Below the pieces are notes generated by a model, which searched no databases, was not told the origin of the DNA, and worked only from the letters and a program-made list of their open reading frames with translations. Below, piece after piece: positions 1 through 64,000 of a DNA stretch of 64,000 nt. Both the position numbers and the translations under genes were made by a program. The stretch comes from Schauerella fraxinea (GTDB lineage: Bacteria; Pseudomonadota; Gammaproteobacteria; Burkholderiales; Burkholderiaceae_B), in the NCBI GenBank assembly GCA_030849965.1, contig JAVDKL010000001.1, positions 3,082,554-3,146,553 on the forward strand, in the 5' to 3' direction. Numbering within the stretch: the first letter of the stretch is position 1; every line of letters begins with the position of its first letter.

Positions 1-116
1 CACGCGATTACGGTCGAGGCCTGTGCTGTGCCGGCTGTCCATGCCAGGCACAGCACGGCTGCGATGGCGTAGCCCACACCACGAATCTTGTTTACTTCAA
101 CTTGACCAGACAACAC
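1..116 (-). CDS. Exported protein, N-terminal part only (runs off the window)
   Basis: Seen: a minus-strand reading frame starts at GTG (116-114), preceded at 8 nt by a strong AAGGAG ribosome site (130-125). It stays open to the window edge (38 codons). The residues form a classic Sec signal peptide: a short polar start with one lysine and one arginine, a hydrophobic core (GYAIAAVLCLAWTAG), and a likely cleavage after AQA around residue 33. The mature part lies outside the window, so no function can be given. It sits directly downstream of the SDR gene on the same strand with a 40-nt gap, so the two may be co-transcribed. Confidence 0.65.
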   Translation of the reverse strand, partial: MLSGQVEVNKIRGVGYAIAAVLCLAWTAGTAQASTVIA

Positions 117-155
117 GCACCGCACTCCTTGTGAAATTCGGCGCGTGGGGTTCTG

Positions 156-1028
156 CTAAAGGATCGACGCGCCGCCCGCCACGGTGATCATGGCGCCGGA
201 AGTGTAGCTGCTTTCGTCCGATGCAAGCATCACATACGACGGCGCCAATTCAGCCGGTTGGCCAGGGCGATCGAAGGGCACCTGCGTGCCGAACTTGGCC
301 ACTTCCTCGGGCTTCATTGTCGACGGAATCAGCGGCGTCCATATGGGACCGGGCAGCACGGCGTTGGCCCGGATGCCGCGTTTGGCTAACGACTGCGCGA
401 GGCCCGACGTGAAGTTGGTGATCGCGGCCTTGGTCGACGAGTAGGCCAGTTGGTTGGCGACAGGTTTCTTCGCATTGATCGATGCCGTGTTGACGATCGA
501 CGCACCGGCCTTCAAGTGCGGCAGGGCGGCTTTGATGAGATAGAACATCGCGTGGATGTTGACGGCGTAGTGGCGGTTCCAGTCTTCGACCGTGATGTCT
601 TCGATCTCATCGACCGGGTTTTGATATGCCGCGTTGTTGACGAGCACATCCAGCCGTCCGAACTGCACCATGGCTTGCTTGACGATGCTTTCAGCGTGCG
701 CGGGATCGGAAATGTCGCCGGGAATCAGCACCGCTTCGCGGCCCGCTTCCTTCACCCACTTTTCCGTTTCTTGGGCATCATCGTGCTCATCCAGATAAGA
801 CAGCACGAGGTCGGCACCTTCACGGGCATAGGCAATGGCCACGGCACGGCCGATGCCGCTATCGGCGCCGGTGATGATGGCGACTTTGCCGGCCAGCCGG
901 TCGGACCCGCGATAGGTGGTCTCACCATGATCCGGGCGCGGTGTCATCGCATTGGTTTTGCCCGGGGGCGCTTGCTGCGCGGTATCGAACGTGGGCTTGG
1001 GGTACTCGGGAATGTGCATCGTGGCCAT
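156..1028 (-). CDS. SDR oxidoreductase, YghA/general-stress-protein-39 type
   Basis: NAD(P)-dependent short-chain dehydrogenase of 290 aa. Seen: a 45-residue N-terminal extension rich in P, T and D, then the cofactor motif TGADSGIG (53-60), NNAA (131-134), the catalytic serine in TASIN (183), and YSSTK with Tyr196/Lys200. The extension and the GADSGIG variant match the YghA/YdaD stress subgroup (family knowledge), whose members oxidise or reduce aldehydes and sugars; the real substrate is unknown. It stands alone apart from the exported-protein gene downstream. Confidence 0.9.
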   Translation of the reverse strand: MATMHIPEYPKPTFDTAQQAPPGKTNAMTPRPDHGETTYRGSDRLAGKVAIITGADSGIGRAVAIAYAREGADLVLSYLDEHDDAQETEKWVKEAGREAVLIPGDISDPAHAESIVKQAMVQFGRLDVLVNNAAYQNPVDEIEDITVEDWNRHYAVNIHAMFYLIKAALPHLKAGASIVNTASINAKKPVANQLAYSSTKAAITNFTSGLAQSLAKRGIRANAVLPGPIWTPLIPSTMKPEEVAKFGTQVPFDRPGQPAELAPSYVMLASDESSYTSGAMITVAGGASIL

Positions 1029-1097
1029 GAGTGCGGCTCCGGTTGAGGGAATGCCGGTTCAGCGCAAGATTGGTGCCGTGCGCTGCGTTGCCTGCCT

Positions 1098-1129
1098 AGC
1101 CAGTCGAGCCAGTCGAGCCAGTCGAGCCA
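1098..1129. repeat. Short 9-bp tandem repeat
   Basis: Three perfect copies of AGCCAGTCG plus a partial fourth, in the divergent gap between the SDR gene and the DUF2007 gene. No spacers, so not CRISPR. The exact copies suggest a slippage-prone array that could vary in length between strains. Confidence 0.8.
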
Positions 1130-1242
1130 CGCTGTGCTGTGTTGAGCGCGCCAACCGCCGCTGCGGCCGCGAGTCTCCCCGATCCTGCGATATGCTCTGG
1201 CCTTGGCCAATTTGCTGCCGCGAATTCTGCGATACGACGATC

Positions 1243-1557
1243 ATGATCAGGCTGTTACGCGCGCCCAATATGATGATGGCCCAGCACTGGGCCAATCTGC
1301 TTGAACAAGCCAACATCGCCTGCACGGTGCACAACCAGTATTTGCAAGGTGCGTTGGGCGATATCCCTACCGATCAATATGGCCCGGAAATCTGGATCGA
1401 GCACGCAAGCGACGAGGCGCAAGCCAACGCATTGATCGACCAGAGCCGGCGCGGGTCGACGGCTGTGGCGCCGAATTGGCATTGTCCGGCGTGCGACGAG
1501 TGGCTCGAGCCGCAGTTTGCGACGTGCTGGAACTGCGGCGCGTCGCGCGAGGGTTGA
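1243..1557 (+). CDS. DUF2007-domain protein with C-terminal zinc ribbon
   Basis: A 104-aa cytoplasmic protein. Seen: the start MIRLLRAPNMMMAQHW and a mixed alpha/beta domain of about 70 residues fit the DUF2007 family (putative signal-transducing proteins). The C-terminus carries CPAC and CWNC, a four-cysteine zinc ribbon or rubredoxin-like knuckle. The frame is open further upstream, but that part is low-complexity and overlaps the tandem repeat, so I start at ATG 1243. Function is not established for the family. Confidence 0.75.
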   Translation: MIRLLRAPNMMMAQHWANLLEQANIACTVHNQYLQGALGDIPTDQYGPEIWIEHASDEAQANALIDQSRRGSTAVAPNWHCPACDEWLEPQFATCWNCGASREG

Positions 1558-1900
1558 CTCGCGTTCAGCGCTCCTCTTTGCATCGTTCGGTGCCAGACAA
1601 TGTGCAGCGCAAAGCCCAGCCGCTCAAAAACGGTGGCAGGGCACGGCTGTTGGAATGGTGCGCTGCGGTGCCCGTAGATCGCGCCAATCTGATCGCGCCG
1701 CCGCGCCCGGTCTGACAGTCGACCGGCACTTCGCTTGCTGAGAGACCCCGCCGGTAGCGCGAACAGTTCCGGCCACCCAACGCGGGGCCAGGAGACGAAC
1801 GGCGTTATAGTCCGGGCGGCGGCAAAAACCCCATTGCTTAAAAAACACGCCATCGTGGCCCTACGAATCGGTACGGCGCGGTGACATCGAGATTGAATAC
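1558..1900. other. Gene-free gap
   Basis: About 340 bases between the zinc-ribbon gene and the response regulator. Short open frames exist on both strands, but none has a ribosome site or a recognisable protein. The final 70 bases presumably hold the response-regulator promoter; I see no clear -35/-10 pair. Confidence 0.5.
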
Positions 1901-2287
1901 GTGGCAAAGATAGTGATTGTGGACGACGACCCGGATGTGGTGGGTGCGTTGCGAGAATGCTTGGTTGACGAAGGCCACGAGGTCTATACCGAGGCCAATG
2001 GTTTGCATGCGCTGTCGACCATGCTTCACGTGCGCCCGGATCTTGCGCTGTCGGATGTGACGATGCCTGACATGGGGGGCGTGCCGTTGCTGACCGCCAT
2101 GCGCGACAACGCGTTTCTGGGTGAAGTGCCGGTCATCATGATGAGCGCGGCCCCGGAATCCAAGGTGGCCGATCAATGCAGCGGCTACGTGGCCTACCTG
2201 CAAAAGCCCTTCACGATGAAGTCACTCGTGGAAGTGGTGAACTGGCACTTGAGCGAGGCCGCCAAGCCGCGGCCGATGCGCCGGTAA
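1901..2287 (+). CDS. Single-domain response regulator (CheY-like receiver)
   Basis: 128 aa, a receiver domain only. Seen: acidic cluster D8-D9-D10, phospho-acceptor Asp52 (SDVTMPDMGG), Ser82 in the Thr/Ser switch position and Lys102-Pro103 (QKPF). There is no output domain, so it must act by protein contact or as a phosphate shuttle. The start is GTG. No histidine kinase lies nearby, so it is an orphan. Confidence 0.88.
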   Translation: MAKIVIVDDDPDVVGALRECLVDEGHEVYTEANGLHALSTMLHVRPDLALSDVTMPDMGGVPLLTAMRDNAFLGEVPVIMMSAAPESKVADQCSGYVAYLQKPFTMKSLVEVVNWHLSEAAKPRPMRR

Positions 2288-2377
2288 TTCGCTTATCTGC
2301 CCCCGATCGCGGGCGGCTTTGCCCACCGGCGGGATCACCAAGTATCATACGGGGTTGCTTTCATGCCTAACCGATAG

Positions 2378-3742
<1,365 letters not shown>

Positions 3743-3786
3743 GCGTCGATTCCTCGCCGCACACGCTGCGGTCGCGGTAAAGAGAA

Positions 3787-3810
3787 GGGCTCCTGCGGGA
3801 GCCCTTTTTT
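3787..3810 (+). terminator. Rho-independent terminator after argG
   Basis: A 7-bp GC stem (GGGCTCC/GGAGCCC) with a 4-nt loop, followed at once by six T residues, 45 bases after the argG stop codon. It separates argG from the ABC transporter operon. Confidence 0.93.
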
Positions 3811-3914
3811 CGTTGCCGCTAATACCCCGCATCAGAAATTCTGATTGGACGCGGGCGATATCCGAGGCCTAAGGTGCCCCTACAACGATTAAAAAACATA
3901 CCGGAGAAGACAAC

Positions 3915-5240
3915 ATGGCACACGTCCGTCATATCGCTTTGGCGCTGGCGCTTTCCAGCGCCGCGCTCGCCGTTCAGGCCGGCACCGTTACGGTGATCAC
4001 CTCGTTTCCGAAGGACCTCACGCAAGCCTACAAGAACGCCTTCGAGAAGGCGAATCCGGGCATCACGCTGGAGATCCTGAACAAGAACACGGTGGCGGGA
4101 ATCGCTTATGTGCGCGAGACGCCGGCCGGCCAGCGCCCGGATGTGTTCTGGGCGAGTGCGCCGGATGCCTTCGAGGTGCTCAATCGCGACAAGCTGCTCG
4201 CCAAGGCGACCGACATCGCCAACCCGAAGGTGCCCGACAAGATCGGCAGCTTTCCGATCAACGATCCGGGCGGCATGTACTTCGGCCAGGCGCTGGCGGG
4301 CTACGGCATAATGTACAACACGCGCTATGTGAAGGCGAACAAGCTCCCGAATCCGGTGGAGTGGAAGGATCTGTTGGCGCCCGAGTGGTTCGGTCATGTG
4401 GGCATTACGTCGCCCTCGCGCTCGGGCACGATGCATTTGACGGCCGAGACGATTCTGCAGGGCGAGGGTTGGGAGGAGGGCTGGCGCACGTTGCTGCGTA
4501 TGTCGGGCAACAGCAGCGCAGTCACCGAGCGGTCGTTCGGCGTACCCGATGGCGTCAACAACGGTCAGTTTGCCGCCGGTCCGGTGATCGACTTCTTTGG
4601 GCTCTCGAGCAAGTTCTCGAAGTTTCCGGTGGAGTTCGTCTACCCCAGCGAAACGGCAATCGTGCCGGCCAATATCGCGCTGATCGAAGGCGCCAAGAAC
4701 GCCGCCGAAGCCAAGACGTTCATCAAGTTCACGCTCGATCAGGCGGGCCAGGAAGTATTGCTCGAGCCGAAGATTTCGCGACTGCCGGTGCTGCCGTATT
4801 CGGAATTGAAGGGCAAGATTCCGGAGGGTTATCCGGATCCCGCCGAGATCGCCAAGCGCAGCAAAGTGCACTTTGACGTGGACGTGTCGCAAAGCCGGTA
4901 TTACCTCGTGCAGTCGCTGTACGACCAGACCATTACGTTCCGTTTGAAAGAGCTGCAGCAGGCCACCAAGGCCATCTATGACGCCGAACGCAAGCTGGGA
5001 GACAAGGCGAAATCAGGCAAGCCGTCTGAACTGCTGGCCGAGGCGCGCAAGCTCACTTGGGACCCGTTGGTGAATGCGAAGCAAGCGGGCGACGCGGCCT
5101 TCTTGAAGACGTTCTCCGGCGACAAGCGCGATTCGGCCGTGAGCCAGCAGATCACGCAGCTGGAAGGCGAATGGAACGGACGCGCGCGCGCGAATTATGA
5201 GCAGGCCGTGAAGCTGGCGAACCAGGCCGCCGCCCTCTAA
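3915..5240 (+). CDS. ABC transporter periplasmic binding protein (Fe3+/phosphonate/spermidine type)
   Basis: First gene of a three-gene importer. Seen: a signal peptide of about 22 residues ending VQA, then an extracellular solute-binding fold like AfuA/FbpA or PhnS (TVITSFPKDLTQAYKNAFEK near the mature start, ETAIVPANIALIEGA in lobe 2). At 441 aa it is about 100 longer than usual; the extra C-terminal part (about 330-441) is alpha-helical, lysine- and alanine-rich, with coiled-coil character. Ligand is uncertain: iron(III), a phosphonate or a polyamine are all possible by family. Confidence 0.85.
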   Translation: MAHVRHIALALALSSAALAVQAGTVTVITSFPKDLTQAYKNAFEKANPGITLEILNKNTVAGIAYVRETPAGQRPDVFWASAPDAFEVLNRDKLLAKATDIANPKVPDKIGSFPINDPGGMYFGQALAGYGIMYNTRYVKANKLPNPVEWKDLLAPEWFGHVGITSPSRSGTMHLTAETILQGEGWEEGWRTLLRMSGNSSAVTERSFGVPDGVNNGQFAAGPVIDFFGLSSKFSKFPVEFVYPSETAIVPANIALIEGAKNAAEAKTFIKFTLDQAGQEVLLEPKISRLPVLPYSELKGKIPEGYPDPAEIAKRSKVHFDVDVSQSRYYLVQSLYDQTITFRLKELQQATKAIYDAERKLGDKAKSGKPSELLAEARKLTWDPLVNAKQAGDAAFLKTFSGDKRDSAVSQQITQLEGEWNGRARANYEQAVKLANQAAAL

Positions 5241-5250
5241 GCCGCGCATC

Positions 5251-6978
5251 ATGAACCTGTCTCAACGCTATGGCCTGAGCAAGGGCCCGGTGGCGGCTGC
5301 GCTGCTGGTGCTCGTGTTTCTCGCCCTGTTTCTTATCGTGCCGGTGGCCACCGTGTTCTACACGGCGTTTGTGAACTCGGACGGCAGTCTGACGTTTGGC
5401 CACTTCATGGCGTTCTTCAATCAGCCGCTGATGCAGGAGGCGTTTTTCAATAGCCTCTATGTGGCGGGATGGTCGTCGCTGATTGCGTCGTTGATCGCCG
5501 TGCCCTTGGCGTACTTCACGGTGCGCTTCGAGTTTCGCGGCGCCTTGATCATCCAGACGCTGGGGATTCTGCCGCTCATCATGCCGCCCTTCGTGGGGGC
5601 GGTGGCGATGCAGCTGATCTTCGGCCGGTCGGGCAGCGTGAACCTGCTGCTGGGTGAATGGTTCGGCATCAATCTGCCGTTGATGGAGGGGTTGAACAGC
5701 GTCATCTTCGTGGAGTCGCTGCACTACTTTCCGTTCATTCTGATGAACCTCGTGGTGTCGCTGCGGGCGATCGATGGTTCGATGGAAGAGGCGGCGTTCA
5801 ACCTGGGGTCGCGCGGGTTCAGGCTCTTTCGGCGCATCATTTTTCCGCTCGCGCTGCCCGGCTACGTGGCGGGCACGTCGCTCGTCTTCATCAAGGTGTT
5901 CGACGATCTGGGTACGCCGCTCGTGCTGGGGGCCACCAATATGCTTGCCCCTCAGGCATACCTGCGCATCACGCAGGTGGGCCTGGAAGATCCGCTGGGC
6001 TATGTGATCAGCGTGATCATCATCGCGTTTTCGATCGCTGCGTTGTGGCTCTCGGCACGGGTGTTGAAGGGCAAGGATTATTCAACCCTGCAAAAGGGCG
6101 GCGGATCGATTCAGAAGCGCAAGCTGGGCAAGGGCGAAAGCGTGCTCGCCTACAGCTGGATCTTCCTGGTGCTGCTGCTTGTGCTGTCGCCGCATATCGG
6201 TGTGTTGCTGCTGTCGTTTGCCAGCGTGTGGAGCTTCGCACCCTTGCCCGACGGCTACACGCTGGCGCACTACAACGCGGTGTTCGAGGATTCGAGCGGC
6301 ATGATCGCCAATACGCTGTTGTATTGCGGTCTGGCAGCCGGTATCGACGTCATCCTGGGTACCGCAATCGCCTATCTGCTGTTGCGCACGCGGTTGCCTG
6401 CGCGCCACTGGTTGGATTGGTTTGCGTCGGCAGCGTTGGCGATCCCCGGGATCGTGTTGGCGATCGGTTTGCTGCGCACCTTCCGAGGCGTGGAGATTCC
6501 GTTTACCGGCGAGATGCTGACGTCGTCGTGGATCCTCATCATGATCGCGTATTCCGTTCGGCGCCTGCCCTATGCGTTGCGCTCGTGCGTGGCGGCATTG
6601 CAGCAGATCAACGTGTCGCTTGAAGAGGCGGCGCAGTCGATGGGGGCCAATCGCTGGCGCACGATCAAGCGGGTGGTGGTGCCGTTGATGGTGGGCGGCA
6701 TGCTGGCGGGCTTCGTCACCAGCTTCATCACGGCGGCCGTGGAACTCTCGGCCACGATCATGCTGGTCACGCGCGAAAGCCAGGCGCCCATGAGCTACGG
6801 CATCTACCTGTACATGCAAAGCCCGTCGGGCCGCGGGCCGGGCGCCGCGCTCGGCGTATTGGCGGTATTGGCCGTGGCCATCGGCACCTACGCCAGTCAT
6901 CTGTTGATCGAACGAACGACGGCGCGACAGCGCCCGGTGCATGCCGAATCGGAACTTCCGGAGCTCAAGACATCATGA
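5251..6978 (+). CDS. ABC transporter permease, fused two-domain (FbpB/PhnV-like)
   Basis: 575 aa, inner membrane. Seen: about twelve hydrophobic segments in two halves, each carrying an EAA loop for contact with the ATPase (EEAAFNLGSRGFRLFRRI near 180 and EEAAQSMGANRWRTIKRV near 460). This duplicated layout is typical of iron(III) and 2-aminoethylphosphonate importers. It begins 10 nt after the binding-protein stop and overlaps the ATPase gene by 4 nt (ATGA), so the three are translationally coupled. Confidence 0.92.
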   Translation: MNLSQRYGLSKGPVAAALLVLVFLALFLIVPVATVFYTAFVNSDGSLTFGHFMAFFNQPLMQEAFFNSLYVAGWSSLIASLIAVPLAYFTVRFEFRGALIIQTLGILPLIMPPFVGAVAMQLIFGRSGSVNLLLGEWFGINLPLMEGLNSVIFVESLHYFPFILMNLVVSLRAIDGSMEEAAFNLGSRGFRLFRRIIFPLALPGYVAGTSLVFIKVFDDLGTPLVLGATNMLAPQAYLRITQVGLEDPLGYVISVIIIAFSIAALWLSARVLKGKDYSTLQKGGGSIQKRKLGKGESVLAYSWIFLVLLLVLSPHIGVLLLSFASVWSFAPLPDGYTLAHYNAVFEDSSGMIANTLLYCGLAAGIDVILGTAIAYLLLRTRLPARHWLDWFASAALAIPGIVLAIGLLRTFRGVEIPFTGEMLTSSWILIMIAYSVRRLPYALRSCVAALQQINVSLEEAAQSMGANRWRTIKRVVVPLMVGGMLAGFVTSFITAAVELSATIMLVTRESQAPMSYGIYLYMQSPSGRGPGAALGVLAVLAVAIGTYASHLLIERTTARQRPVHAESELPELKTS

Positions 6979-8060
6979 AGAAAGTCAGCGTCGAATGCCG
7001 CAATATCTCGCTGTCTTACGGTAAGACGGAAGTGTTGAAGGATCTCAATATCGTGATCGAGCCGGGCGAGTTCTTTGCCCTGCTCGGCCCCTCCGGATCG
7101 GGCAAGTCCACCTTGCTGCGCCTGATCGCCGGCTTCAATCGGCAATCGCAGGGCACGCTGCTCGTGGACGGCAAGGATGTGAGCGGCAGCCCGCCCTGGA
7201 AGCGCAACATCGGCATGGTGTTTCAGAGCTATGCGTTGTGGCCGCACATGACGGTATGGGACAACGTGGCCTTCGGGTTGGTGGAGCGCAAGCTGCCGCG
7301 CAACGAGATTCGCGATCGTACCGAAGCCGCCTTGGCGCTCGTGGGCCTGTCGCAATATGCGAAGCGGCGACCGAATGAACTGTCGGGCGGGCAGCAGCAA
7401 CGCGTAGCGTTGGCGCGCACGATCGTAATCGAGCCGCAGGTGCTGTTGCTCGATGAGCCATTGTCCAATCTGGACAAGAAACTGCGGGTGCAGATGCGGC
7501 GTGAATTGCTGTCGCTGCAGCGGCGCTTGGGTATCACCACGATCTTCGTCACGCACGATCAGGAAGAAGCGATGACGACGGCCGACCGGATGGCGGTGCT
7601 CGATCATGGCGTGGTGCAGCAAATCGGATCACCGAATACGCTCTTCGACTTTCCGGTCAATCGTTTCGTGGCGAACTTCGTGGGCACGATGAATGTGCTC
7701 GAAGGCGCAGTGAAAGAGCGCACGAGCAACAGCCTGGTGTTGGCGGTGGAAGGTGTGGGCGATCTGCAATTGCCGGTGGCGGGCGAGGTGCCGGATACGC
7801 CGCGGCTGGCAGCCAGTTTCCGGCCGCACACGGTGCAGATCGATATGGCCGGCGGCAATGGCGATGGCCGTTATGTGTGGCTGCCGGGCGTGGTGCAGGC
7901 CAGCGAATTTCAAGGCGAATTCACGCGTTATGAGGTGCAGGTGGGCGGTCGGCAACTCACGGCCGATCAATCGCATTTGGCGGGCTTATCGATCTTTCCG
8001 ATCGGCGCACCCGTCGCCGTAGGCTTGGAACCGAGTCAAATCCGCCTTTTGGCGGCATGA
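6975..8060 (+). CDS. ABC transporter ATP-binding protein (FbpC/PotA/PhnT-like)
   Basis: Energises the importer encoded just upstream. Seen: Walker A GPSGSGKS (38-45), Q-loop at MVFQSY, signature LSGGQ (136-140), Walker B LLLDE (157-161), H-loop VTHDQEEA, and a C-terminal TOBE-type regulatory domain from about 240 to 361. Length of 361 aa fits the MalK/PotA/FbpC class. A LysR gene follows after 7 nt and may control or belong to the same transcript. Confidence 0.92.
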   Translation: MKKVSVECRNISLSYGKTEVLKDLNIVIEPGEFFALLGPSGSGKSTLLRLIAGFNRQSQGTLLVDGKDVSGSPPWKRNIGMVFQSYALWPHMTVWDNVAFGLVERKLPRNEIRDRTEAALALVGLSQYAKRRPNELSGGQQQRVALARTIVIEPQVLLLDEPLSNLDKKLRVQMRRELLSLQRRLGITTIFVTHDQEEAMTTADRMAVLDHGVVQQIGSPNTLFDFPVNRFVANFVGTMNVLEGAVKERTSNSLVLAVEGVGDLQLPVAGEVPDTPRLAASFRPHTVQIDMAGGNGDGRYVWLPGVVQASEFQGEFTRYEVQVGGRQLTADQSHLAGLSIFPIGAPVAVGLEPSQIRLLAA

Positions 8061-8067
8061 TTCGGAT

Positions 8068-8964
8068 ATGGAGATTTATCAGATTCGTGCGTTCGTGAAA
8101 GTTGCCCGCTTGGGCAACCTGACGCGCGCCGCCGAATCGTTGTCGCTGACCCAACCGGCCGTGACCGCGCAAATCAAAGCCCTGGAGCAAAGCCTGGGCG
8201 TAGCGCTGTTCGATCGGGTGGGCGGTCGCCTCACGCTGGCACGTGCCGGCGAAGCACTGCTGGTGACGGCTGAAGCGCTGTTGGCGCAGGGCAATCAACT
8301 TAAGGCCGAAGCGCAGGCGCTGCAAGGTGCGCTGCATGGCGTGCTCGAACTGGGCGTGCCCAGCGAGCAACCGGATTTTCTGCGTTTGGGCGAACTCGCC
8401 AGCCGCGTGACGCGCCATCTGCCGCTGGTGGAATTGCAAACCTATGTGCTGGCGACTGGAACGTTGGCCGAACAAGTGGGCAGCGGCAAGTTGGCTGCAG
8501 CGCTCACGATCGCGGCCAATCCGCCGCGCGGATTGCAGTGGATGCCGCTGCGCAGCGTGCGGTATCGCGTGGCCGTGCCCAACGATCTGGCCGATGGCGT
8601 GAAGAAGGGCGGTTGGCAAGAGCTGGCGCAGTTGCCGTGGCTGGACGGCCCAGCGGGGAGCCACACGCATCTGCTGTTGCGCGATATGTTTGAGCGGCAC
8701 GGCCTGCGGCCCCGCGTGGTGATGCAGAACGACGATCATGCCAATTTGAACGCGATGGTGCGGGCAGGCGCCGGATGCGCGTTACTGCGCGAAGAGATCG
8801 CGCTGCTGGGCTCGGCAGCGGGCGACTTCGTGGTGTGGGGATCGGCCAAGGCCGACGGCACGCTGGGCTTTATCGTGTCGCCCGAGCGCGCGGGAGAGCC
8901 GATGCTGGTGGCGTTGGCGTCGATGCTGCAACGCACGTGGACGGCGTTGCAGTTGAAGGATTGA
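8068..8964 (+). CDS. LysR-family regulator
   Basis: 298 aa. Seen: N-terminal winged helix (MEIYQIRAFVKVARLGNLTRAAESL) followed by the effector-binding domain. It lies 7 nt after the transporter ATPase and on the same strand, so it is probably the last gene of that operon and a likely regulator of it. Because it does not face a divergent gene, the usual LysR rule of thumb for targets cannot be used; the SDR downstream is another possible target. Confidence 0.9.
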   Translation: MEIYQIRAFVKVARLGNLTRAAESLSLTQPAVTAQIKALEQSLGVALFDRVGGRLTLARAGEALLVTAEALLAQGNQLKAEAQALQGALHGVLELGVPSEQPDFLRLGELASRVTRHLPLVELQTYVLATGTLAEQVGSGKLAAALTIAANPPRGLQWMPLRSVRYRVAVPNDLADGVKKGGWQELAQLPWLDGPAGSHTHLLLRDMFERHGLRPRVVMQNDDHANLNAMVRAGAGCALLREEIALLGSAAGDFVVWGSAKADGTLGFIVSPERAGEPMLVALASMLQRTWTALQLKD

Positions 8965-9019
8965 TGTCGTGAGGTTCGCTGTGAAGCGTGGGCCCGCATC
9001 GATGGGACGACTATTGTGA

Positions 9020-9040
9020 TTGTTCGATTATTTTGAACAA
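9020..9040. promoter_or_regulatory. Inverted repeat upstream of the SDR gene
   Basis: TTGTTC and GAACAA separated by 9 AT-rich bases, about 80 bases before the SDR start. The position and symmetry fit a regulator-binding site. The protein that binds is unknown; the LysR just upstream is one candidate. Confidence 0.4.
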
Positions 9041-9117
9041 AGACATCAATGTTGTCGGCTTTATTTAACGACTGGAACGGCAGACACTGAAGGCTCACCT
9101 ATTCAAGGAGCCTTGCC

Positions 9118-9858
9118 ATGTCTTCCCAGCCCCAGAAGGTCGCGCTCGTCACCGGTGCGTCGCGCGGTATTGGCGCGGCCGTCGCGCAGCGCCTTGCCCG
9201 CGATGGCCTTGCCGTAGTCATCAATTACTCGGGTGACGCGAAGCCAGCCGAGGCGCTGGTGGCCGAGATTGCCAGTGCAGGCGGGCATGCTGTCGCCATC
9301 AAGGCGGATGTGTCGGATCCGAGCGCGGTGCGCGCCATGTTCGACCGCATCGAGGCAGAGTTCGGCGGGCTGGATGTGCTGGTGAACAATGCCGGCATCA
9401 TGACGCTGTCGAACATTTCGGACACCGACGACGCCGTGTTCGATCGGCAGATCGCAGTCAACTTTAAGGGCACCTTCAACACGTTGCGCGAGGCCGCCAA
9501 GCGCCTGCATGACGGCGGGCGCATCGTCAATTTCTCCAGCTCGGTGGTGGGCATGTTGCAACCGGGCTACGGCGTGTACGCCGCGACGAAGGCGGCGGTG
9601 GAGGCGATGACGAGCGTGCTGACCAAGGAATTGCGCGGGCGCGGCATTACCGTCAACGCGGTGGCTCCAGGTCCCACGGCCACGGATCTTTTCATGAACG
9701 GCAAGTCGCCCGAGCTGGTCGACCGCCTGGCCAACATGGCGCCGCTCGAACGCCTGGGCGAGCCGGAGGATATCGCCGCGGTAGTGGCGACGCTCGCGGG
9801 ACCGGATGGTGCATGGATCAACGGGCAAACGCTGCGGGCGAATGGCGGCATCATTTGA
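9118..9858 (+). CDS. SDR family oxidoreductase (3-oxoacyl-reductase-like)
   Basis: 246-aa classical short-chain dehydrogenase. Seen: TGASRGIG (12-19), NNAG (90-93), SSS around 140-142, YAATK with Tyr154/Lys158, and PGPTATD after the catalytic helix. A good ribosome site (CAAGGAG) precedes the ATG. It resembles the FabG-like reductases often annotated as glucose or 3-ketoacyl reductases; the substrate cannot be told. Single-gene unit with its own leader containing an inverted repeat. Confidence 0.92.
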   Translation: MSSQPQKVALVTGASRGIGAAVAQRLARDGLAVVINYSGDAKPAEALVAEIASAGGHAVAIKADVSDPSAVRAMFDRIEAEFGGLDVLVNNAGIMTLSNISDTDDAVFDRQIAVNFKGTFNTLREAAKRLHDGGRIVNFSSSVVGMLQPGYGVYAATKAAVEAMTSVLTKELRGRGITVNAVAPGPTATDLFMNGKSPELVDRLANMAPLERLGEPEDIAAVVATLAGPDGAWINGQTLRANGGII

Positions 9859-9964
9859 GGAGCGCATAGCGGTCGGCCAGGATCATCGTCCCGGAAATCG
9901 TTTTACAGATCGCTTATGCTCTGGCTCCCCATATTGCTTCGCCCGCCCGGCGCTCGCCCTTCGC

Positions 9965-10615
9965 ATGTCCTCTTTGCTCGATACCTGGAAACCGCGTCTC
10001 ATTGCCTTGGCCACCGCCGATGTGCATGACGACGATGGCGCGCACGACATCAATCACCTGAACCGCGTGTGGAATGTGGCGCAAACGCTGCTGGCGGACC
10101 ACCCCGAGGCCGACGCCATGGTGGTGCAGGCAGCGGCTTATCTGCACGATTTGGTGAACCTGCCCAAGAATCATCCCGATCGCGCACAAGCCTCAACGAT
10201 GGCCGCGCGCCTGGCCTGTGAGCGGCTGGCTGAGGCAGGGTTTCCGGCGGAAAAGCTCGCCGGCGTCGCCCACGCCATCGAGGCGCACAGTTTCTCGGCC
10301 GGCATCACGCCCACTACGATCGAAGCGCAGATTGTGCAGGATGCCGATCGGCTGGATGCGCTGGGCGCCGTGGGCCTTGCTCGCTTGTATTACACCGCCG
10401 GGCGCATGGGGTCGGCCTTCGCGCATCCCACCGATCCGTTGGCCGAACGTCGCGAGCTGGACGATCAGGCGTATGCGCTGGACCACATCGAGCGCAAGCT
10501 GGCCACGCTGCCGGCCAGCATGCAAACAGACGCGGCACGCCGATTGGGCGAAGCGCGCATGGTGATGCTGCGGGCCTTTCGCGACACTTTTGTGGCGGAA
10601 TGGGGCAACGCTTAA
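9965..10615 (+). CDS. HD-domain phosphohydrolase-like protein (YedJ type)
   Basis: 216 aa. Seen: a metal-binding HD domain with His27/His31, the His61-Asp62 pair (YLHDLVN) and a distal DADRLDALG segment (126-134). This is the layout of the YedJ-like HD family, metal-dependent phosphohydrolases of poorly known substrate. The frame is open 53 codons further upstream, but that part has no protein character, so I start at ATG 9965. Confidence 0.85.
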   Translation: MSSLLDTWKPRLIALATADVHDDDGAHDINHLNRVWNVAQTLLADHPEADAMVVQAAAYLHDLVNLPKNHPDRAQASTMAARLACERLAEAGFPAEKLAGVAHAIEAHSFSAGITPTTIEAQIVQDADRLDALGAVGLARLYYTAGRMGSAFAHPTDPLAERRELDDQAYALDHIERKLATLPASMQTDAARRLGEARMVMLRAFRDTFVAEWGNA

Positions 10616-10643
10616 GCAACAACCAAAGGTTCAGGAGCGGGCG

Positions 10644-11885
10644 CTAAACGTTCTCGCGTTGCTGCAACAGAAACGGGCGATCGATCTGACGCGCCAACGA
10701 AGCGATATCGCCCGGCGTGACCCCGACCGTTGCGAAATGTGCTTTCCATGTGGACACCGCATCGCAGACTTGTTGGATCTGTTGACGTGCCTCGCTCATC
10801 TTCAGGCCAAACAGAACGTGCTGTGATAGGGCGTTGGAAAGGGTCGAATCAGCCACGTCGTCGCCTACTATCATTGCCTGGTATCCAAGCGCCTGGCCGG
10901 CCGGCAAGACGTCATAGGCAGGAGACAGATCGTAGTGACCTTCATCGGTCATCAGAAAAGCGTGGTTCTTCTCATGGTCGTCCGTGTTGTCCATGAGGAT
11001 GTTGAAGATCATGCGCCTGAAAAGCTCGTGCATCTGGCGTCCACCGCGCCGATCTTGCGTGACACCGCGGCGACGTAACAACTGAGCCATCTGCGGATAG
11101 CCCAATTCCTCCCCGGCGGCTCTCAGCGCCACATTTGCCGATAAGGCGTGGGTGCGTAACCCGTCGTGCCGATCAAAGCGCCTGACCGCGACTGCGTGCC
11201 CTCGGTTGAGCTTTACGGGACGCGTTTCGGCCGCACGGATGCCGGCCCGGGCACAAAGGGTCATGGTGGCGTGCTCCACGAGCGGCCAGTCGATGGACTC
11301 GCCCAGCTCGTTGAACTTCAACACCCACTGGTGCCCATCCATATCGAGCAAAGCCTTCGGTCGCGCACCGCCAAGGGTTGTTCCGGGTTCGATGAGTCGC
11401 TTTTTCCGTTCATCGATATCCTCACCCCGCAACAGGCTCTGGATCAGTTTTTCAATCTCATCGACATCGCGGATGCTCGGTAGAGCGCCAAGGGTACGGG
11501 CGAGATACGCATCACGTGACACCGATACACCCAGCGCGCCAAACCGCTCATCGCCCGCGTAAAAGAGAAAATCCAGCACGGCTAGTCGAACGGGCTTGTC
11601 GAGCACCCTGATGACCTTCTCGCCCCAGCGATCTGGCCTGGCATCATCGACGGCGCCCGCCGCGGTTCGCTCGAGCAGGGGCAGATATGTGCCAGTCTGC
11701 AGGGGCAAATCCTCACTCAGCGCAAAGCCGGTTGCGAGCCATCGATCGTCATAGGTGAGGGACACACCCTGATTGGTACGCACCACATGAAGCTCGCCAA
11801 TCAATCGAGGGTCAGCCGGATTGCCCAGCCACCACAGGTAGAGGGCGTCGCCTGGCCTGTACTGTTCGATGTTGAATGAGGTCAC
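10644..11885 (-). CDS. hipA: HipA-family serine/threonine kinase toxin
   Basis: 413 aa. In E. coli, HipA phosphorylates glutamyl-tRNA synthetase and triggers dormancy (family knowledge). Seen: HipA N-terminal lobe (about 10-130), nucleotide loop TLGGARPK (170-177), likely ATP-binding Lys190, catalytic segment NTDDHEKN (300-307), and metal-binding SPAYDVL (321-327). The residue aligned with E. coli Ser150, the inactivating autophosphorylation site, appears to be Thr170. The gene overlaps hipB by 4 nt and is translated after it. Confidence 0.93.
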   Translation of the reverse strand: MTSFNIEQYRPGDALYLWWLGNPADPRLIGELHVVRTNQGVSLTYDDRWLATGFALSEDLPLQTGTYLPLLERTAAGAVDDARPDRWGEKVIRVLDKPVRLAVLDFLFYAGDERFGALGVSVSRDAYLARTLGALPSIRDVDEIEKLIQSLLRGEDIDERKKRLIEPGTTLGGARPKALLDMDGHQWVLKFNELGESIDWPLVEHATMTLCARAGIRAAETRPVKLNRGHAVAVRRFDRHDGLRTHALSANVALRAAGEELGYPQMAQLLRRRGVTQDRRGGRQMHELFRRMIFNILMDNTDDHEKNHAFLMTDEGHYDLSPAYDVLPAGQALGYQAMIVGDDVADSTLSNALSQHVLFGLKMSEARQQIQQVCDAVSTWKAHFATVGVTPGDIASLARQIDRPFLLQQRENV

Positions 11886-12295
11886 TGATCACCCGCCTTG
11901 TTTGGCCGACCGGTTGCCAAGATATGCGATTGGCGCTCGATATCCTTGCCTGCCCCCTTGACCACATTCGCGCGCGATCGAACCGCCCGCTGGCTGGTCA
12001 CCGCGCGTATATTTTGCTCCAGCGCACCGCGATCGAGTTCCGGTGCAGCAAGCTCCGGGAGGGCGTGCGATCGGCCGACCAGCCAAAGCGCAGTTGCATA
12101 GGCGCCCATCGAAACGCTGGGATCGCCTTTTTCGAGACGTAGCAAGGTGGGCTCAGACACGCCGATGCGTTGCGCCCACGACTTTTGAGTCTCCTTGCGA
12201 CGCTTTCGCGCGATCGCAAGATTCAGCCCCAATTCGCGCAGCTGTGCGCGAGCCGCAGGGGGTAAGGAATCGATAGCGTCGGATCGTTTGGGCAT
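11882..12295 (-). CDS. hipB: HipB-like antitoxin, XRE-type DNA-binding protein
   Basis: 137 aa. Seen: a helix-turn-helix at about 25-80 (WAQRIGVSEPTLLRLEKG) and a basic, probably disordered tail of about 55 residues that may contact HipA or DNA. First gene of the hipBA operon, so the antitoxin is made first. It should repress its own promoter, where AT-rich palindromes lie at the start codon. At 137 aa it is longer than E. coli HipB (88 aa) because of both tails. Confidence 0.9.
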   Translation of the reverse strand: MPKRSDAIDSLPPAARAQLRELGLNLAIARKRRKETQKSWAQRIGVSEPTLLRLEKGDPSVSMGAYATALWLVGRSHALPELAAPELDRGALEQNIRAVTSQRAVRSRANVVKGAGKDIERQSHILATGRPNKAGDQ

Positions 12296-12338
12296 ACATA
12301 TATGTTAGCTCGAACGATAAAAAACAGATATATATGAT
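12296..12338. promoter_or_regulatory. Candidate hipBA promoter/operator
   Basis: An AT-rich island just upstream of hipB. ACATATATGT (12296-12305) is a perfect palindrome touching the start codon. A second ATATATAT element lies at 12328-12335, about 31 bases away. Two spaced symmetric sites fit autorepression by a HipB dimer, but neither matches the E. coli HipB site closely. Confidence 0.5.
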
Positions 12339-12483
12339 TGCTCAGGATCGGGTGGCGTTCTGTCGCACCTGTAACGGCTGGCGCAACCGGGCGGCTGCTA
12401 AGATCGCCGCACCCGAAAAGTGCGGCTTTTCGCGCCGCATTCGTATCCTTCCAACCGGATGTTCTTACGCCTGGAGGCCACGC

Positions 12484-12945
12484 ATGACACGCCCTCGTTT
12501 GCTCGCTCTGACCGCCGCCGTTGCGATCTGCGCCACATCCACCGCCTTTGCCCAATCCGATCGCGAAGTCGTCGAGACGACCCTTGCCCGCAGCGCCAAC
12601 GTGTGCCCTGGGCACAGCAAGGATCGCACGACGCCGGCCGTCAGCCTGGTGCCCGTGGGAGGCCTGCGCGTACTGCTGGATAAGGGCTTGGTGATGTGTC
12701 CGGACCGCCGGCTGGATGCGGATGCGCCGGTCGTCTGGTACGGCCAATGGGGGGTGTACGCCTGGAACCCTGAGATCAACGGCGCCGGCAAGCTGGTGGC
12801 CGCTCAGGTCGACCGGATGACGCGCAGCGAAGACTTCCCCACCGACACGCGGGTGTGGAGTGCAAAGGGTGACGAATTGAAGCAACGCACCGTGCCCGCG
12901 TTCGAGCCGCGTCCCGGCGCGGCCGTGCGCGTGAAGGTTCAGTAA
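12484..12945 (+). CDS. Small secreted protein of unknown function
   Basis: 153 aa. Seen: a clean signal peptide (MTRPRLLALTAAVAICATS, cleavage after AFA near 23), so about 130 residues are exported. The mature part has two cysteines (in ANVCPG and VMCPD) that could form a disulfide, and a WYGQWGVYAWNPE stretch. I do not recognise the family. The start is fixed by GGAGG 6 nt before the ATG. The next gene starts on the base after its stop codon, so the two are translationally coupled and probably work together in the envelope. Confidence 0.75.
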   Translation: MTRPRLLALTAAVAICATSTAFAQSDREVVETTLARSANVCPGHSKDRTTPAVSLVPVGGLRVLLDKGLVMCPDRRLDADAPVVWYGQWGVYAWNPEINGAGKLVAAQVDRMTRSEDFPTDTRVWSAKGDELKQRTVPAFEPRPGAAVRVKVQ

Positions 12946-14355
12946 TTGTTGGCCGCACGCGCTTGCTCGATCCGACGGTTGCTGTGCGCCCTGCTACTGG
13001 CGGGCGGCATTGTGCAGACGCCTCTCGCCGCCGCGATGGCGCGACCGGAGATCGAGGCCACGCTTGCGGCCGCCATGACGCAGATCGTGAACCAGTACGT
13101 CGACCCGGTCGACTCGCGCACATTGGTGGCGCACGGGCTGCAGGCCTTGAAGGCACTGCCCGGTGCCGAACAACCCTCGCGCCAGGCCGCTATTGAGCAG
13201 TCCGTGCTGGCCGCGCAGCAGGCCGAGGGCATCACGCCGCAGACTCGAATCCTGGCCGGTGAAATCCTGGGTTTTGCCGACGGCGCGCCGCGCGAGACGG
13301 CACTGAGTGCAGCGCTGCGCGGCATGGTGGCCAATCTGGACGCCTACAGCCGGGTCGCTACGCCCGCCGAATTGGCGCCGCCGCCTGCGTCGGTGGGCCT
13401 CGAGCTGACGATGCGTAACGGCGCGCTGACCGTCGTGCGGCCGCTGCCTGGCAGCCCGGGCGAGCGCGTCGGTATTCAGGCGGGCGACATCGTTACCAAG
13501 ATTGATGGCCGTGCGACCGAGAGCTTGCCGCTACCCGAAGCGGTTGCATTGTTGCGCGGCACGCCCGGCACCCCCGTCATGGTCGCACTGAGGCGGGCGG
13601 GCGCGGGGGACACGATCGTCGTGCAGCCGGTGCGCGGGCCGGTGCAGGCACCGCCAACCGTGCGTTGGGAAATGCACGGCGCGGTGGCGGTGATCCGCGT
13701 CGCAGCGTTCGACAGTACAACCGGCGGCAAGTTGCGAGAGGCGTTCGATGCCGTGTCCGCCCGCGCCGACGCGCCGCTGGCAGGCCTGGTGCTGGATTTG
13801 CGCGGCAACGCCGGCGGGCTGCTCGACGTGTCCGAACAGGTCGCCGGGCTGGTTTTGCGCGAAGGATCTCGGATCGGCAGTCTGCTTGGCCGCACCCCAG
13901 CCGATGCCCGCCCATTACGCGCCCGCGACCCTGTAGTGCCGCATGATGTGCCGGTGGTCGTGCTCGTGGATCGTCGCACGGGTGCCGGCGCGGAGATTGT
14001 GGCGGCTGCGATGCAAGATCACCGCCGCGCCTTGCTGATCGGTGCAAAGACCGTGGGTGCCGGTACCATCCAGACGGTGCTCGCGTTGCCCGCCGATCAG
14101 GGCGCCCTGGTGCTGACCACCGCCCGGGTGCACCGCGCTGGCGGCGACCGGCTGGATGCGGTGGGCGTATCGCCGGATTTGCTGCTCGATGACGCCACCC
14201 GGCAAATCGCCGTGCATGCCAACATGGCAGCCGACTTCAACCCCACCGTGCTGCAACAGGTGCGCACGGCGGTGGCCACCGCACCCGCAGGTGCCGACGT
14301 GGCCGTGCTGGCGGCGCTGGCCGCCCTCAAACCTGCAACCGGCCAGCGCAGATAA
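12946..14355 (+). CDS. S41 (C-terminal-processing) peptidase-fold protein lacking the catalytic dyad
   Basis: 469 aa, exported. Seen: signal peptide (about 1-30), helical N-terminal part, a PDZ domain (about 148-230) and an S41 core with the conserved LVLDLRGNAGG block (281-291). In active Prc/CtpA enzymes the core carries SASASE and, 25 residues later, GKG, giving the Ser-Lys dyad. Here these read TGAGAE and GAG, so the serine is Ala347 and the lysine Ala372; the third residue Asp358 is kept. It should therefore not cleave peptides by the usual mechanism but may still bind C-termini. The start is TTG, directly after the previous gene's TAA. Confidence 0.85.
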   Translation: MLAARACSIRRLLCALLLAGGIVQTPLAAAMARPEIEATLAAAMTQIVNQYVDPVDSRTLVAHGLQALKALPGAEQPSRQAAIEQSVLAAQQAEGITPQTRILAGEILGFADGAPRETALSAALRGMVANLDAYSRVATPAELAPPPASVGLELTMRNGALTVVRPLPGSPGERVGIQAGDIVTKIDGRATESLPLPEAVALLRGTPGTPVMVALRRAGAGDTIVVQPVRGPVQAPPTVRWEMHGAVAVIRVAAFDSTTGGKLREAFDAVSARADAPLAGLVLDLRGNAGGLLDVSEQVAGLVLREGSRIGSLLGRTPADARPLRARDPVVPHDVPVVVLVDRRTGAGAEIVAAAMQDHRRALLIGAKTVGAGTIQTVLALPADQGALVLTTARVHRAGGDRLDAVGVSPDLLLDDATRQIAVHANMAADFNPTVLQQVRTAVATAPAGADVAVLAALAALKPATGQRR

Positions 14356-14400
14356 GGCGACGGCGGCTTGGGGTTCCATTCAAGCAAACGGCCGTCTCAG

Positions 14401-15366
14401 TCATTTCCCGGCAAGGAAGTCGACGATCGTCGCGTTGAAGGTTTCAGTGCATTCCTCCGGCACCCAGTGGCCGCAGTTCGGGATCACCACACCTTTCATG
14501 TTGGTGGTGTACTTCGCAAGTTGATCGACCTGGAACTGTCCGACCGAAACGGGCGATCCGCCGCCAATGGCCATCGTCTTCATCGTCAGCTTGTTCTTGA
14601 ACAGCGGAATGTTGCGGACCTGCGTTTCGGGGAGCGCGCGATAGTATTCCATCGCGGCGTTGAACGACTGCGGTTTGGCATAGGAGCGCGCGTATAAACC
14701 GATCAGCTCCGGCGTGAACACCGCCTTGTTGACGGCATGCGACTTGATGAAATGATCGAAGAACATTTCTTCACGGCCCGCGACCATTTTTTCAGCAAAA
14801 TGGCCACCGGCGGCGAAGAAGCTGAAGTGCCACATGGGTGACTCGCCCTGGGGCGTAAAGGCCGGGAACGTGTAGATGCCTTCATCAGGTAGGGGTGCTT
14901 CCATGAAGACGACATGCTTGAAGTCTTTTGGATGCTCGGCCACCATCGGGAAGGTATTCCAGTTGCCGATGTCGTGCGACACGAGATCGAACGGCGCATT
15001 CGGACTATGCGATTTCGCAAACGTATGGATCAGCTTGGCCACATCTTGCCCGGCATAGGACTTAGGCGCCTCAGATTGGCCCAGCCCAGGTAGATCGATG
15101 GCGACGACAGTATGCGTTTTAGCGAGCAGCGGCATGATCTGGTGCCACTCGTACCAGGTCTGCGCGAAGCCGTGAACGAGCAGAACCATCGGCCCCTGGC
15201 CGCCCTTCAGGTAATGCAGCTTGACGCCGTCGACGGTCTGGTAGGCCGGTGTGAATCCTGGTGGCGCAGGAAACTCCTCTGGAGGTAACGCTGGCGCTGC
15301 CGACACTTGCGATGCAAACAGCAGCGCAACAGCGAACATCGCTTGCTTCAAGAATTTATCGAGCAT
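14401..15366 (-). CDS. Exported alpha/beta hydrolase (epoxide hydrolase/haloalkane dehalogenase-like)
   Basis: 321 aa. Seen: signal peptide ending VSA near 23; oxyanion loop HGFAQT (65-70); nucleophile elbow VSHDIGNW with Asp132; likely catalytic His300 (NCGHWVPEE); lid tyrosines near 241-242. An Asp nucleophile, rather than Ser, marks the epoxide hydrolase/dehalogenase branch. A secreted form is less common than the cytosolic one. The ribosome site AAGGAG precedes the ATG. The gene lies 125 bases downstream of a broken SDR gene and a TetR-operator promoter, which probably drives it now. Confidence 0.87.
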   Translation of the reverse strand: MLDKFLKQAMFAVALLFASQVSAAPALPPEEFPAPPGFTPAYQTVDGVKLHYLKGGQGPMVLLVHGFAQTWYEWHQIMPLLAKTHTVVAIDLPGLGQSEAPKSYAGQDVAKLIHTFAKSHSPNAPFDLVSHDIGNWNTFPMVAEHPKDFKHVVFMEAPLPDEGIYTFPAFTPQGESPMWHFSFFAAGGHFAEKMVAGREEMFFDHFIKSHAVNKAVFTPELIGLYARSYAKPQSFNAAMEYYRALPETQVRNIPLFKNKLTMKTMAIGGGSPVSVGQFQVDQLAKYTTNMKGVVIPNCGHWVPEECTETFNATIVDFLAGK

Positions 15367-15491
15367 GGCATTCTCCTTCGTGACACGTTGGTGGTTTGGG
15401 CTTCGGTAATGCGGATCTCCAACCGACGTCTCGCGCAGCGCGCGACGCCCGGTTCATGCCACATCCATGTGCGCCAGCGCGGCTGGGATCG

Positions 15492-15597
15492 CTAAAATAA
15501 CGCCACGAACATTGACTTAAGCTGACGAGCGACAGCTGCGCCAATACCACGGCTTGGCTCCAGTGATCAGGGCGCGCTTCCCTTTAAGCGATGGCAT
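15492..15597 (-). pseudogene. 5' remnant of an SDR gene, frameshifted and truncated
   Basis: From ATG at 15597 the minus strand reads MPSLKGKRALITGA, a typical SDR start, then breaks. Removing one C near 15556-15558 restores the frame to GASRGIGAAVARQL, the classic cofactor-binding motif, after which homology stops and an in-frame TAG follows at 15494-15492. So about 34 codons of a short-chain dehydrogenase survive with a one-base insertion, and the rest is deleted. TetR genes commonly face an SDR gene they repress, so this is probably the original target of the neighbouring regulator. Confidence 0.82.
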
Positions 15598-15614
15598 GAC
15601 GTACTCTATTTCTG

Positions 15615-15679
15615 TGTTGATCAACATAGAATAGAAATGGGTCGAGCGTTGTGTCAAGATAAATATATGTTGATCAACA
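15615..15679. promoter_or_regulatory. Two identical TetR operators in a divergent promoter
   Basis: The perfect 12-bp palindrome TGTTGATCAACA occurs twice, at 15615-15626 and 15668-15679, centred 53 bp (about five helical turns) apart in an AT-rich gap. The first site is next to the broken SDR gene and the second is 17 bases before the tetR start. This arrangement lets one repressor control both directions and fits TetR-family autoregulation. Confidence 0.85.
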
Positions 15680-15696
15680 CATAATTCAGGGGCGTT

Positions 15697-16308
15697 ATGG
15701 CTGGTAGAGGAAGACCCAGAGCATTCGATCGTGACGAAGCGCTGGCGCGAGCAATGGAGGTGTTTTGGGACAAGGGCTTCGAAGCCTCGTCCATGAACGA
15801 TCTGATTGCGGCAATGGGCATCGGGTCGCCCAGCCTCTATGCCGCGTTCGGCTCGAAGGAAGCCTTGTTCCGTGAGGCCGTGGAGCGCTACGTCACTGTA
15901 GATGGGGCAGACATATGGGCGGCAGTCATGTCTGCAGATACCGCCTATGGCGCGGTCGAGGCGTTTCTGATGACGACCGCCCGCGCATTTACTCGAAGGG
16001 ACAAGCCGCGTGGATGTCTGGTGACCCTGTCGGGTCTCCACGCCAATGAGACAAATGAGGCGTTGCGTGCCGAGCTGGTGGCCAGGCGCGAACAAAACAC
16101 GCAAGACCTGGCCCTCCAACTCAAGCGAGGGGTCGAGAGCGGTGAGATCGCGCCGACGGTCGATCTGGAGTCGGTCGCGCGCTTCTTCGTGACGGTGCAG
16201 CAAGGGATGTCGATCCAGGCCCGCGATGGCGCAAAGCGCGCGGCACTCGAAAAGATCGCACGCTCGGCGTTGGCAGCCTGGACGCCACTGACTGCAAGTC
16301 CGGATTGA
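15697..16308 (+). CDS. TetR-family repressor
   Basis: 203 aa. Seen: an N-terminal helix-turn-helix (about 10-55; FDRDEALARAMEVFWDKGFE, then MNDLIAAMGIGSPSLYAAFGSKEALF) and a C-terminal ligand domain of the AcrR/YxaF-like kind. RGRPRAFD at the start is typical. It faces the SDR remnant across two palindromic operators. With its probable partner gene destroyed, its remaining reachable target is the alpha/beta hydrolase behind the remnant. Ligand unknown. Confidence 0.92.
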   Translation: MAGRGRPRAFDRDEALARAMEVFWDKGFEASSMNDLIAAMGIGSPSLYAAFGSKEALFREAVERYVTVDGADIWAAVMSADTAYGAVEAFLMTTARAFTRRDKPRGCLVTLSGLHANETNEALRAELVARREQNTQDLALQLKRGVESGEIAPTVDLESVARFFVTVQQGMSIQARDGAKRAALEKIARSALAAWTPLTASPD

Positions 16309-16525
16309 TCGCCGGTAAGCCCAGGCGATCATCTCCTCGCGTGATGCCCGGCATCCACACCAGATGACCCAAGTCGCCCAGTAGGCGCGATCGGTAGACT
16401 TGGGCGTCTGACGCCGAATTCGATCCCTTCAACCCTCGTATTCGGGTATTAGCTTATATCCATTAAGTATTTCATCTGTGCATACTGAAGCCTTCAGAAT
16501 GCAAGAACCACATAAAGCAGGTCAG
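16309..16525. other. Intergenic region with inverted repeats
   Basis: No gene is called here. CCCAAGTC (16368-16375) and GACTTGGG (16397-16404) form an 8-bp inverted repeat with a 21-base loop but no T run. CTTA-N7-TAAG (16453-16467) has the T-N11-A shape of a LysR box and lies about 60 bases before the LysR start, so it may be the autoregulatory site. The minus strand has a short open stretch I cannot assign. Confidence 0.45.
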
Positions 16526-17506
16526 ATGGAACTACGGCAACTGGAAGCCTTCGCGGCGGTAATGTCGGCGGGCAGCGTGACGGCCGCCGGGCGCATGCTT
16601 GGGCGCTCGCAGCCGGCCATCAGCCGCTTGCTGCAGGATCTCGAAAGCGAGATTGGCTATGCGCTGTTTACGCGCAGCGGGCCGCGCGTGACGCCCACCG
16701 AGCAAGGTTTTCTGCTGTACGAAGACGTGGAACGCGCGCTGGTCGGCATGAAGCAGATCCGCACGCGTGCCGAAGAGATTGCCCGTGGCGATGGCCGGCC
16801 GCTGCGGCTGGCGGCCACACCCGCGTTATCGGCTGGATTGTTGCCGATCGCCTTGGCAGCCATTTCATCCCAGACCTGTCCTACCCAAATTCAGTTGCGC
16901 AGCGCCTCGCCCGAGCATGTGGTGCATGCCGTGCTGACCGATGCCGTGCAATTGGGCGTGACGAGCTTGCCGGTGGAGCATCGCGGGCTCACGGTGCACT
17001 GGATCGGCCAGGCGCCCTGTGCGGTCGCAGTGCCGGCTGCCGGTAAATTGGCCGCGATGGATGTGGTGCCGCTTTCGGCGTTAGCCGGGCAACGCATCAT
17101 CACGATGTCAAACCCGTTTCGCTTGCGTCGCCGTCTGGATCAGGCGTTCGCGCAAGCCGGCGTGATCACGCACGGTTTGATCGAAACCAATTCGTCGCTC
17201 AACGCCATGACCGCGGTGCGTGCGGGTCTGGGCATCTCGGTGCTCGAGCCGGTCACGGCTTACGGTGCGCCCATCGAGGGCGTGGCGGTGCGGCCGATCG
17301 ATGTGGATATCCCCTTTTTGTTCGGCGTGATCACGCCGCTGGCCAAGCCGTTGACGCCTGCGGTGCAGACGCTGATCGACGCGCTGGAACGGGCTGCGGC
17401 CGATCTGCTGCCGGGCTTTGTGCGGCGTGAGGCCAATGAGCACGCCGCCGTTTTGCAATCGCTTTATGGCGACGAACCTACTCTTACGGAAACCGTCGAG
17501 TCATGA
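16526..17506 (+). CDS. LysR-family regulator of the monooxygenase/Dpp operon
   Basis: 326 aa from the chosen start. Seen: LysR helix-turn-helix (MELRQLEAFAAVMSAGSVTAAGRML) and an effector domain. I start at the ATG that gives the usual LysR N-terminus; ATG 16499 or GTG 16478 would add 9 or 16 residues. The stop overlaps the monooxygenase start by 4 nt, so this regulator is the first gene of a nine-gene operon and is probably its pathway-specific controller. Confidence 0.9.
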   Translation: MELRQLEAFAAVMSAGSVTAAGRMLGRSQPAISRLLQDLESEIGYALFTRSGPRVTPTEQGFLLYEDVERALVGMKQIRTRAEEIARGDGRPLRLAATPALSAGLLPIALAAISSQTCPTQIQLRSASPEHVVHAVLTDAVQLGVTSLPVEHRGLTVHWIGQAPCAVAVPAAGKLAAMDVVPLSALAGQRIITMSNPFRLRRRLDQAFAQAGVITHGLIETNSSLNAMTAVRAGLGISVLEPVTAYGAPIEGVAVRPIDVDIPFLFGVITPLAKPLTPAVQTLIDALERAAADLLPGFVRREANEHAAVLQSLYGDEPTLTETVES

Positions 17507-19209
17507 CTGCGACACACCCTTCTTCTCAAGCCCCGCGCGCCGTGCCGGCTGAACCCGTGGCTGGATCATCGGCCGATACGGTGCAACCCCAAGGATCGCC
17601 GGCTGCGACACCGCGCGCAGGCGATGCTGCCGGCTTGGCGACGCTCGAAGCGCGCCTGCGCCAGGATCTGTCGTGGCTCGAATTGCCCGCCAAACAATGG
17701 GTGCCTGTCCGTGAGCATGCCGGTCAACCGGTGCTGGACGTGGCCATCATCGGCGGTGGCATGGCGGGCCTCGCGGCCTGTGCGGCGCTTAAGCACATCG
17801 GCGTGCGCGCCACGATTTTCGATCGGGCCCCTGCCGGCTTCGAAGGCCCGTGGGCGACGACTGCGCGCATGGAAACCTTGCGCTCGCCCAAGCAACTCAC
17901 CGGCCCCGCGCTCGGGCTTCCGGCGCTCACGTTTCGCGCGTTTTTCGAAGCGCAGTTCGGTGAGGCCGCCTGGGACGCGTTAGACAAGATTCCGCGTTTG
18001 CAGTGGATGGATTATCTGCGCTGGTATCGCCGCGTGCTCGACTTGGATGTGCGCAACGGGCATCGGGTGCTGGCGGTGCGTCCGCAAGCCGATGGCGTGG
18101 TCGCGCTCGATCTCGAGTCGCCTGAAGGTCCGCTCACGGTGCTCGCGCGGCGGGTGGTGCTGGCCACCGGGCGCGATGGTTTGGGCGGTGCATATGTGCC
18201 GGACTTTGTGCGCGCATTGCCGCGCGATCGCTGGGCGCATTCGTCGGACGTGATGGACTACGCGCAGTTGGCGGGCAAGCGGGTGGCCGTGATCGGTGCC
18301 GGCTCGTCCGCGATGGATAGCGCTGCCACGGCGCTGGAAGCCGGTGCGGCCAGTGTCGATCTGTTGATCCGCCGGCAGGATATTCCGCGGGTGAACAAGG
18401 GCAAGGGCGCCGGCAATCCGGGGCTCACCTTTGGGCATTTGAATCTGCCCGACGACTGGAAATGGAAGATCCGTCACTACATCAATGTGCAGCAGGTGCC
18501 GCCGCCGCGCGGCAGTACGCTGCGCGTGTCGCGCCATCCCAATGCCCGGTTCAATCTGGGCGCGGGGATCGTGGATGCGGCGGCGGTCGATGACGCGCTG
18601 AAGATTCGCACAGTGAAGGGCACGTTTACGGCTGACTTTCTGATTGCCTCCACGGGCTTTCGCATCGATTGGTATGGCCGCCCTGAATTCGCCGTGATCG
18701 CGCCGCACATTCGGGCGTGGAAGGATCGCTATGTGCCCGCGCCTGGCGATGAAGATCAAGAGTTGTCTGACTCGCCCGATCTGGGGCCGGCCTTCGAACT
18801 GCAGGAAAAGATTCCTGGTGAACTGCCCGGTTTGTCGCGCGTGCATTGCTTCTGCTATCCGGCCGCGCTCACGCACGGCACGGTGTCGGGCGATATTCCC
18901 GCGATCAGCGACGGTGCCAAGCGACTGGCGCAAGGTATCGCCGGCTTGTTCTACGCTGAAGATGTCGATACCCATTACGCGACGATGCTGGCGTTCAGTG
19001 AGCCGGAAGTGTTTGGCGATGAATGGACGCCGGCGCCGCCGCCGGCGGACGATGTGACGGCAGCGGCTTCGGCAACGACCCCAGCATCGACCGCACCCCA
19101 AAGTTCTTTATCGGCATCTGCAACGACACCGACATCGGCTTCGGCACCCGCAGAACGCCCGGGTGCCACAAGTGACCGTGATGTCGCGGCGACGGAGCGT
19201 GCGTCATGA
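17503..19209 (+). CDS. Flavin-dependent monooxygenase (NAD(P)H/FAD two-dinucleotide-fold)
   Basis: 568 aa. Seen: FAD-binding GGGMAG (84-89) after an 80-residue leader, and a second nucleotide fold GAGSSAMDSAA near 265, preceded by RWAHSSDVMDY, which resembles the FMO/BVMO fingerprint. The last 55 or so residues are a low-complexity tail of Ala, Ser, Thr and Pro. Such enzymes add oxygen to N, S or ketone groups; the substrate is presumably brought in by the Dpp-type transporter encoded next. It overlaps both neighbours by 4 nt. Confidence 0.85.
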   Translation: MTATHPSSQAPRAVPAEPVAGSSADTVQPQGSPAATPRAGDAAGLATLEARLRQDLSWLELPAKQWVPVREHAGQPVLDVAIIGGGMAGLAACAALKHIGVRATIFDRAPAGFEGPWATTARMETLRSPKQLTGPALGLPALTFRAFFEAQFGEAAWDALDKIPRLQWMDYLRWYRRVLDLDVRNGHRVLAVRPQADGVVALDLESPEGPLTVLARRVVLATGRDGLGGAYVPDFVRALPRDRWAHSSDVMDYAQLAGKRVAVIGAGSSAMDSAATALEAGAASVDLLIRRQDIPRVNKGKGAGNPGLTFGHLNLPDDWKWKIRHYINVQQVPPPRGSTLRVSRHPNARFNLGAGIVDAAAVDDALKIRTVKGTFTADFLIASTGFRIDWYGRPEFAVIAPHIRAWKDRYVPAPGDEDQELSDSPDLGPAFELQEKIPGELPGLSRVHCFCYPAALTHGTVSGDIPAISDGAKRLAQGIAGLFYAEDVDTHYATMLAFSEPEVFGDEWTPAPPPADDVTAAASATTPASTAPQSSLSASATTPTSASAPAERPGATSDRDVAATERAS

Positions 19210-20180
19210 CCGGCTGGCTATTTCGCCGTTTCGCGCAGGCCATCGTCGTGGTGCTCTTGATGACGATGATTGTGTTTGCGGGTTTGCATGCCATCGGCAA
19301 TCCGATCGATATCCTGATCGGTCAGGACGTCGATCAAGTCGAGCGGGCACGCATCATCACCGAGATGGGCTTGGACAAGCCCTTGTGGCAGCAATACCTG
19401 TCGTTTCTGAATGGCGCCATTCACGGCAATCTGGGTAAGAGCTTCGTCTACAACGAATCGGCGATCAAACTGATCTTGCAGCGGTTGCCGGCCACGTTGG
19501 AACTGGCCATTGCGGCCTTGCTGCTGGCGGTGGTCATTGGCGTGCCGTTGGGATTGATCGCCGGGCTGTATCCGGAGAGCGCCTTCTCCAAGCTCGTGAT
19601 GACGAGCAGCATCGTCGGCTTCTCGTTGCCCACGTTCTGGGTGGGACTGATGCTGATCATGGCGTTCAGCGTGAGCCTGGGATGGCTGCCATCCAGCGGA
19701 CGCGGCAGCACGGTGGAAGTGTTTGGCGTGCAGTGGTCGTGGCTTACGGCCGATGGCCTGCGGCACATGATCCTGCCGGCACTCAACTTGTCGCTTTTCA
19801 AGATTTCGCTGGTGATCCGCCTGACGCGTGCCGGTGTGCGTGAAGTGTTGCCGCTCGATTATGTGAAGTTCGCGCGCGCCAAAGGCTTGTCGCCGTTGCG
19901 TGTGGTGGGCGTGCACGTGCTGCGCAATACGTTGATTCCGCTGGTGACGGTGCTGGGCCTGGAGCTGGGCTCGACGATCGCCTTTGCGGTGGTCACCGAA
20001 ACCATCTTTTCGTGGCCGGGGGCGGGCAAGCTGATTCTGGATAGCATCAATGCGCTCGATCGTCCGGTGATCGTGTCCTATCTCGTCGTGGTGGTGTGCC
20101 TGTTTGTCACGCTCAACCTGATCGTGGACATCTTGTACAAACTGCTGGATCCGCGTGTGCGGCTGGAGGCCTCGGCATGA
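19206..20180 (+). CDS. Dpp/Opp-type ABC transporter permease 1 (DppB-like)
   Basis: 324 aa, inner membrane. Seen: six hydrophobic segments, the DppB-type N-terminus (periplasmic loop after the first helix with GQDVDQVERAR), and an EAA-like loop with DYVKFARAKGLSPLRVVGVHVLRN. First of four transporter genes, each overlapping the next by the 4-nt ATGA. Substrates of this class are peptides, nickel, opines or other small organics, so the name alone does not fix the ligand. Confidence 0.93.
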   Translation: MTGWLFRRFAQAIVVVLLMTMIVFAGLHAIGNPIDILIGQDVDQVERARIITEMGLDKPLWQQYLSFLNGAIHGNLGKSFVYNESAIKLILQRLPATLELAIAALLLAVVIGVPLGLIAGLYPESAFSKLVMTSSIVGFSLPTFWVGLMLIMAFSVSLGWLPSSGRGSTVEVFGVQWSWLTADGLRHMILPALNLSLFKISLVIRLTRAGVREVLPLDYVKFARAKGLSPLRVVGVHVLRNTLIPLVTVLGLELGSTIAFAVVTETIFSWPGAGKLILDSINALDRPVIVSYLVVVVCLFVTLNLIVDILYKLLDPRVRLEASA

Positions 20181-21100
20181 GCGCCACGATCAAGACGACC
20201 ACGCCGGCGCCCAAGCCGGTGGGTCAGGAGTCGCCCGGCCGGCGGTTGCTGGTGGAGTTTTTCTCCAGCAAGGTCGCCATTTTCGGCCTGTTGCTGACGG
20301 TACTGCTGGTGGCGGCGGCCGCGTTTGCGCCGTGGATCACGCCGCAGAACCCGTATGACCTGATGCAGCTCGACGTGCTCGATTCGCGACTGCCACCGGG
20401 CTCGCGCAATGGGTTGGACACCTTCAACTATCTGCTGGGCACCGACGGCCAGGGCCGCGATCTGTTCTCGGGCATTCTGTACGGCTTGCGCATCAGTTTG
20501 ACGGTGGGCGTGGGCTCGGCCGTGATTGCCGGCATCGTGGGCACATTGCTGGGCCTGATTGCCGCGTACTGCGGTGGCAAGGTGGATGCGTTGATCATGC
20601 GCGTGGTCGACTTGCTGTTGTCGTTTCCGTCGATCCTGGTGGCCATGATGATCCTGGCGTATCTGGGCAAGGGTGTGGGCAATGTGGTGCTCACGCTCGT
20701 GATCCTGGAGTGGGCGTACTACGCGCGCACCGTGCGGGGTCAGGCGCTGGTCGAGCGCCAGCGCGAATACGTGGAAGCCGCGCGCTGCCTCGACATTCCC
20801 AACTGGCGCATTATGGTGCGCCACATTCTGCCCAACTGCCTGCCCCCGCTGATCGTGATCGGCACGTTGCAGATCGCGCGCGCCATTACGCTGGAAGCCA
20901 CGTTGAGCTTTCTGGGCCTGGGCGTGCCGATCACCGAACCTTCGCTGGGCCTGCTGATTTCCAACGGCTATCAATTCATGCTGTCGGGTCAGTACTGGAT
21001 CAGTTTCTATCCCGGCATCGCGCTGCTCGTGACCATCGTCGCCATCAATCTGGTGGGCGACCGGCTGCGCGATGTGTTGAATCCGAGGCTGCACAAATGA
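20177..21100 (+). CDS. Dpp/Opp-type ABC transporter permease 2 (DppC-like)
   Basis: 307 aa. Seen: the DppC N-terminal cytoplasmic stretch, a conserved YLLGTDGQGRDLFSGILYG block, five to six membrane helices, and an EAA loop (REYVEAARCLDIPNWRIMVRHILPN). I start at the ATG overlapping the previous stop codon. It pairs with the DppB-like permease to form the channel. Confidence 0.93.
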   Translation: MSATIKTTTPAPKPVGQESPGRRLLVEFFSSKVAIFGLLLTVLLVAAAAFAPWITPQNPYDLMQLDVLDSRLPPGSRNGLDTFNYLLGTDGQGRDLFSGILYGLRISLTVGVGSAVIAGIVGTLLGLIAAYCGGKVDALIMRVVDLLLSFPSILVAMMILAYLGKGVGNVVLTLVILEWAYYARTVRGQALVERQREYVEAARCLDIPNWRIMVRHILPNCLPPLIVIGTLQIARAITLEATLSFLGLGVPITEPSLGLLISNGYQFMLSGQYWISFYPGIALLVTIVAINLVGDRLRDVLNPRLHK

Positions 21101-22092
21101 CGTCGGCCCCTACGCTTGAAGTGCGCAATCTGCGCACGCATTTTCATACCCGCGCCGGCGTGTTGCCGGCGGTGGACGATGTGTCGTTTACGCTCGAACG
21201 CGGGCGCATTCTGGGACTCGTGGGTGAATCCGGCTCGGGCAAATCCGTGACCGGTTTTTCGATCATGGGCCTGGTGGATGCGCCGGGCCGCATCGTGGGC
21301 GGCGAGATTCTGTTTCAGGGCCGCGAACTCGTTGGCATGAAGCCGCGCGAGATGCGCACGCTGCAAGGCAACCGCATCGCCATGATTTTTCAAGATCCGA
21401 TGATGACGCTCAACCCGGTCTTGCGGGTGGATGCGCAAATGATCGAAGCGGTGTTGGCGCATACGCGGGTGAGCCGCAGCGTGGCGCGCGACCGAGCACG
21501 TGAGACGCTCGGCATGATGGGTATCCCGAGTCCGGACGAGCGCTTGCTGGCCTATCCGCATCAGTTGTCCGGCGGGATGCGCCAGCGCGTGGCGATCGCG
21601 ATCGCGCTATTGCATCAGCCCGATCTCATCATCGCCGATGAGCCAACCACTGCGCTGGACGTGACCATTCAGGCGCAGATTCTGTCGGAAGTGCAGAAGC
21701 TCGCGCGGCAAAACGGCACGGCGTTGATCTGGATCACGCACGACTTGTCGGTCGTGGCCGGTTTGGCTGATGACGTGGCCGTGATGTATGCCGGGCGCAT
21801 CGTCGAGCAGGGCCGCGTGGATGATGTGCTCGACCGTCCGTTGCATCCTTACACCGCCGGCCTGATCGGCAGCTTGCCCAGCAATAACAAGCGTGGGCAA
21901 CGGCTGCGCCAGATTCCCGGTATGACGCCTAACTTGTTGTCATTGCCTGAGGGCTGTGCGTTCTCGGCGCGCTGCTCGCGTGCCTCGGAAATCTGCGGCC
22001 AGCGGCCCGACACGACCCGTCCCGTGCCGCATCGGTTGGTGCGCTGCTTTCATCCTGCCGTGGACGAGATCCGCCGCGAGGTGACGGCATGA
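21097..22092 (+). CDS. Dpp/Opp-type ABC transporter ATPase 1 (DppD-like)
   Basis: 331 aa. Seen: Walker A GESGSGKS (43-50), IFQDPMMTLNP Q-loop, LSGGMRQR signature, LIIADEPTTALD Walker B, and the C-terminal oligopeptide-transporter extension with clustered cysteines (CAFSARCSRASEICG), which in DppD-like proteins can hold an iron-sulfur cluster. Overlaps both neighbours by 4 nt. Confidence 0.94.
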   Translation: MTSAPTLEVRNLRTHFHTRAGVLPAVDDVSFTLERGRILGLVGESGSGKSVTGFSIMGLVDAPGRIVGGEILFQGRELVGMKPREMRTLQGNRIAMIFQDPMMTLNPVLRVDAQMIEAVLAHTRVSRSVARDRARETLGMMGIPSPDERLLAYPHQLSGGMRQRVAIAIALLHQPDLIIADEPTTALDVTIQAQILSEVQKLARQNGTALIWITHDLSVVAGLADDVAVMYAGRIVEQGRVDDVLDRPLHPYTAGLIGSLPSNNKRGQRLRQIPGMTPNLLSLPEGCAFSARCSRASEICGQRPDTTRPVPHRLVRCFHPAVDEIRREVTA

Positions 22093-23204
22093 GCACGACG
22101 ATTCAAGATAGGGATGCTGCGGATCGCCACGCTTCAAGCGACGTGACGGGCCGTGACGCGATCGCCGACGGCGTGGTCGACGCGCCGAACGCGTCTCGTG
22201 CGCAAGCGCGCCCGCTGATCGAATTGAGCGGCGTGAGCAAACGATTCGGCGAGCGCCAGGTGGGTGCCATTGGCCGCACGATGCAACGCCTGGGCCTTTC
22301 GAAAGCGCCGGCGATCACGCGCGCGGTCGATCATGTCGATCTGGCCATCCGGCCGGGCGAAGTGGTGGGTCTGGTGGGTGAGTCGGGCTGCGGTAAATCC
22401 ACATTGGGCCGCATGGCCGCCGGGCTGATGACGCCGTCGGACGGCGAGGTGCGCATCAATGGCCTGCGGGCGAGCGAGATGTCGAGCGCGCAAGCGCATG
22501 CCGCGCGGCTCAAGGTGCAGATGATTTTTCAGGACCCGTATTCGAGCTTGAATCCGCGCTTGCGTGTAGACGAGATCGTAGGCGAGGCTGCGCGCATTCA
22601 TGGGTTGGTCGACCGCGCGAACTTCGACGACTACGTGTGTGCGCAGATGCAGCGCGCGGGCCTGGACCCGGCGTTGCGCCATCGTTATCCGCATCAGTTC
22701 AGCGGCGGGCAGCGTCAACGTATCGGCATTGCCCGCGCGTTGGCGGTGCAGCCCGACATGCTGGTGTGCGATGAGGCCGTGGCGGCGCTGGATGTGTCGA
22801 TCCAGGCGCAGATTTTGAATCTATTCATGGATCTGCGCGAAGAGCTCAACCTCACGTACCTGTTCATTAGTCACGATCTGGGTGTGGTCGAACATGTGTC
22901 GGATCGCGTGGTGATCATGTATCTCGGCCGCGTAGTGGAAACGGCCACGGTCGAAGAAGTGTTCGCGCGCCCCAATCACCCCTACACGCAGGCGTTGCTG
23001 GCGGAGATTCCGTCGCTGGCGTCGCGTCACAAAACCTTCACGGCGATCAAGGGCGAGATTCCCAGCCCGATCAATCCGCCGTCCGGCTGTCATTTCCATC
23101 CGCGCTGCCCGCACGTCATGCCGCGCTGTAAGACCGAGGTGCCCACATTGCGCGGGATCGCGATCAATCATCTCAGCGCCTGCCATTTAAACGATATCGC
23201 CTGA
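22089..23204 (+). CDS. Dpp/Opp-type ABC transporter ATPase 2 (DppF-like)
   Basis: 371 aa. Seen: Walker A GESGCGKS (97-104), IFQDPYSSLNP, FSGGQRQR signature, LVCDEAVAALDVS Walker B and a C-terminal cysteine cluster (CHFHPRCPHVMPRCK). An unusual 45-residue leader precedes the first beta strand, and an insertion (GAIGRTMQRLGLSKAPA) sits where some opine/peptide ATPases carry one. A later start would shorten the leader, but the overlapping ATG fits the operon pattern. Confidence 0.93.
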   Translation: MSTTIQDRDAADRHASSDVTGRDAIADGVVDAPNASRAQARPLIELSGVSKRFGERQVGAIGRTMQRLGLSKAPAITRAVDHVDLAIRPGEVVGLVGESGCGKSTLGRMAAGLMTPSDGEVRINGLRASEMSSAQAHAARLKVQMIFQDPYSSLNPRLRVDEIVGEAARIHGLVDRANFDDYVCAQMQRAGLDPALRHRYPHQFSGGQRQRIGIARALAVQPDMLVCDEAVAALDVSIQAQILNLFMDLREELNLTYLFISHDLGVVEHVSDRVVIMYLGRVVETATVEEVFARPNHPYTQALLAEIPSLASRHKTFTAIKGEIPSPINPPSGCHFHPRCPHVMPRCKTEVPTLRGIAINHLSACHLNDIA

Positions 23205-23230
23205 CCCTATTTTTCTTCCAAGGATCCTTC

Positions 23231-24799
23231 ATGAAGAAGCTGCTCTTATCCACGCTTACCGCAGCGATGCTGGCCACCGCCGGCGCGGCTGGCGCCCAGA
23301 CGCTGACGATCGGTTTTGCCGATCCCCTGTCGTCGCTCGATCCCCAACTCAACAACCACGCGGGCGATCGCTCGGTGGCTTTGCACTTCTGGGATCTGCT
23401 GATCGAGAACAAGGAAAATGCCTTGCAGCCGGGCCTGGCCCTGAGCTGGAAGCCGTTGGACAACACGACCTGGGAATTCAAGCTGCGTCCCAACGTGAAG
23501 TGGCAGGACGGCCAGGCGTTTACCGCCGACGATCTGATCTATTCGTATACGCGCGCCAAGGCCGTGCCGGGCAGCGTGGCCACCTACGGCGGTTATCTGC
23601 GCACGATCGCGTCGATGAGCGCACCCGATCCGTTGACGCTGGTGGTCAAGACCACGGTGCCCAATCCCGATCTGCCGCTGAACCTGGCCTCCGTGCATGT
23701 GGTGAGCAAGCATGTAGGTGAGAAGTCGGCGACCGAAGACTACAACTCGGGCAAAGCCGTGGTCGGCACCGGCCCGTACAAGTTTGTGTCGTATACGCCC
23801 GGCGACCGGGTGGTGATGGAACGCAACGATGGCTACTGGGGCGCCAAGCAGCCCTGGGAGAAGGTCAACTACCGCTACATCAACCAGGCCGCATCGCGCA
23901 CGGCCGCCCTGCTCTCGGGCGATGTGGACGTGATCGACAAGGTATCGGTGTCCGATCTGGCGCGCTTGAAAGAGTCGCCCAACGTGAGCGTGTATCCGTA
24001 CGACGGCTTGCGCGTGATGCTGTTGCAACCGAGCTTCAACCCCGCGCCCAATCAGTACATCACCGATAACGCCGGCAAGCCGCTTGAGAAGAACCCGTTG
24101 CTGGACGTGCGCGTGCGTCGTGCGCTGAACCTGGCGATTAACCGCAAAGCGCTCACAGACCGCATTCTGCAGGGCGCGGCCACCGAAGCCAATCAGTGGA
24201 TGCCCAAGAACACGTTCGGCTACAACCCGCAGGTCACCGACATCCCCAACGATGTGGCCGAAGCCAAGAAGCTGTTGACCGAAGCCGGCTTTCCGGACGG
24301 CTTCAAGCTCACGTTGCACGCCCCGAATGACCGCTATCCGCAGGGCCCCGAAACGGCCCAGGCCGTGGCGCAGTTCTGGACGCGCATCGGCGTGAAGACA
24401 CAAGTGGAAGTGGTGCCATGGGCCGTGTACTCGGGCCGTGCCAACAAGAACGAGTACGCCGTCAGCATGCTTGCCTGGGGTAACGGTACGGGCGAGGCCA
24501 GCTATGCGTTGGTGAACGTGCTGGCCACCGTGGATGCCAAGAAGGGATTGGGCGCATCGAACTGGGGCCACTACAGCAACCCGGCGGTCGATCAGGCGCT
24601 GGAGCAGGCCACGTCGGAATTCGACGTGCCCAAGCGCGAAGCGATTTTGCGTGAATCGGTGAAGGTCGTATCCGAGGACGTGGGCATTTTCCCGCTGTAC
24701 CACTATCGCAATATCTGGGCCGCCAAGAAGGGCCTGATGGTCAAGCCGATGACGAGCGATCGCACGGCCGCGATGATGGTCACCAAGACCGAGAAGTAA
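23231..24799 (+). CDS. Dpp/Opp-type ABC transporter binding protein (DppA-like)
   Basis: 522 aa, periplasmic. Seen: signal peptide of 21 residues ending AGA/AQT, then the SBP family 5 fold (SLDPQLNNHAGD, LRPNVKWQDGQAFTADDL, GTGPYKFVSYTPGDRV). Strong AAGGA ribosome site 6 nt upstream. It gives the transporter its specificity; lacking binding-site comparison I cannot name the ligand. A 9-bp stem-loop follows it, which often keeps binding-protein mRNA more abundant than the rest of the operon. Confidence 0.94.
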   Translation: MKKLLLSTLTAAMLATAGAAGAQTLTIGFADPLSSLDPQLNNHAGDRSVALHFWDLLIENKENALQPGLALSWKPLDNTTWEFKLRPNVKWQDGQAFTADDLIYSYTRAKAVPGSVATYGGYLRTIASMSAPDPLTLVVKTTVPNPDLPLNLASVHVVSKHVGEKSATEDYNSGKAVVGTGPYKFVSYTPGDRVVMERNDGYWGAKQPWEKVNYRYINQAASRTAALLSGDVDVIDKVSVSDLARLKESPNVSVYPYDGLRVMLLQPSFNPAPNQYITDNAGKPLEKNPLLDVRVRRALNLAINRKALTDRILQGAATEANQWMPKNTFGYNPQVTDIPNDVAEAKKLLTEAGFPDGFKLTLHAPNDRYPQGPETAQAVAQFWTRIGVKTQVEVVPWAVYSGRANKNEYAVSMLAWGNGTGEASYALVNVLATVDAKKGLGASNWGHYSNPAVDQALEQATSEFDVPKREAILRESVKVVSEDVGIFPLYHYRNIWAAKKGLMVKPMTSDRTAAMMVTKTEK

Positions 24800-24808
24800 A
24801 CCCCGATT

Positions 24809-24831
24809 GCCGCGAGGCTCGACCTCGCGGC
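24809..24831 (+). other. Intra-operon stem-loop after the binding-protein gene
   Basis: Perfect 9-bp GC-rich stem (GCCGCGAGG/CCTCGCGGC) with a 5-nt loop, 10 bases after the stop codon and 14 before the next start. No T run follows, so it is more likely an mRNA-stabilising or attenuating hairpin than a full terminator. Confidence 0.7.
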
Positions 24832-24844
24832 GTGTGGAGCAGCA

Positions 24845-26158
24845 ATGAGTGAAGTCATGTTGAGCATTACGCCCGAAGACGACCTGATCGATGTGCCGCG
24901 GCGCATTGTGGTTTCGGGGGCCACGCCAGGCAGCGGGGTCGCGATCACGGCGACCACGCTGCGCGCAGGCGGTGTGACGTGGCAGTCGCAAGCGACCTTC
25001 AAGGCCGATGCACAAGGCACGGTCGATCTCACGCGCGATGCGCCGATTGCCGGCGATTACGCGGGTGTGGCAGCGATGGGGCTGGTGTGGTCGCAAGCAC
25101 CGGTCGATTCGAAGAGCCGCGATTTCTTTGGCGAGACGCCGAGTGCGCCGTTGACCACGACCCTCGCGGTGCAAGCGGATGGCGTCGTTGCGCAAGGTGC
25201 GTTCGTGCAGCGTCTGGCCGCCGAGGGCGTCACGCGCCGCGATGTGCGTGAAAACGGATTGGTCGGTACGTTGTTCATGCCTGCCGGTGCTGGACCGCAT
25301 CCGGCGGTCGTGGTGCTGAACGGTTCGGGCGGCGGTATCAACGAGCCGCGCGCGGCGTTGTATGCGTCGCGCGGTTACGCGGCACTGGCGCTTGGTTACT
25401 TCAAGGCACCGGGGCTGTCGGACTACATCTCGAACACGCCGCTCGAGTACTTCAAGGCGGGTATCGATTGGGTGCGCGCGCAGGTCAAACCCGCACATGA
25501 TTTCGTGGCGATCAGCGGCCAGTCGCGCGGCGGTGAGCTGGTGCTGCTGTTGGGCGCCACGTATCCGGAAGCGGTGTCTGCCGTGATCGCCTACGTACCT
25601 GGCGCCGTGGTGCACAGCGGTCAGAACGCGGCCGATCCGGCCGTGGGCCGCGAAGGACCCACATGGTTGCTCGACGGCAAACCGATTCCGCATGTGTGGG
25701 AGAACAACCGCACCGCCACGTGGCAGCCGTTTGACGATGGCCCCGCGCCGCATCGGCACGAGCGCGCGATTCTCACTGCGTTGCAGGACCCGGAAGCGGT
25801 CGCGCGGGCGCGCATCCGCGTCGAAGCGATTCAGGCGCCGGTGATGTTGCTCTCGGCCACCGATGATGGTTCCTGGCCATCCAGCCTGTACTCGCAGATG
25901 GTGCGCGACAAGCTGGCGGAGGTGTCGCATCCCTATCCCGTGTCGTGGCTGGACTACGAGAACGGTGGGCACTCGATTCTGTTCCCCTACTTGCCCACGA
26001 CGCAGCTCGTGTATGCGCATCCGGTGTCGGGCAAGATCAGCACCAGCGGCGGCAATCCCACCGATAACGCGCGCGCCGATGCCGAATCGTGGGCGGGCGT
26101 AAAGCAGTTTCTCGACGACGCCGTGCGCGCACGTGCCGCGCAATCTCAATCATCTTAA
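24845..26158 (+). CDS. Acyl-CoA thioesterase/BAAT-like alpha/beta hydrolase
   Basis: 437 aa, cytoplasmic. Seen: an N-terminal beta-sandwich like the bile-acid-CoA:amino-acid N-acyltransferase (BAAT) N-domain (about 5-125), then a hydrolase domain with oxyanion GSGGG (161-165 region), nucleophile Ser227 in GQSRGG, an acid in SATDDGSWPS and His in NGGHSILFP. Animal BAAT uses Cys; Ser here points to a thioesterase or esterase. In the operon it may release or transfer an acyl group from the imported compound. Confidence 0.85.
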   Translation: MSEVMLSITPEDDLIDVPRRIVVSGATPGSGVAITATTLRAGGVTWQSQATFKADAQGTVDLTRDAPIAGDYAGVAAMGLVWSQAPVDSKSRDFFGETPSAPLTTTLAVQADGVVAQGAFVQRLAAEGVTRRDVRENGLVGTLFMPAGAGPHPAVVVLNGSGGGINEPRAALYASRGYAALALGYFKAPGLSDYISNTPLEYFKAGIDWVRAQVKPAHDFVAISGQSRGGELVLLLGATYPEAVSAVIAYVPGAVVHSGQNAADPAVGREGPTWLLDGKPIPHVWENNRTATWQPFDDGPAPHRHERAILTALQDPEAVARARIRVEAIQAPVMLLSATDDGSWPSSLYSQMVRDKLAEVSHPYPVSWLDYENGGHSILFPYLPTTQLVYAHPVSGKISTSGGNPTDNARADAESWAGVKQFLDDAVRARAAQSQSS

Positions 26159-26171
26159 GGACAACGCGACG

Positions 26172-26705
26172 ATGACGACTCCTGTGTATTCTCCGGCCGA
26201 CGATCTGATCGATCGTATCGTCGGTCTTCATGCCGGCGATGCGACGCATGCGGTGCGGCATCAGCGCGACAAGGTCGCCGCGGCCACACAAGGCAGCTAC
26301 GATGCGCTGTTCGATCCGGCGTTGGCCGGTGTGTCGTTGACCGATCGGCTACTCGTGGCGCTTTATGCGTGCGCGTTGACGCCGGCCCCCGAACTGGCCG
26401 CACACTATCGCGAACGCTTGAGCGAGCAAGGCGCGGATGCGGCGTTGATTGCAGCCGTTGAAACGGACAAGATCGATGGCGTGCCCGATGCGGCTTTGCG
26501 CGCGATTTTGACGTTCACGCGCACGCTGATTCTCGATCCGGTGAAAGGCGACAAAGCCGCGCTCGAAACGTTGCCGGCGGCCGGCGTGAGCACGCCCGAT
26601 GTGGTCGCGATCGCGCAATTGATCGCGTTTCTGTCGTATCAAGTGCGCCTGGTGGCCAGCCTGAAAGCCATGGCGGCCGCGCGCGATCAAGGAGTTGCCG
26701 CATGA
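26172..26705 (+). CDS. CMD-domain protein (Avi_7170-like)
   Basis: 177 aa, all-helical, of the carboxymuconolactone decarboxylase/AhpD superfamily. It resembles the family named CMD domain protein, Avi_7170 family, known as the neighbour of the Avi_7169-type protein that also follows here. Seen: no CxxC pair at the usual position, so it is probably not itself a peroxidase. The start follows AAGGA; an earlier in-frame start overlaps the previous gene. The stop overlaps the next start by 4 nt. Confidence 0.8.
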   Translation: MTTPVYSPADDLIDRIVGLHAGDATHAVRHQRDKVAAATQGSYDALFDPALAGVSLTDRLLVALYACALTPAPELAAHYRERLSEQGADAALIAAVETDKIDGVPDAALRAILTFTRTLILDPVKGDKAALETLPAAGVSTPDVVAIAQLIAFLSYQVRLVASLKAMAAARDQGVAA

Positions 26706-27289
26706 CCACGCTCATCAAATCGCATGGCTTTACCAACGAGTCGCTGGAGTGGGATGCCTGGCTCGATATCGTCGATATCGATGCGGCAACGCCCGAGCAG
26801 ATCGCCGTACTTGAAGAAAGCCATCCCAAGGCCAAGGTCTCCGACTACTACCGCTTTCTGGTGCATCAGCCCGAGATCCTGCGCCAGCGTTCGGCGGCAT
26901 TCAACGCCATCATGTACGCCCCGGGCGGCATGGCGCGCGCCGAGCGCGAGCTGGGTGCCACAGTGACCTCGCGCATCAATGGCTGCGTGTATTGCGCGTC
27001 GGTGCATGCGCAGCGCTTCGAGCAGTTGGCCAAGCGCACGGACGCGATCGAGCAGGTGTTTGAAGATCCGCGCACGGCGGGCACCGATGCGCGTGAGAAG
27101 GCGATCGCCGCGTTCTCGGTGGCATTGACCGAGAAGCCGGGCGAGATCGCGGCAGCCAACATCAAGGCATTGGAAGCCGTGGGCCTGAACGAGGCCGAGA
27201 TTCTCGACCTCGTGCACTCGGTGGCGATCTTTGCGTGGGCCAACCGGCTGATGCTGAATCTGGGCGAGCCGGTGTTTCCGGCGGCGTGA
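26702..27289 (+). CDS. Alkylhydroperoxidase-like CMD protein (Avi_7169-like)
   Basis: 195 aa. Seen: AhpD/CMD fold with the redox motif Cys95-V-Y-Cys98-xxx-His102, so it can act as a disulfide peroxidase or reductase. It matches the alkylhydroperoxidase domain protein, Avi_7169 family. Coupled to the preceding CMD gene, it is the last gene of the operon. With a flavin monooxygenase in the same operon, one role could be disposal of leaked peroxide, but a direct catalytic step on the substrate is equally possible. Confidence 0.85.
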   Translation: MTTLIKSHGFTNESLEWDAWLDIVDIDAATPEQIAVLEESHPKAKVSDYYRFLVHQPEILRQRSAAFNAIMYAPGGMARAERELGATVTSRINGCVYCASVHAQRFEQLAKRTDAIEQVFEDPRTAGTDAREKAIAAFSVALTEKPGEIAAANIKALEAVGLNEAEILDLVHSVAIFAWANRLMLNLGEPVFPAA

Positions 27290-27320
27290 CATCGAAGGCT
27301 GCAGGGGCCCGCTCATCGGG

Positions 27321-27401
27321 AACCCGATCGGCGGGCTGATCGGCTGGGTTGCTCGACGAACCGATCCGTAGGCTGATCGGCGGATGATCGGTCCACCGAT
27401 C
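27321..27401. repeat. GATCGG-rich repeats between convergent genes
   Basis: GATCGG recurs several times; GGCTGATCGGC is repeated exactly at 27334-27344 and 27371-27381, and GATCGGT-CC-ACCGATC (27386-27401) is a perfect inverted repeat. The stretch lies between two gene ends pointing at each other, so it may act as a bidirectional transcription end, though it lacks T runs. Confidence 0.6.
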
Positions 27402-27418
27402 GAGCGGCCGGTCGGCGG

Positions 27419-28396
27419 TCAGCTGCCGTCGACTTTGATCCCGACTTGTTTGACTACCGCTTCGTACTTCGCCAGGTCCTCCCGGATTTGCTGACCGAAT
27501 TCCTCAGGCGTATTGCCTGAGGCCACGATGCCCAGGCCGGCCAGGCGCTCGCGTGTGGCCGGCTCCATCACCACCGCACGGATGTTCTCCTGGAGCTTGT
27601 GCGTGACGGGGGCGGGCGTGCCCTTCGGCGCCAGGATGCCGATCCACGAATTGACTTCGAAGTCGGGTACGCCCGACTCTTCGAACGTGGGCACATCGGG
27701 TAATGACGCCAGGCGTTGCTTGCTGGAGACCGCAAGCGCGCGCACCTGATCCTTTTGCACGAACGGATACGCGCCGGCCACGGCGGTGTAGAGCAAGGGG
27801 ATGGTGCCGCCGACGACGTCGGTCATGGCTTGGCCGCCGCCCTTGTAGGGGATATGTTCGAGCTTGGCGCCAGTGCGCAGCTTGAACAATTCGCCGCCCA
27901 GATGCGGCGTGCTGCCGGTGCCTGCGCTGCCGTACGACACGCCATTCGGTTGGGCCTTGGAATACGCGATCAACTCCTGCAGCGTTTTTACCGGCACCTT
28001 GGGATTGGCCACCAGAATCAACACCGCGTCGCCGATCTTGCTGACGGGCGTGAAGTCCTTGAGCGGATCGAAGCCGATCTTTGTGTACACATGTGGGTTG
28101 ATGACGATGGTGCCGTCAAAGCCCACGACCAGTGTGTAGCCATCGGGCTCGGCATTCACCACGGCTTGCGTGCCGATGTTGCCGGCCGCACCTGGGCGGT
28201 TTTCCACCACCACTGTCTGACCCAGGCGCTGGCCGAGTTTATCGGCCACGATGCGCGCGCCCGTGTCGGTGACGCCGCCCGGCCCAAACGGCACAATGAG
28301 CCGAATGGGACGGGTCGGAAAGTCGGCGCTGTGGGCAGCCGCGATGGGCAGCGCGCAGAGCGCGACGGCAATGAGTCGTGAAAGTAGGCTTGGCAT
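27419..28396 (-). CDS. Bug-family (TTT) periplasmic binding protein
   Basis: 325 aa. Bug proteins bind carboxylates and similar small molecules for tripartite tricarboxylate transporters or for sensing. Seen: signal peptide ending AHS near 24, then PTRPIRLIVPFGPGGVTD, the family hallmark, plus IPYKGGGQAMTDVVGG. ATG 28396 is chosen because TAAAGGAG lies just upstream. It is the distal gene of the CaiB operon, 11 nt from another Bug gene. No TctA/TctB genes are nearby. Confidence 0.92.
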   Translation of the reverse strand: MPSLLSRLIAVALCALPIAAAHSADFPTRPIRLIVPFGPGGVTDTGARIVADKLGQRLGQTVVVENRPGAAGNIGTQAVVNAEPDGYTLVVGFDGTIVINPHVYTKIGFDPLKDFTPVSKIGDAVLILVANPKVPVKTLQELIAYSKAQPNGVSYGSAGTGSTPHLGGELFKLRTGAKLEHIPYKGGGQAMTDVVGGTIPLLYTAVAGAYPFVQKDQVRALAVSSKQRLASLPDVPTFEESGVPDFEVNSWIGILAPKGTPAPVTHKLQENIRAVVMEPATRERLAGLGIVASGNTPEEFGQQIREDLAKYEAVVKQVGIKVDGS

Positions 28397-28407
28397 GCGC
28401 GTCTCCT

Positions 28408-29397
28408 TTATTCTGCTTTGATGCCGCCGCGTTCGGCTACGGCCGACCACTTGCGGGTTTCGTCGACGAGAAAGGCTTTGAAGGCAGCCGGCTCATCGAC
28501 CACGATCTCGGCGCCCTGCTCCTGCATTTGCTTGATCACAGCGGGATCCTGAGTGACCTTCTTGATATCGTCACGGATCCGCGCGACCAGCGCGTCGGGC
28601 ATGCCGGCGGGGCCGAGCAAGCCATACCAGCTCAACGATTTCACGTCGCCCAGGCCGGCTTCCTTGAACGTCATCGCATCGGGAAACACCGCCGAACGTT
28701 TGTCGTCGGCCACGCCGAGCACACGCAGATTGCCCGACTGCACATGCGGCATTGCGGTAAGCACGCTGGTCACGCCCATCGGCACGTGTCCGCCCATGAT
28801 GTCGATCATCAACGGGCCGCCGCCTTTGTACGGCACACCCAAGGTTTTCAGGTTGCCGGCCTGGCGGATCATTTCGCCGGTGAGGCGCGTGTGCCCTTCG
28901 GAAAAGCCCAGCGGCATCTCCTGGGCGCGCGCGGCCGTCAACGCATCCTTGAGCGTGGGATACGGCCCCTTGGCGGCGGCGACCAACACCATGGGGGAAT
29001 CGGCAATACGGGTGATGGGCGTGAACGCCGTGGTGGTGTCGTACGGCATGGACTTCATCAGCACCGGGTTGATGGCGTGCGAGCCCACCACCAGCATCAA
29101 CGTGTGACCGTCGGGCGGTGATTTGGACACCATGCTCGAGCCGATCACTCCGTTGGCACCGCTGCGGTTTTCGACCACCACGGATTGGCCCCACAACGTC
29201 GAGAGCCGCTGAGCGATGTTGCGGCCGACGATATCCGTGCCGCCGCCCGCGGCATACGGCACGACGAGGATCACGGGTTTGTCGGGAAACTTGTTCAAGG
29301 GCTCGGCGGCCATCGCATGCGATGCCATCGATAGCGGTGCCAGCAGCGCGAAGGCGCCTGCCAGCAGGCCGCGGCGCGACCTCCCTAGCTTGTTCAT
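28408..29397 (-). CDS. Bug-family (TTT) periplasmic binding protein
   Basis: 329 aa. Seen: a twin-arginine-like start (SRRGLLAG) with a signal peptide ending AMA, then FPDKPVILVVPYAAGGGTD and VPYKGGGPLMIDIMGG. The SRRG context raises the possibility of Tat export, unusual within the group here. Second of two Bug genes in tandem downstream of the lyase, suggesting either two ligands or a duplicated binding step. Confidence 0.92.
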   Translation of the reverse strand: MNKLGRSRRGLLAGAFALLAPLSMASHAMAAEPLNKFPDKPVILVVPYAAGGGTDIVGRNIAQRLSTLWGQSVVVENRSGANGVIGSSMVSKSPPDGHTLMLVVGSHAINPVLMKSMPYDTTTAFTPITRIADSPMVLVAAAKGPYPTLKDALTAARAQEMPLGFSEGHTRLTGEMIRQAGNLKTLGVPYKGGGPLMIDIMGGHVPMGVTSVLTAMPHVQSGNLRVLGVADDKRSAVFPDAMTFKEAGLGDVKSLSWYGLLGPAGMPDALVARIRDDIKKVTQDPAVIKQMQEQGAEIVVDEPAAFKAFLVDETRKWSAVAERGGIKAE

Positions 29398-29442
29398 GGT
29401 GTTGTCTCCGTTATGGTTTTTTTAGGGTGATGCGAGCCGCTG

Positions 29443-30354
29443 TTATGCGGCGGTCTTGCTGCGTTGTTTGCGTTGCCATGCCACTGAGCGCCCGCCAAGC
29501 GGGCGTTGCAGCGCGGTTTCCGCGAAATCGATGATGTCGAGCAGGCTCTCCAACGATATGCCGGTGGTGTAGCCGCTGGCTTCGGCCATGAGGACGAGAT
29601 CTTCTGTTGCCAGATTGCCGGCCGCACCCGGTGCGAACGGGCAGCCGCCGATGCCGCCCACGCTGGCGTCGAAGCGCCGGATGCCCGCTTGCAACGCGGC
29701 CCACGCATTGGCCACCGCCATGCCGCGCGTATCGTGAAAGTGCACCGCCAGGCGATCGGCAGGCAGATCGCGCAGCAGCGCAGTCAGACGCTCGCTGACT
29801 GCGCCCGGCGATGCGGAGCCGATCGTGTCGGCAATGACGATTTCCTGGGCGCCCGCCTCGGCCATGCGCGCCACGCACGTGCGCACCGCATCGAGCGAGG
29901 TGGGACCTTCAAACGGACAGTCGAAGGCCACCGCCACATAGGCGCGGGTGCGCAAGCCCAGACGGATTGCTTCACGTACCGTTTGCTCGCTTACATCGGT
30001 GGCCTGTGCCAGGCCCATGTTGATGTTCTTCAGGTTCATGATCTCGGTGGCCGAGAGCACGACGGCGATTTCTTCCGCGCCCGCGGCATGTGCCCGTTCG
30101 AGGCCCTTCATGTTGGGCACCAGCGCCGAGGCGCGCAGGCCTGGGTGCTGCGTGCGCACGCGGGGGATGAGATCGCCGGCATCCGCCATCTGCGGCACGG
30201 CTTTGGGTGACACGAAGCTGGTGGCTTCGATACTTTCCACGCCGGCCGCCACGAGCTTGTCGATCAGCGCGAGCTTGGTGTCGAGCCCCACCAGCACGGG
30301 TTGATTCTGCAAACCGTCGCGCGGGGCGACGTCGGTAATGAAGAGACGTTCCAT
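29443..30354 (-). CDS. HMG-CoA lyase-like enzyme (DRE-TIM metallolyase)
   Basis: 303 aa. Seen: RDGLQ (12-16) with the Arg-Asp pair, metal ligands in HFHDT (His205, His207), and GIGGCPFAPGAAGN with the active-site Cys238. This is the 3-hydroxy-3-methylglutaryl-CoA lyase family, which cleaves branched hydroxyacyl-CoAs to acetyl-CoA plus a keto acid. True HMG-CoA lyases read HCHDTYG where this reads HFHDTRG, so the substrate may differ. It follows the CoA-transferase gene by 18 nt and should cleave the thioester that enzyme makes. Confidence 0.9.
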   Translation of the reverse strand: MERLFITDVAPRDGLQNQPVLVGLDTKLALIDKLVAAGVESIEATSFVSPKAVPQMADAGDLIPRVRTQHPGLRASALVPNMKGLERAHAAGAEEIAVVLSATEIMNLKNINMGLAQATDVSEQTVREAIRLGLRTRAYVAVAFDCPFEGPTSLDAVRTCVARMAEAGAQEIVIADTIGSASPGAVSERLTALLRDLPADRLAVHFHDTRGMAVANAWAALQAGIRRFDASVGGIGGCPFAPGAAGNLATEDLVLMAEASGYTTGISLESLLDIIDFAETALQRPLGGRSVAWQRKQRSKTAA

Positions 30355-30372
30355 GATCGATCTCCTCAGTGT

Positions 30373-31566
30373 TCAGGCGATGACGCCGTCGCGGGTGAGC
30401 GCGGCGAGCTTGTCTTCGCTGTAACCCATGCCGCTCAGGATGCTGGCGGTGTGCGCGCCGAGCGCGGGCGGGGGCGTAAACGTTTGCGTGCGTTGCGCAG
30501 ACAGCTTGATGGGGTTGCCCGGCATCTTGAGCGTTTCGCCATCGCCGAGATCCACGTCCACCACCATGTCGCGCGCCTGCACCTGGGTATCGCTCAACGC
30601 TTGATCGAAGGTGTTCACCGGGCCGCACGGAATGCGTGCCGCGCGCAGGCGTTCGAGCCAATAGGCGGTGGTTTCCTGCTGCAGCGCTTCCGAGATGATG
30701 GTGTCGATTTCCTTGCGCGCGGCAAAGCGCACGGGCTGCTGCACATACTCGGGCTTCATCAGGCTGGGCACCTGCACGCAGGCCACGAAACGCTCCCAGA
30801 ACGCGTCGCCGATGCAGGCGATGATGATGTAGCCATCCTTGGTGGGAAAGCTGTTGTAGGGCACGTGAACGAAGTGGCCGTTGCCGATGCCTTCGGGCAC
30901 GATGCCCGACATCAAATGCATCGTGGCCATGTAGTTCAGAAGCGAGATCTGTGCATCCAGCATCGAGATATCCACGTGCTGGCCACGGCCGGTTTTTTCA
31001 CGTTCGGCCAGGGCCGCCAACACGCCCATCGCGCCGAACAGGCCACCGCCCAGATCGCCCATTGGGATGCCGCTGCGCGTGGGGCCGGTCTCGGGCGTGC
31101 CGGTAATCGACATGCCGCCGCCCATCGCCTGCACGACCTGGTCGAAGGCGGGGCGTTCGGTATCCGGACCCGTCTGGCCGAAGCCCGTGACCGAGCAGGT
31201 GACGATGCGCGGATTGATCTGCGAGAGCGCGGCGTAATCGATGCCCAACCGCTTGGTCACGCCAACGCTGAAGTTGTCGAACACCACGTCGGCCTGGCGC
31301 ACCAGATCCATGAACACTTCTCGGCCTGCCTCGCTCTTCAAGTCCACGCATACGCTTTGCTTGTTTCGGTTGAGCGTGAGGTAGTAGGCGCCCATGCCGT
31401 TGCGCGAATAATCGGGATCGTTTTCGAGCAGCCGGCGCGTGCCTTCGCCCTTGCCGGGCGGCTCCACCTTGATCGTGCGCGCGCCCAGGTCGGCCAGCAG
31501 CATGGTGCCGTACGGGCCCGACAACATGTGGGTGAGATCGAGAACGGTGATGTGTTCGAGTGCCAA
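30373..31566 (-). CDS. CaiB/BaiF-type (class III) CoA-transferase
   Basis: 397 aa. Moves CoA between carboxylic acids. Seen: LDLTHMLSGPYGTMLLADLG at the start, KVEPPGKGEGTR, and Asp142 in RPAFDQVVQAM, the segment holding the catalytic aspartate in this family. The start is TTG 31566, set by AAGGAG 8 nt upstream; an open stretch upstream covers the sigma-54 promoter and is not coding. First gene of the operon with the lyase and two Bug proteins, so it likely activates the imported acid. Confidence 0.92.
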   Translation of the reverse strand: MALEHITVLDLTHMLSGPYGTMLLADLGARTIKVEPPGKGEGTRRLLENDPDYSRNGMGAYYLTLNRNKQSVCVDLKSEAGREVFMDLVRQADVVFDNFSVGVTKRLGIDYAALSQINPRIVTCSVTGFGQTGPDTERPAFDQVVQAMGGGMSITGTPETGPTRSGIPMGDLGGGLFGAMGVLAALAEREKTGRGQHVDISMLDAQISLLNYMATMHLMSGIVPEGIGNGHFVHVPYNSFPTKDGYIIIACIGDAFWERFVACVQVPSLMKPEYVQQPVRFAARKEIDTIISEALQQETTAYWLERLRAARIPCGPVNTFDQALSDTQVQARDMVVDVDLGDGETLKMPGNPIKLSAQRTQTFTPPPALGAHTASILSGMGYSEDKLAALTRDGVIA

Positions 31567-31600
31567 AGTGCTGTCTCCTTGTCCGGTTTGAACAGGGTGA

Positions 31601-31618
31601 TTGCAATATCGATGCCAA
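31601..31618 (-). promoter_or_regulatory. Sigma-54 (-24/-12) promoter of the CaiB operon
   Basis: On the minus strand the sequence reads TTGGCATCGATATTGCAA. GG (31616-31615) and GC (31604-31603) are separated by exactly 10 bases, matching the TGGCAC-N5-TTGCA consensus at all but the final base of the -24 box. Transcription would begin near 31592, 26 bases before the TTG start. A sigma-54 activator gene lies just upstream, which supports this strongly. Confidence 0.9.
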
Positions 31619-31680
31619 TTTTGGCGTGGCTGTAACGCATTGATTATTCGGGGGAAGTTATTGGGGCTCAAATAATTGAC

Positions 31681-31718
31681 GTCGCATTCGAACTCAGTGC
31701 GACAATCAAAACGTCGCA
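31681..31718. promoter_or_regulatory. Candidate activator-binding sites (UAS)
   Basis: Three GTCGCA/TGCGAC half-sites in alternating orientation: GTCGCA 31681-31686, TGCGAC 31698-31703, GTCGCA 31713-31718. The last two form TGCGAC-N9-GTCGCA. They lie about 65-100 bases upstream of the -24 box, the usual distance for sigma-54 activators, and 18-55 bases before the activator's own start, so they could also mediate autoregulation. Confidence 0.65.
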
Positions 31719-31735
31719 ATGAAACATCGATTACC

Positions 31736-33673
31736 ATGGCCCGCTACCCTTCTCCCCGGCGCGATCTGCCGCGCGTCTGCTTTCTCAGCTACCGCCACAT
31801 TCGCGAGCTGGCCGCCCCGGTGGTGGCCGAATATGCCGACCGTGCCGAGATCGAAGTCGTCGACGGCACCTTCGACCGCACCTTGGGCATCGCGCGCGAT
31901 CGGGCCGAGCGTGGGGTGGCCGATGTGTTCGTCAGCGCCGGGTCGAATGCGCATGTGCTGCGTGGCGGCCTGCAGGCGCCGGTGGCGACCATCCAATTGA
32001 CCGGGTTCGATATCCTGCAAGCGCTGCTCAAGGCGCGCGAGTTGGCCGACCGTGTGGGGATCGTGATGTATGGCGCGACCATTCCCGAACTCGACGCGGT
32101 GAAAGGGCTGCTCAATATCCAGATCGCGCAGTACGCCTATCAAACGCCCGCCGACGCGCGCCAGCATTTCGAAACGCTGCGCCGCGACGGGTTTCGCGTG
32201 ATCGTGGGTTCCAGCCTGGTGGTCGAGTTGGCCGAGCAAGCCGGTTTGACGGGCTTCCTGGCTTATTCGCAAGCCAGCATTCGGCAAGGCTTCAACGATG
32301 CGCTGGAACTTGCGCGCGTTGCGCGCCTGGAGGCGGGTCGATACGAGCGCTTGAACAGCGTGCTGCATACGCTGCAGGATGCCGTGCTCGCGGTCGACGG
32401 CGAGAACCGCGTTATCGCCGCCAACCCGCGCATGCAACAGATCATGGGCGTGGAGAGCGATGCCTTGATGGGGCAAGATCTGGCGCGTCTGCAGCCTGAG
32501 CTTTCGCTGCTGGCCACACTCGAACGCGGCGCTGATGAGCGGGGGCGCGTGCAACGGTTTCAGGGCCGCGACTGGATCGTCAATCGCTCACCCATTCGCG
32601 AGCGCGGCATGGTGGCCGGCGCCGCGCTCACGTTGTACGACGCACGCCAGATTCAGGAAGCCGATGTGAGCCTGCGCATGCAGCATCGCCGCCTGCAACG
32701 CAGCGCCAAGCATTCGTTCGAGCAGCTGATCGGTGCGAGCCCGTCCTTCCGTCAGACGTTGGCGGCGGCGCAACGCTACGCGCACACCGACTCGACTGTG
32801 CTCATCCGGGGCGAAAGCGGCGTGGGCAAAGAGCTGTTTGCGCAGGCCATGCACAACGCCGGGTCGCGCGCGGCGCGGCCCTTCATCGCGGTGAATTGCG
32901 CGGCCTTTCCCGAAACATTGCTGGAGAGCGAACTGTTCGGTTACGAGGAAGGCGCGTTCACGGGGTCGCGGCGGGGCGGCAAGCCGGGGCTGTTTGAGGC
33001 GGCGCATACGGGCACGCTGTTTCTCGATGAGATCGGCGATATGCCGATGCCGCTGCAAAGCCGGCTATTGCGCGTGCTGCAGGAGCGTGAGGTAACGCGC
33101 CTGGGTGCGACCGCGGCGATCCCGGTCGATGTGCGCATCATCGCGGCCACGCATCAGCCGCTGGAGCTGCTGATCGATACGCAACGGTTTCGCCGCGATC
33201 TGTACTACCGCGTCAACACCCTGCGATTGGCGCTGGCGCCGCTGCGTGAGCGGCGCGAAGATGTGGTGCTGCTGGCCGGCGTGCTGCTCAAGCGGCAGTT
33301 CGAACGCGTGGGATGTGCGCTGGATGTGGCAGCCGTGCTGGCGGTGTACGCGCCGATGCTGCAGGCCTACGGCTGGCCAGGCAATGTGCGGGAGCTCGAA
33401 AACCTGTGCGAGCGGATTGCTGTGTTCATGACGCAGTTCGATGCCATCGATACCGTGGATTGGGCGGGGCTGCGGCATGAGTGCCCTGAGCTGGTCGCCT
33501 CCGATGCGAGCGCCGATGAGGTCGACTGGCCGTCGCATCATGCACGCGCCGTCGCCGCGCTGAAGCGGCATGACGGCAATCGCCAAGCGGCCGCCCGTGC
33601 GTTGGGCGTCAGCCGCTCGACGTTATGGCGATGGTTATCGCAAGATGACGATCATTTACCCGTGGGCGGGTAG
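31736..33673 (+). CDS. PrpR-like sigma-54-dependent activator
   Basis: 645 aa. Seen in order: PrpR N-terminal sensor domain (about 12-195), a PAS domain (about 205-310), AAA+ domain (about 330-560) with Walker A GESGVGKE (359-366), the sigma-54 contact loop GAFTGS (406-411) and Walker B FLDEIGD, and a C-terminal Fis-type helix (NRQAAARALGVSRSTLWRWL). PrpR N-domains sense small organic acids or their CoA-pathway products. It faces the CaiB operon and its sigma-54 promoter, so it almost surely activates it. I start at ATG 31736; an ATG 60 bases earlier lies before the candidate activator sites. Confidence 0.95.
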   Translation: MARYPSPRRDLPRVCFLSYRHIRELAAPVVAEYADRAEIEVVDGTFDRTLGIARDRAERGVADVFVSAGSNAHVLRGGLQAPVATIQLTGFDILQALLKARELADRVGIVMYGATIPELDAVKGLLNIQIAQYAYQTPADARQHFETLRRDGFRVIVGSSLVVELAEQAGLTGFLAYSQASIRQGFNDALELARVARLEAGRYERLNSVLHTLQDAVLAVDGENRVIAANPRMQQIMGVESDALMGQDLARLQPELSLLATLERGADERGRVQRFQGRDWIVNRSPIRERGMVAGAALTLYDARQIQEADVSLRMQHRRLQRSAKHSFEQLIGASPSFRQTLAAAQRYAHTDSTVLIRGESGVGKELFAQAMHNAGSRAARPFIAVNCAAFPETLLESELFGYEEGAFTGSRRGGKPGLFEAAHTGTLFLDEIGDMPMPLQSRLLRVLQEREVTRLGATAAIPVDVRIIAATHQPLELLIDTQRFRRDLYYRVNTLRLALAPLRERREDVVLLAGVLLKRQFERVGCALDVAAVLAVYAPMLQAYGWPGNVRELENLCERIAVFMTQFDAIDTVDWAGLRHECPELVASDASADEVDWPSHHARAVAALKRHDGNRQAAARALGVSRSTLWRWLSQDDDHLPVGG

Positions 33674-33834
33674 TTGGGACCCGGATCGCTGAAGCCGCCA
33701 TTGCTGTACGGATTGACCGGGCGTTCGCCGGTGGGGGGGCTCGGGTCGCGGTTCGGGTTGTAGCCCGCGCCGACCGAGCAGGCGCTGAGCGCCATGCTGG
33801 CAGTCGCGATGGCGAGCAGTGTGCGGTAAGTCAT
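33652..33834 (-). CDS. Small predicted lipoprotein
   Basis: 60 aa. Seen: signal peptide with the lipobox LSAC, lipidated Cys19, and a 41-residue proline-, asparagine- and glycine-rich mature part without recognisable fold. The ATG has GAGGAG upstream. Its 3' end overlaps the tail of the convergent activator gene by 22 bases. Small lipoproteins of this kind occur widely in Burkholderiales; role unknown. Confidence 0.75.
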   Translation of the reverse strand: MTYRTLLAIATASMALSACSVGAGYNPNRDPSPPTGERPVNPYSNGGFSDPGPNYPPTGK

Positions 33835-33911
33835 GGGGTGCTCCTCGTGTAGGTTTGTTGAACCCAACAAGCATACGATGTGCCTGTCCGAAAACGATCG
33901 CGGTGCGATTC

Positions 33912-33922
33912 GTATACAAAAA
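33912..33922. promoter_or_regulatory. TTTTGTATAC-type motif upstream of the amidohydrolase
   Basis: GTATACAAAAA, i.e. the reverse of TTTTGTATAC, about 60 bases before the hydrolase start. The same decamer lies in the promoter of the amino-acid transporter at 38227, and a close relative in the promoter of the GntR gene at 37345. It is a candidate operator of that GntR protein. Confidence 0.45.
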
Positions 33923-33979
33923 TTGTGCGGTATCGTTAAATACGGCCTCCTCCCGCCGTTTTGCACTGAGACCGTTTCG

Positions 33980-35242
33980 ATGACCAATCTTATGCGTCCC
34001 ACGGCCGATCCGGCCGCGAATGTCATGCGTTGGGCCGATGTTCTGGCCGCGCATTCCGACCATCCCGATCACCTGACGTGCACCTACATGACGCCGGCGC
34101 ACCGCGCCGTCGCGCATCAACTGGCGCAATGGATGCGCGAGGCGGGGTTCGACGCGGTGCGCCACGATCCGGTGGGCAACGTGATCGGCTGCTACCGTGC
34201 CAACCCCGAGGTCGAACATCCGGCGGCGGTGGTAACCGGCAGTCATTACGATACGGTGCGCAATGGTGGGCGCTACGACGGGCGGCTCGGTATCCTGCTG
34301 CCCATCGCCATCGTGGCCGATCTGCACGCGCGCGGCGAACGGCTCCCTTACGATTTTGAAGTGGTGGCGTTTGCCGAGGAGGAAGGCGTGCGCTACGGCA
34401 GCACCTTTCTCGGTTCATCCGCATTCATCGGCACATTCGATTTCGCGCTGCTCGATCGGGTCGACGTCAACGGTGTGCCGATGCGCGACGCCATTGCCGG
34501 CGCAGGCTTGAATCCCGCCGACATCGCGGCCTCCAGCGTGAACGCCGAGCGCGTTCAACACTATTTCGAAGTGCACATCGAACAGGGGCCGGTGCTGTTG
34601 GATCGTGGGTTGCCGGTTGGGGTGGTGAGCGCCATTGCCGGCAGTGTGCGGCGCCTGATCACGCTGACGGGGCTGGCGGGGCACGCGGGCACGACGCCCA
34701 TGACCATGCGACGCGATGCGGCTGCTGCGGCGGCCGAAATCGTCTTGTTCGTGGAGTCGCGCTGCAATCAGGTGCCGGGATTGGTGGGCACCGTGGGTCA
34801 GCTGGAAGTGCCTGGCGGGTCGATCAATGTGATTCCCGGTGCATGCCGGTTTTCGATCGATGTGCGGTCCGGCGACGATGCCGTGCGCGATGCGGCGCTG
34901 GCCGATATCGCCGCGGCCATCGACGCCATCTGCACGCGGCGCGGCATCGCGTGGACCAGCGAAGAAATCATGCGGGCGCCGGCGTCGCCCTGCGCCGACG
35001 CGCAACGCAGCGCATGGGCCGACGCCATTGCGGCCGAAGGCGTGGAGGTATTGACGCTGCCCTCCGGCGCCGGACACGACGCCATGTGTGTGGCCGACAT
35101 CGCGTCGACCAGCATGCTGTTCGTGCGCTGTGGCAACGGCGGGATCAGCCACAACCCGCTCGAGATCGTGACGGTGGACGATGTGCGCATTGCGGCGCAG
35201 GTGGTCGAGCGCTTTTTGAAAGCGGTCGACATTGCGGCGTAA
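33980..35242 (+). CDS. M20-family amidohydrolase (allantoate/N-carbamoyl-amino-acid type)
   Basis: 420 aa, two-metal cytoplasmic hydrolase. Seen: GSHYDTV with His89 and general-base Asp91, GGRYDG with bridging Asp100, EEEGVRYG with the catalytic/metal glutamates (133-135), and GLAGHAGTTPM in the dimerisation domain. This pattern marks the AllC/HyuC subgroup, which hydrolyses allantoate, ureidoglycine-like compounds or N-carbamoyl L-amino acids. The codons upstream of ATG 33980 are not protein-like. With the second M20 enzyme and amino-acid importer nearby, an N-carbamoyl or N-acyl amino acid is a fair guess. Confidence 0.9.
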   Translation: MTNLMRPTADPAANVMRWADVLAAHSDHPDHLTCTYMTPAHRAVAHQLAQWMREAGFDAVRHDPVGNVIGCYRANPEVEHPAAVVTGSHYDTVRNGGRYDGRLGILLPIAIVADLHARGERLPYDFEVVAFAEEEGVRYGSTFLGSSAFIGTFDFALLDRVDVNGVPMRDAIAGAGLNPADIAASSVNAERVQHYFEVHIEQGPVLLDRGLPVGVVSAIAGSVRRLITLTGLAGHAGTTPMTMRRDAAAAAAEIVLFVESRCNQVPGLVGTVGQLEVPGGSINVIPGACRFSIDVRSGDDAVRDAALADIAAAIDAICTRRGIAWTSEEIMRAPASPCADAQRSAWADAIAAEGVEVLTLPSGAGHDAMCVADIASTSMLFVRCGNGGISHNPLEIVTVDDVRIAAQVVERFLKAVDIAA

Positions 35243-35347
35243 GCAGGCAGCAGTGGGCGCGGGTAGTCGATATCGGGGCGCGAGTGCGCCGGACAAGCGC
35301 GCACTTGGCGCAGTCTCTGGCAGGAGTGCGACCGTCGCGCCCGCTGC

Positions 35348-35752
35348 TTATACTCGTCGGCCGGAGGGTTTGAGCGCAAACGCGCCGTCGCCGACCAAGG
35401 CTACGGCCGCTGCGATCACGCACAAGAAAATCGGGTATTCCCAGCCGCCGTTGGGGTTGGAGAAGCCCCACCCATTGCCGAAATGCACGGTGGACGCCGC
35501 AAACAACTGCACTACGGCGACAGCCGCCACCCAGCGCGAGAATGCACCCATGATGAGCATCAGGCCGCCGATCACTTCAAACGCGATGACCGGATAGGCT
35601 AGCCAGCCGGGAAAGCCGATCTTGGCGAAGAAGCCCGCCGTGCCGGCTGGGGTGAACACGAACAGCTTGGTGCAGCCGTGGGCCAGAAACATGACGCCCA
35701 AGGCAAGGCGCATCAGGAAGGCGCCGTAGGGGGCGGTACGCGAATCGATCAT
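35348..35752 (-). CDS. DoxX-family membrane protein
   Basis: 134 aa, inner membrane. Seen: four hydrophobic helices; LMRLALGVMFLAHGCTKLF and GFPGWLAYPVIAFEVIGGLMLI are typical of DoxX/DoxD-like proteins, often tied to oxidative or thiol stress. ATG 35752 is chosen over an earlier in-frame start that adds a non-hydrophobic leader. Single gene with an inverted repeat about 120 bases upstream. Confidence 0.9.
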   Translation of the reverse strand: MIDSRTAPYGAFLMRLALGVMFLAHGCTKLFVFTPAGTAGFFAKIGFPGWLAYPVIAFEVIGGLMLIMGAFSRWVAAVAVVQLFAASTVHFGNGWGFSNPNGGWEYPIFLCVIAAAVALVGDGAFALKPSGRRV

Positions 35753-35869
35753 GACAAACTCCGAGACGACGCTAAGGGCGGCTCGGTGAGCCACCATCGA
35801 GAAGCGTTTGAATGGCGAGAGTGTTGTCGATTCGGCTTGGCGGATAAACGGGGCGCTACAGGAGTAATA

Positions 35870-35886
35870 GTCTCGTGGTTCGAGAC
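35870..35886. promoter_or_regulatory. Inverted repeat upstream of doxX
   Basis: GTCTCG and CGAGAC separated by 5 bases, in the 209-base gap between the doxX start and the end of the M20 deacylase gene. Both arms are exact. Size and spacing fit a dimeric repressor or activator site; the regulator is not evident in the window. Confidence 0.45.
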
Positions 35887-35961
35887 AATCATATTTTGAA
35901 GCGTTGATTGACCCGTGTCTCGGGCGCTGTGTTAGCGTTTTTACGCGGCCGTCGTCCCCGT

Positions 35962-37224
35962 TTAGGCCGCCAGGACGTCCGCCAGCGTCAATGCCACCAC
36001 CTGCGTGGCGCCATACAGATCGTTCAACCGCAGGTTCTCGTCGGTATTGTGGCCGCGTGCTTCCATCAGCGTGCGCGGGCCGGCGCCATACAGCACCGTC
36101 GGGATGCCGCGATGCGTGTAGTGACGCGCATCGGTGTAGAGCGGCACGCCTTGCACGAGAATCTCGGTGTTGAAGATCGCTTCGGCGTGGCCTTTGAGCG
36201 CATCGATCAGGACATCGGCGCCGGGTAATTGCGCCAACGGCTGCGCCAGCATGATGCGGCGCACGCCGACGGTGATGCCAGGCCGCTCGGCGGCGGCCGC
36301 TTCGATCAACGTGCGAAGTTCGTGTTCGGCGTCGTGTCCCGCCTCTTCGGGAATCATGCGGCGGTCGACGCGAAAGGTCACGGTATCGGGCACGACATTG
36401 GTGTTGATGCCGCCCGAAATCAAGCCCACGTTCAACCCTGGCGTATCGATGCCGGGCGTGCCCGAATGTGTTTGTGCCAAGGTGGCGCGGAAGTCGTACA
36501 ACGCGCGCAGGATGTGCGTGGCGGCTTCCAAGGCGTCCACACCGGTGTGCGGCATGGCGGCATGCGCCTGCTTGCCGTGCACGGTCACTTCAACGTGCAG
36601 GCAGCCGTTGTGTGCCGATGTGATGCCGTATGAAAAGCCGGCCGAGAGCGCGAGATCGGGTGCGCTCAGCCCGGCGTCCAGCAAATACTTGGGGCCGATT
36701 TCGCCGCCGGTTTCTTCGTCGTAGGTAAAGTGCAGTTCGACGGTGCCATTGAATGCGGCACCCTGCCGTTCGGCTTCGCGCAGCGCCAGCAGTGCCCAGG
36801 TGTAGGTGGCGAAATCCGATTTCGAGACGGCCACACCACGGCCGAACATCACCGCGCCGTGCGCGGCGTCTTGCACAATCTCGCCACCATAAGGATCGTG
36901 CGTCCAGCCGGCACCCGGCGGCACCACATCGCCATGTGCGTTCAAGGCGATCACCGGCCCGGTGCCTGCGCCGAATACGTGGCGCACGACAAGATTGGTG
37001 GCTGAGCGCATGCCGCAGGCGTTGACCAAGTCCTGGGGCACGGGATACGCGTGCACCGTCAATCCCAAGCTTTCCAAGAGCACTTGCGCGCGCGCCGCAT
37101 GGGGGGCGCAATCGCCCGACGGGTTGTCCGACGGTACTTGCACCAACGCTTGCAGGAAATCGGTTTGCGCCGGCTGCTGGTGGGCGAGGAAGTCGGCAAT
37201 GACGCGGGGAGTGGCGGTAGTCAT
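35962..37224 (-). CDS. M20-family deacylase (ArgE/DapE-like)
   Basis: 420 aa. Seen: NAHGDVVPPG with His97 and Asp99, TYDEETGG with Glu170/171, and a dimerisation domain with HAAMPHTGVDAL. Ordinary ArgE/DapE proteins carry GRGxxDMKGG with a metal-bridging Asp; here the segment reads GRGVAVSKSDFA (128-139), so that Asp is Val133 and the nearest acid is Asp137. Some M20 subgroups share this variant as I recall. It likely cleaves an N-acyl amino acid; divergent from the GntR regulator. Confidence 0.88.
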   Translation of the reverse strand: MTTATPRVIADFLAHQQPAQTDFLQALVQVPSDNPSGDCAPHAARAQVLLESLGLTVHAYPVPQDLVNACGMRSATNLVVRHVFGAGTGPVIALNAHGDVVPPGAGWTHDPYGGEIVQDAAHGAVMFGRGVAVSKSDFATYTWALLALREAERQGAAFNGTVELHFTYDEETGGEIGPKYLLDAGLSAPDLALSAGFSYGITSAHNGCLHVEVTVHGKQAHAAMPHTGVDALEAATHILRALYDFRATLAQTHSGTPGIDTPGLNVGLISGGINTNVVPDTVTFRVDRRMIPEEAGHDAEHELRTLIEAAAAERPGITVGVRRIMLAQPLAQLPGADVLIDALKGHAEAIFNTEILVQGVPLYTDARHYTHRGIPTVLYGAGPRTLMEARGHNTDENLRLNDLYGATQVVALTLADVLAA

Positions 37225-37344
37225 GAGGCAGCGATGCGCGCGAAGGTGAGAGAAGAGCGGAGCGCGTAAGACCCAGCGGCTTCAACCGCGTGGGCTGAAG
37301 CGCTTTGGAATCGACGTTCAACGTTTCCAATTTAGTGCATGTAA

Positions 37345-37360
37345 ATATTGTATGCAATAT
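37345..37360. promoter_or_regulatory. Palindromic operator between deacylase and gntR
   Basis: ATATTG-TATG-CAATAT, a perfect 6-bp inverted repeat with a 4-base centre, in the divergent gap about 120 bases before the deacylase start and 34 before the gntR start. It contains TTGTATGC, close to the TTGTATAC found in two neighbouring promoters, and fits a GntR/FCD dimer site. Confidence 0.7.
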
Positions 37361-37393
37361 CTGGTCAAGGATTTCGGTAGACTATGCGGCGAC

Positions 37394-38086
37394 ATGGCCA
37401 CTACCCGCACCCCGCCTTCGGACGTCAGCGCCGAACACATCGCCCAAGATATCGCTGCCGCCATTGTGGCGCACCGTCTGCCGCCGGGCACGCGGTTGCG
37501 CGAAGAGGCATTGGCCCGCGCCTATAACGTCAGCCGCACCAAAATTCGCGCCGCGTTGTTGATGCTGTCCAAAGACAAACTGATTCGCACCGTGCCGGAG
37601 AAGGGCGCCTTCGTCAGCAAGCCCAGCGCGGCCGAGGCGCGCGAGATCTTTGCCGTGCGGCGCATTCTTGAAACCGCGCTGGCGCGTGAGTTTGTGGCGC
37701 GGGCCACGCCGGCCGACTACAAGCGCATCGAGCGTCATCTGCAGCAAGAGCGCCGCGCCGTGAAAGCGGACGACGTGCAATTGCGCAATGGGCTTCTGGC
37801 CGACTTTCACATCCTGCTCGCCGATACGGTGGGCAACTCGGTCTTGACCGAAATGCTGCGTGAGTTGTCGGCGCGCAGCGCCATCATCACGGTGCTGTAT
37901 CAGTCGAGTCTGGATGCGGTATGTTCGTCCGACGAACACCACGCGTTTCTCAAAGCGGCGAAAGCGGGCGACGTCGAGCTTGCGTGCCGCTTGATGGTGG
38001 AGCATCTCGAACATGTCGAGCATGCGCTGAACTTCACCGATGAGTTGCCGGCCGACACCAATCTCATCACCGCGCTGTTGACCTAA
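37394..38086 (+). CDS. GntR-family regulator (FadR/FCD subfamily)
   Basis: 230 aa. Seen: winged helix (about 15-80; LPPGTRLREEALARAYNVSRTKIRAAL) and an all-helical FCD ligand domain with metal-site residues such as Asp and His in LADFHILLADTVGN. ATG 37394 is the best start; an upstream in-frame start would sit beside the operator palindrome. It likely represses the divergent deacylase gene, itself, and by motif sharing the amino-acid importer downstream and the M20 amidohydrolase. Confidence 0.92.
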   Translation: MATTRTPPSDVSAEHIAQDIAAAIVAHRLPPGTRLREEALARAYNVSRTKIRAALLMLSKDKLIRTVPEKGAFVSKPSAAEAREIFAVRRILETALAREFVARATPADYKRIERHLQQERRAVKADDVQLRNGLLADFHILLADTVGNSVLTEMLRELSARSAIITVLYQSSLDAVCSSDEHHAFLKAAKAGDVELACRLMVEHLEHVEHALNFTDELPADTNLITALLT

Positions 38087-38095
38087 CGCGCCGGT

Positions 38096-38126
38096 CCATT
38101 CTGGTGCATGGCATGCGCCAGAATGG
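38096..38126. repeat. Long hairpin downstream of gntR
   Basis: CCATTCTGG and CCAGAATGG flank a near-symmetric centre, giving a 14-bp stem with one mismatch and a 3-base loop. It starts 9 bases after the gntR stop codon. There is no T run on either side, so it is not a standard terminator; it could be a REP-like or processing hairpin. Confidence 0.65.
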
Positions 38127-38218
38127 CGCAGCACGCACCGAAAATACGCAATCATCGACTTCCCTGCCGGGCCCTGTGCCCTTGACCAGGGGCATCTTCA
38201 CATGGCATGGATTTTGCA

Positions 38219-38245
38219 TTGACTCGTTTTGTATACCGTTATGGT
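38219..38245 (+). promoter_or_regulatory. Candidate promoter with embedded operator for the amino-acid importer
   Basis: TTGACT (38219-38224) resembles a -35 box and TATGGT (38240-38245) a weak -10 with a short 15-base spacer. TTTTGTATAC (38227-38236) lies inside the spacer, where a bound GntR protein would block RNA polymerase. The promoter assignment is by eye. Confidence 0.4.
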
Positions 38246-38296
38246 GTGCAAATAACAGATCAATGCACCGCCCAGCGGCATCTTGGAGATTCGTCA

Positions 38297-39079
38297 ATGA
38301 AGCGTAGAAACCTTTTGCTGTCCCTGTGTGCTGCCCTTGTGATGACGACAGGCCCTCTGGCGCACGCCGATGCCCTGGACGACATCATGAAAGCGGGCGT
38401 CCTCAAAGTCGCCGTGCCGCAGGACTTTCCGCCGTTCGGCTCGGTCGGCACCGATCTCAAGCCGCGCGGCTACGACATCGATACCGCCGAGCTGATCGCC
38501 AAGAAGCTGGGCGTGAAGGTCGAACTCGTGCCAGTGACGAGCGCCAACCGCCTGCCTTATCTGCAAACGAACAAGGTCGATCTGGTGGTGTCGAGCCTGG
38601 GCAAAAATCCCGAGCGCGAAAAAGCCATCGACTTCACCGATGCCTATGCACCGTTCTTTAACGGCGTATTCGGCCCGGCCGACATGAAGGTCGAGAAGGC
38701 GGACGATCTGGCGGGTAAAACCATCGGCGTTACGCGAGGCTCGATCGAAGACATCGAGCTCTCGAAGATCGCGCCGACGAGCGCCACGATCAAGCGCTAC
38801 GAAGACAACAACGGCACGATCACCTCATTCCTGTCGGGCCAGGTGCAGTTGGTGGCCACCGGCAATGTGGTCGCCGCCGCGATCCTGGCCAGGAACCCGC
38901 CCAAGAAACCTGAAAAGAAATTTCTGATCAAGGACTCGCCCTGCTTCATCGGGTTGAACAAGGGCGAATCCGCGCTGCAGGCGCGCGTGAATGCGGTACT
39001 GGCTGAATCCAAGAAAGACGGCACGCTGGGGGCGGTCTCGCAGAAGTGGTTGGGCGCCGATCTGCCGGCCGGACTCTAA
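38297..39079 (+). CDS. Polar amino-acid ABC transporter binding protein
   Basis: 260 aa, periplasmic. Seen: signal peptide (MKRRNLLLSLCAALVMTT, cleavage near HADA), then the family 3 binding fold (LKVAVPQDFPPFGSVG, YDIDTAELIAKKLGV, DLVVSSLGKNPEREKAIDF). GGAG lies 8 nt before the chosen ATG. Its conserved fold fits L-amino acids or close relatives. First gene of a four-gene importer, probably controlled by the GntR protein upstream. Confidence 0.93.
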   Translation: MKRRNLLLSLCAALVMTTGPLAHADALDDIMKAGVLKVAVPQDFPPFGSVGTDLKPRGYDIDTAELIAKKLGVKVELVPVTSANRLPYLQTNKVDLVVSSLGKNPEREKAIDFTDAYAPFFNGVFGPADMKVEKADDLAGKTIGVTRGSIEDIELSKIAPTSATIKRYEDNNGTITSFLSGQVQLVATGNVVAAAILARNPPKKPEKKFLIKDSPCFIGLNKGESALQARVNAVLAESKKDGTLGAVSQKWLGADLPAGL

Positions 39080-39094
39080 GCGAGGCCCACGTCG

Positions 39095-39763
39095 ATGGCG
39101 TACCGTTTCGAATTCGCTTCGGTATTCGACTACACCCCGGTGCTCTTGAAGGGCATCGGCGTGACCGTCGAATTGATCGCGTTCGGTGCCGTCATCGGCG
39201 TGGCGATCGGCATCGCGTGTGCATGGGCGCGCACGCAAGGGCCCATGGCATTGCGGCCCGTGGTCACCACGTATGTTGAACTCATCCGCAATACGCCCTT
39301 TCTGATTCAACTCTTTTTCATTTTCTTTGGACTGCCTGCCATCGGCATCCAGATGGGCGAGATGCAGGCCGCCTGCCTCGCCATGGCCTTGAACCTCGGC
39401 GCCTACAGTGCGGAAATCATTCGGGCGGGCATTGCCGCCACCCCGCGCGGGCAATATGAGGCGGGGTCGAGCCTGGCGATGTCGCGCTTTCAGGTGTTTC
39501 GCTATGTGGTGCTCAAGCCCGCGATGACGCGCATCTGGCCGGCGTTGTCGTCGCAGATCGTGATCGTCATGCTGGGCTCTGCGGTGGTCTCGCAAATCGC
39601 TGCCGAAGATCTGACGTTCGCCGCCAACTTCATTCAGTCGCGCAACTTCCGCGCCTTCGAGGTGTACTTCGTCACCACCGGCATCTATCTCGTGCTGGCC
39701 TTGGTGCTGCGCCAACTGCTGCGGATGCTGGGGCAGCGGCTTTTCCGCAGGAGCACGCGATGA
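39095..39763 (+). CDS. Polar amino-acid ABC transporter permease 1
   Basis: 222 aa, inner membrane, HisM/GlnP family. Seen: YVELIRNTPFLIQLFFIFFGLP, the conserved entry motif, and an EAA loop (GQYEAGSSLAMSRFQVFRYVV). It overlaps the next permease gene by 4 nt; the two form the heterodimeric channel. Confidence 0.93.
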   Translation: MAYRFEFASVFDYTPVLLKGIGVTVELIAFGAVIGVAIGIACAWARTQGPMALRPVVTTYVELIRNTPFLIQLFFIFFGLPAIGIQMGEMQAACLAMALNLGAYSAEIIRAGIAATPRGQYEAGSSLAMSRFQVFRYVVLKPAMTRIWPALSSQIVIVMLGSAVVSQIAAEDLTFAANFIQSRNFRAFEVYFVTTGIYLVLALVLRQLLRMLGQRLFRRSTR

Positions 39764-40416
39764 TCGAGTTCTCGACCTGGGACATCCTGCGCAATCTGTT
39801 GCTCGCCGCGCGCTGGACCGTGGTGCTGGCGTTGGTGACCTTCGTGACCGGCACCGCGCTCGGCCTGATCGTGTTGATGATGCGCAGCTCGCGCAACAAG
39901 ATTCTGCAGCGCACCGCGTGGCTCTATATCGAGCTGTTCCAGGGCACGCCGCTGTTGATGCAGCTCTTTCTGGCGTTCTTCGGCATGTCGCTGGCCGGCA
40001 TCGATGTGCCGGCGTGGCTTGCCGCCGGCGTGGCGCTCACGTTGTGGTCGGCCGCGTTTCTGGCGGAGATCTGGCGCGGCTGCGTCGACTCGATCGCCAA
40101 AGGGCAGTGGGAGGCCTCGTCCAGTCTGGCGATGGGGTATGTGCATCAAATGCGCTACGTGATCCTGCCGCAGGCGCTGCGTGTGGCGGTGGCACCCACC
40201 GTCGGGTTTTCGGTGCAGATCGTCAAGAGCACGGCGCTCACCTCCATCATCGGCTTTACCGAGCTGTCGAAGGCCAGCACGATCATCACCAACGCCACGT
40301 TCCAACCCTTCACCGTGTACGCCTATGCCGCGCTGTTCTACTTCGCGCTGTGCTGGCCGCTGTCACGCCTCAGTCTGCGTTTGGAAAGGAAGCTGAATGC
40401 CTCTTATCGCCCTTGA
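39760..40416 (+). CDS. Polar amino-acid ABC transporter permease 2
   Basis: 218 aa, HisM/GlnP family. Seen: YIELFQGTPLLMQLFLAFFG and the EAA loop GQWEASSSLAMGYVHQMRYVI. It overlaps the ATPase gene by 20 bases, longer than the 4-nt overlaps elsewhere in the window but normal for coupled transporter genes. Confidence 0.93.
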   Translation: MIEFSTWDILRNLLLAARWTVVLALVTFVTGTALGLIVLMMRSSRNKILQRTAWLYIELFQGTPLLMQLFLAFFGMSLAGIDVPAWLAAGVALTLWSAAFLAEIWRGCVDSIAKGQWEASSSLAMGYVHQMRYVILPQALRVAVAPTVGFSVQIVKSTALTSIIGFTELSKASTIITNATFQPFTVYAYAALFYFALCWPLSRLSLRLERKLNASYRP

Positions 40417-41125
40417 AGACGTCCGCAAAAGTTTCGGTGACAACGAAGTGCTCAAAGGCGTGACATTGCGCATCGAGCCGGGTGAAGTCATCGCCATCAT
40501 CGGCAAGAGCGGCTCGGGCAAGAGCACGCTGCTGCGCTGTATCAACGGCCTCGAAACCATCGACAGCGGCGCGATCATGGTGGCCGAGGCGAAGCTGGCC
40601 GACAGCGAGATGCACTTGCGTGCGCTGCGGCTGAAAGTGGGCATGATCTTTCAGCAGTTCAATCTTTTTCCGCATTTGACGGCGGGGCGCAACGTGATGC
40701 TTTCGCCGATGGTGACCAAGCGGGTGCCGGAACGCGATGCCGAAGCACTGGCCCGCGTGATGATGGACCGCGTGGGCCTCGGCCATAAATTCGATGCGTG
40801 GCCGGAAGAACTTTCCGGCGGCCAGCAGCAACGCGTGGCGATCGCGCGCGCTTTGGCGATGCAACCCATCGCGTTGCTGTGCGACGAGATCACCTCGGCG
40901 CTCGATCCCGAACTCGTCAACGAGGTGCTGGGTGTGGTGGGCGAACTCGCGGCCGACGGCATGACGCTGCTGATGGTGACGCACGAGATGCGCTTCGCAC
41001 GTCAGGTGTGCGACCGCGTGGTGTTCATGCACCAAGGCAAAGTGCACGAGATCGGCGCGCCGGAGGCGCTTTTCAGCAATCCGCAAACGCCGGAGCTGCA
41101 GCAGTTTCTGGGGATGGTGGCTTAA
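40397..41125 (+). CDS. Polar amino-acid ABC transporter ATPase (GlnQ/HisP-like)
   Basis: 242 aa. Seen: Walker A GKSGSGKS (36-43), [12 protein letters not shown]-loop region typical of amino-acid importers, LSGGQQQR signature, [13 protein letters not shown] Walker B and [10 protein letters not shown]-loop. It completes the importer; 23 bases later the photolyase gene begins on the same strand, possibly by read-through. Confidence 0.94.
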
Positions 41126-41148
41126 GCGGGCTGGTCTAGAATCGCGGC

Positions 41149-42678
41149 ATGACCACGCTGCGACTCATCCTGGGCGACCAACTCAATCCTCACCATCCGT
41201 GGTTCGACGACGTGCGGGAGGACGTGGCCTACGTGCTGATGGAGGTGCGGCAGGAAACGGATTACGTGCTGCACCACGCACAGAAGATCATTGCGATCTT
41301 CGCGGCCATGCGCGACTTTGCGCAATCCCTGCGTGCAGCCGGGCATCGCGTGCATTACCTGGCGATCGACGACCCGGGAAACGCGCATGCGATCACGCTC
41401 AATCTCGATCGCCTGATCGCCCGCGACGCAATCGTTGCCGTCGAATACCAGGCGCCCGACGAGTGGCGGCTCGATGCGCAGTTGGCCGAGTACGCGCAGC
41501 GCTCAGCCATCGTCTGGACCTGTGTGGACAGCGCGCACTTCTACACCGCGCGTGATGAAGCGGCGGCGTTCTTTGCCGGGCGGCCGCACTGGTGGATGGA
41601 AGATTTCTACCGGCGCATGCGCATCAAGCACCGCGTGCTGCTCGACGCCGGCGACGCGCCCGCCGGCGGCCAATGGAACTTCGATCACGACAACCGCAAG
41701 CCGTGGCGCGGCAAGCCGCAGGAACCGTTCGACAAGCGGCCCTTGCACGACCACGGCGCGTTGTGGAACACCATCGTGGCGGCGGGCGTGAAGAGCTTTG
41801 GCCAACCGCAGGCCACCCGCTTCGTATGGCCGCTCAATCGGCGCGAAGCGTTGGCGCATCTGGACGATTTCATCGACGAGGCCTTGCCGCACTTCGGCGA
41901 CTTTCAGGACGCGATGAATAGCGTGGCGCCGCGCTTGTTTCATTCGCTGCTGTCGTTTGCGCTGAATACCAAAATGCTCACGCCGCAAGAGGTGGTGGCG
42001 CGCGCCGAAGCAGCCTGGCGCAGCGGTCATGCGCCGCTTGCGGCCGTGGAAGGGTTTGTCCGCCAGATTCTGGGATGGCGCGAGTATGTGCGGGGGGTGT
42101 ACTGGGCGCATATGCCGGGCTATACCGAGCAAAACGCCTTTGCCCATGCACTGCCCCTGCCCGGTTGGTTTTGGGACGGCAAGACGCGGATGCGGTGCCT
42201 GGCGCATGCCGTGGGCCAGTCGCTGGACGACGCGCACGCGCATCACATTCAACGGCTGATGGTGATCGGCAATTTTGCACTCCTGGCAGGTTGCGATCCG
42301 CAGGCGGTGCACGAGTGGTATCTCGGCGTGTATATCGACGCGTTCGAATGGGTGGAGGCGCCCAATACGTTGGGCATGAGCCAGTTCGTGGATGGCGGTC
42401 AGCTGGCCACCAAGCCCTACGTGTCCAGTGCGGCGTATATCGATCGCATGAGCGATTACTGCAAGGGCTGTCACTACGACAAGCGTGCACGGCTGGGCGA
42501 ACGGGCCTGTCCGTTCAATGCGCTGTATTGGGATTTCTTCTTGCGCAATGAAGCGATGTTGTCGGTCAATCGCCGGCTGGCGATGCCCTATCGGCAACTC
42601 GCCGCGATGTCGGCCGACGATCGTGCGGCGCTGCAGGCGCATGCAGCCGACCTGCGCTCGCGATTGGATAGGCTGTAG
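41149..42678 (+). CDS. PhrB-type iron-sulfur (6-4) photolyase
   Basis: 509 aa, FeS-BCP/DPRP branch of the photolyase-cryptochrome family, repairing UV (6-4) photoproducts with FAD and light. Seen: cysteines 350, 438, 441 and 454, the same numbers I recall for the 4Fe-4S ligands of Agrobacterium PhrB, and Asp179, His365 and His366 at its lesion-site positions. No indels are therefore needed to align the key residues. The enzyme also usually carries a lumazine antenna. It sits after the amino-acid transporter with no functional link. Confidence 0.93.
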   Translation: MTTLRLILGDQLNPHHPWFDDVREDVAYVLMEVRQETDYVLHHAQKIIAIFAAMRDFAQSLRAAGHRVHYLAIDDPGNAHAITLNLDRLIARDAIVAVEYQAPDEWRLDAQLAEYAQRSAIVWTCVDSAHFYTARDEAAAFFAGRPHWWMEDFYRRMRIKHRVLLDAGDAPAGGQWNFDHDNRKPWRGKPQEPFDKRPLHDHGALWNTIVAAGVKSFGQPQATRFVWPLNRREALAHLDDFIDEALPHFGDFQDAMNSVAPRLFHSLLSFALNTKMLTPQEVVARAEAAWRSGHAPLAAVEGFVRQILGWREYVRGVYWAHMPGYTEQNAFAHALPLPGWFWDGKTRMRCLAHAVGQSLDDAHAHHIQRLMVIGNFALLAGCDPQAVHEWYLGVYIDAFEWVEAPNTLGMSQFVDGGQLATKPYVSSAAYIDRMSDYCKGCHYDKRARLGERACPFNALYWDFFLRNEAMLSVNRRLAMPYRQLAAMSADDRAALQAHAADLRSRLDRL

Positions 42679-42762
42679 CGGAGAGCGCTTTAGCGTTGCC
42701 CGCGCCGAGCACAGCCGTCTGCGTGGCGTGCGGCTGGGCACACGCCGGCCCACGGGCTCACA

Positions 42763-43368
42763 TCACTCCGCCATCACCACCATGATTTCTGCAGGCGTGC
42801 GGCTCAGGCTCAGGTACATGTGTCCCACGCTGCTGTCGAAATACGCAGAGTCATGCTTGGCAAGTTCCAGCACTTCGCCAGTGACGAACTGCAGGCGCAC
42901 CTTGCCCGATAACACGATGATGAATTCCTGACCCTCATGGCGCACATAATCGTCGAACTCGCTTTCGCTGCGCGCGTGTATGCGCCCGAACATCGGCGTC
43001 ATGCGGCGTGCGGGGAACTCTCCGGCCAGCAGGCGGTATTCGTAGGTGCTGCCGCGATAGCTCGGGGTGCCGGCCATGACGGAATGCACCGCCGTCGGCG
43101 CAGGCGTCCCGGCCGCGCCGGCGGGCGCACCGAACAACTCACCGATGTCCACCTTCAGCGCGCGCGCCACGGCGGCGAACTTTTCGTAGCCGATCGAGAC
43201 TTGTCCCAGTTCCATCTTCGAGAGTGTGGAGAGCGCCACGCCGGTCTGCGTCGACAGCGCCTTGAGCGTCAGGCCGTGCGCTTTGCGCACGGCGCGCAGC
43301 CGCATGCCCATGCTGGTGCGGTCGATAGTTGGATCCTGTGGGGTAGCGGCAAGCGTGCCTTTGGGCAT
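42763..43368 (-). CDS. XRE-family regulator with C-terminal cupin (PuuR-like layout)
   Basis: 201 aa. Seen: helix-turn-helix (about 20-75; GLTLKALSTQTGVALSTLSKMELG) and a cupin (about 120-195; HEGQEFIIVLSGKVRLQF). Such regulators sense amines or amino acids and usually repress a linked catabolic operon. ATG 43368 is set by CAGGAG 9 nt upstream; an earlier start would add 22 poorly conserved residues. It faces the D-amino-acid dehydrogenase-like gene across a 22-bp palindrome. Confidence 0.92.
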   Translation of the reverse strand: MPKGTLAATPQDPTIDRTSMGMRLRAVRKAHGLTLKALSTQTGVALSTLSKMELGQVSIGYEKFAAVARALKVDIGELFGAPAGAAGTPAPTAVHSVMAGTPSYRGSTYEYRLLAGEFPARRMTPMFGRIHARSESEFDDYVRHEGQEFIIVLSGKVRLQFVTGEVLELAKHDSAYFDSSVGHMYLSLSRTPAEIMVVMAE

Positions 43369-43458
43369 GCGATGGAACTCCTGGGGATTTCCCTTGAAAT
43401 CGTTGTTTGCGGGGATTGTGCCGTCATTTTGCATTGACGCCTATGTTTTCGTATCAGA

Positions 43459-43480
43459 GAATTCTCATAAATGAGAATTC
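43459..43480. promoter_or_regulatory. 22-bp perfect palindrome, likely XRE-cupin operator
   Basis: GAATTCTCAT and its exact complement flank a central AA, in the divergent gap 12 bases before the flavoenzyme start. GAGAATTCTC (43457-43466) is itself a nested palindrome, so a second register is possible. Position and symmetry strongly suggest the site of the neighbouring XRE-cupin dimer. Confidence 0.8.
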
Positions 43481-43491
43481 GGGAAGGCGCG

Positions 43492-44643
43492 ATGGCTGCA
43501 CAGGAAAATTCGGTCGATACGGTTTTCGACTATGTGATCGTCGGTGGCGGCATCGCCGGCGCGTCGCTGGGCTATCGCCTGGCCGCGCACGCCAGTGTGC
43601 TGGTGCTCGAGCGCGAGGATCAGCCGGGCTATCACTCGACGGGCCGGTCGGCCGCGATGTTCATGGAAACCTACGGCACCGCGCAGATCCAGGCGCTCAC
43701 GCGGGCGAGCCGCGCGTTTTACGAGCACCCGCCCGAGGGCTTCACCGACCATCCGATCTTGGCGGCGCGCGGTTGCCTCTACATCGCGACCCCAGAGCAA
43801 CGCGAATTGCTCGACACCGAGTTTGCGGCGTTGCATGCGCGCTCGCCCAACGTGTCGCTGATCGACACCGCAGCGGCCTGCGCGCTGGTGCCCTGCCTGC
43901 GTCCCGAATGCGTGGGCGGCGCCATTCTCGAAACTGAGGCGCGCGATCTGGATGTGCATGCGCTGCATCAGGGCTTTCTGGGCGCCATGCGCAAGCGCGG
44001 CGGTCAGTTGCGATGCAAGGCGGCGCTTGTGGCGGCCGAGCGCCGCTCGGCGCTGTGGTCGCTGCAGCTTGCCGATGGCGCGGTGATTCGCGCGGGCACG
44101 GTGGTGAACGCTGCCGGCGCCTGGGCCGACGACGTGGCGCGCCTGTGTGGCGTGGCCCCGATTGGTTTGCAGCCCTGCCGGCGTACGGCCTTTACGTTTG
44201 CCGGTCCGGAAGACGTCGACTTTGCCGCATGGCCCACCGTTGCCAGCCTGGATGAGACGTTCTACTTCAAACCCGACGCCGGCCAGTTGTTGGGGTCGCC
44301 GGCCAACGCCGATCCTGTCGATCCGCACGATGTGGTGGCAGAGGAGCTGGACGTGGCCACTGGTATTTACCATATCGAGACCGCAACCACATTGCAGATC
44401 CGCCGGCCGAAACATGTGTGGGCGGGCCTGCGATCGTTTGTGGCCGATGGCGATCTCGTGATCGGTTGGGATAACGCGGCGCCACGGTTTTTCTGGCTGG
44501 CGGCGCAAGGCGGCTACGGCATCCAGTCGGCGGCCGGGGTGTCCGAACTGGCCGCATCGCAACTGCTGGGCGAACCGGTGCCCAACACGCTACTGGCGCA
44601 CGGTGTGGACGCCGATGCGTTGCTGCCGGCGCGCTTGCGTTAG
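43492..44643 (+). CDS. FAD-dependent D-amino-acid dehydrogenase (D-arginine dehydrogenase-like)
   Basis: 383 aa, DAO superfamily. Seen: FAD motif GGGIAG (18-23), PGYHSTGRSAA near 50, VNAAGAWADD, and the run SLDETFYFKPDAGQLLGSPA plus AGLRSFVADGDLV, which closely follow Pseudomonas DauA as I remember it. Such enzymes turn D-amino acids into keto acids. The loop after GRSAA differs (MFMETYG), so arginine specificity is uncertain. I prefer ATG 43492 because the ATG 21 bases earlier lies inside the operator palindrome. Confidence 0.87.
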   Translation: MAAQENSVDTVFDYVIVGGGIAGASLGYRLAAHASVLVLEREDQPGYHSTGRSAAMFMETYGTAQIQALTRASRAFYEHPPEGFTDHPILAARGCLYIATPEQRELLDTEFAALHARSPNVSLIDTAAACALVPCLRPECVGGAILETEARDLDVHALHQGFLGAMRKRGGQLRCKAALVAAERRSALWSLQLADGAVIRAGTVVNAAGAWADDVARLCGVAPIGLQPCRRTAFTFAGPEDVDFAAWPTVASLDETFYFKPDAGQLLGSPANADPVDPHDVVAEELDVATGIYHIETATTLQIRRPKHVWAGLRSFVADGDLVIGWDNAAPRFFWLAAQGGYGIQSAAGVSELAASQLLGEPVPNTLLAHGVDADALLPARLR

Positions 44644-44713
44644 CCCTACGAATCTACGCGCGCGTCCGATGGGACGGGCGTGAGCGATGACTGCACATAC
44701 AAGGGGAAAAATC

Positions 44714-45694
44714 ATGATGTTGAAGTCGAGCAAGGTTGCAGTGCTGATGGCCGCCATGGCGGCGGTGTTGAGCGCGGGGGCGGCCCAGGCTGCCGAGTAT
44801 CCCGAGCGGCCCGTTCAGCTCGTGGTGCCCTTCCCACCGGGTGGTGCGGGCGATGTGCTGGGCCGCATTCTCGCGAAAGGGTTGGGCCGCGAGTTGAACC
44901 AGTCGATCATCGTGGAAAACAAGGCGGGCGCCGGCACGATTCTGGGAGCGCAGTACGTGGCGCGCGCGCAACCCGATGGCTACACGCTGCTGTTGAGTTC
45001 AGGCACCACGTTTACCGTCAACCCAGCCATCTACGACAAGCTGCCGTACGACACCGTGCGCGATTTCGAACCCGTGGGCATGGTGGGCCGCGCGGCGTTG
45101 ATCATCGTGGCCAATCCGCAGGAACCCTATTCGAACGTGAAGGGTCTGGTGGCGGCCGTCAAACCGCATCCGGACAAGTTTTCGTACGGCTCGTTCGGCA
45201 TCGGTACGGTGTCGCACTTTGCGGGCGAGATGTTCCAGGAAGCGGCCGGCACACGCATGACGCACATTCCCTACAAGGGCAGTTCGCCGGCCATCACCGA
45301 TCTGATCGGCGGGCAGATTCCGATCCTGTTCGACACGGTGGTGTCGGCCATGCCGCATATCAAATCGGGCAAGGTGAAGCCGATTGCCGTCACCACCGCG
45401 CAACGATCGAGCTTCTTGCCCGACGTGCCCACGGTTGCCGAAAGCGGCTATCCCGCCGTGAACATGGACACCTGGATTGCCGTCTTCGCGCCGAAGGGCA
45501 CGCCGCCCGAGGCGCGCGCAACATTGACCAAGGCGTTGGCCGCAACCCTCGCCGACCCAACCACGCAAGAGCAACTGCGCAATGGCGGCTTTGAGCCGAC
45601 CTTCATGGATGGCGCAGGTGTGCAACGGACGATCGTGGAAGAAACGCCGCGCTTCGCCGAGATCGCCAAGCGCGCCGGCATCAAGGCCCAGTAA
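44714..45694 (+). CDS. Bug-family (TTT) periplasmic binding protein
   Basis: 326 aa. Seen: signal peptide ending AQA, then YPERPVQLVVPFPPGGAGD and IPYKGSSPAITDLIGG. AAGGGG lies 7 nt before ATG 44714. It sits between the flavoenzyme and the amidase on the same strand, and may deliver or sense the amide or amino acid they use. No membrane partners nearby. Confidence 0.92.
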   Translation: MMLKSSKVAVLMAAMAAVLSAGAAQAAEYPERPVQLVVPFPPGGAGDVLGRILAKGLGRELNQSIIVENKAGAGTILGAQYVARAQPDGYTLLLSSGTTFTVNPAIYDKLPYDTVRDFEPVGMVGRAALIIVANPQEPYSNVKGLVAAVKPHPDKFSYGSFGIGTVSHFAGEMFQEAAGTRMTHIPYKGSSPAITDLIGGQIPILFDTVVSAMPHIKSGKVKPIAVTTAQRSSFLPDVPTVAESGYPAVNMDTWIAVFAPKGTPPEARATLTKALAATLADPTTQEQLRNGGFEPTFMDGAGVQRTIVEETPRFAEIAKRAGIKAQ

Positions 45695-45739
45695 CCCCAC
45701 ATGCGGCACGCGATGTGCCGCGCACAGGAGCACTACCCG

Positions 45740-47302
45740 ATGAGCGATTCCGATTCGATCCTGCAACTGTCCGCCGTTGAGATGCGACGCCGGATCGGCG
45801 CCAAGTCCCTGTCGCCGGTTCAGCTGCTGGAGGCGTGCATCGCGCGCATCGAAGCGATCAATCCGGCCGTGAATGCGGTGACGGCCACCTGCTACGACCG
45901 TGCGCGTACCGAGGCGCGCGCCGCTGAGGCCGCGATGATGCGAGGCGACGACTTGGGCGTGCTGCATGGTCTGCCGTTGGGAGTGAAGGATCTCGAAGAC
46001 ACGGGCGGGTTGCTGACCACGCACGGCTCGCCCAACTTCCTGAATCACGTGCCGGCCCGCGACAACGCATTGGTGGGACGCCTGCGCGCCGCCGGCGCCG
46101 TGGTGGTGGGCAAAACCAATGTGCCTGAAATGGGAGCGGGTGCGAATTCGCGCAATCCCGTGTGGGGCGCCACAGGCAATCCGTTCAACCCGATGCTCAA
46201 CGCGGGCGGCTCGTCGGGCGGATCGGCTGCGGCGCTGGCGACCGACATGCTGCCGCTGTGCACCGGATCGGACACGGGCGGGTCGCTGCGGATTCCCGCC
46301 GCCAAGTGTGGTGTGGTGGGCTTTCGGCCTTCCCCCGGCCTGGTGCCCGTCGAGCGCCGGCAACTGGGGTGGACGCCCATCTCGGTGGTGGGACCCATGG
46401 GGCGCACCGTGGCCGACGCCTGCTTGCAGTTTTCGGCCAGCATCGCGCTGGACGATTGCGATCCGCTGTCTTACACCTCCGATGGCGCCTCGTTTGCGCA
46501 ACTGCGGCCGGTGGATCTCGGAAATCTGCGCGTGGCCTATACCGAAGACTTCGGCATCTGCCCGGTCGATGAAGAAATTCGTGTGGCCTTTCGCGCCAAG
46601 ATCGCGGCGATGCGGCGGTTTTTCAAGTGTTGCGATCCGGTGGCGATTTCACTGCCCGATGCCGATCGTTGCTTCGATGTGATTCGCGCCGAGAGTTTCG
46701 TGGCGGCCTTTCGTGACACGTACGAACGCGATCCCGGTTTGCTGGGGCCCAACGTACGCGCCAATTACGAGATCGGCGCGCAGATGACGCTGGCCGATCG
46801 GGCGTGGGCGCATCTGGCGCAGACCAAAATGTTCCGGTCGTTCCAGGAGATTTATCGCGACTACGACATCGTGTTGTCGCCGACCACGCCGGTGTCCGCC
46901 TTCCCCTGGTCCACGCTCTATGCCGAGACGATCGAGGGTAAGCCTGCGCGCAACTACTACCACTGGCTGGGGCTGACCTATGTGGTGACCTTGCTGACCA
47001 ATCCCGCACTGGCGCTGCCGTGCGGTGTGGACGGGCGCGGCATGCCTTTCGGCTTGCAGGTCGTGGGGCGTTTTCGCGGCGATGCGCATGTGCTGGCGTG
47101 TGGGCTGGCGATGGAGCACGAGTTTGCAGACGACCCGCAGTTGCGCCGCCCCGTGCCGGACCTGAGTGCGCTGCGCGAGCCGGTGCCGGCATTGCGGGGG
47201 TTGGCCACGCATCCGCCGCGCGCCGATCTGGCGACGCGGGCGTTGAGTAAAAAGGAGATTGCGGCGCTTGCAACCGGCGAGGCGCACGCGCGGGCCGTGT
47301 GA
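45740..47302 (+). CDS. Amidase-signature family amidase
   Basis: 520 aa. Hydrolyses amides or aryl/amino-acid amides to acid plus ammonia. Seen: catalytic Lys83 (GVKD), cis-Ser158 (GGSSGG) and nucleophile Ser182 (GSDTGGS), with exactly the spacing of the Ser-cisSer-Lys triad. CAGGAG lies 9 nt before the chosen ATG. With a D-amino-acid dehydrogenase upstream, an amino-acid amide is a plausible substrate (inference). Confidence 0.93.
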   Translation: MSDSDSILQLSAVEMRRRIGAKSLSPVQLLEACIARIEAINPAVNAVTATCYDRARTEARAAEAAMMRGDDLGVLHGLPLGVKDLEDTGGLLTTHGSPNFLNHVPARDNALVGRLRAAGAVVVGKTNVPEMGAGANSRNPVWGATGNPFNPMLNAGGSSGGSAAALATDMLPLCTGSDTGGSLRIPAAKCGVVGFRPSPGLVPVERRQLGWTPISVVGPMGRTVADACLQFSASIALDDCDPLSYTSDGASFAQLRPVDLGNLRVAYTEDFGICPVDEEIRVAFRAKIAAMRRFFKCCDPVAISLPDADRCFDVIRAESFVAAFRDTYERDPGLLGPNVRANYEIGAQMTLADRAWAHLAQTKMFRSFQEIYRDYDIVLSPTTPVSAFPWSTLYAETIEGKPARNYYHWLGLTYVVTLLTNPALALPCGVDGRGMPFGLQVVGRFRGDAHVLACGLAMEHEFADDPQLRRPVPDLSALREPVPALRGLATHPPRADLATRALSKKEIAALATGEAHARAV

Positions 47303-47308
47303 GGCCGC

Positions 47309-47506
47309 TCAGCCGTGCTTGGGCTTCTGCGACACCAGAGTGCCGCCGGTGGCCCAATCGCCGGCCTCGACGTCCTGAAAAACCACGAACACGCTGGCGG
47401 CATTGGCGCCGCCGTGTTCTACCAGGGCCTGGGTGACGGTCGCGGCAATGGCTGCCTTTTGTTCTTCCGAACGGCCTTTCAACATGTCGATCTTGACGTA
47501 GGGCAC
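47309..47506 (-). CDS. 4-Oxalocrotonate tautomerase-family protein
   Basis: 65 aa. Moves protons in keto-enol isomerisation using an N-terminal proline. Seen: starting at GTG 47506 gives M-P-Y-V-K-I-D, exposing the catalytic Pro after methionine removal; GGAG lies 6 nt upstream. A TTG two codons earlier would bury the Pro and is rejected. The body (EEQKAAIAATVTQAL, ASVFVVFQDVEAGDWATGG) fits the family. It converges on the amidase with 6 bases between stop codons. Confidence 0.87.
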   Translation of the reverse strand: MPYVKIDMLKGRSEEQKAAIAATVTQALVEHGGANAASVFVVFQDVEAGDWATGGTLVSQKPKHG

Positions 47507-47534
47507 AAGCAACTCCGAGGGTGTGGGATGAGAT

Positions 47535-48134
47535 TCAGGATCGGGCCAGGCGCTCGATCAGCAAAATCAGGATGTGGATCACCTTGATGTGCACTTCCTG
47601 GATGCGATCGGCATAGCCATGGTGTGGGACGGTGATCACGATATCAGCCAGGTTCTCGCGCGCGATGCGCCCGCCGTCCTTGCCGGTGAGCACGATCGAC
47701 GTCATGCCGGCTGCACGGGCGGACGCCAGCGCATTGACCACGTTGGCCGAGTTGCCGGAAGTCGACAGCGCAAACAGCACGTCGCCTGGGCGTCCTACCG
47801 CATCCACATACCGCGAGAAGATGTAGTCGAAGCCGAAGTCGTTGCCCACGCACGAAATGTGGCTCACATCCGAGATCGCAATGGCGGCGAAACCCTTGCG
47901 GTCGTCGCGAAACCGCCCAGTGAGTTCCTCGGCGAAGTGCATGGCGTCGCAATGCGAACCGCCGTTGCCGCAGGAAATCGCCTTGGCGCCGCGGTCGAAC
48001 GCAGTCGCCAGCATCCGCGCGGCTGCCTCCACGCGCGCCAATTGATCGGCGTCGCTGAGAAAGGCGTCCAGCACGGCGGCCGCCGATCGGAGTTCTTGGC
48101 TGATGGTGGCGAGATTATCTGCAGTAGAAGTCAT
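47535..48134 (-). CDS. gmhA: Sedoheptulose-7-phosphate isomerase
   Basis: 199 aa. First step of ADP-heptose synthesis for the lipopolysaccharide inner core. Seen: SIS fold with [20 protein letters not shown] (zinc ligands His66 and Glu70), [27 protein letters not shown] and [18 protein letters not shown], all nearly identical to E. coli GmhA. A start 11 codons earlier (TTG) is possible. No other heptose or LPS genes are close; it lies 28 bases upstream of the tautomerase gene on the same strand. Confidence 0.93.
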
Positions 48135-48349
48135 CGTTTCAGGAGGGTGAAGCCAGGAAACCGGCAAGGTAATGCCGCGGGCGGCGAGCGGCTTGACGTG
48201 GAAGGTTAACCCGGCGGGACGGCGGCGCGTGATAGGGAGTACCGTGGCGGCTGCCGGTGCCGTCGCGTGCCGGCGTTTTTGGGCGCGTTAGTTGCTTCAT
48301 TCCCGCTCCCCGCTTCCCCCATCCCCCTCTTTTTTACGGCGTTTCGCGC

Positions 48350-49528
48350 ATGAGCAATTTTTTCGATGTCATCGGTTCGCGCCTGATTGACGCGCACAAG
48401 TACCGGCCGTCAGGCTCAAGCGGCAAGATCTTCCATTGCACCTGTGGCCAGCCGGTATTTTTGGACAATACGCAGTGTCTGGCGTGCGGCCTCCAGCTGG
48501 GGTATGCGCCCAATTTGGGCGAGGTTCATGCCCTCACCCCCGGCACGGCGCCCGACACCTGGGTGATGACGGATGCCGGCGACGATACCGTCTACAAGCG
48601 TTGCGCCAATTTGACGATGCCCGCCGTGTGCAACTGGCTGGTGCCGGTGGCCGACGGCCACGATTTATGTCTGGCGTGCCAGCTCAATCGCATGATCCCG
48701 GATCTGTCGATCCCGGAGAACGGCGAGCGCTGGTGCAAACTCGAAGCCGCCAAACGGCGCCTGGTGGCGCAACTGTTGACGCTGGGCTTGCCGGTCACGC
48801 CGGCGATCGTGCCGCACGATGGCGGATTGACGTTCGATCTGCTCGGTCCCGATGAATACGGCAAGGCGCCGCTCACCGGACATGACGAGGGTGTGATCAC
48901 GATCAATGTGCTCGAGGCCGACGATGCTTACCGCGCCAAACTGCGCGAAGACATGCACGAGCCGTATCGCACGCTGCTGGGGCACTTCCGGCACGAGGTG
49001 GGCCATTACTACTGGGATCTGTTGATTAAGCCGACCCGCTGGCTGGCCCACTTTCGCGAGGTGTTCGGCGACGAACGGCAGGACTATGCCGAGGCGCTCA
49101 AGAACAACTATGAAAACGGTCCGCCGGACGATTGGCCGACCCGTTTCATCAGCACCTATGCGGCGTGCCATCCCTGGGAAGACTGGGCCGAAACGTGGGC
49201 GCACTATCTTCACATGATGGATACGCTCGATACGGCACTCAGTTTCGGCATCAGCGCGCGCGTGGTCAAGCGCGATTACGCATCCTTCACCAAGGAGGTG
49301 CTGATCGATCAGGACGCGCCGGATGCGGAGGAATTCTTGAATCTCGTGAACACCTGGGTGGAACTCACCGGCGTGCTCAACGAGTTGTCGCGCAGTATGG
49401 GACAGCGGGATTTCTATCCCTTCGTGCTGCCCCATGCTGTGGTCGGCAAGCTGCAGTTCGTTCACCGTGTGGTGAAGTCGCGCAGCCTGGCGCTGAGTGC
49501 GGCGGCCGAAGCCGCCGATAACGCTTAG
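48350..49528 (+). CDS. Zinc-ribbon putative metallopeptidase
   Basis: 392 aa, cytoplasmic. Seen: two four-cysteine clusters at the N-terminus (Cys30, 32, 43, 46 and Cys85, 94, 107, 110) and the zincin motif HEVGH (215-219), followed by PWEDWAETWAHYLHMMD, which likely supplies a third ligand. This matches the DUF2248/putative zinc-binding metallopeptidase family, whose substrates are unknown. It shares a 215-base divergent promoter region with gmhA and ends with a 4-base tail overlap with the next, convergent gene. Confidence 0.87.
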   Translation: MSNFFDVIGSRLIDAHKYRPSGSSGKIFHCTCGQPVFLDNTQCLACGLQLGYAPNLGEVHALTPGTAPDTWVMTDAGDDTVYKRCANLTMPAVCNWLVPVADGHDLCLACQLNRMIPDLSIPENGERWCKLEAAKRRLVAQLLTLGLPVTPAIVPHDGGLTFDLLGPDEYGKAPLTGHDEGVITINVLEADDAYRAKLREDMHEPYRTLLGHFRHEVGHYYWDLLIKPTRWLAHFREVFGDERQDYAEALKNNYENGPPDDWPTRFISTYAACHPWEDWAETWAHYLHMMDTLDTALSFGISARVVKRDYASFTKEVLIDQDAPDAEEFLNLVNTWVELTGVLNELSRSMGQRDFYPFVLPHAVVGKLQFVHRVVKSRSLALSAAAEAADNA

Positions 49529-50502
49529 TCGAGACGGATGTCGGCGCTGGCGACGATCTTCGCCCAGCGCTGGCGTTCCGATTCGAAAAACGCGTTGAGC
49601 TTGGCCGGGTCCATCACCACGATTTCGGCGCCCTGTTCGTTGAGCTTGGCGGCGATGTCGGGCTGATTGACGATGGCGGCCAGGCGCTCGGCCAACATCT
49701 TGGCGGTCGCTTCCGGCAACGTATTGGGCGACATGATGCCCTGCCACGTGCCCGATTCGAAGTTCGGCACGCCCTGTTCGGCGATCGTCGGGATATTCGG
49801 CACGAGCGTCATGCGCTCACGCTTGGAGATCGCGATGGGGCGCAGCTTGCCGCTCTTGATGTGCGGCAGCGTGGCGAGCAGGCCATTCATGATGATCTGC
49901 GTTTGTCCGCCGATGGTATCGGTCACGGCTTGCGAACCGCCCTTGTAAGGCACGTATTCCCACTTCGCCTTCGTGGCCTGTTCGACGGCCACAGCCGCCA
50001 AGTGCGGGGCGCTGCCGATTGCCGTTACAGCAAAGTTCAACCGCTCTTTATGCGACAAGGCGACCAGTTCGGTCAGGGTATTGGCCTTCACGTCCGGGTG
50101 CACGGCAAGCACGTGCGGCGAGTACGCCAGCATGCTGACGCCGCGCAGATCCTTCGCCGGATCGAATGTCAGCTTGGTGTAGACAGACGGGCTGATGGCC
50201 AGCGCGCCCACGTCGCACAGCAGCACGGTATGACCTTCTTCCGCAGCTTGTACGACAAGTCCCGCCCCAACGTTGCCATTGGCACCGGGTTTGTTCTCGA
50301 CCACGACGGTCTGTTTCAGCACTTCCGACAACGGCTGGCTGATGAGTCGCGCGATGATGTCCGACGACCCGCCGGGAGGATAGGGCACCACAATGCGCAC
50401 TGGGCGCGACGGCCACGTCTGTTGCGCCCACGCGGGTAAGGAAAGACCGGTCAGCGGCAGGGAAGCCGCCGCAGTCAGAAACTGTCGACGATCGAGGGCC
50501 AT
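49525..50502 (-). CDS. Bug-family (TTT) periplasmic binding protein
   Basis: 325 aa. Seen: a twin-arginine-like start (DRRQFLTAAAS) with a signal peptide ending AWA, then WPSRPVRIVVPYPPGGSSD and VPYKGGSQAVTDTIGG. The RRQFL context suggests possible Tat export. Stand-alone gene, no enzyme partner on its strand; start taken at the ATG that gives a proper signal peptide. Confidence 0.92.
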   Translation of the reverse strand: MALDRRQFLTAAASLPLTGLSLPAWAQQTWPSRPVRIVVPYPPGGSSDIIARLISQPLSEVLKQTVVVENKPGANGNVGAGLVVQAAEEGHTVLLCDVGALAISPSVYTKLTFDPAKDLRGVSMLAYSPHVLAVHPDVKANTLTELVALSHKERLNFAVTAIGSAPHLAAVAVEQATKAKWEYVPYKGGSQAVTDTIGGQTQIIMNGLLATLPHIKSGKLRPIAISKRERMTLVPNIPTIAEQGVPNFESGTWQGIMSPNTLPEATAKMLAERLAAIVNQPDIAAKLNEQGAEIVVMDPAKLNAFFESERQRWAKIVASADIRLD

Positions 50503-50609
50503 GCTGTCTCCACTAGTTGTATGTTGTCGTATGACTTGGCGCAAGTATAGCGGGGCCGGTCGGTTGTCACACTAGCGAAAACCCGAACATGAATCTTATG
50601 GAGGAGTCC

Positions 50610-51170
50610 TTACACCGGCGGCGCCCGGTCGCCGTCGCCCAGGCTGCGCTGCATGAGTATGGTGTCGCGCCACTCGCCGTGCTTGAAGCCCACCGACCGC
50701 AATGTGCCGACGGGCACAAAGCCACAACGGGCGTGCACGGCCAGTGAGCCGGCATTGGCGCTGTCGCCCACCACCGCCAGCATTTGCCGCCAACCGCCCG
50801 CCGTGCAGCGCTCGATCACGGTTCGCAAGAGGTGTCCGCCAATGCCCTTGCCGGCCTGGCCGGGCGCCACATAGATCGAATCTTCGACGGTATGGCGATA
50901 GGCCGGGCGTGGGCGGTAGCGCGTGGCATAGGCAAAACCCACAACGACCTCGTCGATGACTGCAGCCAGATAGGGCAAGCCTTGCTGCGCGATATCGAGG
51001 CGCCGTGCCTGCATGTCGGCCGCCGATGGGGGCGCCAATTCGAACGACGCCGTGCCATGCAAAACGTGATGCGCATAGATCGCAGTGATGGCGGACAGAT
51101 CGTCGTCGGTGGCATCGCGCACGACGAGGGTGGGGCGAAGGGGCGCGCAAACAGCGATGTCGGCAAGCAT
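50610..51170 (-). CDS. GNAT N-acetyltransferase (phosphinothricin/MnaT-like)
   Basis: 186 aa. Transfers acetyl from acetyl-CoA to an amine. Seen: VVRDATDDDLSAITAIYAHHV at the start, EDSIYVAPGQAGKGIGGHLL, the acetyl-CoA pyrophosphate loop, and NAGSLAVHARCGF, typical of PAT/Bar and L-amino-acid acetyltransferases. It faces a LysR gene across a LysR-like palindrome, so that regulator may control it. Confidence 0.9.
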   Translation of the reverse strand: MLADIAVCAPLRPTLVVRDATDDDLSAITAIYAHHVLHGTASFELAPPSAADMQARRLDIAQQGLPYLAAVIDEVVVGFAYATRYRPRPAYRHTVEDSIYVAPGQAGKGIGGHLLRTVIERCTAGGWRQMLAVVGDSANAGSLAVHARCGFVPVGTLRSVGFKHGEWRDTILMQRSLGDGDRAPPV

Positions 51171-51242
51171 GACGGAGATATCGAAGGGGTTGCGGAGCCT
51201 CGATCATGCGCTGCTGCAATCCTTAGAAAAAGCCTCGCTATA

Positions 51243-51257
51243 TTATGCAAAGCATAA
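51243..51257. promoter_or_regulatory. LysR-type box
   Basis: TTATGC-AAA-GCATAA, a perfect 15-bp palindrome with the T-N11-A pattern of LysR sites, between the divergent GNAT and LysR starts (73 and 28 bases away). A good candidate for the operator of the adjacent LysR protein. Confidence 0.75.
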
Positions 51258-51284
51258 GAAGAACTTTGAGATGGCGAGGCCGGA

Positions 51285-52175
51285 ATGAAGGGATTGAATC
51301 TGGATCATCTGCGCACGCTCGCGGATGTGGTGGCACGGGGCAGCTTCTCGGCCGCGGCAAAAGCCCAAGGGCTCACCCAGCCGGCGATCAGCTTGCAGGT
51401 GCGCCAGCTCGAGCGGCGGTTTGCCACGCGTTTGGTCGAGCGCGTGGGACGGCAGGTGATGCCGACTGCAAGCGGCACGGCATTGTTGGCGCATGTGGCG
51501 CACATCGAGGCGGCGGTGCAAGGCGCCACCGACGCCATGACGGCACGCGCGAGCACGGTGGCCGGCAGGGTGTCGATCGGCACAGGCGCCACGGCGTGCA
51601 CCTATTTGCTGCCCCCGCTACTGGCGGATCTGCGTCGCCGCTATCCGGCGCTCGACGTGGTGGTACGTACCGGCAACACGGACGACATGTTGCAGGCGCT
51701 GGCGCAAAACACCTTGGATGTGGCGCTCGTGACGCTGCCGGTTCGCGGTCGAATGTTTGAGGTCACGCCGTTGCTGGAAGATGAGTTCGTGGCGATCTCG
51801 CCCAGGAACCTGCCATTGCCTGCGCGCGTGACGGCGGCTGCATTGAGCCGGGTGCCGCTCGTGCTCTTCGAACCCGGGGCACGTACGCGGCATCTGGTGG
51901 ACGACTGGTTCGCGCGCGCCGATGCGGTCGCGCAGCCTTCGATGTCGCTGGGCAGCGTGGAGGCAATCAAAGAACTGGTGCGTGCCGGGCTGGGGTGCGG
52001 CGTGCTGCCCAAGATGGCGCTGGGCGGCCCGCGCGCCGGCAGCAAGATTGATATGGCCTCGCTGAGCCCGCGCCTGCATCGCACCTTGGGCATCGTCGTG
52101 CGGCGCGACAAGCCGCTGAATCGGGGCCTGCAGGAGGTGTTGAATGCACTGCGTCGACTGAAGGACGGAAACTGA
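51285..52175 (+). CDS. LysR-family regulator
   Basis: 296 aa. Seen: helix-turn-helix (LDHLRTLADVVARGSFSAAAKAQGLTQPAIS) and effector domain. Divergent from the GNAT gene with a LysR box between them, which makes the GNAT gene the first candidate target. The PhyH and Gfo/Idh genes follow on the same strand after 122 bases and are a second possibility. Confidence 0.92.
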   Translation: MKGLNLDHLRTLADVVARGSFSAAAKAQGLTQPAISLQVRQLERRFATRLVERVGRQVMPTASGTALLAHVAHIEAAVQGATDAMTARASTVAGRVSIGTGATACTYLLPPLLADLRRRYPALDVVVRTGNTDDMLQALAQNTLDVALVTLPVRGRMFEVTPLLEDEFVAISPRNLPLPARVTAAALSRVPLVLFEPGARTRHLVDDWFARADAVAQPSMSLGSVEAIKELVRAGLGCGVLPKMALGGPRAGSKIDMASLSPRLHRTLGIVVRRDKPLNRGLQEVLNALRRLKDGN

Positions 52176-52297
52176 ACGGCGCGCGGCGAGGACGAATCGG
52201 CGGTGGGCTGACCTGCCCGCGACGATCCCGCACCACAACCGCCACCATTATGGAAGAATAGGGTTTTCCAGCAGTCAGGCGCCAAGGCGCGGATAGT

Positions 52298-53080
52298 GTG
52301 ACCACCACAACGAAAGACCAGATAGCGGTTCTGCGCGAGCAGGGTTATGTCATCGTTCCCGGCATGGTGCCGGCGGCGCGCCGGGAGGCCATGCTGGCGG
52401 TGGTCAACGATACGTTGCTGGTGCCTGCGGGTTCGCTGGAGTTCGAGGCCGATCTGCGTTATCCGGGGGCACCGGCGTCACGTGAGGCAGACGGTGGCGC
52501 AACGATCCGGCGTCTGCGCGACGCGTATGCACGCGATGCAGCCTTCGCCGCGTGGGCGTGCGACCCCGCCATCGCGGCCTGGATGACGACCTACTTCGAT
52601 GAACCCGCCTTGCTGTCGCGCGCGCATCACAATTGCGTGATGACCAAGCATCCGCGGTACGGCAGCCTCACCGGCTGGCATCGCGATATCCGGTATTGGT
52701 CGTTCGGGCGGCCCGATCTGGTATCGACCTGGTTGGCGTTGGGCCACGAATCGTCGGAGAACGGCGGCTTGTGGGTCGTGCCGGGTTCGCACGCGATGAC
52801 GTTTGCCGCGGATCAATTCGATAGCGAGCAGTTTTTCGTGGCCGACGATCCGCGCAATGTGCCGGTGCTCGCGCAGGCGATTCCGCTGACGCTCGCGCCC
52901 GGCGACGTGCTGCTGTTTCATTGCCGCACGCTGCACGCGGCCAGCCAGAACGCGACCGATCGCGTAAAGATCTCGGTGGTGAATACCTATCACGCGGCGA
53001 GCAATCCGCCGCTGCCCGGCACGCGATCGGCGAGTGTGCCGGACGTGCCGTTGGACGTTGCGGCGGGTCAAACGCGATAA
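52298..53080 (+). CDS. Phytanoyl-CoA dioxygenase (PhyH) family protein
   Basis: 260 aa, Fe(II)/2-oxoglutarate-dependent hydroxylase fold. Seen: iron ligands His128 and Asp130 (WHRDI) and His213 (TLHAAS), plus GGLWVVPGSHAMTF. The start is GTG without a clear ribosome site. Substrates in this family range from acyl-CoAs to ectoine and antibiotics, so none is assigned. The Gfo/Idh gene starts 75 bases later on the same strand. Confidence 0.88.
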   Translation: MTTTTKDQIAVLREQGYVIVPGMVPAARREAMLAVVNDTLLVPAGSLEFEADLRYPGAPASREADGGATIRRLRDAYARDAAFAAWACDPAIAAWMTTYFDEPALLSRAHHNCVMTKHPRYGSLTGWHRDIRYWSFGRPDLVSTWLALGHESSENGGLWVVPGSHAMTFAADQFDSEQFFVADDPRNVPVLAQAIPLTLAPGDVLLFHCRTLHAASQNATDRVKISVVNTYHAASNPPLPGTRSASVPDVPLDVAAGQTR

Positions 53081-53155
53081 CGACTTGCGTCTGGCCTTTG
53101 CCACGGCACGCGGGTTGCAGCCTGCTCGTCTCCAGCACGATGAAAGGCGCGCGGC

Positions 53156-54334
53156 ATGACGAACGACCGCAAGATTACTGACGGCCCTTGGATCCCTCCT
53201 TCCGATGTCGACACCGGTCACGTCGTGGGCGATGGGGTGGTGTTTCCGGCATGGCGTGGCGAAGCCGATAAGCCGTCGTCACCGCCGCCCGCGCCGTGGC
53301 CGCATGAGCGGCGCGTCGGGTTTGCCGTGGTGGGCCTGGGCCGTCTCACGCTGGAAGAAATCCTTCCCGCGTTTCGCGCATGTCTGCACGCGCGCGTGGT
53401 GGCGCTGGTGTCCGGCACGCCGCACAAACTGGAGACGGTCGCCCATCAGTACGGCGTGCCGCCCTCGGCCTGCTACGACTACGCGTCTTTCGATCGCGTG
53501 ATCGACGATCCGGCCATCGAAGCGGTGTACATCGTGCTGCCCAATGCCATGCATCATGAATTCGTATTGCGCGCGGCGCGTGCGGGCAAGCATGTGCTGT
53601 GCGAGAAACCGATGGCCAATACCGTCGAGGAAGCGCAAGACATGGTGGCGGCGTGCGAACGGGCAGCAGTCAAGCTGATGATTGCGTACCGCTGCCAGTA
53701 TGAGCCGCACCATCTCGAAGCGCGGCGTTTCGTGCGCGAAGGCACCTTTGGCAAGCTCAAGGGTTTGACCGCAGTGAATACGCAGACGGTGGCGAAAGAC
53801 GGTCAACGTCAGTGGCGGCACAAGCTTGCGATGGCGGGCGGTGGGGTATTGCCCGACATCGGCTTGTACTGCCTGAATGCCGCGCGCTTTTTGGCCGGTG
53901 AAGAGCCTTGCGAAGTGTTTGCGCAATCGGTGACGCCAGCACGCGATCCGCGCTTTGCCGAGGTGGAAGAAACGGTGTCGTTCATGCTGCGTTTCCCGTC
54001 GGGCTTCATCGCGAATGCATTCTCCAGCTACGGCGCGCGCGAAGATAAGGCGCAGCGTTTGAGCTTCGAACGCGCCACGGTGGATATGCCCAATGCCTAC
54101 GCCTATACCGGACAGCAGTTGGTGATCGGCGAGCGTTGTGGTGACGATAGCCAGCAACGGGTCGTGCAGCGTGCGCTCAAGAGCCAGTTTGCGGCCGAGA
54201 TCGATCACATGGCGCTGTGCGTGCGAGAAGATCGAACCCCTCACACGCCGGGCGAGGAGGGCGTACGCGATCAGAAGATCATGGCTGCGATCTACGCGTC
54301 GGCCCAAAGTCATCGGCCGATCAAGCTCGATTGA
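53156..54334 (+). CDS. Gfo/Idh/MocA family oxidoreductase
   Basis: 392 aa, NAD(P)-dependent sugar or polyol dehydrogenase. Seen: a 50-residue proline-rich leader, the dinucleotide fold GLGRLTLEEILPAF, EKPMANTVEEA with the catalytic-Lys motif, and GGGVLPDIGLYCLNAARF in the C-terminal domain. It is closest in style to glucose-fructose oxidoreductase, which has a similar extra N-terminal arm. Likely co-transcribed with the PhyH gene. Confidence 0.9.
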   Translation: MTNDRKITDGPWIPPSDVDTGHVVGDGVVFPAWRGEADKPSSPPPAPWPHERRVGFAVVGLGRLTLEEILPAFRACLHARVVALVSGTPHKLETVAHQYGVPPSACYDYASFDRVIDDPAIEAVYIVLPNAMHHEFVLRAARAGKHVLCEKPMANTVEEAQDMVAACERAAVKLMIAYRCQYEPHHLEARRFVREGTFGKLKGLTAVNTQTVAKDGQRQWRHKLAMAGGGVLPDIGLYCLNAARFLAGEEPCEVFAQSVTPARDPRFAEVEETVSFMLRFPSGFIANAFSSYGAREDKAQRLSFERATVDMPNAYAYTGQQLVIGERCGDDSQQRVVQRALKSQFAAEIDHMALCVREDRTPHTPGEEGVRDQKIMAAIYASAQSHRPIKLD

Positions 54335-54404
54335 ATCGAGATCGAGCGTGATCGGAGGAACTGACAACGACGGACGGACGCGGCGCGTCTCCCAATTGTG
54401 AGAC

Positions 54405-55208
54405 TTACGTCCCGACGCGCAGCGGCCCGGTCAGTTTGCGCAACGCCGACAACACGCTCAGCGCAGTGATGCGGCCCGTCTTGGGATTGTTCGACGGGAT
54501 ATTGCGAATTTCCATCGTGAACGAGGCGGAGTCGGCATCGACTTCGACGCGATGCGTGTTGCGATCGATATTAGGATCGGCCCAGATCTCGAGCGTGGTG
54601 CGATCGGGCCCGATGCCGGCCAGCGACACGCTCACCGCCACGTTGAGGTTGGCGGGGAAACCGATGGCGGCCTCGCGCGGCGAGCCTTTGAAGATCAGCT
54701 TGGGTTCGGTAATGCCGGCGATATCGATTCCCTGTTCGACCAGGAACGGCGCGCCCAGCAGGCCACGCACCGGCTTGCGAGTGATCATCGTGACCGAGTG
54801 GATCGTGTTCTCTGCCGCGGCCGTCAACGCATCGAGACCCAGGATCGCGCCCGACGGCACGATGATCTGACCGCCATGCTCGGCGGCGAGCGGGATCAGG
54901 TCTTCGTTCTGCAGCAATGCACCCGAACTCAGCACGATCACTTTTTTGCCGGCGCGCAGGAAGGGCGCGGCGATGCGGTGCAACACGGCGGCCGGCGCGC
55001 ATTCGATGACGACGTCGCAATCGTCGACCATGTCGTCGATGGTGGTGAAGCGCGGCGCGTCATGGGTCCAATCGAACGTGGGCGCGTTGGCCGGATCGCG
55101 TACGCCGATTGCCGTGAGGGTGAGGCCGGGAATACCGGCGTCGAGCGCCTGCGCCAATGATTTGCCGATGGCGCCGAAGCCTGCGATACCAACACGATAG
55201 TGGGTCAT
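54405..55208 (-). CDS. nadX: L-Aspartate dehydrogenase
   Basis: 267 aa. Oxidises aspartate to iminoaspartate (for NAD synthesis) or oxaloacetate plus ammonia. Seen: Rossmann motif GFGAIG (10-15), the DUF108 core PSGAILGLDAL and FPANLNVAVSVSLAGIG, and a C-terminal IRNIPSNNPKTG. Beta-proteobacterial enzymes of this type are catabolic in some species. It lies 25 bases after a LysR gene on the same strand and ends towards the Gfo/Idh gene. Confidence 0.88.
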   Translation of the reverse strand: MTHYRVGIAGFGAIGKSLAQALDAGIPGLTLTAIGVRDPANAPTFDWTHDAPRFTTIDDMVDDCDVVIECAPAAVLHRIAAPFLRAGKKVIVLSSGALLQNEDLIPLAAEHGGQIIVPSGAILGLDALTAAAENTIHSVTMITRKPVRGLLGAPFLVEQGIDIAGITEPKLIFKGSPREAAIGFPANLNVAVSVSLAGIGPDRTTLEIWADPNIDRNTHRVEVDADSASFTMEIRNIPSNNPKTGRITALSVLSALRKLTGPLRVGT

Positions 55209-55233
55209 GAAGATCTGCTCACAAAAACGAGGG

Positions 55234-56208
55234 TTAAGACAACACCGGTGTGCCCGAATGCCGTGCCTCGTTCAGCACCCAGGTGCGGAAGGTGGCGATG
55301 GCGGGGCGGTCGTGCGCGCCGGTGTGGGTTAAGAGGTAATACGCGCCGGCGCTTTTGAGCGGCGTGGCGCGGCTTAGCGGCAGCACGAGCTCGTTGCGGC
55401 CGGGATAGCCGTCCAGCAAAATTTCCGGGATCAGTGCAATGCCTTTGTGCTCCTGCGCGGCCCGCATGGCGATGTAGAAATGGCCATACTCGAGTTTGGC
55501 GCGCTTGGCCGGCAACGTGGCGCCTTGCGCGCGCAGCCAGTCGCGCCATGCATCGGGGCGGCTGGCCGTGTGGATGAGTTCGAACGACGTCAGATCGTCA
55601 AGCGAGGTAATCGGGCCGCCTTGCGCATGCAGGTCGCGCGACATGACCGGTACCAGGATGTCGTCGAACATGAAGTCGGCACAGATGCCGTCCCAGTTCT
55701 TGACCAGCGTGAGATCGACGCCGGGGGCGTCGCGCGGGTAACGTGTGCCGGCGAGCGGGCCCACGCGAATGGCGAGATCCACGCCGTCGGCCAGCATATC
55801 GAGGGGCCGGATATCGGACACCACGCGGATCTCGATATCGCGATGCTGGGCGGTGAATTCGGCCAGGCGCGGCATGAGCCAGAGTTGGCCGATGGTGGGA
55901 ATCGTGTTCACCGTGAGTACTTCGCGGCGCGGCCGGTCGCGTACGCGGTGCGTGGCCGTTTCAAGTTCGGCGAGGATGCGCCGGCATGTGTCGAAGTACA
56001 GGAATCCGGCTTCGGATAATTCGACCTGCCGCGCACCGCGTATGAAAAGGCGCTTTTCGAGAAAGGCTTCGAGCTTGCGAATCTGCAGGCTGACCGCGCT
56101 CTGCGTCACGTTGAGTTCTTCGGCCGCGAGCGTGAACGATCGATGGCGGGCTGCCGCCTCGAAGGCACGGATGGTGGTGAGCGGCGGCAGATTTCTCGTG
56201 ACTGGCAT
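55234..56208 (-). CDS. LysR-family regulator (GcvA-like)
   Basis: 324 aa. Seen: the GcvA-type start LPPLTTIRAFEAAARHRSFTLAAEELNVTQ and an effector domain with DLAIRVGPLAG. Start set at the ATG giving a short leader; another lies 10 codons upstream. It sits between a Bug gene (29 bases upstream) and nadX on one strand, so the three probably form an operon. Confidence 0.9.
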   Translation of the reverse strand: MPVTRNLPPLTTIRAFEAAARHRSFTLAAEELNVTQSAVSLQIRKLEAFLEKRLFIRGARQVELSEAGFLYFDTCRRILAELETATHRVRDRPRREVLTVNTIPTIGQLWLMPRLAEFTAQHRDIEIRVVSDIRPLDMLADGVDLAIRVGPLAGTRYPRDAPGVDLTLVKNWDGICADFMFDDILVPVMSRDLHAQGGPITSLDDLTSFELIHTASRPDAWRDWLRAQGATLPAKRAKLEYGHFYIAMRAAQEHKGIALIPEILLDGYPGRNELVLPLSRATPLKSAGAYYLLTHTGAHDRPAIATFRTWVLNEARHSGTPVLS

Positions 56209-56237
56209 AGCACGCGCGGCAGTTGCGGCGGCCGGCA

Positions 56238-57215
56238 CTATTGCACCTGAATACCCGCCTGGGTGATGACGTCGCGCCAGGTGCGGTCTTCATCGCGCAC
56301 GTAAGCGGTAAACGCCGGAGCGTCCATGGTCAACGGCGCAATGCCGCGGCTGCGGAAGTCGGCCTGCAGGGTGCCGTCTGCCAGCGCGGCCGCGAGACCA
56401 GCGCTGAGTTTCGCCACCGCATCGGGCGGGGTGCCGGCCGGCACGAAAAGGCCGAACCATGTGCTCGCATTGTAGTCGAGCCCCAGTTCTTTTAATGTGG
56501 GCACGTCGGGCAGCTCGGGTACGCGCGTATCTGTGGTGACGGCCAGTGCGCGCACGCGGCCGGCTTTCACATTGGCCAGCGTGGTGGGCAGTGGATCGAC
56601 CAGCAGGTCGAGTTGACCGCCGATCAGATCGGTCATGGCGGGTGCGCCGCCCTTGTACGGCACATGCATGAACTTGGTGCCGGCGCGCAGATTGAGCAGC
56701 TCGGCCTGCACGTGATGACTGGTGCCCGACCCGGCCGAGCCGTAGTTCAGGCTACCGGGCTTGGCCTTGTCTGCTTTAACCAGATCGGCCCATGTTTTGT
56801 AAGGCGATTGTTCGGCCACGATCACCACGCTCGGCACTGCGGCGATGCCGCCCACGGCAATCAGATTCTTTTCGGCGCTGTAGCCCACATCCTTGTAGAG
56901 ATTGGGTGCCACGGCGATCGTGCTGGCCGCGCCCAGGAGCAGCGTGTAGCCGTCGGCGGGGCTGTTGATGGCGTTCAGCGTGCCGATCGTGCCGCCCGCA
57001 CCGGGCTTGTTCTCGACCACGATGTTGCCCGGCAAGGTATCGGACAGGTGCTTGAACAGCACGCGGCCGATGGTGTCGTTGATGCCACCGGCAGGAAAGG
57101 GAATGACGGCGCGCACGGCGCGGTTGGGGTAAGGATCGGCGGCGTGGGCCAGGGGCGCCAGGCAGGCGCCGGCGGCGATCGATAGGCTGATGAGCAGACA
57201 ACGCATGCGGGACAT
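56238..57215 (-). CDS. Bug-family (TTT) periplasmic binding protein
   Basis: 325 aa. Seen: signal peptide (MSRMRCLLISLSIAAGACLA, cleavage near AHA), then YPNRAVRAVIPFPAGGIND and VPYKGGAPAMTDLIGG. ATG 57215 follows CAGGAG at 8 nt; an open stretch upstream is not protein-like. First gene of a likely operon with LysR and aspartate dehydrogenase. Confidence 0.92.
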   Translation of the reverse strand: MSRMRCLLISLSIAAGACLAPLAHAADPYPNRAVRAVIPFPAGGINDTIGRVLFKHLSDTLPGNIVVENKPGAGGTIGTLNAINSPADGYTLLLGAASTIAVAPNLYKDVGYSAEKNLIAVGGIAAVPSVVIVAEQSPYKTWADLVKADKAKPGSLNYGSAGSGTSHHVQAELLNLRAGTKFMHVPYKGGAPAMTDLIGGQLDLLVDPLPTTLANVKAGRVRALAVTTDTRVPELPDVPTLKELGLDYNASTWFGLFVPAGTPPDAVAKLSAGLAAALADGTLQADFRSRGIAPLTMDAPAFTAYVRDEDRTWRDVITQAGIQVQ

Positions 57216-57484
57216 GACCGAAACTCCTGAATAAAGGCGATCGGCCAAGCCTGAAAACAGGCGGGCCGCGAAGACGATGCCAGGGCAGTCTAGGGTCGCC
57301 TGCGTGGTGCCGCAAACGATTAAAAATCCTTCATGCATAAGCGGAACTCATGCCTGAAATCGGGCGACCGCACCATCATGCATCACAGCCGCGTCCGATT
57401 CGCGCGCTTGTGCGTGGCGCCCCTCACACGCGTGACGCTGCCTCGATCGTGCGCCACCCCACCGCAGGCACCGCAAGCGTGCCG
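57216..57484. other. Leader region of the Bug gene
   Basis: A 269-base gap between the GMC oxidoreductase stop and the Bug start on the minus strand. Apart from the ribosome site next to the Bug gene I see no gene, strong terminator or clear operator. The gap is large enough for a separate promoter. Confidence 0.4.
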
Positions 57485-59095
57485 TTACCGCTCAAGTGCG
57501 GCCGCCCGGATGAGGCTCGCGCCCCGTTCGGCGATCATGATGGTGGGCGAGTTGGTGTTGCCCGACGTGATCGTGGGCATGATCGACGCATCGATCACGC
57601 GCAAGGACTGCAGCCCATGCACACGCAGTTCGCTATCCACGACCGCGCCTTCGTCGGCGTGCTTGCCCATGGTGCACGTACCTACCGGATGGAAAATGGT
57701 GGTGCCTATTTTGGCTGCGGCCTGAGCCAGTTCGGCATCGCTTTGCGCGGCCGCGCCAGGCAACCACTCCTCGGGCCGATAACCGGCCAACGCGGGCGCT
57801 TGCACAATGCGCCGCACGAGGCGGATCGCATCGATGGCCACGCGGCAGTCCTCGGCCGTGCTGAGATAGTTGGGCGCAATGATCGGCCCCTGCGTGTCGC
57901 CCGTGGCATCGATGTGCACGGACCCCCGCGAGGTGGGCCGCACGTTGCACACGCTGGCCGTGAACGCATCGAAAGCGTGCAGCGCTTCGCCGAACGCCCC
58001 CAAAGAAAGCGGCTGCACGTGAAACTCGAGGTTGGCGCGCGTCTGCGCCGGATCCGACTTGGCAAACACGCCCAGTTGCGACGGCGCCATGCTCATGGGA
58101 CCGGTGCGCTTGAACAGATACTCCATGCCGATACCGGCTTTACCCAACCAGGTGGCCACCATCTTGTTGAGCGTTTTCACGCCTTGCACTTTGACCACCA
58201 CGCGTAATTGCAGATGATCCTGCAGGTTCTCGCCCACGCCGGGCAAGTCGTGGCGCAGGGCGATGCCGGCGTCGCGCAGGCGATCCGCCTGGCCGATGCC
58301 GGAGCGTTCGAGCAGGAGCGGCGAGTTGACGGCGCCGGCCGCCAGGATGACCTCGCGGCTTGCGCGCACGCCGCGCGTTTTGCCTTGATGGTCAATCACC
58401 GCACCGGTACACGTGGTGCCCTCGAACATGAGATGGCGCACCGCCGCCTGCGTGAGCACATGCAGGTTGCGCCGCCGTTTGACCGGCCGCAGAAAGGCTT
58501 TGGCCGTGTTCCAGCGCCAACCGCCTTTTTGATTGACGTCGAAGTAGCTGGTGCCGAAGTTGTCGCCGCCGTTGAAGTCGGTCACGCGCGGAATGCCTTC
58601 GTGGCGCGCGGCCTCGGCAAACGACTCCAGGATGTCCCAGCGCAGCCGTTGCGCTTCGACCCGCCACTCGCCGCCGGCGCCGTGATGCGCGTCCGCGCCA
58701 CGATAATGGTCTTCGCTGCCCTTGAACACCGGCAGCACATGATCCCAATTCCAGCGCTCGTCGCCGGTGAGGTGGGCCCAGTCATCGTAGTCCTGGCGCT
58801 GGCCGCGCATGTAGATCATGCCGTTGATCGACGATGAGCCGCCGAGCACGCGGCCGCGCGGATAGATGAGCGCGCGCCCATCCAGGCCGGCCTCGTGCTG
58901 CGTCTTGTACATCCAATCGGTGCGCGGATTGCCGATGCAGTACAGATAGCCGACGGGGATGTGAATCCAGTGATAGTTGTCGCGGCCGCCGGCCTCGAGC
59001 AGCAGCACGCGATGGGCGGGATTGGCGCTCAGGCGATTGGCCAGCACGCAGCCGGCCGAGCCCGCGCCCACAATGATGTAGTCGTATGTCTCCAT
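57485..59095 (-). CDS. GMC-family FAD oxidoreductase (choline/alcohol dehydrogenase-like)
   Basis: 536 aa. Oxidises primary alcohols to aldehydes. Seen: FAD motif GAGSAGCVLANRL near the start, LEAGG, the GMC signature PRGRVLGGSSSINGM, and the C-terminal active-site pair His469 (FHPVGTCTMG) and Asn513 (SGNTNSP). BetA-like in length, but no betaine genes are nearby, so choline is not implied. It lies 46 bases upstream of the LysR stop on the same strand. Confidence 0.93.
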   Translation of the reverse strand: METYDYIIVGAGSAGCVLANRLSANPAHRVLLLEAGGRDNYHWIHIPVGYLYCIGNPRTDWMYKTQHEAGLDGRALIYPRGRVLGGSSSINGMIYMRGQRQDYDDWAHLTGDERWNWDHVLPVFKGSEDHYRGADAHHGAGGEWRVEAQRLRWDILESFAEAARHEGIPRVTDFNGGDNFGTSYFDVNQKGGWRWNTAKAFLRPVKRRRNLHVLTQAAVRHLMFEGTTCTGAVIDHQGKTRGVRASREVILAAGAVNSPLLLERSGIGQADRLRDAGIALRHDLPGVGENLQDHLQLRVVVKVQGVKTLNKMVATWLGKAGIGMEYLFKRTGPMSMAPSQLGVFAKSDPAQTRANLEFHVQPLSLGAFGEALHAFDAFTASVCNVRPTSRGSVHIDATGDTQGPIIAPNYLSTAEDCRVAIDAIRLVRRIVQAPALAGYRPEEWLPGAAAQSDAELAQAAAKIGTTIFHPVGTCTMGKHADEGAVVDSELRVHGLQSLRVIDASIMPTITSGNTNSPTIMIAERGASLIRAAALER

Positions 59096-59141
59096 CCCAT
59101 CCTCATTGTTGGGGGATTTTGTTGTGCGCTTAAGCGTACCG

Positions 59142-60068
59142 CTAACTTGGGCCTAACGGTGCGGCCGTGGGTGCCCGTGCGGCAACCAGATGGTCGCGCA
59201 GCAGTCGCGCCGCGGCCGACAGGTCGGTTTCGCCGCGATAGCAGAGGGCAAAGCGGCGGTCGGCCCAGGCGTCGGTGAGGGCGACGACCTGCATCGCCTT
59301 GGAGGCGGCGTAATACTGCGCCGTGGTGGTGGGCACGATGGCGATGGCGAGGTTGGCGCCCACCACGCGCATGGCCGAGTCGAGGTTGGACACGATCACG
59401 CGGCGCATGAGCGTCTTGCCGTGTTGACGCGCAAGTTGCGTAAGGGTGCGCGTGACGGCGCTGGCATCGGGCAAGGTGACCTGCTCATGATCGAGCGTGT
59501 CGGCCAGCGATACTTCCCGGTAGTGCGCCAACGGATGCTGCGGGTGGACCGCCACGGCCAGGCGATCGCCGCCGTAGGGCAGGCAGGCGAGCCCCAGGAA
59601 GTCTGCCGCATCCCAGCACATGCCCAGCGATGCCACGCCGTCGCGCACGCCGCGGATGATGTGATGGCTCAGGCCTTCCTCCATATCGACACGGATATCG
59701 GCATGCGCGGGATCGTGCAGAAATGTCGCCACGTCTTCGGCCAACGAGGCGGCAAGCACCGAGGCGGTGGCAAGGATGCGCACCTGGCCTTTGACGCCGG
59801 CGGTGAACGCGCCGATGTCGCGTTCGATGCGGGCAACGTTGCCCAGGATGGCGCGGGCATGGTCGAGCAGCGCTTCGCCGGCGGGCGTGGGCTCCACCCC
59901 GCGGCGGCCGCGCACGAGCAGCTTCATGCCCACGGTGTCTTCCAGCGCAGCCAGCCGCTTGCTGATGGCTGAGCCCACGATATTGGCGGCTTCGCCTGCG
60001 CGCGCGATGCTGCGCTGCTCGCAGACGGCCACGAAGAGCCGCAAGGTGGTCATGTCGAGATCGCGCAT
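59142..60068 (-). CDS. LysR-family regulator
   Basis: 308 aa. Seen: helix-turn-helix (LRLFVAVCEQRSIARAGEAANIVGSAIS) and effector domain. ATG 60068 follows AAGG at 9 nt; the long open stretch upstream covers the operator region and is rejected. It is divergent from the HMGL-CaiB-Bug operon with a symmetric site between, so it very likely controls it. The GMC gene downstream on its own strand may share the transcript. Confidence 0.92.
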   Translation of the reverse strand: MRDLDMTTLRLFVAVCEQRSIARAGEAANIVGSAISKRLAALEDTVGMKLLVRGRRGVEPTPAGEALLDHARAILGNVARIERDIGAFTAGVKGQVRILATASVLAASLAEDVATFLHDPAHADIRVDMEEGLSHHIIRGVRDGVASLGMCWDAADFLGLACLPYGGDRLAVAVHPQHPLAHYREVSLADTLDHEQVTLPDASAVTRTLTQLARQHGKTLMRRVIVSNLDSAMRVVGANLAIAIVPTTTAQYYAASKAMQVVALTDAWADRRFALCYRGETDLSAAARLLRDHLVAARAPTAAPLGPS

Positions 60069-60093
60069 GGGAAGAGGCCTTGAGATATTCCGT

Positions 60094-60116
60094 TTCGGAA
60101 GCATAGGACTTCCGAA
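60094..60116. promoter_or_regulatory. Inverted repeat, likely LysR operator
   Basis: TTCGGAAG and CTTCCGAA, exact complements, separated by 7 bases in the 116-base divergent gap between the LysR and lyase genes. A further TTCCG half-site lies at 60088-60092. This extends the pattern seen for LysR repression/activation sites. Confidence 0.65.
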
Positions 60117-60184
60117 TCGGCACTTCAATCTCAGATCAGAAACCCTAAACTTGGCACGATCGATTGGACGGGGTAGGTGGCGAG

Positions 60185-61201
60185 ATGAGTTCAGGCAATT
60201 CACAACGCGAAGACGCGAGCGATGGGGGCAAAGTGGGACGAGCGGCGGCGGCAGCGTCGCGCCCTGCCGCGTGGCCGGCGCGCGTCACGATTCGCGAAGT
60301 CGGCTTGCGCGATGGGCTGCAAAGCGTCGCCACGATCGTGACCACCGAGAACAAATTGGCCTGGGTGGATGCCGCATACGCCGCGGGTCAGCGCGAGATC
60401 GAAGTGGGGTCATTCGTGCCGGCGCGGCTCTTGCCGCAACTGGCGGATACCGAGATCGTGGTGGCGCACGCGCGCACGCTGCCCGGCTTGACGGTATCGG
60501 TGCTCGTGCCCAATCTGAAGGGCGCCGAGCGCGCCTTCGCCGCGCAGGCCGACGTGATCGTCGTGCCGCTGTCGGCCAGCGCGCTGCACAGCCAGGCCAA
60601 CTTGCGCAAAACGCCCGATGAGGTGGTGGCCGAGGTCGCCCGGATGCGCACGGCGCGCGATGCGTCGGGCGCACGCACGATCATCGAAGGCGGGGTGGGC
60701 ACGGCCTTCGGCTGTACCTTGCAAGGCGCGGTCGACCCCAACGAGGTACTGCGTTTGATGCAGGCATTGCTGGACGCCGGCGCGGATCGCGTGAGCCTCG
60801 CCGACACCGTGGGCTATGCCGACCCGGCGGGCGTGCGGATGCTGTTCGAAGCGGCGCGTCGGCAGGTAGGCGAGCGGCTCTGCTGCGCGCATTTTCACGA
60901 TACGCGTGGCCTGGGGCTGGCCAATGTGCTGGCCGCGCTGGACACCGGCATCGACCGGTTCGACGCGTGCTTGGCCGGTATCGGCGGCTGCCCGCACGCG
61001 CCCGGCGCAAGCGGCAATGTGTCGACCGAGGACTTGGCCTTTATGCTTGGCAGCATGGGCATCGATACCGGTCTGGACATCGCGCGCCTGCTCGCACTGC
61101 GAGCGGAAGTGGCGCAATGGCTGGTCGGCGAGCCCTTGAGCGGCGCGCTGTGGCGTGCCGGCCTGCCTGCAACCTACGTCGCGCCTCGCGCGCACGCCTG
61201 A
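60185..61201 (+). CDS. HMG-CoA lyase-like enzyme (DRE-TIM metallolyase)
   Basis: 338 aa. Same family as the lyase at 29.4 kb. Seen: a 30-residue alanine-rich leader, RDGLQ (42-46), HFHDT (His236, His238), and GIGGCPHAPGASGN with Cys269. Like the other copy it reads HFHDTRG rather than the HMG-CoA-lyase HCHDTYG, so both may belong to one subgroup. First gene of a three-gene operon; the CoA-transferase follows after 18 bases, the reverse gene order of the other module. Confidence 0.9.
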   Translation: MSSGNSQREDASDGGKVGRAAAAASRPAAWPARVTIREVGLRDGLQSVATIVTTENKLAWVDAAYAAGQREIEVGSFVPARLLPQLADTEIVVAHARTLPGLTVSVLVPNLKGAERAFAAQADVIVVPLSASALHSQANLRKTPDEVVAEVARMRTARDASGARTIIEGGVGTAFGCTLQGAVDPNEVLRLMQALLDAGADRVSLADTVGYADPAGVRMLFEAARRQVGERLCCAHFHDTRGLGLANVLAALDTGIDRFDACLAGIGGCPHAPGASGNVSTEDLAFMLGSMGIDTGLDIARLLALRAEVAQWLVGEPLSGALWRAGLPATYVAPRAHA

Positions 61202-61219
61202 CACATCAAGGAATCACGC

Positions 61220-62419
61220 ATGACCGCATCATCTTCCCGTGCTTTGCCGTTGGCCGGCCTCCGTGTGGTGGAGTTCACCCACATGGTGATGGGCCCCACC
61301 TGCGGCATGGTGCTGGCCGATCTGGGCGCTGAAGTCATCAAGGTCGAGCCGATCGAAGGCGACCGCACGCGCCATCTGCTGGGTGCGGGATCGGGCTTTT
61401 TTCCCATGTTCAATCGCAACAAGAAAAGTTTGGCGCTCGATCTGCGCGACCCGCGCGGCGCGGCCGTGGCACGCAAGCTCGCGGCCAGCGCCGATGTATT
61501 CGCCGAAAATTTTCGCCCTGGCGCGATGGCCAAGTATGGTCTGGATTACGCGGCGCTCTCGGCCGTCAATCCCAAGCTTATCTATGTGAGCTTGAAGGGG
61601 TTTCTGCCCGGCCCGTACGAGATGCGTACGGCGCTGGACGAGGTGGTGCAAATGATGGGCGGGCTGGCCTACATGACCGGTCGCCCCGGCGATCCATTGC
61701 GTGCCGGCACGAGCGTGAACGACATCATGGGCGGAATGTTCGGCGCGATCGGTGCGATGGCGGCGCTGATCCAGCGCGGCATCACGGGTCGTGGCCAGGA
61801 AGTGCAGTCGGCCTTGTTCGAGAACAATGTGTTCCTGGTGGGCCAGCACATGCTGCAGTACGCGATCACGGGTCAGGCGGCTGCGCCCATGCCGGATCGC
61901 ATTTCCGCCTGGGCGCTGTACGACGTGTTTACCGTGCGCGACGGCCAGATCTTTCTGGCGGCGGTGAGCGATTCGCAGTGGGTGACGTTTTGCGAGGCCT
62001 TCGGGTTCGACGATTTGAAGACGGCGCCTGAACTCTCCACCAACAACAAGCGAGTGGTTGCACGCGCCACCTTGATGCCCGAACTGCGCAGCCGGCTGGG
62101 CGGCTATTCGGTCGCCGAACTCACCGCGATCTTCGAGGCGCAGGGCTTGCCCTTCGCACCCATCGTCAAACCCGAAGCGCTCTACGACGATCCGCATTTG
62201 AAGGCCACCGGCGGCCTGGCCGACGTGCGTTTGCCCGACGGCGAACGTGCCGGGCAAACCGTGGGTGCCGCGCTCTTTCCCATCACGATGGACGGCGCGC
62301 GGCTGGGCGTGCGCAGCGATCCGCCGACCGTGGGCGAACACACCGCACATGTGCTGGGCGAACTCGGCTTCAGCGCCGATGAGATTGCAGGACTGAACAA
62401 AGACGGCGTGGTGGCATGA
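61220..62419 (+). CDS. CaiB/BaiF-type (class III) CoA-transferase
   Basis: 399 aa. Seen: GLRVVEFTHMVMGPTCGMVLADLG at the start, KVEPIEGDRTRHLL, NRNKKSLALDLRDP, and ALDEVVQMMGGLAYMTG, the segment expected to hold the catalytic Asp. It should form the CoA thioester cleaved by the lyase just upstream. A 7-bp stem-loop and a fresh ribosome site separate it from the Bug gene. Confidence 0.92.
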   Translation: MTASSSRALPLAGLRVVEFTHMVMGPTCGMVLADLGAEVIKVEPIEGDRTRHLLGAGSGFFPMFNRNKKSLALDLRDPRGAAVARKLAASADVFAENFRPGAMAKYGLDYAALSAVNPKLIYVSLKGFLPGPYEMRTALDEVVQMMGGLAYMTGRPGDPLRAGTSVNDIMGGMFGAIGAMAALIQRGITGRGQEVQSALFENNVFLVGQHMLQYAITGQAAAPMPDRISAWALYDVFTVRDGQIFLAAVSDSQWVTFCEAFGFDDLKTAPELSTNNKRVVARATLMPELRSRLGGYSVAELTAIFEAQGLPFAPIVKPEALYDDPHLKATGGLADVRLPDGERAGQTVGAALFPITMDGARLGVRSDPPTVGEHTAHVLGELGFSADEIAGLNKDGVVA

Positions 62420-62447
62420 CGCGCTGATTCGAATCGCTGCGCACCGA

Positions 62448-62470
62448 CGCCGGCCGCAAAAGAGCCGGCG
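62448..62470 (+). other. Intra-operon stem-loop before the Bug gene
   Basis: CGCCGGC and GCCGGCG pair around a 9-base loop, 28 bases after the CoA-transferase stop. No T run, so likely an mRNA hairpin that adjusts binding-protein expression relative to the enzymes rather than a terminator. Confidence 0.55.
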
Positions 62471-62500
62471 CGTGCAACAACAATAATGAGGAGACAACAC

Positions 62501-63487
62501 ATGAAAAAGAATGCTGTCGATCACACGCGCCGCGCCTTGTTGGCGGCGTTGGGCGGTACGGCTGCGCTGGGCGCCATGCCGGTGTGGGCGCAAAGCGATC
62601 GGCCGATCCGCTTCATCCTGCCGTTGAGTGTGGGCTCGGGCGTGGATGCGATTACGCGTGCGGCGGGTCCCGCACTGTCGGCCGCGTTGGGCCATACGGT
62701 GGTCGTCGAAAACCAGGCGGGTGCGGGCGGCATCGTGGGCACGTCGGCGCTCGTGCGTTCGCCACCGGATGGGCTGACGCTCTCGATGGTGTCGAACAAC
62801 CATGTCATCTATCCGAGCGTGTACAAGTCGCTGCCGTTCGATCCGATTGCCGACATCACACCGATCTCGGTGGTCTGTACCACGCCCTTCCTGCTGGTGG
62901 TCAATCCGAAACGATTGCCGGTGAAAACGGTGCCCGAGCTGGTCGCGATGCTGCGCGAGAAGAGCGACACGTTCAACTATGCGTCGTCGGGCAACGGCAC
63001 AGTGCTGCACCTGGCGGCGGAACTGTTCATGCAGCAAGCCGGGTTGAAAATCCGTCACATTCCCTACAAGGGCACGGGTCCGATGGTTACCGACCTGATC
63101 GGCGGTCAGGTCGATGTGGGTGTGGTGTCGCTGCCCTCGGCATTGCCGCATGTGCAAAGTGGCGCGCTGGTGGCGCTGGGCGTGTGCGGTCCGCAACGCA
63201 CGGCGACGCTCCCCAATCTGCCGACCGTACGCGAGCAGGGCATGCCCGACTACGAGATCGAAGGGTGGGTGGCAGTGGTGGGGCCGGCCAAGCTGCCGAA
63301 GGCCGATGTGGATCGCATCTACGCCGGCTTCCAGAAGGCCTACACCAGCCCGGAAGTGAAAGCGCATATGGCCACGCAAGGCAACACCGTGGTGCTGCGC
63401 CCGCCTGCCGAAACGGCGGCGTACTTCGCGTCCGAATTGAAGAAGTACGCCGCGATCGTGGCGTCGTCGGGGCTGGAGGCGCAGTAG
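62501..63487 (+). CDS. Bug-family (TTT) periplasmic binding protein
   Basis: 328 aa. Seen: signal region with HTRRALLAALGG, twin-arginine-like, ending VWAQ; then DRPIRFILPLSVGSGVD, a divergent version of the usual VPFPPGG block, and IPYKGTGPMVTDLIGG. GAGGAG precedes ATG 62501. Last gene of the second lyase/CoA-transferase operon. Confidence 0.92.
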   Translation: MKKNAVDHTRRALLAALGGTAALGAMPVWAQSDRPIRFILPLSVGSGVDAITRAAGPALSAALGHTVVVENQAGAGGIVGTSALVRSPPDGLTLSMVSNNHVIYPSVYKSLPFDPIADITPISVVCTTPFLLVVNPKRLPVKTVPELVAMLREKSDTFNYASSGNGTVLHLAAELFMQQAGLKIRHIPYKGTGPMVTDLIGGQVDVGVVSLPSALPHVQSGALVALGVCGPQRTATLPNLPTVREQGMPDYEIEGWVAVVGPAKLPKADVDRIYAGFQKAYTSPEVKAHMATQGNTVVLRPPAETAAYFASELKKYAAIVASSGLEAQ

Positions 63488-63489
63488 GG

Positions 63490-64000
63490 TCAGGGGGGCG
63501 TGAAGGGCGCGGGCACAACTTGCCCATCGCCTGACAACCGGACATACCCTTCATGCGCGGCGAGCACCGTCTCCATCTGCACGGTGTGGGCAAACACGAA
63601 GTCGTCGCCATAGATCGTTTCGTCGGGAAACTCCGAAATCAGCGCGAGCGGTGCCGCCTCGCGCGCATCTTCGGCCACCAGGATCGGGATGCCGTTGAGC
63701 AGCTCGAAGCCGTCTTCCAATGCATGGGCGCGAAAGAGCGCAATCTGGTGTGTATTGAAGTCCAGCAAGCCGGGCAGTCGCCCCAAGCGTTGCGTGACGT
63801 GTTCGATCAGTGCGCGCGCGCGGTCGCCCCAGCCCGGGTGATGACGCAGGATAAGGAAGAAGCCTTTGGGGATCGTCCAGAGTTCGAAGCCGCGCGGCAG
63901 ATAGCCCGACATCGGGCGCGTCCATTCGTGCGCGGGATAGCCATGCAGGTTGATGTGCAATGCCGCGCCGCTGATGGCCAATGCATGCTGGCGCGCTTCG
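63490..64000 (-). CDS. C-terminal part of a possible M14-like zinc carboxypeptidase (partial)
   Basis: The frame stays open through the window edge, so only the last 169 or so residues are present. Seen: ALHINLHGYPAHEWTRP, with clustered histidines, then GYLPRGFELWTIPKGFFLILRHHPGW and a mostly helical tail. The HGYPAHEW stretch reminds me of a carboxypeptidase-like metal site, but without the N-terminal half I cannot confirm the family. Its stop lies two bases past the Bug gene's stop, converging. Confidence 0.7.
   Translation of the reverse strand, partial: EARQHALAISGAALHINLHGYPAHEWTRPMSGYLPRGFELWTIPKGFFLILRHHPGWGDRARALIEHVTQRLGRLPGLLDFNTHQIALFRAHALEDGFELLNGIPILVAEDAREAAPLALISEFPDETIYGDDFVFAHTVQMETVLAAHEGYVRLSGDGQVVPAPFTPP

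Follow-up and report, generated by a model that had tools for sequence, protein, structure and literature searches.

The gene described here encodes an exported protein that belongs to the S41 peptidase family by fold and homology, and that carries alanine in place of both the catalytic serine and the general-base lysine. It lies in a window of 64,000 nucleotides from Schauerella fraxinea (the window is the whole stretch of DNA that was analysed), and the same pair of alanines is present in every member of the clade to which the protein belongs. Judged from these substitutions, the protein, referred to below as pseudo-S41, should be unable to cleave peptide bonds by the Ser-Lys mechanism of the S41 family, and it is probably proteolytically dead. 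We estimate at about 60% the probability that pseudo-S41 is a periplasmic pseudoprotease that binds polypeptide without cutting it and would thereby shield, sequester or present envelope proteins that are otherwise processed by CtpA. Pseudoenzymes are common, and the S41 enzymes that make up the CtpA/Prc group exert control over cell-wall hydrolases, the maturation of adhesins, and signalling.

The coordinates of the gene and of its features are given in Table 1. The TTG start abuts the TAA stop of an upstream gene for a protein of 153 amino acids. In genome G001 and several others the orthologue starts with an ATG that reads ATC in the window copy (12946-12972), and so the window copy relies on TTG. 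The N-terminus, RRLLCALLLAGG...AAA, was recognised by eye as a putative signal peptide. Pseudo-S41 matches PF03572 over residues 247-412 (E 1.5e-32; score 112.9 bits, cut-off 24) and PDZ_6 (E 1e-12), and its score for TIGR00225 (prc), 175.2 bits, is under the cut-off of 218.6. The original prediction had listed the signal peptide, the PDZ domain and the LDLRGNAGG block as intact, and all three are present, the first as read by eye.

Table 1. Features of the pseudo-S41 locus in window coordinates.
Feature	Position	Strand	Basis
Gene for pseudo-S41 (exported, PDZ and S41 domains, 469 aa, Ala347/Ala372)	12946..14355	+	ORF, Pfam, alignments
GAAGG ribosome-site-like sequence, 8 nt 5' of the TTG start	12933..12948	+	sequence
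Putative signal peptide, residues 1-30 (RR, hydrophobic core, AAA)	12946..13035	+	by eye, sequence and orthologue alignment
N-terminal region, residues 51-135: 85 aa vs 26 aa in CtpA (59-residue insertion)	13096..13350	+	
PDZ domain, approximately residues 147-217; SVGLE loop kept, HpCtpA Phe105 -> Pro147	13384..13596	+	PMC12749690
LDLRGNAGGL, residues 284-293, including the first substrate-clamping strand AGGLL	13795..13824	+	PMC11021448
Ala347 codon GCC, position of the nucleophile Ser	13984..13986	+	
Ala372 codon GCC, position of the general-base Lys	14059..14061	+	
Q376-T377-V378, second substrate-clamping strand, invariant in 14/14	14071..14079	+	PMC11021448
Gene of a small secreted protein (153 aa, without Pfam/NCBIfam match), adjoining pseudo-S41 in the same frame	12484..12945	+	

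Aligned to the solved CtpA structures by phmmer, pseudo-S41 has no gaps across the active site. Ala347 falls on Ser300 and Ala372 on Lys325 of the H. pylori enzyme (HpCtpA), with the same 25-residue spacing, and the equivalents in P. aeruginosa (PaCtpA) are Ser302 and Lys327; the two replacements, first proposed from the window, are confirmed by this alignment, as is the retention of Asp358. Gln376 is also retained. In PaCtpA, S302A or K327A singly abolishes activity in vivo (PMC11021448). The whole SASASE motif has been rewritten to TGAGAE in the window copy, so that the neighbouring serines are gone too, and Tyr134 occupies the position of the histidine used by PaCtpA (His84), a change that the original prediction had not mentioned. 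All 14 members of the clade read T[GA]AGAE and GAG, the latter also being the reading of chain 9ku3, the HpCtpA S300A/K325A/Q329A laboratory mutant, and the catalytic histidine is missing in 10 of the 14. Ser, Lys, Gln and His are retained in each of 86 active-type S41 proteins, read from relatives and from the samples of the class and the phylum. Could the protein still be an enzyme in which the catalytic residues have been relocated, for example to Thr345 and another base? Thr345, next to the position of the nucleophile, does not vary, but no lysine, histidine or cysteine is invariant across the 14-member alignment, which leaves no relocated dyad that the clade could share; His359, found in 13/14, is common in active CtpA as well, and Lys368 is variable. 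We regard a relocated active site as extremely improbable, and a second Ser/Lys pair, which had been named as a possible objection to the original prediction, is not shared by the clade.

Pseudo-S41 has 14 members, the window copy included, among 268 Alcaligenaceae genomes; they come from five genera of soil and opportunistic bacteria and are 93-46% identical. In an IQ-TREE phylogeny they form one branch on a long stem with support of 100/100. The search of other Alcaligenaceae for the Ala/Ala pair that had been proposed thus returned it in all 14 members, down to 46% identity and with SASASE/GKG in none, which rules out a strain-specific error. Outside the family, a sample of 399 genomes from the order yielded no member at E<=1e-35. 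In the class and phylum samples, which hold one genome per species so that rarer members elsewhere are possible, the best other protein scored 256 bits with the profile, whereas the window protein scored 794, and all of the non-family S41 proteins read from them keep Ser and Lys. A scan of contigs added a single orthologue record, from Achromobacter (now Schauerella) aestuarii. Phage and plasmid collections gave only matches of less than 60% identity, and on IMG/VR contigs the CtpA-like S41 genes that were read have kept Ser and Lys.

The codons at the two positions vary synonymously while the amino acid stays constant (GCC, GCT, GCA and GCG for Ala347; GCC, GCG and GCA for Ala372), and pairwise dN/dS, calculated over the whole mature protein by NG86 with our own script, is 0.17-0.38. 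Both observations argue that the dead active site is being maintained. Within the Achromobacter-type genus the intact gene is present in 9/43 genomes, and at least two of the 43 carry decayed remnants that are interrupted by stop codons or frameshifts or are reduced to the C-terminal part. The remnants at L143:2265-2681 and L144:2285-2479 comprise stops and frameshifts, and a C-terminal fragment. The gene can therefore be lost, and it is both sporadic (14/268) and dispensable, but the decay in these relatives looks unlike the state of the 14 members. It is accordingly very unlikely that loss of the catalytic residues was a step in the decay of a neutral gene; the sporadic occurrence, the remnants and the reliance of the window copy on TTG would suit such a relic, whereas 14 intact frames that diverge to 46% identity, the low dN/dS and the invariance of 92/297 core positions do not. 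Absence of the catalytic residues throughout the clade, under purifying selection, makes this a maintained pseudoprotease as originally proposed, with true decay elsewhere as the contrast. In the tree the Schauerella sequences are nested among those from the Achromobacter-type genus, and the gene sits in differing genomic surroundings, a pattern suggestive of transfer, of repeated loss, or of both.

What has been conserved in pseudo-S41 are the parts that would hold a substrate. Both clamping strands, GGLL and QTV, are invariant in the clade, and Arg204 (HpCtpA Arg162) is retained. In PaCtpA S302A a co-purified peptide is held by both strands via main-chain hydrogen bonds (PMC11021448), PDB entry 4c2g shows CtpB(S309A) in complex with a peptide, and HpCtpA S300A/K325A/Q329A retains its fold and substrate (PMC12749690). 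An AlphaFold2 model of pseudo-S41 built from seven sequences is of moderate confidence (pLDDT 68, pTM 0.55), and no atomic claims are drawn from it; among PDB entries it is matched best by CtpA structures, one of them that of the S300A/K325A/Q329A mutant (best E 3.5e-27). The invariant strands would permit peptide binding, and we infer that pseudo-S41 binds polypeptide. The mode of recognition may differ from that of CtpA. The clade has a 7-residue deletion ahead of the PDZ domain, and the Phe that precedes GKG, invariant in the 86 active proteins, is V, A, M, L or T in the clade. With the replacement of Phe105 by proline, and given that F105R impairs HpCtpA (PMC12749690), these changes suggest that classical C-terminal recognition may be lost. 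Binding in the tunnel may also need a partner, as PaCtpA binds peptide only after LbcA has bound.

In the reading that we prefer, an extended segment of polypeptide would be gripped, with the assistance of the PDZ domain, between strands of the cap and of the core. The bound segment would be held uncut, and envelope proteins which are otherwise substrates of active CtpA could in this way be shielded, sequestered or presented. The maturation of the adhesin FhaB by CtpA, known within the Alcaligenaceae from Bordetella bronchiseptica (PMC8263021), points to exported proteins that are processed from the C-terminus as candidate clients. That the clade as a whole consists of periplasmic non-cutting binders which control what CtpA degrades, perhaps anti-sigma factors or exported adhesins, is a tentative proposal, with perhaps one chance in a few of being right. 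The dead scaffold might instead carry small molecules or lipids, as in vertebrate RBP3 (IRBP), a protein of bacterial origin that has lost its catalytic residues and carries retinoids and fatty acids (PMC11750400). RBP3 is among the weak matches of pseudo-S41, but the match is limited to residues 337-452 (E 8.5e-9), and pseudo-S41 has kept a PDZ domain and the invariant strands for clamping peptide, neither of which a lipid carrier would require; we consider a carrier role very unlikely.

The two ends of the protein bear on whether pseudo-S41 could assemble with CtpA. The CtpA hexamer is a trimer of dimers formed by means of N- and C-terminal dimerization regions, and in pseudo-S41 both regions are altered in sequence. 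From Y51 to S135 there are 85 residues in the clade (78 in one member) and 26 in 82/86 active proteins, so that the 59 extra residues fall within the dimerization region at the N-terminus. The N-terminal helices of CtpA, 36 residues long, have their best match at residues 30-65 of pseudo-S41, ahead of the insertion. A tandem duplication was considered as the origin of the insertion and found no support, as 42/100 shuffles were equally good. The C-terminal tail has 51-60 residues in the clade as against 71-150 among the active proteins listed, and the region of the trans-interacting loop is mostly absent from it. What is left is a short helix at the C-terminus, in which a D...AA..A pattern is conserved.

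The genome encodes two S41 proteins, pseudo-S41 and a single intact CtpA (L001), and a CtpA-type match is found in 43/43 Achromobacter-type genomes. Pseudo-S41 might then be a regulatory subunit: in a hetero-oligomer with active CtpA, or with the adaptor of CtpA, it would inhibit the enzyme or tune its activity. Many pseudoenzymes regulate their active paralogues in this manner. The best match of the CtpA N-terminal helices and the surviving C-terminal helix would agree with such a role, and the HpCtpA N-dimers, which always have one resting subunit (PMC12749690), make a naturally dead subunit conceivable. Against it, pseudo-S41 and ctpA are not co-located, the two proteins are only about 36% identical, and the insertion in the dimerization region together with the shortened tail makes a mixed CtpA hexamer less likely; on balance we find a regulatory subunit doubtful. 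More generally, pseudo-S41 may act as an inhibitor or adaptor, as the original prediction had suggested with regard to an active Prc, or as a chaperone, and any interplay with CtpA, including that proposed for the uncut binding of envelope proteins, is speculative.

The neighbourhood of the gene offers little that is constant, and beyond close pairs no conserved operon context was found across the 14 loci. The original prediction had pointed to the small secreted gene next to pseudo-S41 as a neighbour to look for elsewhere; it adjoins pseudo-S41 in only 5/14 loci, and three further genomes with pseudo-S41 carry it at a different place. The small gene occurs in 13/268 Alcaligenaceae genomes, and an obligate partnership was rejected on the adjacency in 5/14 loci only. 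In genome G157 the small secreted protein is approximately 80% identical though its gene is far from the S41 gene. Upstream of the small gene in the window a HipA-like gene and an HTH gene, a pair resembling a toxin-antitoxin system, lie between syntenic genes (10644-12295, minus strand); the pair is mostly missing in the sister species, and in G001 just the last 49 HipA codons are left (L061:4480-4626).

Three or four loci are near genes for FecR and/or TonB-receptor-like proteins, with none near the window copy, and a link to cell-surface signalling was set aside as weak, such genes being common in these genomes. At L056, L057 and L059 there are FecR anti-sigma genes (one by Pfam, the others by similarity) and long TonB-receptor-like genes near pseudo-S41, and L059 also has an ECF-sigma-like gene. 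In several loci (L052, L049) pseudo-S41 is flanked by Rap1a-immunity-like, DUF6985 (Pfam) and Sel1-repeat genes (repeats read), for example at 4237-4617 and 6583-7239 of L052 when oriented as the S41 gene.

A dead paralogue that has long been kept beside an active enzyme provides a ready test of a role in binding as distinct from cutting, and the automatic label 'S41 family peptidase' can mislead for such a protein. In the open-access literature searched, the coverage of which is incomplete, we found no description of a bacterial clade of CtpA-type pseudoproteases. If the preferred reading is correct, pseudo-S41 would be a non-cutting binder and the natural counterpart of the traps made in the laboratory by Ser-to-Ala and Lys-to-Ala substitution in CtpA.

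S41-related proteins without catalytic residues are already known from RBP3/IRBP, which like pseudo-S41 has lost these residues and became a binder (PMC11750400). Unlike pseudo-S41, it is a eukaryotic protein of tandem modules with retinoid and fatty acid ligands, and it aligns only over the span given above. The top NCBIfam score is that of TIGR03900 (MXAN_5808 family), 197 bits over residues 122-417, although this is far under the cut-off of 661 and the model is 973 positions long. The closer comparison is with CtpA of P. aeruginosa and H. pylori (S41A). Pseudo-S41 shares with it the order of signal peptide, N region, PDZ, and cap and core, the LDLR..GG and QTV motifs and the fold; it differs in that Ser and Lys are Ala in all members of the clade, His is mostly lost, and the PDZ Phe is Pro, as well as in the N-terminal insertion and the short C-terminal tail. 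Nearly identical active-site substitutions have been made in HpCtpA S300A/K325A/Q329A (9ku3) and PaCtpA S302A, which are still folded and hold a substrate peptide (PMC12749690, PMC11021448). In pseudo-S41, in contrast to these laboratory mutants, the change is natural and fixed in the clade, and the glutamine replaced by Q329A in the HpCtpA mutant has been kept.
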